Origin: Candidatus Sungiibacteriota bacterium
GTDB taxonomy: Bacteria > Patescibacteriota > Minisyncoccia > Sungbacterales > HO2-52-23
Direction: 5' to 3'
Assembly (NCBI GenBank): GCA_016181585.1
Contig: JACOYX010000008.1
Span: 1-32,059, forward strand
Length of the DNA stretch: 32,059 bases
Shown: piece after piece, positions 1 through 32,059 of the stretch
Position numbering within the stretch: position 1 is the stretch's first letter
How the letters are laid out: every line of letters starts with the position of its first letter
The notes under the pieces: generated by a model
What the model saw: only the letters and a program-made list of their open reading frames with translations
Database searches by the model: none
What the model was told of the DNA's origin: nothing
Position numbers and translations under genes: made by a program

Positions 1-156
1 GTATTGTGAAAAATTTGAAGCATATACGGCGTATATGTTGAAAATTTTTCGCTTGCGTCACAGCCAAAATATGGAAATTGCGGAAGAATATTATTAAACA
101 ACAGATCTATTATCGCAGTTGTAGTAGAGAGGGTCAATACGGCGTTATGCACACAC

Positions 157-185
157 TTGAGTTTTTACGGAAAATAGAGTATAAA
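157..185 (+). promoter_or_regulatory. Candidate sigma-70 promoter for tRNA-Val
   Basis: TTGAGT (157-162) is followed after 17 bases by TATAAA (180-185), close to the housekeeping consensus. It lies about 88 bases upstream of the tRNA-Val gene with no ORF in between. Assigned by pattern only. Confidence 0.5.
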
Positions 186-273
186 TTAAGGGATAAAAAT
201 ACGGGCGTTTAGCGAAGCGGATGAGACGCGCTGCGTTTCATGGAGTTCTACATTTAAATCTCAAAATCATGGC

Positions 274-345
274 GGGCGCTTAGCTCAGTGGTAGAGCGAC
301 TGTTTTACACACAGTAGGTCCAAGGTTCGATCCCTTGAGCGCCCA
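274..345 (+). tRNA. tRNA-Val(UAC)
   Basis: A 72-nt cloverleaf. The 7-bp acceptor stem is 274-280 with 338-344, the D stem is gctc/gagc, the anticodon loop is TTTACAC with anticodon TAC, and the T arm contains GGTTCGATCC. The discriminator is A345 and the 3' CCA is not encoded. A candidate promoter lies upstream and a hairpin terminator (433-458) downstream. Confidence 0.95.
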
Positions 346-351
346 AATTAT

Positions 352-424
352 GGGTCTGTTGCTGAAATCTCCTTTTGGTTGCAATTTCATAATTTCGCTT
401 CAAAGATAATTCGGCAACAGACCC
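352..424. repeat. Short element with CTGTTGCCGAA-type inverted ends
   Basis: Inverted 15-bp ends (GGGTCTGTTGCTGAA at 352-366 and its complement at 410-424, one mismatch) enclose about 43 bases. Very similar ends occur at 27998-28012, 28304-28318 and 31948-31964, so this is a minimal member of an interspersed family. It sits directly behind tRNA-Val. No coding capacity. Confidence 0.6.
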
Positions 425-432
425 CTTACATA

Positions 433-458
433 AAAACTCGGAACAATCCGAGTTTTTT
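433..458. terminator. Bidirectional intrinsic terminator
   Basis: A 10-bp stem (433-442 with 447-456) with loop ACAA is followed by a T run. In the other direction it begins with an A/T tract, so it can end both the tRNA-Val transcript and the convergent lipoprotein gene. Confidence 0.75.
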
Positions 459-474
459 GATTCCCTACGTTACA

Positions 475-1047
475 TTAAAAAGCCTTTATCGCTTCTTTTG
501 CCCCTTGCGGCACCGCGCCTTTCACAATACCGCTAAATATATCCCAAATATAATATGTTTCGGTATTGCCGATCACTGCGCGTCCGGAGACAAACGGCTT
601 CCAAAGTTTTCCATCGCGAAAGACGGCAATAAGTTTTAAATCATACCCTTCTGTGGTAACGATCAATTCAAAAATTTCCGGTAAGGTGAGACCAAAGCTT
701 GCGCTTGGCTGAATAGATGCATATGGCAAAGCCCAGCCGTTATAGAGTGCGCACTCAGCAGAAATTTCATTTGCCACTACTGCCGGCGCGAGAGGTTGTA
801 TACACCCCCGCACATACGACACTATATCGTTTGCATCCAACTGGGTTAATTCTGCCGTTTTCCCCCGCTCGACTTTCATGACCGCAAATAATTCCGTTTC
901 ACTCATTCCCTGTTTCAGTAAACCGGAACGCTCACTAAATTCTTGAGGACTTTCATAGAGCATCGGATTCTTTTCTATACGATGAAGCTTGAAAGCGCAA
1001 CCAGACAAAAAAACAGCGCACAAAACTGCGACGCCTACGGTTTTCAT
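475..1047 (-). CDS. Putative lipoprotein, unknown function
   Basis: 190 residues. The N-terminus is a lipoprotein signal peptide: MKTVG, a hydrophobic stretch, then the lipobox L-S-G-C with the modified cysteine at position 17. The mature part has no recognised domain. It contains two further cysteines (in RGCIQP and AECALY) and a C-terminal part predicted to be mostly beta (LIVTTEGYDLKLIAVF). An AGGTGA Shine-Dalgarno-like sequence precedes the ATG. It converges on tRNA-Val and shares the terminator at 433-458. Membrane anchoring follows from the lipobox; the role is unknown. Confidence 0.7.
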   Translation of the reverse strand: MKTVGVAVLCAVFLSGCAFKLHRIEKNPMLYESPQEFSERSGLLKQGMSETELFAVMKVERGKTAELTQLDANDIVSYVRGCIQPLAPAVVANEISAECALYNGWALPYASIQPSASFGLTLPEIFELIVTTEGYDLKLIAVFRDGKLWKPFVSGRAVIGNTETYYIWDIFSGIVKGAVPQGAKEAIKAF

Positions 1048-1249
1048 ACGTTCACCTGCAAAAGTAAATGTTCTGCCATAAAAATATCATTTATTCGAAT
1101 AAACCGCAAAATTGTTATCCACAACACAAATTTGTTCGCTGTATATTGAATTTTTGTCGGAAACGTGATAAAATTTTTAAATCATCGAGACGCCATCTGA
1201 ATAGCCTTTATGCAGTTAGTTGATAATAAAGGGGCTCTTCAAACTTGAT

Positions 1250-1523
1250 GGAGGCGCGGCAGAGTGGACTGAAAGCCAATTGCTTGGCTTTCAGCGGATT
1301 GCATACTTTTGAACCATCCAAAACGGAGGGGTGCCTGAGCGGACGAAAGGGATGGTCTCGAAAACCATTAAGGGCGCAAGCTCTTCGTGAGTTCGAATCT
1401 CACCCCCTCCGTTTTGGATGTTTAATAGCAATCCGGGATTTTGCCATCAAAAACAAAATAGCGCCGCACTCGAAATGCGGTTGGGGAGCAATCCCCTCGG
1501 ATGTTCGAATCCTCCCGCCTCCG
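1250..1523 (+). pseudogene. Split tRNA-Ser(CGA), interrupted by about 186 bp that include another tRNA-Ser
   Basis: The 5' part (1250-1277) holds the acceptor strand GGAGGCG and a full serine-type D arm. The 3' part (about 1463-1523) holds the anticodon stem-loop CCGCA-CTCGAAA-TGCGG, a serine-type long variable arm, a T arm, the matching acceptor strand CGCCTCC and discriminator G. Joined, they give about 88 nt, normal for tRNA-Ser. The T stem has one mismatch (T1502 against C1512). The insert falls between D arm and anticodon stem, an unusual intron position, and contains the complete tRNA-Ser at 1325-1411. It could be a decayed gene or a split tRNA; decay is more likely. Confidence 0.6.
1325..1411 (+). 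tRNA. tRNA-Ser(CGA)
   Basis: The acceptor stem is 1325-1331 with 1404-1410 and the discriminator is G1411. The anticodon stem-loop is ATGGT-CTCGAAA-ACCAT, anticodon CGA. A long variable arm and the T loop TTCGAAT are present. No CCA is encoded. The acceptor helix continues into flanking DNA as a 10-bp inverted repeat (1315-1324 with 1411-1420), then a distal 8-bp repeat (1285-1292 with 1428-1435). Confidence 0.93.
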
Positions 1524-1558
1524 AAGGAGCGAAGTTCCGCAACACAAACATATAATCT

Positions 1559-2020
1559 ATGAATTGGATTCTTGCCCATCAATTTTATATCCTGCTTGCC
1601 ATATATATTCTCGGATCAACAATCCTAGTCCGCTCTCTCTACCGCCTCAACAAAAAAGTAACCATGCTTCTTGGCGGCGCCAAAGAAAACGAGGCGTATC
1701 AGATAATCCACCGCGTCATTGAAATAGAAGAAAAATTGCGCCACATCGAGCCGCAACTTAAAGAAGCGGAGAAAACCGCGAAAACCAGCATCCAAAAAAT
1801 CGGCTTCCTGCGGTTTAATCCTTTTGAAGGCACCGGCGGCGACAACAGCTTCGTAATGGCGCTCCTCGATAAAAAAAATGATGGCGTGCTGGTATCTTCC
1901 CTCTACCTGCGCGATGGCATGCGCATATATGGAAAAAAAGTTGATCAGGGCAAAACGCGTTATCCCCTGCTTGATGAGGAAAAAAAAGTGCTCGAGGAAA
2001 CGATAAGAAATGAAAAATAA
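1559..2020 (+). CDS. DUF4446 family protein
   Basis: 153 residues. An N-terminal membrane segment (about 8-27) is followed by a charged, coiled-coil-like region (about 45-75). The C-terminal block has GFLRFNPF, GGDNSFVMALLD, GVLVSSLYLRD and a tail with YPLLDEE, characteristic of DUF4446 (PF14584), found widely in Firmicutes and CPR. The function of the family is not known. The ATG has no clear SD. It lies directly behind the tRNA-Ser locus and ahead of infB, with about 130 bp of repeat-like DNA between. Confidence 0.8.
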   Translation: MNWILAHQFYILLAIYILGSTILVRSLYRLNKKVTMLLGGAKENEAYQIIHRVIEIEEKLRHIEPQLKEAEKTAKTSIQKIGFLRFNPFEGTGGDNSFVMALLDKKNDGVLVSSLYLRDGMRIYGKKVDQGKTRYPLLDEEKKVLEETIRNEK

Positions 2021-2108
2021 AAATGTAAAATTTATGTATCGCTTCGCGATTTATTTGTATAAATTAGTCCCGACAGGTCGGGACACCACAATTTTTCATT
2101 TTTTTGGA
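2018..2108. repeat. Intergenic AT-arm element with GC hairpin cores
   Basis: AT-rich arms of the type AAAAATGTAAAATTT and AATTTTTCATTTTT surround two perfect small hairpins, ATCGC-TTC-GCGAT and GTCCCGAC-AG-GTCGGGAC (2067-2084). The same arm style with other cores recurs at 3665-3770, 25537-25628, 27250-27375, 30466-30575 and 31786-31948. Confidence 0.5.
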
Positions 2109-2152
2109 TTTGATTAAGTTCATTAGAGCAATTAGAATAATTAGAAATTCAA

Positions 2153-3658
2153 ATGAAAGATGCTGTATTGCAACAAGAAAAAATAATTCGCCCCCCCATC
2201 ATCGTCGTCATGGGGCATATTGATCATGGAAAAACAACCATCCTTGATTGGTACCGCAAATCAAAAATCGCCGAAGGAGAAACCGGCGGCATTACCCAGC
2301 ACATCGGCGCATACAGTGTTGAGCATGACGGCAAAACCATCACGTTCATCGATACGCCGGGACACGAAGCATTTTCAAAAATGCGCTCGCGTGGCGCCAA
2401 AGTCGCCGATATAGCCATTCTGGTGATCGCGGCAGATGAGGGGATAAAACCGCAAACCAAGGAAGCCATTAAGATTATTCAAGAACACCAATTGCCTTTT
2501 ATTGTGGCACTCAATAAAATTGACCGGCCGGAAGCCAACCCCGAGCGCGTCAAGCAAGAGCTTGCCAAAGAAGGCATTTTAGTCGAGGGTTACGGCGGCA
2601 GTGTGCCCGCAGTTGAGATTTCCGCAAAAACCGGCTTGCATATGGATGACATGCTTGAAACCTTGTCGCTTCTTGCCGAACTTGAGGAGCTTAATGCCGA
2701 TCTCCGTGCGCCCGCCGAAGGAGTGGTAGTCGAATCGCACCTTGATTCAAAGCGCGGCATTACGAGCACATTTCTCATACAAAACGGCACGCTCGCCAAG
2801 AAGAATATTCTGGTCATTGGAAAAAATATTGAAACAATCAAGATTTTTGAGGACTTCCGCGGCAAACCGATTGAATCCGCCGGTCCGTCGGCGCCGGTAC
2901 GGGTTATCGGACTTATTGAAACCCCTATCGTCGGCGACAACTTCCACGCATTCGCAAACAAAAGCGCCGCGGAGGCTTTTATCGCATCACTTCCCGAAGA
3001 CACAAAAAGCAGAGCCGCCAATAGCATCGCGGGCGAAGGTGTGATCGTATTCAATATCGTATTAAAAGCCGACGTATCGGGTTCAGAAGAAGTATTACAG
3101 GAATCGCTCAAGAAGTTTGAAAGCGAAAAATTAAAAATCAATATTCTTTCATCGGGCATCGGCAATATAAACGAAACAGACGTGAAGCTTGCCATGGCGA
3201 CCAAGCTTGTGACGGTAGTTGGATTTCGCGTCAAAACCGATGCCTCTGCCCGAGAACTTGCCCGTATCGGAAATATTCATATTATCAGCGGAGATATTAT
3301 CTACGAACTGCTAGATCGCGTAAAAACCGATTTGGTAGCCCTGCTCCCATCCATTGTCCGGCGCGTTGATTTGGGCGTTGCCAAAATACTTAAAATATTC
3401 AAACAGGAAACCAACGACCAGATTGTCGGAGGGCGCATAGAACAGGGCATTTTGAAAAGAGGATGTTTTGCAGAAATTAAAAGAAATAAAATCGTCATCG
3501 GCAAAGGAACGGTAAAAGAACTCCAGCAAAATAAAAATACCGTGGATCAGGTGGAAAAAGGCCTTGAGTTCGGAGCGATGTTTGCTTCCAAAACCCCGCT
3601 TGAACCTGGCGACGTGCTGGATTTATATCAGGAAGAAGTTATAAAACAGACCCTATGA
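2153..3658 (+). CDS. infB: Translation initiation factor IF-2, minimal form
   Basis: 501 residues. IF-2 is the GTPase that brings initiator tRNA to the small ribosomal subunit and promotes subunit joining. The G domain starts almost at once: G1 GHIDHGKT (21-28, Ile where Val is usual), G2 around GGITQHIG, G3 DTPGH, G4 NKID, G5 SAKTG. Domains II, III and the C-terminal fMet-tRNA-binding domain follow. The long N-terminal region of E. coli IF-2 (890 residues) is absent, as usual in reduced genomes. No SD precedes the ATG. rbfA lies downstream, as in the common nusA-infB-rbfA order; nusA is not here. Confidence 0.97.
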   Translation: MKDAVLQQEKIIRPPIIVVMGHIDHGKTTILDWYRKSKIAEGETGGITQHIGAYSVEHDGKTITFIDTPGHEAFSKMRSRGAKVADIAILVIAADEGIKPQTKEAIKIIQEHQLPFIVALNKIDRPEANPERVKQELAKEGILVEGYGGSVPAVEISAKTGLHMDDMLETLSLLAELEELNADLRAPAEGVVVESHLDSKRGITSTFLIQNGTLAKKNILVIGKNIETIKIFEDFRGKPIESAGPSAPVRVIGLIETPIVGDNFHAFANKSAAEAFIASLPEDTKSRAANSIAGEGVIVFNIVLKADVSGSEEVLQESLKKFESEKLKINILSSGIGNINETDVKLAMATKLVTVVGFRVKTDASARELARIGNIHIISGDIIYELLDRVKTDLVALLPSIVRRVDLGVAKILKIFKQETNDQIVGGRIEQGILKRGCFAEIKRNKIVIGKGTVKELQQNKNTVDQVEKGLEFGAMFASKTPLEPGDVLDLYQEEVIKQTL

Positions 3659-3664
3659 AAATGC

Positions 3665-3770
3665 AAAATTTAAAAATAAAAATGAAAAACTATGCTATTC
3701 CGGCAAACCGGAATGGATTTATAATTTTAACATTTTACATTGTCGCTTTTCATTTTTATTTTTAAATTTT
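3665..3770. repeat. Perfect 24-bp inverted repeat element
   Basis: Arms 3665-3688 and 3747-3770 are exact reverse complements and AT-only apart from one G/C. Between them is a small hairpin ATTCCGG-CAAA-CCGGAAT. It fills the infB-rbfA gap and is the cleanest copy of the AT-arm element seen in other gaps. It could fold in the infB-rbfA mRNA. Confidence 0.7.
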
Positions 3771-3781
3771 TATTTTGAAAA

Positions 3782-4132
3782 ATGCCCTCTCCCCTGCGCC
3801 GCGAAAAATTAAGCATGCTCTTCCGCGAAGAGCTTGCCAAAATCATTGACCGTGAACTCGATTTCCCCGAGGGTAATTTGGTTACTATTACCAAAATCAC
3901 TATTTCCGAGGATGGCTACTACGCCACGGTATTCCTCTCGATCCTCGGCTCCTCGCCCAGAGAAACACTGGAAATCCTCACCAAAAACATATATCATATT
4001 CAGCAGATACTCAACAGCCGCGTGCGAATGCGCCCTGTACCGCGCATCTCCTTTGCGCTCGATCGCGAAGAATTCAGCCGCGAAACGGTGGAAAAAAGAA
4101 TTGCGGAGTTAAAAAGAAAAAAGGAGTTATAA
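3782..4132 (+). CDS. rbfA: Ribosome-binding factor A
   Basis: 116 residues, the normal length. RbfA binds the 30S subunit and assists maturation of the 16S rRNA 5' region. The KH-like fold is recognisable: N-terminal helix (RREKLSMLFREELAKIID), LVTITKITISEDGYYATVFLSIL, a central helix, and the C-terminal strand with RMRPVPRISFALD. The end is lysine-rich. It follows infB after the AT-arm element and precedes tRNA-Cys by 10 bases, so the tRNAs may be read through from the same transcript. No SD. Confidence 0.95.
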   Translation: MPSPLRREKLSMLFREELAKIIDRELDFPEGNLVTITKITISEDGYYATVFLSILGSSPRETLEILTKNIYHIQQILNSRVRMRPVPRISFALDREEFSRETVEKRIAELKRKKEL

Positions 4133-4142
4133 CATACATTAC

Positions 4143-4214
4143 GGCGTGGTAGCCAAGAGGTAAGGCAGGGGTCTGCAAAACCCCTATGCGAGGGTTCGAA
4201 TCCCTCCCACGCCT
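4143..4214 (+). tRNA. tRNA-Cys(GCA)
   Basis: Acceptor stem 4143-4149 with 4207-4213; anticodon stem-loop GGGGT-CTGCAAA-ACCCC gives GCA; the discriminator is U4214, the cysteine identity base. No CCA is encoded. It lies 8 bases before tRNA-Leu and 10 after rbfA. Confidence 0.95.
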
Positions 4215-4222
4215 CGCCAAAA

Positions 4223-4306
4223 GCTGGGGTGGTGGAACTGGTATACACGAGGGACTTAAAATCCCTTGCTCGCAAGGGCTTGCGGGTTCGACTCCCGCCC
4301 CCAGCA
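4223..4306 (+). tRNA. tRNA-Leu(UAA)
   Basis: Acceptor GCTGGGG pairs with CCCCAGC; anticodon stem-loop AGGGA-CTTAAAA-TCCCT gives TAA; a long variable arm (TTGCTCGCAAGGGCTTGC region) marks class II; discriminator A. It has no group I intron, although this tRNA is the classic intron host in cyanobacteria. Confidence 0.95.
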
Positions 4307-4315
4307 TTTAATTTA

Positions 4316-4347
4316 AAAAACACGAAGCAAGGTTTCGTGTTTTTTTA
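4316..4347. terminator. Intrinsic terminator behind the tRNA pair
   Basis: A 9-bp stem AAACACGAA/TTCGTGTTT followed by seven Ts on the plus strand; A-rich on the other side. It can end the infB-rbfA-tRNA transcript and the convergent gene at 4358-4858. Confidence 0.8.
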
Positions 4348-4357
4348 TTTAACCGTA

Positions 4358-4858
4358 TTATGCCGCGGCGCGGGGCAGTTTATCAATATTCAAGCGGTCA
4401 TGAAGTAACCGTTTTTTTCCTCTCGCAAACGGTCGTATCTTTATTTTATCGGCGCTAGTGAGCATATTGCTTCTTTTTTTCTCTGTGAATATCTTCCCCA
4501 TTCGTACCAGCCCTCTCCGCAGATAATTTGAATCAATATCCAAGTTTTCGCATATTTTTTCGAAAGAAAATGGCCACGAATCATCCTTGGACAAAAACCA
4601 CGCACACGATTCCCGCGATTGACGTTCTGCTATTTTACCTTCAGAGAAAAATCCATTTTGAAACTCTAGAACAGCTTGCTCAAGCACTGCGTAACACAGC
4701 GCGTGCTCCGGCCGGTTATGCGGCTTCCTCGTGTCGTAAATTTGCACCGGAAGCACTCCAGCCTCCCAGGCGCTTAATGCGGAATCCGCTTGATACCCGC
4801 CATCAAAAAAAGTAAAAAAATGCACAGCCCGTCTTTTCGGTGAACCCTCATTTGGCAT
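4358..4858 (-). CDS. Conserved-looking protein of unknown function, HTH-like C-terminal half
   Basis: 166 residues, soluble, basic at the C-terminus (FARGKKRLLHDRLNIDKL). The middle has a helical block ALCYAVLEQAVLEF, then AWFLSKDDSWPFSFEKICE and LDIDSNYLRRGL, which read like a helix-turn-helix-type unit with an aromatic WPFSF core. I recall similar unassigned bacterial proteins but cannot name a family. A good SD (AAGGGGA, 7 bases before the ATG) contrasts with the neighbouring infB and rbfA. DNA binding is a guess from the basic tail and helix pattern. Confidence 0.65.
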   Translation of the reverse strand: MPNEGSPKRRAVHFFTFFDGGYQADSALSAWEAGVLPVQIYDTRKPHNRPEHALCYAVLEQAVLEFQNGFFSEGKIAERQSRESCAWFLSKDDSWPFSFEKICENLDIDSNYLRRGLVRMGKIFTEKKRSNMLTSADKIKIRPFARGKKRLLHDRLNIDKLPRAAA

Positions 4859-5240
4859 ATAGTTCCCCTTATTAAAAATCTATAGGTATGTAACCATTTT
4901 TAAGAAAAAAAGTCAAAGAATAGGAGGGTGGTTTGGTGAATAATAGTTTGTAAGGTGTCGAGCTTCGGCAAGGCAAGTGTTTTTCTACTGGCTCCCGATT
5001 TGTCCAAAAGTAAAGCGATTGGTTACAAAGCACAGTCCTTTAGGATTCTTTTGCGGTTTTTCAATGCACTTTAGTAGAACAGGTTAGAACCTCCGTTTCG
5101 GTGGTTTTCGATTCTCTAGATAGAAATTTAGCACGCTTCAGAAGCGTGGTGAGATGCTGAGAGAAAGCAAAACCTAATATTTTTGATGGTATACCCTTCG
5201 GAAATATGCACAACGCACATAAAGTACATTTTGTTTTTTA
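4859..5240. other. Intergenic region without recognised genes
   Basis: About 380 bp. No convincing ORF on either strand. It contains a small hairpin AACCTCC-GTTTC-GGTGGTT near 5088-5106 and the 12-bp sequence GTTAGAACCTCC (5083-5094), repeated directly at 6049-6060 on the far side of the archaemetzincin-like gene. Confidence 0.5.
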
Positions 5241-5915
5241 TCATAAACCCTGTGCTTTAAGAACTTTCTCTCTTTCATTACCACACCACTCAGTTCCTTT
5301 CGCATCTAAATCTTCAAGGCTATTCGAGAAGCGCATAACACATTTATAATCTCCAAACAAGCGTGGGCGGATCCCCGCCATAGCGCCCACCATACGCATT
5401 ACTGTTTTTTGTATTCTTTCTTGAACTAAATTACCATCAATATTGGGGTCAAAAACCATCTGTTCGCCTTGAACTTTATATTGAAGATAGAGCGTTGTAA
5501 AAATTCCTACTTTTTTCTTAGTGCTTGAAAATACAAAATTAAGATCTGGGGTAAATAGAGCAAATGGTGTTATTCCGATAATATTTTCAGATTGAGTGTA
5601 GGGCAACTTGTTCAATTCCTGCAAAAGGATAACCGCATTATATTGATTGCGTTCCACATCAAACGCGCCTTGCGGAATATTCATGGTTTCTTCTATTGAA
5701 GTCGTAATGCTGGGGAACTCCTCATTTAGGATTTGCTGTAATTGCTCAACCGAACCAGTTGCTGAGTTACCAACCGGCACTATGTGAATCACATTTATAG
5801 ATTTTACTTTAGAAAAAGGGAAGCCAAATATAGTGAAGTAGCCAACTCCTATGACAAAAGCTAACCCAAGGAAGACTCTTTTGATAGAAAAGGAAGTAAA
5901 AAAATTCGTTTGCAT
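5241..5915 (-). CDS. Membrane-anchored archaemetzincin-like protein (M54) lacking the active site
   Basis: 224 residues. One N-terminal membrane segment (14-32), then an archaemetzincin-type fold: IHIVPVG (43-49), QYNAVILLQEL, IIGITPFALFTPDLNFVF, GIFTTLYLQY and the family signature CVMRFSNSLEDLD (192-204). Active members carry HExxHxxGxxH followed by paired cysteines. Here the aligned stretch reads RMVGAMAGI (174-182), so all three zinc histidines and the catalytic glutamate are gone. The final C-x-x-C is C211-G-N-E. The ORF is intact, so this looks like a retained pseudoenzyme. No SD. The M54 assignment rests on these motifs; the binding role is unknown. Confidence 0.8.
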   Translation of the reverse strand: MQTNFFTSFSIKRVFLGLAFVIGVGYFTIFGFPFSKVKSINVIHIVPVGNSATGSVEQLQQILNEEFPSITTSIEETMNIPQGAFDVERNQYNAVILLQELNKLPYTQSENIIGITPFALFTPDLNFVFSSTKKKVGIFTTLYLQYKVQGEQMVFDPNIDGNLVQERIQKTVMRMVGAMAGIRPRLFGDYKCVMRFSNSLEDLDAKGTEWCGNEREKVLKAQGL

Positions 5916-6118
5916 AGTATTAATATATCATCTTTGCACTGTTTTGGTTATAACCTCCGCAAAATCATTAAAATACCGTTTAGTTTTCAGAATAAATGAC
6001 ATCTTGAGTTTTAGAGAGTTCTCTTTCCCTGTCGTCAAAATAGCCCATGTTAGAACCTCCAAAAACAATGATCTAGAAATGGTCTAAGCGCCAGAGAAGC
6101 GCTCAAACTGAAATTTGG
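5916..6118. other. Intergenic region between archaemetzincin-like gene and tRNA-Gly
   Basis: About 200 bp with no gene. An AT-rich TATATTAAT stretch just upstream of the 5915 start could be a -10 element for the minus strand, but no clear -35 is seen. The second copy of the 12-bp repeat GTTAGAACCTCC is at 6049-6060. Confidence 0.4.
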
Positions 6119-6190
6119 TGCGGCCAGCGGTAATCGAAACCGCGTCCCGTGCTTGGCAAGCACGTGTAATAGCCACTATACCATGGCCGC
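6119..6190 (-). tRNA. tRNA-Gly(GCC)
   Basis: Read on the minus strand: acceptor GCGGCCA with TGGCCGC, anticodon stem-loop CGTGC-TTGCCAA-GCACG, anticodon GCC, T loop TTCGATT, discriminator A, no encoded CCA. Confidence 0.95.
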
Positions 6191-6268
6191 GTAATTGAAT
6201 TTTGGTGGGTTTTTAGAAAATAAGTTTATCCACTGCATCATTTTTTCCGTTATTCAATTGTGGAAAAC

Positions 6269-6554
6269 TGGTGCCGAGGGGGAGAATCGAACTCCCTACG
6301 CCAGCCTCTTCCTATTTATTGGACTATATCATCTTCCTTTTTGTAAGGAAGCTAGGCGCTTCCCACCCCATATTTTTACGAGGCAGTACTCCCCAAAGGG
6401 ATAGTCTCTACACCTTTTCCGATAAAATCGGAACTTGGCTCGGGATTATTTCCAGCAATGGAACCTTCCCCGAATTCACCTAGTTGTTCAATCTGCATTA
6501 CTGCAGAAGGCCCCGAAGCATCAGGGCTGCGCTCTACCAATGAGCTACCTCGGC
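6269..6554 (-). tRNA. tRNA-Phe(GAA) interrupted by a group I intron
   Basis: The 5' exon is 6554-6523 (acceptor GCCGAGG, D arm, anticodon stem CAGCC and C32-U33). The 3' exon is 6311-6269 (GAAGA, stem GGCTG, T arm, CCTCGGC, A, encoded CCA). Joined, the anticodon loop is CTGAAGA, anticodon GAA. Position 37 is G rather than the usual A. This is the only tRNA in the window with an encoded CCA. The splice sites are fixed by the P1 and P10 pairings described under the intron. Confidence 0.88.
6312..6522 (-). other. Group I intron in tRNA-Phe, 211 nt, no ORF
   Basis: Inserted between U33 and G34. P1: exon end GCCCU pairs with intron GGGGC, giving the required U-G pair at the 5' splice site. P10: CUUC directly before that guide pairs with 3' exon GAAG. 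The intron ends in G (complement of 6312). The conserved core is visible as AGAGACTAT and, near the 3' end, GATGATATAGTCC. Splicing should be self-catalysed with a guanosine cofactor. No homing endonuclease is present, so it cannot move by itself. Confidence 0.88.
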
Positions 6555-6588
6555 TTATTTCATAATTTACCGCATTTTATTTGAAATT

Positions 6589-7161
6589 TCAAGACTGTTT
6601 GGATTTCTTATATAAAAGCAAAACCCCCGCAACCCCTCCCAATAAATCCATCACCAAGTCACCCAAAACATCATCTATATTCGGCTGGTTGCGGGGGAAT
6701 GCGTACCACTGGCTCAACACACGGTCGGCGATCCACTCAAAAAATTCCCATCCCACCCCGATGAGTGCAACCACCCCTAACACCAAAATCCATGTGTAAA
6801 AAAAGGACCTGCCAGATACTTCCTTCCCAAACACGAGCCATGCCCACATCCCAACCACAAGCCCTCCCCAGAAATGCATCGGGATATCAATCCAAAAAAG
6901 CTTTGGCATATAATAGAGCCCCGAGAGAAGGAGTAGTGCGTTGACTAAAAATAACAACAACGTGAATAATTCCCACCAATCCGTCGCACGCGATTCTTCA
7001 AGCAAGACTAAATCGCGCCGCATAAAAAGAAGCGTGACTGCAAGTGTTACAAGTATAAAAATCCCCGCGCTCCCGCGGCCTGTATATAATGCGGCAAGAG
7101 CGACAAACAATGTTGCCGCTCGTATTGCATGGGAAAATAATTTAAAATAATTGCTCGCCAT
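6589..7161 (-). CDS. Multi-pass membrane protein, DUF2238/YjdF-like
   Basis: 190 residues with about five membrane segments. Conserved polar residues sit at membrane ends: D92 and H96 in DIPMHFWGG, E139 and E142 in GWEFFEWIAD, and D164, D168, D172 in DDVLGDLVMDLLGG. This layout matches the DUF2238 (YjdF) group of inner-membrane proteins, whose function is unknown; the acidic/His set suggests a metal site (inference). It starts 3 bases after the stop of the SIMPL gene and probably shares its mRNA. The gene ends 35 bases before tRNA-Phe. Confidence 0.7.
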   Translation of the reverse strand: MASNYFKLFSHAIRAATLFVALAALYTGRGSAGIFILVTLAVTLLFMRRDLVLLEESRATDWWELFTLLLFLVNALLLLSGLYYMPKLFWIDIPMHFWGGLVVGMWAWLVFGKEVSGRSFFYTWILVLGVVALIGVGWEFFEWIADRVLSQWYAFPRNQPNIDDVLGDLVMDLLGGVAGVLLLYKKSKQS

Positions 7162-7164
7162 TTA

Positions 7165-7995
7165 TTATCTGAATTCGTACATAATCGTAACGTTCGAAAT
7201 GATTTCCTGCTCGCCCGCGCTCACTTCAGGTGTAGCAACATCCCCGCCGCCCGTCCCGCCACCAATACCCGCCTTCGCGCTATAAGCAAAAATAGGATAC
7301 CCTCCTCCAGACTCGGAGAAACCTGTAATGCGCTTTAATTTTACCCCCATATCGCGAGCAATAGTTTCCGCTTTCATTTTTGCATCTTCAATTGCTTTTT
7401 TCCGCGCTTCGGCGTGCACCGCCTCGGGTTTGTCGAAGGTAAAGTTGATTGAGCCCACTTCATTGGCACCGCTTGAAACTATCCCCTCAAGCAAGTCATC
7501 TACCAAATCCAAATTGCGGATTTTTATTTCGATCGTGTGCCGTACATCGTAGGATGCAATTTCCGGCGTCTTTGCCGAACTGCGCACCGAACAAGGTGCA
7601 CCGGGATAACAAGGCGGTTCGGGATAGGTATACTGCGGATATACGGAATATCCGACTGTTTTTATATCCCTCTCCTCAACGCCTTTGCTTTTCAAAAATG
7701 CCATCACCGCATTTGAGCGCTTGGTATTTTCTGCTTGTGCATCCCCTACTTTCTTAGCCTGCGTAAGAACGCTTGCGTTAAAAAGGGCAATGTCCGGCTT
7801 CACCGCAACTTTGCCTTCGCCGGTAACGCTCAACTGCCGTATCTCCTGCACGCCACGAATGTTTTGCGCAGATACAAAATACCAATACGCAAAAGCAAAC
7901 GAACTCAACACAAGCCCGAGCAAAAGAGGCAAAGTCGCCCACCCAAGATATCGTCTTAATTCGGGCCCATCCGACTGCATTGATGTAAACGCCAT
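7165..7995 (-). CDS. SIMPL domain protein (DUF541), membrane-anchored
   Basis: 276 residues. A membrane segment (about 18-42) is followed by the SIMPL/DUF541 domain (PF04402): the start VTGEGKVAVKPDIALFNASV, then ERDIKTVGYSVYPQY, ASYDVRHTIEIKIRNLDLV and a C-terminal VTIMYEFR. The family forms periplasmic or extracytoplasmic oligomers (BP26 of Brucella is a member). A Pro/Cys-rich insert (YPEPPCYPGAPCSV) and a Gly-rich loop (GIGGGTGGG) interrupt the domain. First gene of a two-gene unit with the DUF2238-like gene. No SD. Confidence 0.85.
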   Translation of the reverse strand: MAFTSMQSDGPELRRYLGWATLPLLLGLVLSSFAFAYWYFVSAQNIRGVQEIRQLSVTGEGKVAVKPDIALFNASVLTQAKKVGDAQAENTKRSNAVMAFLKSKGVEERDIKTVGYSVYPQYTYPEPPCYPGAPCSVRSSAKTPEIASYDVRHTIEIKIRNLDLVDDLLEGIVSSGANEVGSINFTFDKPEAVHAEARKKAIEDAKMKAETIARDMGVKLKRITGFSESGGGYPIFAYSAKAGIGGGTGGGDVATPEVSAGEQEIISNVTIMYEFR

Positions 7996-8287
7996 AAAAA
8001 ATAATGTTAGCTTATAATTAATCTTTACCTATGAGACGCGACAAGAGGAGAAAACATACAAGAGCCGCTTAATAACCGCCCCTATAATGAGCTCCCTCGC
8101 GCAAAGTGTATAGTTACAGCACCACAAGTTACTTATGGTGGGTTTGGTTGAAGAAATCCGAACCTTTTTTGAACGGAATTGATTGCGCGCTTCGCGCGCC
8201 AAACTGAACACTCGGGCGGGCAAAAAGGAAGGGGGTTGGGGGAAAGGAATTTTTGCCCGCCCTCGCTTTCCGCCGCCGAAAAACATT
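7996..8287. other. Intergenic region without supported genes
   Basis: About 290 bp. A minus-strand 95-residue frame here has composition unlike a protein (Cys/Arg-rich, no domain) and is not accepted. A GCGCG/CGCGC hairpin lies near 8189-8203. GC content is locally higher than in flanking DNA. Confidence 0.4.
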
Positions 8288-8680
8288 TCAAATATACCAA
8301 AGAATAAACAGTACATAAATTAGAATCGCCGCGAAACCAATGAATAAAACTCCCGCGATTTTTCTATAATAATGCTTTCCATCAGCCTTAGTTTTAAAAA
8401 AATTTTATGCCGCCAAAAATAAAGAGAAAAATGGCCAATAAGAAAGCGGTGATACCCCTGTAGTCTAAGAAAAAAGCCATCCAATAAAAACTAGCACAGT
8501 GAGAGAATAAATGATAAAAACAACGATATGGTCTCCAATAAAATATACAAAAGGGGTGAAAAGCAGAAAAATAGACAGAAATGCAAGCGCCGCAACAATT
8601 CTTATGAGCGTTCTTATTGTAAGGAATTTCTCGGAGCTTGAATCTTGTTGGATTATTTGTGTTGGGAATTTAACTGTAAT
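8288..8680 (-). pseudogene. Membrane protein gene broken by two compensating frameshifts
   Basis: Three consecutive minus-strand pieces in alternating frames form one hydrophobic protein. Piece 1 begins near VKFPTQIIQQ and runs to LVFIGWLFS; piece 2 has FLDYRGITAFLLAIFLFIF; piece 3 has KTKADGKHYYRKIAG and ends VLFILWYI at stop 8288-8290. The breaks are at a 6-T run (one T short) and a 7-T run (one T too many), so net frame is kept: 393 nt, 131 codons. The likely start overlaps the upstream stop as TAATT, where TAATG would be normal. Either a decayed gene or homopolymer errors in the assembly. Family not recognised. Confidence 0.6.
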
Positions 8681-9360
8681 TAATAACCTGATCCCAATTT
8701 CAAATCTTCAAATCTTTTGCCATCTAGGTAGTAACTTGCATATTTCAAAAACCCAACCCAAACAAGAGCCTTTCTTTCATTCTTGTCCTCAACGACCAAA
8801 TAAGTTTTTGAAGGTGCGCCAATGAATCCATCCCCTTCTATTAAAGGCTTGTTACGAAAGTAATTCACTATAACAAATCTTTCATTTTGCGGAATATCAG
8901 ATAGCTGCTTATCTCTGGGGCTTGCATCGCTCCACCAAATTTCACGCCCAACACTCTTAGATATTACACATGATGATGAACGCACAAATGACAGATCCTC
9001 AACGTATACCATGGGCGAATTCCATATGATCTCTGCCCCTTCAAGTGATTGAGGTAAGACGAGCTCTTGTTTCAAATCCGAGCATTTTTGCCCCATAAAG
9101 ATACTAACAAGAACAAGAACCCCTACGCCACCGAAAAGAAAAGCTTTTACAACATAACTTAAGCGTTCTGAGCGTACTAAAATCCACAACACTATCCCAG
9201 AAAATATTCCCGCAACTCCCCAAATAAAAAACTGCAGTCTGCCTGCCACAAATTCCGATGATATTGTAAATCCGAGTCCAGATATAAGAAAACCGGCCAG
9301 CATTAATGGAATCGAAAGTATAAGAAGTAAGTACCTTATGGCATTTTTTGTTGGAGCCAT
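8680..9360 (-). CDS. Membrane protein of unknown function
   Basis: 226 residues. Three membrane segments fill the N-terminal half (about 9-32, 42-62 and 72-90), followed by a soluble domain of about 130 residues with FVIVNYFRNKPLIEGDGF and TYLVVEDKNERKALVWVGFLKY, a beta-rich pattern. Two cysteines (CSDLK and SSSCVI) lie in the soluble part. No family recognised. The stop codon overlaps the presumed start of the broken membrane-protein gene, so the two were probably one operon. Confidence 0.65.
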   Translation of the reverse strand: MAPTKNAIRYLLLILSIPLMLAGFLISGLGFTISSEFVAGRLQFFIWGVAGIFSGIVLWILVRSERLSYVVKAFLFGGVGVLVLVSIFMGQKCSDLKQELVLPQSLEGAEIIWNSPMVYVEDLSFVRSSSCVISKSVGREIWWSDASPRDKQLSDIPQNERFVIVNYFRNKPLIEGDGFIGAPSKTYLVVEDKNERKALVWVGFLKYASYYLDGKRFEDLKLGSGY

Positions 9361-9395
9361 ATTTTAAATTATAACATTATTTTGTTAAAAAAATA

Positions 9396-9499
9396 TTACC
9401 ATCCTATCAGTTCATCAAAACTAATCCCAAGGGCTTTCACAATTTTCCTCAAGGTATCCAAAGTGGGATTTTGATTTTTTCCTCCCTCAAGTGAATTTT
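9396..9499 (-). pseudogene. 3' remnant of an HTH_3 (Cro/C1-type) regulator
   Basis: About 34 codons with no start. The translation includes SLEGGKNQNPTLDTLRKIVK followed by ALGISFDELIGW and a stop, which matches the second half of Cro/C1-type HTH domains (usual pattern SrIErGkrnPsLdTLekIakALgvsldELl). It begins exactly at the 3' end of tRNA-Leu(GAG), so the upstream half of the gene has been replaced by or lost next to the tRNA. Confidence 0.65.
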
Positions 9500-9581
9500 G
9501 CGCGGGAGAGGACTCGAACCTCCATGGGGTTACCCCCGCTACCACCTCAAGGTAGTGCGTCTGCCGTTTCGCCACCCGCGC
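9499..9581 (-). tRNA. tRNA-Leu(GAG)
   Basis: Acceptor GCGCGGG with CCCGCGC, anticodon stem-loop CTACC-TTGAGGT-GGTAG, anticodon GAG, a long variable arm (AGCGGGGGTAACCCCAT), T loop TTCGAGT, discriminator A, no encoded CCA. Its 3' end touches the HTH remnant. Confidence 0.94.
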
Positions 9582-9642
9582 ATAATGTTCGTATTATACA
9601 CAAGACGCCTAATATTATCAATCATGAATAAGAGCTACTGTG

Positions 9643-9676
9643 CGATAAAAAACCGCCCGACAATCGGGGGTTTTAT
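9643..9676 (-). terminator. Intrinsic terminator of the rplS operon
   Basis: On the minus strand AAACCCCCGA and TCGGGCGGTTT pair around TTG and are followed by a T run. The rplS stop codon (9673-9675) lies inside the upstream stem. Confidence 0.8.
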
Positions 9677-10083
9677 TTTTCTTCCGCTTTTTCTTCAGCC
9701 GGAGCTTCTTTTTCTTTTGGCGGGCGTTCGTTGATGATCGCTTTCATTTTGCGGCGCACTTCGCGAGCCGCTTTATCGCGAATATAATAAAGTTTTGCGC
9801 GACGCACGTTGGCACGGCGCAATACCTCTATTTTAGTAGTCAAAGGAGAATGCAAAGGGAAAATCCGCTCAACACCAATACCATCCACCACCCGGCGCAC
9901 AGTAAAAGTCGCGGAAATGCCGGTTCCGTGTTTTCGCGCAATCACAATACCCTCAAACGATGTCGAACGCTCTTTTTCCCCTTCTTTGATTTTCTGCGTT
10001 ACTTTCACCGTATCCCCCGTTCTGAATTCAGGCATATTGGCACGCATATTCGCTTGTTCAATAGAAGTCGCTGGCATATTCAC
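9673..10083 (-). CDS. rplS: 50S ribosomal protein L19
   Basis: 136 residues. L19 lies at the 30S-50S interface. Diagnostic stretches: [57 protein letters not shown] and [20 protein letters not shown] Lys/Glu/Pro/Ala-rich tail ([16 protein letters not shown]) extends past the usual end. It is last in the operon read sigma factor, membrane protein, RluA-type synthase, rplS, and is followed at once by a terminator. The start could be M1 or M3; no SD decides. Confidence 0.97.
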
Positions 10084-10091
10084 AGACTATA

Positions 10092-10820
10092 TCAAAAAAG
10101 CTGTTTTTCTGCAAGAGCAAAGTCCTGCGGCAATTCAGCTTCAAAAGTAAACCGCCTCCCCTCAGGATAGCTAAACGAAAGCGAAGAAGCATGCAAGAGT
10201 TGACGCGAGCATCCTTCCGGACAGCAAACATTTTTCCCGCCATAGAGCGAATCACAAGCTATCGGATGGCCAATCGTTTTCATATGCACGCGAATTTGAT
10301 GCATCCTGCCGGTTTTCGGCTTAAGTTCCACAAGCGAATACTGATCCGACAATTTCAGCACAGAATAAAGGGTTACCGCCTCCCGCGCTCCTCGTATCCG
10401 ATTACTCCCCTGCACTGCGCCGCGCTTTAAGGGGTTATTCACCGATCGCCCGATAGCATAAGAAATAATACCTTCTTTATTTTTCACCCTGCCGCACACA
10501 ATCGCCCAATATGTCTTCTCCACCTGCCGCGTTTGAAAAAGCGTTTTAAGCGCTAAAAATGCCGCCTGATTGCGCGCCACAACCATAACACCCGAAGTAT
10601 TTTTATCAAGCCGATGCACAATACCCGGACGGTGCTCCGGATCATCTCCCACCGTCTTCACTTCAGGAAACGCATCCAAAAGAAAATCCACGAGCGTGGA
10701 TTCTTGTTCTCCTTTTTTTTCTTTATGCGGATCAAGCGATCCATGCACCGAAATTCCGGGAGGTTTATTGACGATAATCAGATTTTCATCTGAATATATA
10801 ATCTCAATGTGTGCCGACAT
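10092..10820 (-). CDS. RluA-family RNA pseudouridine synthase
   Basis: 242 residues. It should convert specific uridines in 23S rRNA (or tRNA) to pseudouridine. The catalytic motif is HRLDKNTSG (69-77), with D72 the nucleophile. Other family blocks are IIYSDENLIIVNKPPGISVH, LVELKPKTGRMHQIRVHM and GHPIACDSLYGG. There is no N-terminal S4 domain, so the protein resembles RluA and RluC-core lengths more than full RluD; the target cannot be read from the sequence. It ends 8 bases before rplS begins, consistent with joint expression of ribosome-related genes. Confidence 0.9.
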   Translation of the reverse strand: MSAHIEIIYSDENLIIVNKPPGISVHGSLDPHKEKKGEQESTLVDFLLDAFPEVKTVGDDPEHRPGIVHRLDKNTSGVMVVARNQAAFLALKTLFQTRQVEKTYWAIVCGRVKNKEGIISYAIGRSVNNPLKRGAVQGSNRIRGAREAVTLYSVLKLSDQYSLVELKPKTGRMHQIRVHMKTIGHPIACDSLYGGKNVCCPEGCSRQLLHASSLSFSYPEGRRFTFEAELPQDFALAEKQLF

Positions 10821-10834
10821 CGGAAGACCGAATA

Positions 10835-11218
10835 TTATTTAATCTTGCTAAAATAGTTCGCCCGCACGAGGATAAAGCGAAGCATGCCTTGTGTAAGGTG
10901 GCGTACAATAAGCGCTAAAAGCACCGCGAAACCAAGCGCCAGTATTTTAGTGAGCACCGGAGCGTTGGTAAATGCGGAGATGACAAACGAGAGAATCCCG
11001 CTCGGGTTATTGAAGAGCACATTGGTTCCGTTTTCAAAAATACGCTGTAAAAACACCGCTTGGCCAAGTTGATACAGCACTGCGGCAATTACGGCAATTT
11101 CAAGAAAAAGCACCGGCAAAAGCTTGCGGAAAAGCCAAACGCGGTAAATTTGGCGCATCATTTCGCCTCGAAAACGGGGCGCTCCTGCAATATTGGCTGG
11201 TGGTGTTGTGGTTTCCAT
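10835..11218 (-). CDS. Small membrane protein of unknown function
   Basis: 127 residues. Two membrane segments, about 33-52 (LLPVLFLEIAVIAAVLYQLG) and 88-107 (VLTKILALGFAVLLALIVRH), joined by a polar loop, with a basic C-terminal tail RANYFSKIK. The N-terminus is Thr/Pro-rich. No family recognised. It lies between the sigma factor and the pseudouridine synthase genes; a membrane partner for the sigma factor, such as an anti-sigma protein, is possible from position but no anti-sigma domain is visible. Confidence 0.65.
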   Translation of the reverse strand: METTTPPANIAGAPRFRGEMMRQIYRVWLFRKLLPVLFLEIAVIAAVLYQLGQAVFLQRIFENGTNVLFNNPSGILSFVISAFTNAPVLTKILALGFAVLLALIVRHLTQGMLRFILVRANYFSKIK

Positions 11219-11264
11219 ACAAATATATTCTTCGAGCTTGTCCTAAACCCGTCCGGGACGGACT

Positions 11265-11303
11265 AGTGTCGAGAAAATTTCTTAATTTCAGAGGTATGTT
11301 ATC
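11265..11303. repeat. Degenerate fragment of the interspersed repeat
   Basis: On the plus strand this stretch contains AAATTTCTTAATTTCAGAG, close to AAATTTCTTAATTTAGAG inside the element at 18148-18329. Only about 25 bases match, so this is a weak call. Confidence 0.35.
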
Positions 11304-11320
11304 AACAAACTCAAGCAATA

Positions 11321-11914
11321 CTATATTATTTGATCATTTATCTTCCTAAACATACGTTTGGCGCGGAAAAGCCTCATTTTGAGCGTGGGAATCGAGATAT
11401 TTTCTTCCTCCGCAATCTTTTGGTACGACTTGTCCTCCAGATAATACCGCCGCAAAACGCTTTGCAGGTGAGCTGGCATCTCTTGAAGCACTGCCTCCAC
11501 TGAAGCTTTGGCATCGGCCGCAAATGCAATGCGCATCTCCCCAGGCTCTTCCTCCCCCCTTTGAAACATCGCAGGATCGTCGGAAAGCACTTCTCCCCGC
11601 TTCAACTTCCGGTAGTGGGTAATCGCCGTATTGATCGCCACTTTATACGCCCACGACTTAAACTCTATCCCCTCCATTTTTACAAATTTGTCGGCGTTTT
11701 TATATATTTTTACAAAGGCTTCCTGCACAATATCTTCCGCCTCCTCGCGGCTTTTCACCACACGCCACGCCGCACGCATCAAAGGCTCTTGATAGCGCTC
11801 CACAATCACTTCAAAAAGCGCGGGCTCTTTCAGCGATTCCCGCAAAATCTCTTCATCTTTTTTCCCTTCAATATCGAATGGGGCTTTTTCTCCGTCGTGA
11901 AGATAAGAGGACAT
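11321..11914 (-). CDS. ECF-type RNA polymerase sigma factor
   Basis: 197 residues. Region 2 is clear: FEVIVERYQEPLMRAAWRVV, then the core-binding motif AEDIVQEAFVKIYKNADKF and FKSWAYKVAINTAITHYRK. Region 4 is clear: LQEMPAHLQSVLRRYYLED followed by the helix-turn-helix SYQKIAEEENISIPTLKMRLFRAKRM. Region 3 is absent, as in extracytoplasmic-function sigma factors. First gene of the operon ending in rplS. Ahead of the start, a minus-strand TGCATATTAT resembles an extended -10. The regulon is unknown. Confidence 0.93.
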   Translation of the reverse strand: MSSYLHDGEKAPFDIEGKKDEEILRESLKEPALFEVIVERYQEPLMRAAWRVVKSREEAEDIVQEAFVKIYKNADKFVKMEGIEFKSWAYKVAINTAITHYRKLKRGEVLSDDPAMFQRGEEEPGEMRIAFAADAKASVEAVLQEMPAHLQSVLRRYYLEDKSYQKIAEEENISIPTLKMRLFRAKRMFRKINDQII

Positions 11915-12280
11915 AAAAAGCTATTCAATGTCAAAAACCGCATAGGTACCTATTAAAACTCATAATATGCATACATGGTTTCGAAATAATAGAAATACTA
12001 TTGAATATTGAATAGCGTCTGCACCATACAATATTTTTACAAAATTTACAAGGACATCTTGGTCAACGCCGCTTTGCGGATAGCCTGTTTATAAAAATAA
12101 AAAGGGCGGTGAAGGCTTCCGTCACATGCACGGCCTTAGCCGCGAATTCTTCGAGCTCTCGGCCGTTGATCACATTTTTTCCACGGTAGGGAATATTATA
12201 AAAGCCAACGGGACTCCTTCTCCCCCGCGCTCCGCACGATTTGAATACAAATCGGCCTCACGCTCCTCCAAAGCCTGGGT
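11915..12280. other. Intergenic region without supported genes
   Basis: About 365 bp. A 10-bp inverted repeat GCTATTCAAT/ATTGAATAGC lies at about 11925 and 12010. Two overlapping minus-strand frames between about 12080 and 12300 read like protein in part (one has FYNIPYRGKNVINGRELEEF) but neither has a start, and the longer one is read through tRNA-Asp. They may be relics. Confidence 0.4.
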
Positions 12281-12312
12281 TTTTAAAACGTGAAGCAGTT
12301 CACGTTTTAAAA
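12281..12312. other. Perfect 14-bp hairpin
   Basis: TTTTAAAACGTGAA, loop GCAG, TTCACGTTTTAAAA: a perfect stem with A/T tracts on both sides, so it could terminate on either strand. It lies downstream of tRNA-Asp and its own terminator; a second-stage terminator or relic of the lost gene. Confidence 0.6.
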
Positions 12313-12340
12313 TACCCTTCGAGTCCCCTTCGTATATCCA

Positions 12341-12386
12341 GAATAAATATAAAACACCCGAAAATACGGGCGTTTTATATTTATTC
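12341..12386 (-). terminator. Long terminator hairpin fused to tRNA-Asp
   Basis: 20-bp arms (12341-12360 and 12367-12386) with a 6-base loop. The only imperfect pair is G-U in minus-strand RNA but A-C on the plus strand, which points to minus-strand function. The stem begins with the tRNA discriminator position, leaving no 3' trailer outside the hairpin. Confidence 0.8.
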
Positions 12387-12459
12387 GGAGCCGACGGGAC
12401 TCGAACCCGCAACCTCATCCGTGACAGGGATGCGATCTAACCAATTGATCTACGGCTCC
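12386..12459 (-). tRNA. tRNA-Asp(GUC)
   Basis: Acceptor GGAGCCG with CGGCTCC, discriminator G (an aspartate identity base), anticodon stem-loop CATCC-CTGTCAC-GGATG giving GTC, T loop TTCGAGT. No encoded CCA. It lies 13 bases downstream of the pyrH stop on the same strand. Confidence 0.95.
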
Positions 12460-12472
12460 AATATATTTTTTA

Positions 12473-13189
12473 TTACTTGATCTCCGAACCTATTTTCTCT
12501 CCCAAGACCAGTTTTTTCAGATTATCCTTCTTAAATACGTTGAATACTATTACCGGCACCTTATTCTCCATGGAAAGAGTGACTGCTGTCAAGTCCATCA
12601 CGCGAAGGCCTTGTTGTACCAATTCGAGCGGATTGATTTCAGAAAGCAGTTTAGCGTCTTTTTTCAGTTTTGGATCGGCGGAATAAATCCCTTCCACGTT
12701 TGTTGCCTTGAGCAAAACATTCGCGTGTATCTCCGAAGCGCGTAGGGCAGATGCGGTATCGGTGGAAAAATACGGGCTTCCGGTACCCGCCGCAAAAATC
12801 ACAATTCTTCCTTTTTCAAGATGGCGTATTGCCCTACGGCGGATGAATGGCTCCCCTATTTCCACCATGGTAATGGCGCTTAAAACGCGCGTAAAGAGCC
12901 CCAGTTTTTCAAACGTGCTTTGGAGTGCGAGAGCGTTGATCATCGTCCCGAGCATTCCCATATAGTCGGCGGTAGCGCGGTCGATGCCAATTTGGGAAAG
13001 TTTTTCCCCGCGGATAAAATTTCCTCCGCCGATCACTATAGCGATTTCACAGCCCAGATCGTGGATGGTTTTTACTTCTTTCGCGATATATTCAGCGGCT
13101 TCGATATCAATACCAAAAGCCCCTTTTCCACCCAGCGTTTCTCCGGAAAGCTTCAAAAGTATTCGTTTCCATGATGGTGTTTTTTCCAT
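12473..13189 (-). CDS. pyrH: UMP kinase
   Basis: 238 residues from the chosen start. PyrH phosphorylates UMP to UDP with ATP in pyrimidine nucleotide synthesis. Amino-acid kinase fold motifs: WKRILLKLSGETLGG, EIAIVIGGGNFIRG, RATADYMGMLGTMINALALQ, RIVIFAAGTGSPYFSTDTA and LLKATNVEGIYSADPKLKKD. An ATG seven codons upstream is possible, but ATG at 13189 fits better: it is 1 base after the stop of the 46-residue ORF (TAA-T-ATG), a coupling arrangement, and the protein then starts MEKTPSWKRILLK as in homologues. Confidence 0.96.
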   Translation of the reverse strand: MEKTPSWKRILLKLSGETLGGKGAFGIDIEAAEYIAKEVKTIHDLGCEIAIVIGGGNFIRGEKLSQIGIDRATADYMGMLGTMINALALQSTFEKLGLFTRVLSAITMVEIGEPFIRRRAIRHLEKGRIVIFAAGTGSPYFSTDTASALRASEIHANVLLKATNVEGIYSADPKLKKDAKLLSEINPLELVQQGLRVMDLTAVTLSMENKVPVIVFNVFKKDNLKKLVLGEKIGSEIK

Positions 13190-13190
13190 A

Positions 13191-13331
13191 TTACGGAGAC
13201 GGCTTAACATGTTTAAAAAATTCTATTTGCCGCAATCGTGCTTTTGCTTCTTTTAGCGTCTTATATGATCCGAACGATCTGCCGGTTTTTTCTGAAAACA
13301 CCGCATATTTCCCTTTGATTTTTTTAATCAT
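13191..13331 (-). CDS. 46-residue basic protein coupled to pyrH
   Basis: Starts MIKKIKGKYAVFSEKTGRSF, continues GSYKTLKEAKARLRQIEFFK and ends HVKPSP. It has a short beta hairpin-like start followed by an amphipathic helix, with 12 Lys/Arg. Small proteins with the pattern YAVxSE-TGK--G-YKT--EAKKRL-QIE-FK occur in CPR and phage genomes, to my recollection, without assigned function. The stop lies 1 base from the pyrH start. Too short for usual ORF cutoffs, but codon use and coupling support it. Confidence 0.65.
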   Translation of the reverse strand: MIKKIKGKYAVFSEKTGRSFGSYKTLKEAKARLRQIEFFKHVKPSP

Positions 13332-13370
13332 ATAAAAATTACACCATCAAGACAGCGTGATTATCATTAA

Positions 13371-13442
13371 TGCCTCCGGGTAGAGTCGAACCACCTTCTG
13401 GACGTTATGAGTGTCCCGTTCTAACCGTTGAACTACGGAGGC
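13371..13442 (-). tRNA. tRNA with CAU anticodon (elongator Met or Ile2)
   Basis: Acceptor GCCTCCG with CGGAGGC, discriminator A, anticodon loop CTCATAA. The anticodon stem GGACA/CGTCC has an A31-C39 mismatch. The T arm contains GGTTCGACTC. It lacks initiator features, and the initiator candidate is at 19958-20028, so this one is elongator tRNA-Met, or tRNA-Ile whose C34 is made lysidine by TilS. I cannot decide between them. Confidence 0.88.
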
Positions 13443-13523
13443 AAACACACTAAATACACTTATTATATAAAAATTACACTATTTGTAAATACTTAATTTA
13501 CTTGATTTTATGTTATACGACCG

Positions 13524-13575
13524 AATAAAAATCCGGCAAATATGCGCGATAGCGCATATTTGCCGGATTTTTATT
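13524..13575 (-). terminator. 24-bp perfect terminator hairpin of the Nudix operon
   Basis: Arms 13524-13547 and 13552-13575 are exact reverse complements with loop GATA and end in an A/T tract. The Nudix gene stop codon (13574-13576) overlaps the arm. Confidence 0.82.
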
Positions 13576-14119
13576 ATTTAATTCCTCTTTGCCGCGCTAT
13601 TGCCGCAACAGCCAAGATATCCAAACTGAATAAAATATCTTCAGGAAGATTGTGATAAAAATCCAGTAGCCCGTCTAGCGGCACCTCTATCACTTCCAAG
13701 TCTTCGGTATCGTCTCCCTCCACATGATCCGCCACTTTTTCCAAATCAGTTGCGATAAAAGTAAAGTTGAGATTGCGGGAAAGAGTGGCGCCACGCGGGC
13801 GCAAGGGTATGAAATTTTTTGCACGATACCCTGTTTCCTCAAGAAGCTCACGCTTTGCAGTCTCAAGCTCGTCTTCGCCTTTTTTGTCGATAAGTCCCGC
13901 AGGCATTTCGATAACATACTTTTCGATCGGCACGCGATAGTTTTTTATGAGAACGGCTTTTTGGTCGCGAGTTATGGGAAAAATAAATGCGGCATTGTGG
14001 CGCTCTACCCATTCCCAATATTTCGTATTGCCTGCTTTATCCAAAAATTCCGTTTGCCAGACGCTTATAAATTTGCCGACAAAAATTTTTGTTTTTTCTT
14101 TGATAACGAATTTGGCCAT
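13574..14119 (-). CDS. Nudix hydrolase, ADP-ribose pyrophosphatase type
   Basis: 181 residues. The Nudix box is in AGLIDKKGEDELETAKRELL followed by EETGY: R-E-L-x-E-E-x-G is intact, with the E seven residues before R. The glycine is six rather than five residues before that E, a one-residue insertion (KKG). The layout VERHNAAFIFPI, VLIKNYRVPIEKYVIEMPAGL fits the NudF/ADP-ribose pyrophosphatase group, which cleaves nucleotide-sugars into AMP and a sugar phosphate. Last gene of the operon DUF4382, 83-residue protein, Nudix. No SD. Confidence 0.88.
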   Translation of the reverse strand: MAKFVIKEKTKIFVGKFISVWQTEFLDKAGNTKYWEWVERHNAAFIFPITRDQKAVLIKNYRVPIEKYVIEMPAGLIDKKGEDELETAKRELLEETGYRAKNFIPLRPRGATLSRNLNFTFIATDLEKVADHVEGDDTEDLEVIEVPLDGLLDFYHNLPEDILFSLDILAVAAIARQRGIK

Positions 14120-14167
14120 AAGATCACAATGAAAAACCGCCCGAGCGATTTTTCGTTAATATAACTA

Positions 14168-14419
14168 TTAATCAAGTTTTAGGTTTCCGTATACTTTCTG
14201 CCCTGCGATGTGGGTGATAGTGTTGTATGAATCGCGTGCGACTTCCCACTCGCCTATGTGTGTCGCAAGGCCGTAGGTATTGCGGGTTATTTTGCGCGAT
14301 CCGACATACTCCGGCTTTCCGTCATTGCCAAGATAGACTTTATCCCCCGCCCAATCGACGGGTACTCCTTCGGGATCGACATAAATTTTTGTTCCGTCTG
14401 CAATTTCAATGTATGACAT
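14168..14419 (-). CDS. 83-residue protein with internal repeats, unknown function
   Basis: Acidic and soluble, with no signal peptide. Two similar units, NTYGLATHIGEWEV and DSYNTITHIAGQKV, suggest a small beta-meander built of repeated hairpins; a weaker third unit may be DGKPEYVGSRKI. No cysteine. No family recognised. It lies 16 bases behind the DUF4382 gene and 48 bases ahead of the Nudix gene on the same strand. No SD. Confidence 0.65.
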   Translation of the reverse strand: MSYIEIADGTKIYVDPEGVPVDWAGDKVYLGNDGKPEYVGSRKITRNTYGLATHIGEWEVARDSYNTITHIAGQKVYGNLKLD

Positions 14420-14435
14420 GATGCGAAATTAACAA

Positions 14436-15524
14436 TTAAGGCAGTGGAGAGGGTTGTGGAGAGAGCTCAGCTATATCTACAATGGATAGTTTTTTCAAAT
14501 TCTCCAGAAAATCGCGCGTGCTGACGTTTGGCTTTAGCGTGACGCGGAACCACAAGGAAAGCCCGCCCGCTCCTAGTTTCTCCAGTTGTTCTGCGGATAA
14601 AGTAAAAATCGGGACAATGCTCAAGACTAAGTCTCGTTGCGTTTGCGGGAGCAGTGTTAATGGGTTATTTATCACCGTGCCTTCGCGGAATTTTACATCA
14701 ACGGAGTTATTTGATGCGGGCGGAATGACAAAGACGGTATTGCCTGCGAGGTCAAAACGGGTACTGCCGCCAAAGGAAAAACCTGCTTTTATAACCCCAT
14801 GTTCATTCATTCCTATGGTCGTATCAGTATCAATGCTTCCCTCATTCGTATGAACAGCGTTTGCCAACACTTGCACGCTCGCCTGGCTTCTTGTTTGCAG
14901 GCGCACAACCGGTGCAAAAATATAGGCGCTTTTTTCGGTGAGGTGCAGTGCTTTGCTGGCTTCAAAATCAAGAGTCATTGCAGAGTCTTTGCCGTTAATA
15001 ACGACAATCTTTACATCTACGGAAAATGTGTTGGAGGGAAGCTTGGCAGGATATGCTTTGCCGTCTTTTATCACCTGCACGCCACCCATAGTAATCGTAA
15101 CGCGGTTGTATGTCCCGGCGGCCACATTATTGCTGTCGGAAAAAAGCGCTATCATTGCTTTTTTATCTAGCGTCAAAAGATCGAATGTTTGCGGGTTCGC
15201 CGCAACGCGCGTCCATTGTCCGGAAGCGTTGCGTATGCTCATTTCGCTTATGGTAAGCCTTACTTCGCTTACCGATTCTATAGGCGCTGTTACGTCGGTG
15301 ATGCCTATAACCAATCTTCCCTGATCTTTTGCGGGAGATTTGGGAATTTGCACCTGCGAGTTGCCCGGTGATGTTGTCTCCCGTGGTGATGCAGACGGTG
15401 AAGTGTTATTTCCCTGCACTGCCGGCGGAGGCAGAGGCTCTGGCTTCTCTCTCTCCTGCCAGAATAAAAAACTTCCGAGCAAGACAATAAAAATTATACC
15501 AAAAACGTAATAAATGTTTCGCAT
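14436..15524 (-). CDS. DUF4382 domain protein, membrane-anchored
   Basis: 362 residues. An N-terminal anchor (about 5-22, IYYVFGIIFIVLLGSFLF) is followed by a Pro/Ser/Thr-rich linker (about 27-65) and a DUF4382 domain (PF14321) beginning GRLVIGITDVTAPIESVSEV, with WTRVAANPQTFDLLTL and AAGTYNRVTITMGGVQV. The second half has a beta-rich region with FVIPPASNNSVDVKF. DUF4382 proteins are exported or surface-anchored and uncharacterised. There is no lipobox cysteine. It is divergent from ndk across a 149-bp gap. Confidence 0.8.
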   Translation of the reverse strand: MRNIYYVFGIIFIVLLGSFLFWQEREKPEPLPPPAVQGNNTSPSASPRETTSPGNSQVQIPKSPAKDQGRLVIGITDVTAPIESVSEVRLTISEMSIRNASGQWTRVAANPQTFDLLTLDKKAMIALFSDSNNVAAGTYNRVTITMGGVQVIKDGKAYPAKLPSNTFSVDVKIVVINGKDSAMTLDFEASKALHLTEKSAYIFAPVVRLQTRSQASVQVLANAVHTNEGSIDTDTTIGMNEHGVIKAGFSFGGSTRFDLAGNTVFVIPPASNNSVDVKFREGTVINNPLTLLPQTQRDLVLSIVPIFTLSAEQLEKLGAGGLSLWFRVTLKPNVSTRDFLENLKKLSIVDIAELSPQPSPLP

Positions 15525-15612
15525 AAAATTTAGTATTTAATGTTTTTTATAAAATACCACAGCAAATATTGTTTGTCTACTTCTGCACTCTTTTACATTG
15601 AGAACGTATTAA

Positions 15613-15641
15613 TTGCCAAATACGGCATGGTTTGCTAATCT
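15613..15641 (+). promoter_or_regulatory. Candidate promoter of ndk
   Basis: TTGCCA (15613-15618), a 17-base spacer and TAATCT (15636-15641). The start of ndk is 33 bases further on. Confidence 0.45.
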
Positions 15642-15673
15642 GCATGTAGTTCTCTAGAGAAGGAGATTCGAAT

Positions 15674-16108
15674 ATGGAAAGAGAACGGACGCTTTGTATT
15701 ATTAAGCCGGACGCGGTTGGGCGAATACAAGAAATAAATAGAGTGTTATATGTAAATAGGCTCAATATTATAGCTCAAAAAGTACTCCTGCTTAGCCGCG
15801 GACAAGCCTGCATTTTTTATTCGGAAAATCAAGGGAAATATTTTTTCAATCGGCTTACGGAATTTATGTCGTCCGGCGTTATCGTGGCGCAAGTTTTGGA
15901 GGGAGACGGCGCAATCGGGAAATACAGAAAGCTTCTGGGCGATACTGATCCTGCAAAAGCAAAGAAAGGGACTCTGCGCAGTCTTTTTGGCACCGGCATG
16001 CCACAAAATGCGGTGCATGGCTCGGCGGACGCTGAAGCCGCATTGCAGGAGATCCATTTTTTCTTTAGCGAATTGGATATTTTAGAAGAGTACGAATGGC
16101 GAATGTGA
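15674..16108 (+). CDS. ndk: Nucleoside diphosphate kinase
   Basis: 144 residues. Ndk transfers the gamma phosphate of ATP to NDPs through a phosphohistidine. Recognisable parts: TLCIIKPDAV (K11), the region from ESNQGKYFFNRL to MSSGVIVAQVLEG, and the catalytic motif QNAVHGSADAEAA with H115. The normal motif is HGSD; here the Asp is Ala. The substitutions around the Kpn loop (IQEINRVLYVNRLNI) are also divergent. A strong SD (AAGGAGA, 7-8 bases before the ATG) and a promoter mark it as a single gene, followed by a terminator. Confidence 0.92.
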   Translation: MERERTLCIIKPDAVGRIQEINRVLYVNRLNIIAQKVLLLSRGQACIFYSENQGKYFFNRLTEFMSSGVIVAQVLEGDGAIGKYRKLLGDTDPAKAKKGTLRSLFGTGMPQNAVHGSADAEAALQEIHFFFSELDILEEYEWRM

Positions 16109-16132
16109 TATATGATATGCACTTGAAAAAAC

Positions 16133-16162
16133 AAAGCAGGGTTAACACCCTGCTTTATATTT
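16133..16162. terminator. Intrinsic terminator between ndk and the next gene
   Basis: AAAGCAGGG, loop TTAACA, CCCTGCTTT, then an AT-rich tail. Placed to end ndk and possibly the convergent gene at 16202. Confidence 0.75.
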
Positions 16163-16201
16163 TCGCGATATATAAAATAAAACTCTAACAGAGTGAGAGT
16201 G

Positions 16202-16771
16202 CTAGACTAAAATAATTTTGGCTTTCGGTAGGAAAAATTCTTCCGCCTTTTCCGGCAAAACTTCCAAAAGTTTTGTGACACGCTTGTCCTCATCGCTCTG
16301 GATGTGGGCCGTGGTGATAAGGGAGAGTCCGAGGGTGATGGAAGTAAGTTCCGCTTTTTCCGCAATGCCCCGCAATTTATCTAAAAATTTCGGGCGCTCA
16401 TTTATGGTAAACGATCGTTTATCGGGATTTCCGGATTTGCCGGATGCCTGGTCGAGCTCGTAGCGGAATTTTTTAAGCCACCATCCTTCTTCGGCTTCGT
16501 CTTTTATTCCCAGCAAGGCGAGCACCTTTTTCGCTTGATTATGTTTGCTTGATGTGCGGCATGTTGCGGCAATGTGCCGGCGAAGAATGTCTTTGTCAAA
16601 CGGCAGATGTTCACAGTAGTCGCGCAATAATTCTTTGTAGATTCGCACGCTCCAGATCCATGCGTCGGTGTCCATAAATATAAACGAAGAAGAATATGCT
16701 TTTACATTCGGTAAATTTACCAATTCTCCAAGAGTGCGCCAATAGAGTTCCTCTAAATTTTTTGATTCCAT
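16202..16771 (-). CDS. Uncharacterised soluble protein
   Basis: 189 residues from ATG 16771, which follows GGGGAG by 10 bases. An in-frame ATG at 16801 with GAGGAG only 2 bases away is an alternative; a still longer frame to 16870 has no support. Mostly helical and charged, with LEELYWRTLGELVNL near the start, DTDAWIWSVRIYKELLRDY, a dibasic RRHIAATCRTSSKHNQAKK segment and ITLGLSLITTAHIQSDEDKR towards the end. No membrane segment, motif or family recognised. Confidence 0.65.
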   Translation of the reverse strand: MESKNLEELYWRTLGELVNLPNVKAYSSSFIFMDTDAWIWSVRIYKELLRDYCEHLPFDKDILRRHIAATCRTSSKHNQAKKVLALLGIKDEAEEGWWLKKFRYELDQASGKSGNPDKRSFTINERPKFLDKLRGIAEKAELTSITLGLSLITTAHIQSDEDKRVTKLLEVLPEKAEEFFLPKAKIILV

Positions 16772-16894
16772 TGTCAAAGTACTCCCCGCTGATAAAATCA
16801 TAGCTCCTCTTTTGCAAACCCGCAATGGAAAATCGAACTGCAAACTATAAGATCTGTTGCTTAATAACAATTCAGGATCGAATTTTATTTGCGG

Positions 16895-16922
16895 TTGACA
16901 AAAGTGTATTTTTGTGTATTAT
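16895..16922 (+). promoter_or_regulatory. Strong sigma-70 promoter
   Basis: Consensus TTGACA (16895-16900), a 16-base spacer and TATTAT (16917-16922), 51 bases before the ATG at 16974. It is the best promoter match in the window. Confidence 0.7.
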
Positions 16923-16973
16923 TATTTCAGTACTCACTTTCCTAAATTCCAGATCGAGAAGGGAGACATATAC

Positions 16974-18077
16974 ATGCGGCGTATTGTATTTGTTAGCCTC
17001 TTTGCTTTGTTGTTGAGTGGGATAATTACCGGCCATTTTTATCGGGAAAATGCGTATCGCGCCGAACACTATAACCGCGAACTTATTCGTGCGGAGCTTC
17101 AAAATCTACCAAAGGAAGAAGGGAAATTACTTCCGCGCGATATACGCGATACAACCCCCGGCCAATTGTGGCTTTTAAATTATTTCGGAACCGAGGCATT
17201 TCTGGCTGATAAGCGATATCCCGAGCAAACGCTTACTCTTTATTTGCTTTTTGGACATACAAGAGAATTTAGCGATGTGCTGTACCAAAACGGCTATCAA
17301 AAGGTGGTTCCTGTGGTGTGGTATTTCTTCAATCAGGAAAAAGCGCACTCCTATGAATTGCGGGATTTGATTGCTCAGGGCATAACCGGTTTTATGGATA
17401 AAGGAGTTGGCGAGGCGCGGGAGAAAATCAAGGCGGCGTGGGAGAATCCGCTCACGCCGGACGAGCGGGCGTGGATTGCGATAAACCGCATTCTGCATAC
17501 CAACGGAAATTATCTTGGCCAGTTTGTGATAGATGCGGCTGGCATCGCGCATAGATCGCAGACGAGTCGTTTTTTCGGCTCTATGAGAGAAGTAGTGGCG
17601 GGAGATATTGAGTCTCTTGAGTGGAAATACCGAAGCGGTGAAGAAATCGCCGCAAGCGATGTGTTATGGGCGGCGGCTGATATTGCATTTCTTGCGGCAA
17701 TCGGCGCAAAAAGTCTGCATATATTGTACAAGACTGGCAAACTTGGCGCGACTGCCGGGAGAGCTGGCAAAGTTTCGCGGATGGCGCTTTTTGCGCCGCG
17801 CATGTCTGCGCGAATAGTAAAATACGGAACAATTGGGCTTGGCGCTTATTTGCTCTATAAACACCCCTCCGCATTTAATGCGGGTATCGGGGTTATTGCG
17901 GAATTTTTTGGTCTCCCCTATCCGCTGTTATGGCAATATCTTGTTTGGATCCTTCTTGCGTTCATTTTTTTGTTTTCTGCCAGTTGGATCGCTATTCCAC
18001 TGATTGTTCTTGGGATACGCATGCTGGTAATCATGAAATTGGCTTTGTTGTGGCTGTTTAATATGCCTTCTGCGTAA
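16974..18077 (+). CDS. Membrane protein of unknown function with large extracytoplasmic domain
   Basis: 367 residues from ATG 16974, chosen because AAGGGAG lies 9 bases upstream; a frame extending 20 codons further has no SD and would overlap the promoter. Membrane segments: one near the N-terminus (about 3-20), then a helical domain of about 200 residues rich in Trp and charged residues (LWLLNYFGTEAF, VVPVVWYFFNQEKAHS, TPDERAWIAINRILH), then hydrophobic helices from about 225, and two long C-terminal ones (YPLLWQYLVWILLAFIFLF and WIAIPLIVLGIRMLVIMKLA). Family not recognised. It has its own promoter and terminators. Confidence 0.75.
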   Translation: MRRIVFVSLFALLLSGIITGHFYRENAYRAEHYNRELIRAELQNLPKEEGKLLPRDIRDTTPGQLWLLNYFGTEAFLADKRYPEQTLTLYLLFGHTREFSDVLYQNGYQKVVPVVWYFFNQEKAHSYELRDLIAQGITGFMDKGVGEAREKIKAAWENPLTPDERAWIAINRILHTNGNYLGQFVIDAAGIAHRSQTSRFFGSMREVVAGDIESLEWKYRSGEEIAASDVLWAAADIAFLAAIGAKSLHILYKTGKLGATAGRAGKVSRMALFAPRMSARIVKYGTIGLGAYLLYKHPSAFNAGIGVIAEFFGLPYPLLWQYLVWILLAFIFLFSASWIAIPLIVLGIRMLVIMKLALLWLFNMPSA

Positions 18078-18078
18078 A

Positions 18079-18145
18079 AACCCCAGCATAGATTCAGTGG
18101 GGTTGAATATAAAAGCCGCGAGTTCTTAACTCTGCGGCTTTTTAA
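18079..18145 (+). terminator. Tandem terminator hairpins
   Basis: AACCCCA/TGGGGTT (18079-18085 with 18098-18104), then AAAAGCCGC...GCGGCTTTTT (18111-18143) with a T tract. The second is the stronger. Confidence 0.75.
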
Positions 18146-18147
18146 AT

Positions 18148-18329
18148 TAGACCTACTGCGCAAAGATTTTCGTAACGAAATTTCTTAATTTAGAGACAAA
18201 ATCGTTGACTAAATTTCGAGGCCTATCGGCTTAGATACTTCGTTCATTGGTTCACTCGGTGAATGTAAAAGTATACTTTTACATTCACCTCCCTGCCAAT
18301 GATAAGCCTATATTTGCGCAGTAGGTCTA
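18148..18329. repeat. 182-bp inverted-repeat element R1
   Basis: Ends are 17-bp perfect inverted repeats (18148-18164 with 18313-18329). It contains module A (18149-18226), found again in opposite orientation at 28858-28935, and module B (18249-18308), which matches 28159-28218 in opposite orientation at 57 of 60 positions. Module B holds a perfect 32-nt palindrome (18258-18289). There is no coding capacity. Structure and dispersion resemble a miniature inverted-repeat element, though no transposase is in the window. Confidence 0.7.
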
Positions 18330-18404
18330 TTACATCAATCTCAGTTTTTTATGTAACTCACGACTCTTTAACAGGAAACAATAGCATTTGCTTTTTCATC
18401 AGCA

Positions 18405-18671
18405 TTACCCTGTCTCCTGCTTGATATATTTCGTTGGATCCACTAGCAGATGTCCAAAATGGATAGTGTCGTCTCGGGTTATCTCAAGTATTTGTTGAGC
18501 CAGCACGTACACTTTTAGGTAGCATGCTTGGCAGAGCCAGATGGTGGCTTTTGTATATGAGAATATAGGCACAAAGCCCGTATTTACGGCTATTTCTTGC
18601 ATATATACATCCATATCTACTTCTGGCGATATTTTTCCGCAAGGGCATATTAATATTCTCATTCTTGGCAT
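18405..18671 (-). CDS. Small protein with two Cys pairs, unknown function
   Basis: 88 residues. C9-P-C11-G near the start and C47-Q-A-C50 in the middle could bind one zinc as a ribbon (inference). The C-terminal part is helical (LKVYVLAQQILEITRD). No membrane segment and no family recognised. A textbook SD (AGGAGG, 5 bases before the ATG) drives it. First of a run of minus-strand accessory genes with strong SDs; the element R1 lies behind it. Confidence 0.65.
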   Translation of the reverse strand: MPRMRILICPCGKISPEVDMDVYMQEIAVNTGFVPIFSYTKATIWLCQACYLKVYVLAQQILEITRDDTIHFGHLLVDPTKYIKQETG

Positions 18672-18720
18672 GAGTACCTCCTGTCGAGATGCATGCTATT
18701 TTATATGCACAAAATTGAGA

Positions 18721-19125
18721 TTATGTTTTTGCCGAAGCAAGGGTGAGAATCAAATTTCTTGCTTCTTGGATTACCTTTCCTTTTTTCTCTGTGTCCTTGT
18801 CAAAGACGATCTGAAAAATCTCAACGCATGGGTGTTGATCTGGAGGGTAATGGCGAAACTCCTCTCGCACCAAGATCTCATTGTCTTCATTAAGAAGCGT
18901 AACAAATTGTGTATCATATTCACTCCCATTGGGATTATTCACATACAATAATTGAATACGGGCCACAAAAGCGCCTGAACCATTGAAGAAGCTATATGTA
19001 TTTGGTGCTGGTTCTCGCTTCCAAGTGCAGGCTACTAATTTTTCTGCTAATTGCATCCATAATCTTTTCTTTAATGAAAATTGCGCATTGTCGTAAATGC
19101 TAAACATGGGTACATGGTAAGGCAT
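18721..19125 (-). CDS. Uncharacterised soluble protein under the shared operator cassette
   Basis: 134 residues from ATG 19125, 8 bases after AAGGAG; a longer frame to 19170 would run into the promoter cassette and is rejected. Sequence features: PMFSIYDNAQFSLKKRLWMQ, FFNGSGAFVARIQLLYVN, DTQFVTLLNEDNEILVREEF and a helical tail. The pattern suggests an alpha/beta domain. No cysteine pairs or membrane segments and no known family. It is expressed from the cassette at 19145-19191, identical to the one ahead of the gene at 19262-19888. Confidence 0.68.
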   Translation of the reverse strand: MPYHVPMFSIYDNAQFSLKKRLWMQLAEKLVACTWKREPAPNTYSFFNGSGAFVARIQLLYVNNPNGSEYDTQFVTLLNEDNEILVREEFRHYPPDQHPCVEIFQIVFDKDTEKKGKVIQEARNLILTLASAKT

Positions 19126-19144
19126 TACTATGCTCCTTTTAGGG

Positions 19145-19191
19145 TAAAGTTCTAATAAAACAAATACCACATTGCTGTGGTATTTGTCAAT
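19145..19191 (-). promoter_or_regulatory. Promoter with 26-bp operator-like palindrome, copy 1
   Basis: On the minus strand TTGACA overlaps the palindrome CAAATACCACA-GCAA-TGTGGTATTTG (19161-19186), and TGG-TATTTG inside it fits an extended -10. The palindrome ends 36 bases from the ATG at 19125. It is identical over 47 bases to copy 2. A repressor dimer bound here would block the promoter (inference). Confidence 0.7.
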
Positions 19192-19206
19192 AGCAGCAAA
19201 TTAAAA

Positions 19207-19230
19207 CACCGCAGGGCGAACCGCGCGGTG
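19207..19230 (-). terminator. Probable intrinsic terminator of the gene at 19262-19888
   Basis: On the minus strand CACCGC and GCGGTG pair around a 12-base loop and are followed by TTTTAATTT. It separates the gene from the next promoter cassette. Confidence 0.55.
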
Positions 19231-19261
19231 CAATTTAGGCTTTAAAATAAAACACATCCGG

Positions 19262-19888
19262 TCATATTTTTTGTTTTTCAAGAAACGCTTTTTCTTGTTT
19301 ATTTCTTACTGCGCGATAGCATGCTCTTTGCGTCTCGAGCCAGTAATTGGTTTGTTTAAATAGAAATTCTACATCACTATTCCGCAACTTTGTAATTTCA
19401 AAAATGATAAAGTTCTTGATGGGAATTAAAAATGTCTGCAATGCATCGCTTGCGTCAGCGAAAAATGTATTAAGCACACAATTAGGAAAGTATTGTTCTG
19501 CGTGCGGAAGCCAACTTTTTATATTATCTTTATGCGCCGGATGAATCAACGGGGGTACCTGCGGCTTGGTAAACAAGATGGCATCGTTTTTGGGTCGAAA
19601 TACAACCACCAACGCACCTCCCCAACCAAATTGCCAATGCACCACTAATGATACCTTTGGTCCAAACTGGGTAAAGTCGGCGTTTATTTTTATTGCCCAT
19701 TTTAGAGCAAGATTCTTATTCTCTTTTGGATCAGAATATATTAATCCGCTTACCTCGTAAAAAGCCAAAAAACCTTTTACTCCAACTCTTAACGTGGGTG
19801 GAACGGCTAATAAAAGATCAAGAGTTTCATCTTCTTTTCTGCAAGATTCTTGCCAAAAAGATGTTGCAGTTGGTTCATCGTGGTTCAT
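19262..19888 (-). CDS. Uncharacterised soluble protein under the shared operator cassette
   Basis: 208 residues. GGAGG about 6 bases before the ATG. Features: PPTLRVGVKGFLAFYEVSGL, SLVVHWQFGWGGALVVVF (hydrophobic beta strands rather than a membrane helix), an HPAHKDNIKSW segment and a helical C-terminus FKQTNYWLETQRACYRAVRN. No family recognised. It shares no obvious similarity with the protein at 18721-19125, yet both are driven by the same 47-bp cassette, so they are probably co-regulated. Confidence 0.68.
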   Translation of the reverse strand: MNHDEPTATSFWQESCRKEDETLDLLLAVPPTLRVGVKGFLAFYEVSGLIYSDPKENKNLALKWAIKINADFTQFGPKVSLVVHWQFGWGGALVVVFRPKNDAILFTKPQVPPLIHPAHKDNIKSWLPHAEQYFPNCVLNTFFADASDALQTFLIPIKNFIIFEITKLRNSDVEFLFKQTNYWLETQRACYRAVRNKQEKAFLEKQKI

Positions 19889-19904
19889 AGCGCACCTCCA
19901 ATTT

Positions 19905-19951
19905 TAAAGTTCTAATAAAACAAATACCACATTGCTGTGGTATTTGTCAAT
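19905..19951 (-). promoter_or_regulatory. Promoter with 26-bp operator-like palindrome, copy 2
   Basis: Same 47-base sequence as 19145-19191, palindrome at 19921-19946, 33 bases from the ATG at 19888. It begins 7 bases from the 3' end of the initiator-type tRNA. Confidence 0.7.
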
Positions 19952-19957
19952 CGCGAG

Positions 19958-20028
19958 TTGCGGGGGCCGGAATTGCACCGGCGTCTCAAGGTTATGAGCC
20001 TCGCGAGGTACTTCTCCTCTACCCCGCA
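19958..20028 (-). tRNA. Initiator-type tRNA-Met(CAU) with atypical elbow
   Basis: 71 nt. The acceptor TGCGGGG/CCCCGCA, loop CTCATAA and T stem GCCGG/CCGGC match bacterial tRNA-fMet. Deviations: pair 1-72 is U-A rather than the usual C-A mismatch; the anticodon-stem pairs 29-31/39-41 are A-U, G-C, G-C instead of three G-C; the D loop AGAAGTA lacks the G18-G19 pair; the T loop is TGCAATT, with G in place of U55. Discriminator A, no encoded CCA. No other tRNA in the window has an altered T loop. Confidence 0.82.
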
Positions 20029-20066
20029 GGAATAATATACAATAAGAAAACTTAAGTTGCAATAGT

Positions 20067-20090
20067 AAAAGCCCAATTTATTGGGCTTTT
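20067..20090 (-). terminator. Intrinsic terminator of the gene at 20089-20370
   Basis: AAAAGCCCAA, 4-base loop, TTGGGCTTTT. It overlaps the gene's stop codon and lies upstream of the tRNA. Confidence 0.7.
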
Positions 20091-20370
20091 AGGTTGCGGC
20101 GATAGGGATTTCTGTTTTTATTATCGGAACGCCCTCTTCAAAATCAAGGCACAATCCTTCGCTCCAGCATTGGTTTTCTTTTTTTGCGCACTCGATGAGC
20201 TGTGTCCGCATTGCAAGTTTGAGCGGGCAATGTTCAAATCGCTGTTGGCTTATCATCGCATACGCACATCGGCCGCATTGTTCAAGAATGTGCGGGTCTG
20301 CATCGTATTGGGTGATAACGAATTTTGGATCCGGCTGCCGTTCTTTTCTTTGCCGGCGCAATCGTTTCAT
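20089..20370 (-). CDS. Small Cys-rich basic protein, unknown function
   Basis: 93 residues. The first 16 are strongly basic (MKRLRRQRKERQPDPK). Cysteines at 32, 35, 48, 61, 68 and 74 (CGRC, then single positions) suggest a metal-binding or Fe-S fold (inference). SD AAGGAG lies 8 bases before the ATG. No family recognised. With the Cys-paired protein at 18405-18671 it is the second small putative metal-binding protein of this accessory region. Confidence 0.65.
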   Translation of the reverse strand: MKRLRRQRKERQPDPKFVITQYDADPHILEQCGRCAYAMISQQRFEHCPLKLAMRTQLIECAKKENQCWSEGLCLDFEEGVPIIKTEIPIAAT

Positions 20371-20423
20371 GTGGATATCTCCTTATAGAGCTTGTTTCAG
20401 TGTATGGGCAACAATGATGAAAA

Positions 20424-21044
20424 TCAACCCATCATGTCAAGTTCCTTGAACGCTTGTTCATAGCTTTTGAGAGCATGACTCGTAGTTTCCTTCATGTGCT
20501 GGGTGACGGGATCGTGGGCAATAATATTGCGCAGACGATGTGCGGACCAGATTTGTTCGACAGATTTCAATTTGTGGGGATCCACGATCTTCAAGCGGTC
20601 CGCGATAGTGTCTCCTTCGTAGCCAAGATCGCGCAATATGTCATCGAGCAATGCATCTGCGCGAAGGATTGCCATATTCCAGTCGGAAGGATTTTCCGAG
20701 TTTCCAAGCTTGCTGATACCTTCCCACGCTTCGCGAATTACTTCTTTTGGCGGCGCTATATGCGCCGCAGCTTTTTCTTCTGGCGCTTTTTTCTGCAATT
20801 CTAGTAACTTGCGGGTAACAATAAAAGTGAAAACTATAAGACCAATGTCGAAGAGAATAATAATGATGCGAATAGTGCTGAAAATATCCTGCCACTCCTT
20901 GGAATAAAACCAGTTAAGGACATTGCTGTATTCAAAAACAACGCTATTGAAAAAAACGCCGAAAACGACAATCGCGATGATAAAAAGAATCGCGATAAGG
21001 ACGGGATCAATACCGGAATCACTGGGGGTGGATTTGGGAGGCAT
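20424..21044 (-). CDS. Membrane protein with C-terminal HEPN-like helical domain
   Basis: 206 residues. Two membrane segments (about 14-36 and 58-80) followed by a charged linker (about 84-100) and a cytoplasmic helical domain with REAWEGISKLG, WNMAILRADALLDDILRDLG and HRLRNIIAHDP. The R-N-I-I-A-H hexapeptide fits the Rx4H motif of HEPN domains, many of which are RNases or RNA/nucleotide binders. The helix spacing also fits. I am moderately sure of the HEPN-like fold and unsure of any activity. No SD. Confidence 0.72.
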   Translation of the reverse strand: MPPKSTPSDSGIDPVLIAILFIIAIVVFGVFFNSVVFEYSNVLNWFYSKEWQDIFSTIRIIIILFDIGLIVFTFIVTRKLLELQKKAPEEKAAAHIAPPKEVIREAWEGISKLGNSENPSDWNMAILRADALLDDILRDLGYEGDTIADRLKIVDPHKLKSVEQIWSAHRLRNIIAHDPVTQHMKETTSHALKSYEQAFKELDMMG

Positions 21045-21045
21045 G

Positions 21046-21142
21046 TTTCAAATGCAAAATGTAAACATCATTAAGCCGTCCGCGACCTAGTCTGACTGCC
21101 GCAGACGGCCTAAGACGAGCAGGTCAGGCAAAATGAAAAGTT
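21046..21142. repeat. Intergenic AT-arm/GC-core segment
   Basis: AT-rich flanks (CAAATGCAAAATGTAAAC, and GCAAAATGAAAAGTTTTAAA) surround a GC-rich core with inverted CCGTC.../...GACGG and CCTGCTCGTC-like pieces. Same style as the other AT-arm elements but less regular. Confidence 0.4.
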
Positions 21143-22582
21143 TTAAATTGCAGACTTAAGAAGATCTTCAATTTTTACCGCGGTGTTTAATAGCGCCAAA
21201 TCTTTCATAAATGGAGCGATCACTTGCAGGCCAATGGGAAGTTTTTTCCCTTCTTCTTCAGCAAACCCCGCATTTAGTGAAAGTGAAGGGTTTCCGGCGA
21301 GGTTGACCGCAACGGTGTAGACATCGGCAAGATACATGGCAAGCGGGTTGTCTTTGTGCGCTCCGAAGTGAAACGCGGGGGTTGGCGTAGTGGGGCCGAT
21401 GATGTAATCCACCGCAACAAAAGCGCGGGAAAAATCTTCGCGGATAAGGCTTCGCACTTTTTGCGCTTTTACATAATATGCCTCGTAGTATCCGGCGGAA
21501 AGCGCGTAGGTGCCTAGCATAACGCGCCGTTTTACTTCCGCGCCAAATCCTTCACTTCGCGATTTTGTATACGTTTCAAACAATGTTTTCGCTTCATGAT
21601 TTCGATGTCCGTAGCGGATGCTTTCGAACCGAGCAAGATTGGTGGAAACTTCGGAAGGCACAATAATATAGTAGGCAGGGAGTGCTGATGAAGAATTCGG
21701 CAAGGATATTTCTTTGATCGCGGCGCCCGCTTGCTCCAGTTTTTTTATTGCATTGCGGATAACGGCTTCAACTTCAGGGTCAAGCCCCTCCCCCATATAT
21801 TCGCGCGGGATGCCAAATACCGTATCTTTTAATGCTTTTTCGTGAACTTCAGAATCTACTGGCGCGGTGGTGGCGTCGAAAACATCTTTTCCTGCGATGG
21901 CGCGGAAAAGAATTTCAGTGTCTTTTACTGTTTTTGCCATAGGGCCGATTTGATCAAGGGAAGACGCCATGGCAATAAGGCCGTGACGCGATACTGCGCC
22001 GTAGCTTGGCTTAAATCCTGCAATGCCGCAAAATGATGCGGGTTGGCGAATCGACCCGCCGGTATCTGAACCCAAGGCCGCCGGCACAAAATGTGCGGCA
22101 ACCGCGGCGGCAGATCCGCCAGAAGAACCGCCGGGCACACGGGAAGTATCGTGCGGATTTTTGGCGGGACCAAATGCGGAGTTTTCTGTAGAAGAGCCCA
22201 TGGCGAATTCATCCATGTTTGTTTTTCCGATAATTATAGCGCCATGATTTTTCAGTTTTTGCACAACCGTTGCGCTGTAGGGCGCGCGATAGTCTTTAAG
22301 CATACGGGATCCGGCAGTTGTTTTGGTGCCTTCCGCGAAAATGTTGTCTTTCAGCGCCATGGGAACGCCAAAAAGCTGCGGAAGCGCATTCCCGTTTTTT
22401 ACCTGCGTGTCCGCTTGTTTTGCCTCTTCCCACGCACTCTCTGAAACTTCCAAAAACGCATGGATTTCTCCATCTTTTTTGCGGATTGCTTCGAGACATG
22501 CGGAAACTACATCAGAAGGCAAAAATTCCTGTTTCCGATATCCTTCACTTATTTGTTTAATGGTGAGCTCGTTAAGATTCAT
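21143..22582 (-). CDS. gatA: Asp-tRNA(Asn)/Glu-tRNA(Gln) amidotransferase subunit A
   Basis: 479 residues, normal length. GatA releases ammonia from glutamine for transamidation of Glu-tRNA(Gln) or Asp-tRNA(Asn) by GatB. The Ser-cisSer-Lys triad is complete: K78 in ALKDN, S153 in PGGSSGGSAA, S177 in GSDTGGSIRQP. It follows gatC by 21 bases, so the two are co-transcribed; gatB is not in the window. The presence of the pathway implies that GlnRS and/or AsnRS may be missing in the genome. No SD. Confidence 0.97.
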   Translation of the reverse strand: MNLNELTIKQISEGYRKQEFLPSDVVSACLEAIRKKDGEIHAFLEVSESAWEEAKQADTQVKNGNALPQLFGVPMALKDNIFAEGTKTTAGSRMLKDYRAPYSATVVQKLKNHGAIIIGKTNMDEFAMGSSTENSAFGPAKNPHDTSRVPGGSSGGSAAAVAAHFVPAALGSDTGGSIRQPASFCGIAGFKPSYGAVSRHGLIAMASSLDQIGPMAKTVKDTEILFRAIAGKDVFDATTAPVDSEVHEKALKDTVFGIPREYMGEGLDPEVEAVIRNAIKKLEQAGAAIKEISLPNSSSALPAYYIIVPSEVSTNLARFESIRYGHRNHEAKTLFETYTKSRSEGFGAEVKRRVMLGTYALSAGYYEAYYVKAQKVRSLIREDFSRAFVAVDYIIGPTTPTPAFHFGAHKDNPLAMYLADVYTVAVNLAGNPSLSLNAGFAEEEGKKLPIGLQVIAPFMKDLALLNTAVKIEDLLKSAI

Positions 22583-22603
22583 AATTTTCGGTAAGTAGTA
22601 TTT

Positions 22604-22900
22604 CTACTCAAATATCGCTTTTACTTTAACCCATCCTTCTTTTTTCTCCGGCACGGCTTCCATAAGCTCTGCGCTTTTGCCTTCGATATTGTCATCAATG
22701 ATCTCGTCCCGACGCATTTTGTTGGTAAGCAGTGTTCCGCCGCGGACAGGCAAAACACCGGAAGTGTCGAGCGTATTGAGCGACGCGATAAATTGCAAAA
22801 TACCCGAAAGCTCTTTTTCGAATTTTACTGTCTCCTCCGGGCTAAGTTCTATCCGGGCGAGACGGGCGATATGTTCGACATCTTTGGGTGATATTGACAT
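22604..22900 (-). CDS. gatC: Amidotransferase subunit C
   Basis: 98 residues. GatC wraps around GatA and bridges it to GatB. The N-terminal helical part is typical: VEHIARLARIELSPEETVKF, then ELSGILQFIASLNTLDTSGV. The C-terminal belt has LLTNKMRRDEIIDDN and VPEKKEGWVKVKAIFE, which matches the usual P...gyi.VP/kvie ending. First gene of the gatC-gatA pair; start ATG without SD. Confidence 0.95.
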   Translation of the reverse strand: MSISPKDVEHIARLARIELSPEETVKFEKELSGILQFIASLNTLDTSGVLPVRGGTLLTNKMRRDEIIDDNIEGKSAELMEAVPEKKEGWVKVKAIFE

Positions 22901-22951
22901 AAGTGCTATTTTACGTTATTTTTTGATTAGCTCATTGAAAGGAGAGGCGCT

Positions 22952-23194
22952 GTGGATCAAGAACATAATTTTCTTAAGGTTGCGAAATATGGCGCATATC
23001 TTTTTGTGGTATTGTATAGTTTACTCGCTTGTTTTCTTATTGATGAATGGGCGATTGGTGTTGTTCTGCTTTCGCTAAGCGGAGTGTGTTGGTGCGTTGG
23101 CCGATTATGCTCTGCTGATTTGCGGCATTGGTTGGCTTATGAAAAGGAAAACCGTGGAGGATTTTTTGATGAAATTACCGGTTCTGGAAACTAA
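22952..23194 (+). CDS. Small membrane protein 1 (GTG start)
   Basis: 80 residues. The GTG start is preceded by AAAGGAGAGG at good spacing. Two adjacent membrane segments (about 12-30 and 34-52) and a charged tail (YEKENRGGFFDEITGSGN). Unknown family. It overlaps the start of the next gene by 26 bases, so translation of the two is likely linked. Divergent from gatC across 51 bp. Confidence 0.62.
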   Translation: MDQEHNFLKVAKYGAYLFVVLYSLLACFLIDEWAIGVVLLSLSGVCWCVGRLCSADLRHWLAYEKENRGGFFDEITGSGN

Positions 23195-23408
23195 ATTTAG
23201 TATTTTTGTGACGTGGGCGGCCTTTTGGGTTATGGTGGGGTATACATTCATCTTTAGTATCTTGTCGTTGTTTACTCTAGATGTTGCTAATTGGTATGCA
23301 TCGTTGTTTGGTTTTGTGCCGGCGTTTATTTGTGCCGTAGCCGCATGGCTTCTCAAGAAATGGATTAATCAATCGCCGTATGTCTTGCGGCTTCGCCTCC
23401 CTCGCTAG
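23169..23408 (+). CDS. Small membrane protein 2
   Basis: 79 residues from ATG 23169, preceded by GTGGAGG at 7-base spacing; an upstream in-frame ATG (23097) lacks an SD and is less likely. Two membrane segments (about 10-34 and 42-62) and a basic end (KKWINQSPYVLRLRLPR). Unknown family. Similar in layout to the preceding small membrane protein, so they may form a complex or be a diverged pair, but no sequence similarity is evident. Confidence 0.62.
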   Translation: MKLPVLETKFSIFVTWAAFWVMVGYTFIFSILSLFTLDVANWYASLFGFVPAFICAVAAWLLKKWINQSPYVLRLRLPR

Positions 23409-23455
23409 TGATAGCTTCTTTAAAAATCCGATTATTTTTACTTCGAAAAGTACTT

Positions 23456-25519
23456 TTACAACAGTTTCTTAAATTTTTTCTCATCAATTATCGTTACTCC
23501 CAGTTTCTTTGCTTTTTCAAGCTTTGATCCTGGATCAGAACCGGCTATTAAATAGTCGGTTTTTTCACTGACGGATTCAGACATGTCTCCGCCGAGTGCG
23601 CGAATGGCGGCCTTTGCTTCATCGCGTGTCATGGACTCCAATCCTCCGGTGAGGACAAAGGTTACTCCTTGTAGCTTACTCCCTATTGCCTCTTTTTTAA
23701 ACCGTTGCGGTTTTACGCCGGCATCGAGCAGTTTTTTTATAAACGCATGATTGCGTTCACTGCGAAACCAATCACGGATGCTTTTTGCTACCACACCCCC
23801 GATATCCGGTATGGTTTCAAGTTCCTCAAGGTGCGCATTTGCCAATGCTTCGAGGGTACCAAAGTGCTTCGCAAGGTCAATAGCAGTCTCCTCTCCCACA
23901 TGTGCGATACCAAGTGCGTAAATAAAGCGGGGAAATTCGATTTCTTTTTTTGATTGAATGGATCTGATTAAGTTTTCCGCCGATTTTTCGGCAAAGCGTT
24001 CAAGCGGCGCAATATCTCCTTCTTTAAGCGAAAAAATATCGGCGGGATCTTCAGCAAGTCCTTCCTCGACCAAACGGTCGATGACTTTTGGCCCGAGACC
24101 GACAATGTCGAAGGCGTGCTTTGAGACGAAATGATAAAACCGCTCAAGGCGCACCAGTTCACATTTCTCCGGGTGCGGAATGCGATGCGCCACTTCTCCT
24201 TCTTTTTGTACGACTTTCTGTCCGCAAAATTCGCGTGGCATATTAAACGCCATGCTTTTTTTAGGACGAAGATTTTTCAATACTCGCACGATGTCTGGAA
24301 TCACGTCTCCCGCACGCTGGATGATGACCGTATCCCCGACGCGGACATCGAGGCGTTTGATTTCGTCCATGTTGTGCAGTGTGGCGCGCGATACCATAAC
24401 TCCCGATACTGACACTGGTTTGAGCAGGGCAACGGGCGTTAAGACTCCCGTTCTTCCCACTTGCACTTTTATATTCTCGACTGTAGTTACCGCTTCTTCT
24501 GCGGGAAATTTAAACGCAATCGCGCCGCGCGGAGCCTTCCCTGCCACCCCCAAACGCTCGAAAAGCCGGTTTGCATTCACCTGCACCACCACACCATCAA
24601 TAAGAAAGGGTAGTTTCCCCCGCGCTTCTCGTATTTTTTTCCAAAACGCCAGTATTTCTTCGATGTTTTTGCAGTATGAGGCAAGATCAATGGTCCTAAA
24701 ACCAAAAAGCCGCGCGATCAAGTGCTCTTCTTCGTGGGTTTTTTGGCCGAGATCGGTAATGATATCATAGGCAATAAAGTCGAGCTTGCGTGCGGCGGTA
24801 ACTTTCGGATCAAGCTGGCGCACGGAACCCGCGGCGATATTGCGCGGATTGGCGTATGCCGGCAAGTCCGCTTTTTTTTGCGCGCGGTTGATCTCTTCAA
24901 ACACTTTTTTGGTCATATAAACCTCACCGCGCACTTCCAATTTCTCGGGTATATGAGTGACTACTTTCTTTAATTGCGCATATTCTTTGAATATGTGCGC
25001 GATTTCTTTTTCGCTCTCCATTTCCAGCGGGTTGTGGAGCCGAAGCGGCACCGAATTGATGGTTTTTATGTTTTCCGTCACATCCTCGCCGGTAGTGCCG
25101 TCGCCGCGGGTCGAGGCGGTTTTTAAAAGACTATTTTCATAAATGAGCGATATGGCGAAGCCGTCGATTTTAAGCTCCGCGAAGTAGTCGATTGTTTCAT
25201 CACTACCTGCTAGTTTTTTAATGCGTTTTTCCCATTCACTGATTTCTTCTTCTGAAAATGCGTCGTTGAGCGAGAGCATGCGCGAATCATGGCGCACTTT
25301 TTTAAAGCCGGGAAGCGGTTCCCCTCCTATGCGCCGGGTTGGCGAATCTGGGGTAATAAATTTTGGATATTCCTTTTCCAGCGTTTCAAGTTCGTGTTTC
25401 AACGAGTCGAGCGCGGCATCGGAAATTTCCTGCCGGTCGAGCACATGGTAAAGATAGCGATGGTGGTTAATCTCCTTTTTTAATTTAGATATTCTTTCTT
25501 TTGCTTCATTTTGATTCAT
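23456..25519 (-). CDS. ligA: NAD-dependent DNA ligase with degraded zinc finger
   Basis: 687 residues from ATG 25519; a TTG nine codons upstream lies in a repeat arm and is rejected. LigA seals nicks using NAD+. The order is: domain Ia (RYLYHVLD), adenylation domain with K117 in ELKIDG, OB fold (VGRTGVLTPVALLKPV, RATLHNMDEIK), zinc finger, HhH domain, and BRCT (from GVTFVLTGGLESMTRDEAK). The zinc finger has only C432 and C453 of the four ligands; the positions corresponding to C408 and C426 of E. coli are R429 and I447. Catalytic residues look intact. No SD. Confidence 0.96.
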   Translation of the reverse strand: MNQNEAKERISKLKKEINHHRYLYHVLDRQEISDAALDSLKHELETLEKEYPKFITPDSPTRRIGGEPLPGFKKVRHDSRMLSLNDAFSEEEISEWEKRIKKLAGSDETIDYFAELKIDGFAISLIYENSLLKTASTRGDGTTGEDVTENIKTINSVPLRLHNPLEMESEKEIAHIFKEYAQLKKVVTHIPEKLEVRGEVYMTKKVFEEINRAQKKADLPAYANPRNIAAGSVRQLDPKVTAARKLDFIAYDIITDLGQKTHEEEHLIARLFGFRTIDLASYCKNIEEILAFWKKIREARGKLPFLIDGVVVQVNANRLFERLGVAGKAPRGAIAFKFPAEEAVTTVENIKVQVGRTGVLTPVALLKPVSVSGVMVSRATLHNMDEIKRLDVRVGDTVIIQRAGDVIPDIVRVLKNLRPKKSMAFNMPREFCGQKVVQKEGEVAHRIPHPEKCELVRLERFYHFVSKHAFDIVGLGPKVIDRLVEEGLAEDPADIFSLKEGDIAPLERFAEKSAENLIRSIQSKKEIEFPRFIYALGIAHVGEETAIDLAKHFGTLEALANAHLEELETIPDIGGVVAKSIRDWFRSERNHAFIKKLLDAGVKPQRFKKEAIGSKLQGVTFVLTGGLESMTRDEAKAAIRALGGDMSESVSEKTDYLIAGSDPGSKLEKAKKLGVTIIDEKKFKKLL

Positions 25520-25536
25520 GGAAACAGTGTAAAATG

Positions 25537-25628
25537 CAAAAATCAAAATGTAAAATTAAGGTATTGCGGCTTCGCCATAATATAAAATCTGTCGCGAATC
25601 GACACTATAATTTTGCATTTTGATTTTT
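25537..25628. repeat. AT-arm element between pilX-like gene and ligA
   Basis: Arms 25538-25558 and 25608-25628 are inverted repeats (one mismatch in 21). Cores are ATTGCGGCTTCGCCATAAT and GTCGCGAATCGAC, both self-complementary. The element supplies the TTG-started N-terminal extension of ligA and the end of the pilus cluster. Confidence 0.55.
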
Positions 25629-26047
25629 TAATACGTTACCATAAATCCGCGCTTTACATTGCGCGCAGTATTTGCTCCACAGCGGGGTTGCCCCACGCTT
25701 CTGATGCAAGCGATTGCGGTGGTATTGTTGCAATTGGCGAAAATACTCGCGGGGGTTTTGTACATCTCTACAACAAAGCAGCCGGTAGAGGAAGGGTTGC
25801 CGGTGGTGTCTTCTGTGGCGTTGTTACCAAGTTTTTGAGGCGTCATACGGTCGAGATAAAGAAATTTATCGATTGCGCGATCAGACGCGTAAAATGCGGT
25901 ATATGAATCCGCAATTTCTCCGGAAATCAAAATTTCGCCATAAACCACGTTAAAAATGCCGATGGAGATCGATAAGAGAGCTGAAAGGATAACTATGACT
26001 AAAAGCAGAGTGATCCCTTTCTTCTTTTGTACGAAATAATGTTTCAT
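25628..26047 (-). CDS. PilX/GspK-like pseudopilin
   Basis: 139 residues. A short basic leader MKHYFVQKKKG precedes the hydrophobic helix ITLLLVIVILSALLSISIGI, so cleavage would follow G11; position +5 is L, not the usual E, as in many PilX/GspK proteins. Soluble part has CFVVEMYKTPASIFANC and a C-terminal CGANTARNVKRG. It is shorter than typical PilX. Last of four consecutive pseudopilin genes. Confidence 0.7.
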   Translation of the reverse strand: MKHYFVQKKKGITLLLVIVILSALLSISIGIFNVVYGEILISGEIADSYTAFYASDRAIDKFLYLDRMTPQKLGNNATEDTTGNPSSTGCFVVEMYKTPASIFANCNNTTAIACIRSVGQPRCGANTARNVKRGFMVTY

Positions 26048-26051
26048 AGGA

Positions 26052-26618
26052 TTATTGCAAGTCGCGAGCGCGAGGTACTACTGTTGTTTGAAGATCAAGG
26101 GTTGACTCAAGAGGTATTTTGGGGCTTTTTGCCCGTGCGCGAAGCATTATGGTGATCTGCGGTTGTCCGTCCGCTGCGCCTGCGGGAAGCCCTCGGGTGA
26201 GAAAATTAAACCGGTCGATATATATATCCTCCGCGGTAAAAGGAACTACAATTCCCGAAGAGCCGTTGCAATCGCCGGGAAGAATAGGTTGTGTCGCGCG
26301 CATAATGCGAAGATTTGTCTGGTCCCAAAAATATACTCTGGTGCCAGATGTCGCTTCAAAACGGATCTCAGACCCGGCTTGACCGCACACAGGAGACAAA
26401 ATGCTGAATTGCGTGCCTGTACGCAGTTCTTTTGCCAAAAGTTCCATACTGAAGCGGATATTATCCTGCACTACCTGCGTATTCGCCGCTTTTATTTGGG
26501 CATTTGAAAGGCTCAACATAAGACCGATAGTGGTAATTATGACCACAGTAAAAATGCCGATAGAGATGACCATCTCAAGAAGAGTAAAACCGCGTTGATT
26601 TTTTAGAGAAATTGTCAT
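26052..26618 (-). CDS. PilW/GspJ-like pseudopilin
   Basis: 188 residues. The leader MTISLKNQRG and the helix FTLLEMVISIGIFTVV place the cleavage after G10, with E at +5. Followed by the usual long helix (NTQVVQDNIRFSMELLAKEL) and a beta-rich head. Cysteines at the head (SPVCGQ, PGDCNG) may form a disulphide. The 4-base spacing to the next gene (stop 26052, start 26047) suggests coupled translation. Minor pilins of this kind prime pilus assembly. Confidence 0.8.
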   Translation of the reverse strand: MTISLKNQRGFTLLEMVISIGIFTVVIITTIGLMLSLSNAQIKAANTQVVQDNIRFSMELLAKELRTGTQFSILSPVCGQAGSEIRFEATSGTRVYFWDQTNLRIMRATQPILPGDCNGSSGIVVPFTAEDIYIDRFNFLTRGLPAGAADGQPQITIMLRARAKSPKIPLESTLDLQTTVVPRARDLQ

Positions 26619-26624
26619 GAGCTT

Positions 26625-27239
26625 TTATCTCCAATTATACAATCGCTCGGTGAGGGTTAATGTGCGATTTATTCCCCGCTCATTCCAAGAAATTGTTGCG
26701 GTTACATCCATTATATCTGCAGTAGGAATAGCGGCGCTTCCAGGCGGACCGGATTCTGCGGAAAAAGGACGGGATATATTTAAACAGCGTGAAAACAGCG
26801 TAGGTTGTCCTGAAACATATCCATATCTGCCTGTTGCTGGATCGAAGCGAAGCTTATTTGCGCATCCTGCACTGGGAACAGTCAAGGTGGGATTGCTGAT
26901 AAGGACACCGCTTCCGCACAAATATTGTGTTACCGCAATGGCATCAATGGTTCTTTGGGTGCCGAGAAGCGTTGATCCAGTAATGCCGTTATAATCAGTT
27001 TGCCATGTTTGCAAGGTGCCGGTATTTTTTTCAATACAAATTTGATTATTCTCTCTAATGACGCGTACCAACTCAATCCCCTCTTGCGCGAGATTGATTG
27101 CGATAAGTTTGTTTTTGGCGAAGCTGAAATTATTGATACCGCGGATAATTAGTGAAACCGGCCCCACCAAAGCTCCCAAAATAACCGCAAGCGCCACGAC
27201 GGTTTCAAGGAGGGTAAAACCACGATTTTTTGTGTACAA
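26625..27239 (-). CDS. PilV/GspI-like pseudopilin, TTG start
   Basis: 204 residues from TTG 27239. The longer frame to 27374 adds 45 residues encoded by a dispersed repeat (SGVTPAKAGIQFTGL), which is not part of a pilin leader. From the TTG the leader is MYTKNRG and the helix FTLLETVVALAVILGALVGP, cleavage after G7 with E at +5. The head has CIEKNTGTLQTWQTDYNG, CGSGVLISNPTLTVPSAGC and a C-terminal TATISWNERGINRTLTLTE, typical of PilV/GspI. The start codon lies in a perfect 13-bp hairpin (27220-27249). Confidence 0.78.
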   Translation of the reverse strand: MYTKNRGFTLLETVVALAVILGALVGPVSLIIRGINNFSFAKNKLIAINLAQEGIELVRVIRENNQICIEKNTGTLQTWQTDYNGITGSTLLGTQRTIDAIAVTQYLCGSGVLISNPTLTVPSAGCANKLRFDPATGRYGYVSGQPTLFSRCLNISRPFSAESGPPGSAAIPTADIMDVTATISWNERGINRTLTLTERLYNWR

Positions 27240-27249
27240 AAAATCGTGG

Positions 27250-27375
27250 AATTTAAAATGTAAAATGTAAAAATTAAAATACCGCTCAATGCGTAATCCG
27301 GTGAACTGGATTCCAGCTTTCGCCGGGGTGACGCCCGAAGCGTCATTTTTTATTTTGCTTTTTAAATTTTGCATT
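27250..27375. repeat. AT-arm element with PAKAGIQ-type core
   Basis: AT arms at 27250-27281 and 27346-27375 enclose a core of about 60 bases (27286-27345) with ATTCCAGCTTTCGCCGGGGT. In the minus frame the core encodes VTPAKAGIQ, a well-known repeat-derived peptide in bacterial genomes. A second copy of the core in opposite orientation is at 30479-30540. Confidence 0.7.
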
Positions 27376-27992
27376 TATCGTATGCTTATCTGTCCGCTGG
27401 TGCGGACAGTAACTGTCTTGGTGTCGGCGCCGGAAGGCCTCCCGAAACGGATATTTATTATATCCCCAAGATCGTTTCCGTTTTCGCCGGTAATGGCAAG
27501 CACCGCCTCCGGCGCGGTGAATAGTATATGAATAATGCGAGGACAGTCTGTATAGACGGGAGGCGGAGAGGAATCACGGCATTCAAGTCCGGTAACTTTT
27601 ATGCCGCGCGGAAATATTACGTCGCTTCCTATTTTTACATCATCTCCGGCTCTCCAGCGGCCATCGGGAGCGCCACTGGCGCCAGGACCAAAATCTGCGA
27701 ATATAAAATATCTCTGTGGTTCGTTAAGCGAAATCCTGATTCCCACCGCTTTGGGCACGCGCGGGCCGGTGGGGGTGGATATGCTGGTTACCGCAAGCGA
27801 CATGTTTTGCGCACGCCGCATGGCAAGCGCAATTTCCCTCACTGAACGGTTGAGCGCGGCGCCTTCATTGAGGCCGGAAAAACTGAAAAGTACTACCGCG
27901 CTGATTGCGGTTATAATGGCAAGAATAACGACTATTTCCACCATGGTAAACCCTGCACTACATCTTGATTGAGTTTTTTTCATTTCCTTCAT
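27375..27992 (-). CDS. FimT/GspH-like pseudopilin
   Basis: 205 residues. Leader MKEMKKTQSRCSAG and helix FTMVEIVVILAIITAISAVV, cleavage after G14 and E at +5. A cysteine in the leader is unusual. The head has LALAMRRAQNMSLAV, typical of the GspH/FimT helix, then RVPKAVGIRISLNEP, YFIFADFGPG and a C-terminal KTVTVRTSGQISIR, again typical. First of the four consecutive pseudopilin genes. The element R2 lies just upstream, so a promoter could be inside or next to that repeat. Confidence 0.82.
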   Translation of the reverse strand: MKEMKKTQSRCSAGFTMVEIVVILAIITAISAVVLFSFSGLNEGAALNRSVREIALAMRRAQNMSLAVTSISTPTGPRVPKAVGIRISLNEPQRYFIFADFGPGASGAPDGRWRAGDDVKIGSDVIFPRGIKVTGLECRDSSPPPVYTDCPRIIHILFTAPEAVLAITGENGNDLGDIINIRFGRPSGADTKTVTVRTSGQISIR

Positions 27993-27997
27993 TATGT

Positions 27998-28318
27998 GAC
28001 TGTTGCCGAATACCGCTTATGAGCTGCAATTCCGTAAATTCGGGTAAATCGCATCGCGATTTACGGGAAATTTAGCGAAGCCGGATATTCCCGTGCGAAG
28101 CGTAAAATTTCCCCGGCTTTTGCTCAAGGAAGCAAAAGAATTTTTCAAAAAAATTCTTGGCTTATCATTGGCAGGGAGATGAATGTAAAAGCATACTTTT
28201 ACATTCACCGGGTGAACCGATTATACTCATAGTATCTATCTAGATAGGCCGCAAAATTTGTGTGAGTATTTGCTTCGAATTCATGCAACTTCGCGACGTA
28301 GGCTATTCGGCAACAGTC
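27998..28318. repeat. 321-bp inverted-repeat element R2
   Basis: Ends are 15-bp perfect inverted repeats, GACTGTTGCCGAATA (27998-28012) and its complement (28304-28318). Inside are a CGTAAATTCGGG/CGATTTACGGG region and module B (28159-28218), shared with R1. The segment 28241-28300 (TAGGCCGCAAAATTTGTG) also resembles the start of R3. A 63-residue frame inside is repeat-derived and not accepted as a gene. It fills the gap between the DUF4430-like and FimT-like genes. Confidence 0.7.
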
Positions 28319-28344
28319 CCATTATATATCTTTTTTTATAAATC

Positions 28345-28373
28345 AAAAAGCCGCCAGTATTACTGACAGCTTT
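28345..28373 (-). terminator. Terminator behind the DUF4430-like gene
   Basis: AAAGCTGTCAGTA pairs with TACTGGCGGCTTT on the minus strand (G-U pairs allowed), followed by TTTTTGATT. It separates the pilC-pilD part from the four pseudopilins. Confidence 0.6.
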
Positions 28374-28377
28374 CTTT

Positions 28378-28833
28378 TTATTCGTATTTAAATACATAGT
28401 GATCGCCGCGGCTCACTATGAATCGGGAAAGAGGTCCTGCTACCCCCTCTTCTCCTTTGTACAATTGCCACTGCTTGGTTTTGTTTTTGGTGCGGTCAAA
28501 CTCTACGAGCATATCGTTTTGCACGCGAAGCGGTGTTCCTGTGTCTTTTGCGAGTGCTTCAAGTTCTTCAGCCAGAGAGCGAGGGGGTTGGGCTGCCACA
28601 CCTTCAAATTTCCGCATATCGGTACCTGAATCAAAGACAATCCATATGCGTTGATCGCGGGGAATTACCATGTTTTCCAATGAGGCGTTGTTTGAGGAAA
28701 TCTCATTTGAGAAACTTTTTTGCATGTATGAAATAACGCCGGCGGCAATCAAAAAGGCACCGGCGACGATTAGCCAAGTCTCCTGTGGGCTACATTCCGT
28801 AGTTATTTTTTTCTTTCTGGGGCGCATAGGCAT
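28378..28833 (-). CDS. Membrane-anchored DUF4430-like protein
   Basis: 151 residues. A basic start (MPMRPRKKKITTE) and one membrane segment (about 20-36) place the C-terminal part outside. That part has KFEGVAAQPPRSLAEELEAL followed by AKDTGTPLRV, then KQWQLYKGEEGVAGPLSRFI and a final SRGDHYVFKYE. The pattern FEGV--PPR-L---LE-LA and -W-LY--GE------GD-Y-F-Y fits DUF4430 (PF14478), a ligand-binding surface domain related to the cobalamin-intrinsic-factor family. It sits between pilD and the pseudopilins and could be a pilus-linked surface protein (inference). Confidence 0.6.
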   Translation of the reverse strand: MPMRPRKKKITTECSPQETWLIVAGAFLIAAGVISYMQKSFSNEISSNNASLENMVIPRDQRIWIVFDSGTDMRKFEGVAAQPPRSLAEELEALAKDTGTPLRVQNDMLVEFDRTKNKTKQWQLYKGEEGVAGPLSRFIVSRGDHYVFKYE

Positions 28834-28857
28834 GTTTGAAAAGTAAAAATGAAAAAA

Positions 28858-28935
28858 TAGGTAGGCCGCAAAATTTATTCAACGATTTTGGCGCGAATTG
28901 AAATCTCGTAACGAAAATCTTTAATCAGTGGGTCT
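28858..28935. repeat. Partial interspersed element R3 (module A)
   Basis: GGCCGCAAAATTTATTCAAC... to ...AACGAAAATCTTTAATCAG matches module A of R1 (18149-18226, opposite orientation) over about 75 bases with substitutions; the outer end GTGGGTCT corresponds to R1's GTAGGTCT. Only one half is present. Confidence 0.6.
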
Positions 28936-28944
28936 TATTTTAAT

Positions 28945-29760
28945 TTATATCAAGAGGCACATTATGGGATAGTCAATGCAGGTTATAAAAGGAGTCAGGA
29001 AATACGCAATGATGCTCGCGATGATGATAAACGGGCCGAAAGGGATAAGACTTTTTACCCCTGCCTTAGCAAAAACCATAAGAGCAATGCTTACCGCCGC
29101 TCCAAGCCAAAAAGCGAAAATAAATGCGATAAGAGATGCGGGAAAGCCAAGAATCAATGATGTGGCAAGTATCAATTTGGCATCCCCAAGACCCATCCAC
29201 GTCCCGCGGGAAAAAAACCACAAGGAAGTAAAGAAGCCGGAAATCAAAAGTGCCGCTATCCAATCAATTATAAAAGAATTTTGAAAAGCAATCGGTGTAA
29301 TTATTATATCACTTCGCACTGCTGTTGCAACAATACCGAGCAGAAAAAGAATAATGACCGTATAATCCGGAATAATGGTATAGCGAAGATCGTAGACAAA
29401 AGCTACCACAGCCGCCGAAACTCCTATCCCGAGGAGAGTAAAGATTCCCAATGAACGAGCATCAAAAGCAAATTGCGGCAGAAAGAGGACAAAGACGATA
29501 ATAAAAAGTGCGGCAGTGGTAAATTCGACAATCGGATACTGCCAAGAAAGGGCGATACCGCATGTTCGGCATCGCCCTTTTTGGATAAGGAAACTTATGA
29601 CAGGAATTAATTCGATGGGAGAAAGATGTTTTTTACAGCCGCGGCAGGAAGACCGGCCAAAGAGCGATTTTTTAACTGATTTTCGCAGAATCAATACGTT
29701 GAGGAAGCTTCCGATCGTAAGACCAAATAATGCGATGATAACGAGAATAAGTGCATTCAC
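28945..29760 (-). CDS. pilD: Prepilin leader peptidase / N-methyltransferase
   Basis: 271 residues. It cleaves the pilin leaders at G|F and methylates the new N-terminus. The N-terminal domain has the zinc cysteines C39-R-G-C42 and C64-R-T-C67 with FLIQKGRCRTCG and PIVEF. The aspartic protease residues are D124 in VYDLRYTIIPDYTV and D193 in MGLGDAKL. About eight membrane segments. The substrates are the pilin and pseudopilins encoded on both sides. No SD. Confidence 0.95.
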   Translation of the reverse strand: MNALILVIIALFGLTIGSFLNVLILRKSVKKSLFGRSSCRGCKKHLSPIELIPVISFLIQKGRCRTCGIALSWQYPIVEFTTAALFIIVFVLFLPQFAFDARSLGIFTLLGIGVSAAVVAFVYDLRYTIIPDYTVIILFLLGIVATAVRSDIIITPIAFQNSFIIDWIAALLISGFFTSLWFFSRGTWMGLGDAKLILATSLILGFPASLIAFIFAFWLGAAVSIALMVFAKAGVKSLIPFGPFIIIASIIAYFLTPFITCIDYPIMCLLI

Positions 29761-29775
29761 ATGAAATATACTTAT

Positions 29776-30336
29776 TTAAGGGACGGCGTCATAGCAAGTT
29801 TCTGTGCCACCCGGTTGTGCGGTTCCTGCCGTGGTAGAACAAGCGGTGCCTTCCGCGGATGCAGAAAGACCGCTAAAATCATTGGTCCATCCTGCGGTAA
29901 CAACCATATCTCGATCTCCGGTCAATGCGCCATTGGTTATATCTGAGAGCGTAGTGCCGAGATGATAAGTTGTTCGCGCACCGCTGGTGAGCGCCGCATA
30001 TTTATAGCAGTTTGTAGTTACGGTGCCAGTAGGATCTCTTGGTACCTGCGGAATATAGTTTGCGGCGGAAAGCGCCTCCAGTCCATAGGCAACAGTCGCA
30101 CTACAGGTTATACTAGCGGCTGGATACTGTCCTGTTCCCGCGCCATCGTAGTAGAGCTCAAGCGCCAATTGGATTTGCTTGATATCGGTAATACGGCGCG
30201 CGTCACGCGATTTTTGGCGCGCGGTATTGAGCGACGCCAAAACAATGGATGCCAAGACGCCAATGATGGCGATAACGACCAAAAGCTCAATCAGGGTGAA
30301 ACCGGCTTTTGCTTTGCTTTTCAAAAATGTGCTCAT
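29776..30336 (-). CDS. Type IV major pilin-like protein
   Basis: 186 residues. Leader MSTFLKSKAKAG, then FTLIELLVVIAIIGVLASIV, the classic class III signal with cleavage after G12 and E at +5. The helix continues ARQKSRDARRITDIKQIQLALELYYD as in PulG/PilE. The head has cysteines in ITCSAT, TTNCYKY and a pair near the C-terminus (EGTACSTT...TETCYDAVP) and ends with a D-loop-like stretch. It is preceded by an AT-rich promoter candidate and separated from pilC, so it can be highly expressed. Confidence 0.9.
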   Translation of the reverse strand: MSTFLKSKAKAGFTLIELLVVIAIIGVLASIVLASLNTARQKSRDARRITDIKQIQLALELYYDGAGTGQYPAASITCSATVAYGLEALSAANYIPQVPRDPTGTVTTNCYKYAALTSGARTTYHLGTTLSDITNGALTGDRDMVVTAGWTNDFSGLSASAEGTACSTTAGTAQPGGTETCYDAVP

Positions 30337-30359
30337 AGATTAATTTAATTTTATTAATT

Positions 30360-30365
30360 ATTATA
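30360..30365 (-). promoter_or_regulatory. Candidate -10 of the pilin gene
   Basis: Minus-strand TATAAT, 24 bases from the pilin ATG. The -35 side (TTTCCA region) is weak. Confidence 0.45.
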
Positions 30366-30465
30366 ATTTGAAATTTTGTTTGGAAACTGAATACGAACTA
30401 TCTCGACCTTTCCTTATTTTATGGGAACGCAGGCTTTAAGTAAAATCCAAGTTATCCACAATATA

Positions 30466-30575
30466 AGAAATGAAAAATGACGCTTCTGGCATCATCCCAG
30501 CGAAAGCTGGAACCCAATTCACCGGATAACGCATTGCGGGATACTGTAATTTTGATATTTACATTTTTCATTTAG
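30466..30575. repeat. AT-arm element with PAKAGIQ-type core, second copy
   Basis: The core 30479-30540 is the reverse complement of the core at 27286-27345, with CCAGCGAAAGCTGGAACCCA and CGGATAACGCATTG. Arms GAAATGAAAAATGA and ATTTACATTTTTCATTT flank it. It fills the gap between pilin and pilC. Confidence 0.68.
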
Positions 30576-31774
30576 AATGATCCCACCAGGTTATAAAGCG
30601 GTACCATCACTGAAGCGACCAAAACCCCCACTCCCACACCGAGAAATATAATAAGTGCGGGTTCAATCAAAGCAACCAAGTTTTCAAACGCAGAATCTAC
30701 TTCCCGCTGGTAAAATCTGGCGATACTTCCCAAAATATAGTCCAATCTGCCAGATGCCTCCCCTATCCGTATCATTTGGGTGACAAGCGGCGGTATTTCG
30801 GAAGATCGCTCAAATGCCGATGATATGGAATTTCCTCCTTTCACCGATTCTATCGCATCGTAAATCACTTTTTTATAAATCACATTACCAACCACGTCTC
30901 CACTGATAGAAAGCGAGCGTAAAATCGGAATACCTCCGGCGATGAGTGTGTGTAAGTTGTCTGCAAACCGCGCCATATAGAGCTTGCGGTAGAGGACTCC
31001 GACAATCGGAATATGAAGCTGGAGCCGGTGAAAGTATTCTCTGCCGACTTCGGTGCGCGACCAGCGCCATAGTGCCAGCGACCCTCCTACTATAGCAAAG
31101 ATAAGCAAAAGTCCCCAGTGTCTCAAAAAGTCGGATATTAAAATAACAATTTGCGTATAGAGCGGAACCTCCTGTCCTGTTTCCTCAAAAATTGTTGTAA
31201 GGCGGGGTATAACGACCACGAGCATGACGACAATAACGCCGATAAACGCCGCCATAATAAATGCGGGATAAATCATGGCATTGCGTGCTTTGGTGAAAAG
31301 ATAGTAGGATCGTTCGAGATAGTCCGCAAGATATGTAAATACTTCCTGTAATTTTCCGGATTCTTCGCCGGATTTCACTAGGCTTATATAAAAAGAAGAA
31401 AAAATATTGGGGTGTTTGGAAAGCGCTTGCGAAAGCGAAAGCCCGCCGGATACGTCGTCAAGAATGGTGGCGAGCGCATCGCGAAGCGCCGGACGGTCCG
31501 CTTCGGCGGCAAGAGTTTTTAATGCCTCGACTATGGGAATCTGCGCTTCAAACAAGGTGGAAAGCTGGCGTGATAGCATGACTACGTCTTTGTTGGAGAC
31601 GTGCGATCCTAACTTTTTTTCGATAAATGACGCCTTTGTTACTTCGCGAATAGATATAACGATAAGATTTTGTTGGTGCAACAAATCTACCACGGCATCG
31701 TTGGATGATGTTTCCATTACGCCGGACCGCAATTCTCCGGTTTTAGTGCGTGCTTGATATTGGAAGGTGGCCAC
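30572..31774 (-). CDS. pilC: Type IV pilus inner-membrane platform protein
   Basis: 400 residues from GTG 31774; a TTG seven codons upstream lies in a repeat arm. PilC anchors the assembly motor in the membrane. It has two T2SSF (GspF) domains: one around LSRQLSTLFEAQIPIVEALK and SGGLSLSQALSKHPNIFSS (cytoplasmic 60-160), membrane helices near 165-190 and 210-235, a second around ARFADNLHTLIAGGIPILRS and GEASGRLDYILGSIARFYQ, and a last membrane helix ALIIFLGVGVGVLVASVMVP. Its usual partners pilB and pilT are not in the window and may lie to the right. No SD. Confidence 0.93.
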   Translation of the reverse strand: MATFQYQARTKTGELRSGVMETSSNDAVVDLLHQQNLIVISIREVTKASFIEKKLGSHVSNKDVVMLSRQLSTLFEAQIPIVEALKTLAAEADRPALRDALATILDDVSGGLSLSQALSKHPNIFSSFYISLVKSGEESGKLQEVFTYLADYLERSYYLFTKARNAMIYPAFIMAAFIGVIVVMLVVVIPRLTTIFEETGQEVPLYTQIVILISDFLRHWGLLLIFAIVGGSLALWRWSRTEVGREYFHRLQLHIPIVGVLYRKLYMARFADNLHTLIAGGIPILRSLSISGDVVGNVIYKKVIYDAIESVKGGNSISSAFERSSEIPPLVTQMIRIGEASGRLDYILGSIARFYQREVDSAFENLVALIEPALIIFLGVGVGVLVASVMVPLYNLVGSF

Positions 31775-31785
31775 AAAAAGAAATA

Positions 31786-31948
31786 AAAAATGCAAATATC
31801 AAAATGAAAAAAAATGGTATCCATCCCGCCCGCCGCGGCGGGCGGGATGGATATAAATACATACTTTCCGGCTTACCGGAATACTTTAATTTTTTATTTT
31901 GCCTAGCCTGCTCATTGCAGGCGGTTTAAAAATATTTGTATTTTGATG
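31786..31948. repeat. AT-arm element with 36-bp palindrome core
   Basis: AT arms (GCAAATATCAAAATGAAAA at 31792 and TATTTGTATTTTGATG at 31933) enclose a perfect 36-bp palindrome (31818-31853, centred on CCGCGG), the hairpin TTCCGG-CTTA-CCGGAA and the inverted GCCTGCTCATTGCAGGC. It lies upstream of pilC. Confidence 0.62.
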
Positions 31949-32059
31949 GGCCTGTTGCCGAATACCATTTCTCCTGCAAATGATGAATTTCTGCCAAAAT
32001 AGCTTCAAAACTTTTTGGCTTATATTCCAGATAGGCCTCAAAGTTTGTTCAGCAATTTT
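31948..32059. repeat. Interspersed element R4, cut by the window end
   Basis: Starts GGGCCTGTTGCCGAATA, the same end as R2. The last 30 bases, GATAGGCCTCAAAGTTTG and on, resemble module A of R1 (GATAGGCCTCGAAATTTAG in opposite orientation). Also contains TTTTTGGCTTATATTCC, similar to the start of module B. The other end is outside the window. Confidence 0.55.

Follow-up and report, generated by a model that had tools for sequence, protein, structure and literature searches.

A membrane-anchored archaemetzincin homologue that has lost its metal sites in a genome of Candidatus Sungiibacteriota

The window, a stretch of 32,059 nucleotides from a Candidatus Sungiibacteriota contig, encodes an archaemetzincin (M54) homologue, P0001, in which the catalytic zinc site is erased and only two of the four structural cysteines are left, and which carries an N-terminal hydrophobic anchor (Table 1). 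On balance we favour the reading that P0001 is a single-pass membrane protein whose exported archaemetzincin fold, devoid of both metal sites, binds a peptide or protein instead of cutting it.

Table 1 Features of the zinc-less archaemetzincin-like gene and its upstream neighbours.
Feature	Position	Strand	Basis or remark
Zinc-less archaemetzincin-like protein P0001, 224 aa	5241..5915	-	Profile, phmmer, AlphaFold2, Foldseek
N-terminal hydrophobic anchor, residues 14-32, after K12 R13	5820..5876	-	Hydropathy 2.18 over 19 residues
Residues 174-184, RMVGAMAGIRP: erased zinc helix with the third ligand	5364..5396	-	Alignment; archaemetzincins have HExxHxxGxxH
C192, cysteine kept ahead of the Met-turn	5340..5342	-	Present in 5/5 zinc-less members
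M194, Met-turn methionine, kept	5334..5336	-	Alignment
C211, kept cysteine; CxxC partner is E214	5283..5285	-	C211 kept and partner lost in 5/5 zinc-less members
tRNA-Phe(GAA) interrupted by a group I intron	6269-6554	-	ARAGORN, Rfam
DUF2238-like small membrane protein (weak likeness), upstream of and co-oriented with P0001	6589..7161	-	
SIMPL protein	7165-7995	-	Profile match

P0001 is a true archaemetzincin homologue. Its frame is free of internal stops over all 224 codons, as the first-pass annotation of this DNA had stated; it starts with ATG and carries a coding signal of 0.17 bits per codon (at most 0.03 in the other five frames). The M54 family profile PF07998 matched at 8.7e-9 (36.1 bits, cut-off 24.4) and the NCBIfam archmetzin model at 8.4e-23 (81 bits, under its curated cut-off of 145), and phmmer matched P0001 to the PDB archaemetzincins 4axq, 3zvs and 2x7m at about 2e-7. 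These matches bear out the M54 membership that had been proposed from the letters, for which a search against PF07998 had been suggested as the check and the lack of any significant match as the counter-evidence. P0001 is also the single M54 match in the whole source assembly, which is 86% complete. The gene is AT-rich, with a GC3 of 0.34 vs about 0.48 in its neighbours; another ORF of the window (8680-9360) is similarly AT-rich (GC3 0.33).

In an alignment with intact members from the same phylum, other residues take the place of the three zinc histidines and of the catalytic Glu in P0001 (canonical VHEIGHVLGLKH vs MRMVGAMAGIRP in P0001). The zinc site had been described as wholly erased, which proved correct, and the losses extend to the structural cysteines, two of which are present (C192 and C211) and two of which are lost (columns 187 and 214). 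The Met-turn methionine is retained, as are R167, K170, G177, FSNS at 196-199, D204 and K206. Since H44 is the only histidine in P0001, a three-histidine catalytic zinc site is impossible, and judging from its sequence P0001 cannot be a metalloprotease of the known type. Because HExxH and two of the cysteines are missing, we class P0001 as a homologue with its defining sites lost and not as an M54 peptidase. Annotation pipelines are likely to call it a protease, and the case is a caution for them.

The fold, which had been claimed to be kept, was assessed by structure prediction and comparison with solved archaemetzincins. An AlphaFold2 model guided by an alignment of 78 canonical homologues reached a pLDDT of 86.7 (above 90 across most of the domain), with a helix spanning residues 161-179. 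This alignment-guided model has the archaemetzincin fold: Foldseek placed it on AmzA of A. fulgidus (3zvs_A; TM 0.91 by target length, rmsd 1.9, E 6e-15) and also on AmzA of M. kandleri (E 5e-15), in agreement with the claim. An AlphaFold model built without an alignment was poor (pLDDT 37), so the fold of P0001 rests on homology together with the alignment-guided model. P0001 thus shares sequence family, predicted fold, Met-turn and conserved structural residues with the archaemetzincins (MEROPS M54; AmzA of Methanopyrus kandleri and Archaeoglobus fulgidus, human AMZ1/AMZ2); unlike canonical M54 members, it is anchored, has lost the catalytic zinc ligands and Glu, and has its Cys4 site reduced to two cysteines.

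The N-terminal anchor was likewise correctly recognised in the first reading, and a hydrophobic segment at this place is found in all zinc-less members described below (checked in L026, L027 and L111, and taken for L110 from its likeness to L027). None of the canonical M54 members examined has a convincing anchor; in two of 80 (L037, L090) a segment exceeded the threshold for hydropathy but was not anchor-like. By the positive-inside rule we infer that the N-terminus would lie inside and the C-terminus outside, a weak inference because K36 and K38 come after the anchor. The Cys4 site is needed for archaemetzincin stability, and other metzincins place disulfides there (PMC3427221). That just two of the cysteines are retained, in a putatively exported domain, suggests that a C192-C211 disulfide would stand in for the Cys4 zinc knuckle.

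An exported domain of this kind, without either metal site, would no longer cut, and its old substrate cleft or surface may have been turned into a binding site for a peptide or protein on the outer side of the cytoplasmic membrane, as in the pseudo-ADAMs. Those proteins (ADAM11/22/23) are membrane-anchored metzincin domains that, like P0001, have lost the zinc ligands and retained the Met-turn, and they work as receptors (PMC11266112). They differ from P0001 in belonging to metzincin family M12 and in being eukaryotic and multidomain; the likeness is one of mode, not of descent.

A non-proteolytic, protein-binding archaemetzincin is already known in CarG of Myxococcus xanthus (NCBIfam Myxo_non_zincin; PMC3427221, PMC9304148), and P0001 could in principle be a cytoplasmic regulatory subunit of the CarG type, its N-terminal segment being a mere tether or a misassigned start. 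The CarG equivalog model NF033824 does match P0001 at 1.6e-16, but the score of 60.5 bits lies far under the cut-off of 250, and archmetzin scores higher (81 vs 60 bits, both below cut-off). CarG moreover keeps its zinc ligands and remains zinc-associated, with only the catalytic Glu changed to Gln, requires all four cysteines and works with CarD on transcription, whereas P0001 has lost all ligands. The presence of the N-terminal hydrophobic segment in five of five zinc-less members also counts against a CarG-like subunit, which we consider unlikely.

Membrane-anchored zinc-less M54 domains occur in two further lineages (four genomes) of the same class. A profile search over 384 class genomes yielded two true relatives, and a search within the order of one of these added two congeners. 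L026 (G589) is an anchored protein of 241 aa whose zinc site reads RTLGVTVGFSLS; it scores 25.9 bits with PF07998, over the cut-off, and 1.3e-18 with archmetzin. L027, L110 and L111 (G346, G872 and G768, respectively) belong to one genus and are anchored, with ORFs of 467-510 aa in which an extra middle domain is followed by an M54-like domain at the C-terminus, with HALGTSVGFSLS or a similar sequence; for L027 the archmetzin match is 6e-13. The middle domain of these long proteins (L027, 679-2082) is matched by no Pfam family and appears LolA/LppX-like by eye.

The same two cysteines are kept and the other two absent in all five zinc-less members, and Leu stands at position 203 in all five vs about 1% of 79 canonical rows. 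Residues common to the five are few and include Q91, R167, K170, G177, G181, D204 and the two cysteines. It would be highly improbable for P0001 to be a catalytic domain with another chemistry or another metal site: the high degree to which the G346 genus conserves the domain would suit such a role, but P0001 has one His and two Cys only, and the residues common to all five form no evident new site.

Intact sites prevail elsewhere in the family. HExxH is present in 80 of 80 M54 proteins from GTDB contigs, a set collected via the C[VP]M motif and therefore one that proteins without this motif would escape. P0001 used alone as a query gave no match in the GTDB contigs, no relatives of it were found in viral contigs, phages and plasmids, and 22 other genomes of the order yielded no M54 match by profile search or with P0001 as query. 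Close relatives with an intact HExxH, which the first-pass annotation had named as the mark of simple decay, were looked for in the family and the order and did not appear.

Several other matches were set aside. Seventeen weaker PF07998 matches in the phylum (L007-L023) have an intact HExxH, look by sequence to be other zincins and were not counted as relatives. Among these, L007-L010, L013, L015, L017-L020, L022 and L023, from several genomes, are zincins of about 250 aa that carry an anchor at the N-terminus and have intact HEFGHQLGL-like sites; they apparently form a separate family. L112 (G814, 1123-1776) has an intact zinc site and a signal-like N-terminus, and adjoins a gene that is topoisomerase VI subunit B-like by eye; its contig is probably archaeal contamination. 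L118 sits within an apparent kinase gene and is a chance match.

Selection on the zinc-less domain was analysed in the G346 genus. Between G346 and G872 the domain is identical at 159 of 196 positions, with a dN/dS of 0.084 (NG86) or 0.093 (YN00) and a dS of 1.1-1.3. Against G768, 107 of 196 positions are identical in this domain vs 64 of 222 in the middle domain. The low dN/dS and the better conservation than in the middle domain indicate that the zinc-less domain is maintained in this genus. Examination of orthologues and their dN/dS, which had been put forward as a check, therefore returned a low ratio (about 0.09) in one genus and no close orthologue of P0001. The claim of a retained role rather than decay is accordingly supported for the group, through two other lineages and purifying selection in one genus, and applies indirectly to the copy in the window. 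P0001 is 18-24% identical to its zinc-less relatives, and these, the source of most of the selection evidence, may have lost zinc independently of it. As the relatives share its architecture and are kept by selection, P0001 would by analogy probably function as a binding module rather than a cutting enzyme. The "binding or regulatory" role of the earlier proposal is a putative one, and neither a partner of P0001 nor a conserved operon was found.

Recent decay, in which the catalytic site was lost lately and the gene is drifting to a pseudogene with its open frame left over, is a further alternative. P0001 is without a close orthologue; its long branch (1.6-1.7 changes per site) and low GC3 would both fit relaxed constraint, and 10 of the 31 near-invariant non-ligand positions are lost as well. 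Nevertheless, the 224 codons are open, the structural residues are kept and the losses are concentrated at the metal ligands (21/31 near-invariant non-ligand positions kept vs 2/8 metal-ligand positions; Fisher p 0.045). When neutral drift was simulated to 33% identity, about five stops arose on average and none of 200 runs stayed stop-free, a result that bounds neutral time over the entire branch and not the time since zinc loss; neither this simulation nor the skew in ligand losses dates the loss of zinc in P0001. As four ligands and two cysteines have changed along with residues of the second shell, the loss is not very recent, and similar anchored zinc-less proteins persist elsewhere under purifying selection. 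We therefore regard recent decay as improbable and retain the binding role as the preferred reading.

In trees computed without the ligand columns, P0001 was placed apart from the other four members, and no bootstrap tree of the careful analysis united them; a single zinc-less clade was not rejected (AU p 0.55 and 0.20). We tentatively raise the possibility, which is rather doubtful at present, that zinc-less anchored archaemetzincins arose at least twice in this class of ultra-small bacteria, each time with loss of the same two cysteines and gain of an anchor, to become extracytoplasmic binding proteins. If true, this repeated origin would give bacteria a counterpart of the pseudo-ADAM receptors.

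To our knowledge, archaemetzincins are poorly understood even when intact. A conserved domain without both metal sites implies that the archaemetzincin fold has a use besides cutting. It also draws attention to a component of the envelope that has gone unstudied in Patescibacteria, whose contacts with other cells are largely unknown. No paper treating archaemetzincins and Patescibacteria together was found in the literature searched, which was covered in part, and M54 is absent from a 2024 review of metallopeptidase pseudoenzymes.

On the minus strand, P0001 is preceded by genes for the SIMPL protein, the DUF2238-like membrane protein, the intron-bearing tRNA-Phe and a tRNA-Gly, in this order, and infB and rbfA are convergent with it. 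Scanning the surroundings of the gene for promoters and terminators yielded nothing beyond chance. In the G346 genus, too, a DUF2238-like gene precedes the zinc-less gene, two genes upstream. We rejected this protein as a co-occurring partner: its family is present in 170 of the 384 class genomes (44%, profile search) and is so common that its co-presence with the zinc-less protein is uninformative. The closeness of the two genes in two of three lineages, noticed post hoc, leaves it as a weak lead. The tRNA-Phe intron comprises 211 bases (about 6312-6522), seems to sit between U33 and G34 and is matched by Rfam RF00028 at 6301-6532 with 52 bits; ARAGORN overlooks the interrupted tRNA when run without its intron option. 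Elsewhere in the window, a type IV pilus-like cluster occupies 25628-31795 on the minus strand, with pseudopilins bearing N-methylation signatures, a prepilin peptidase-like protein and a PilC-like protein, identified mostly by eye.
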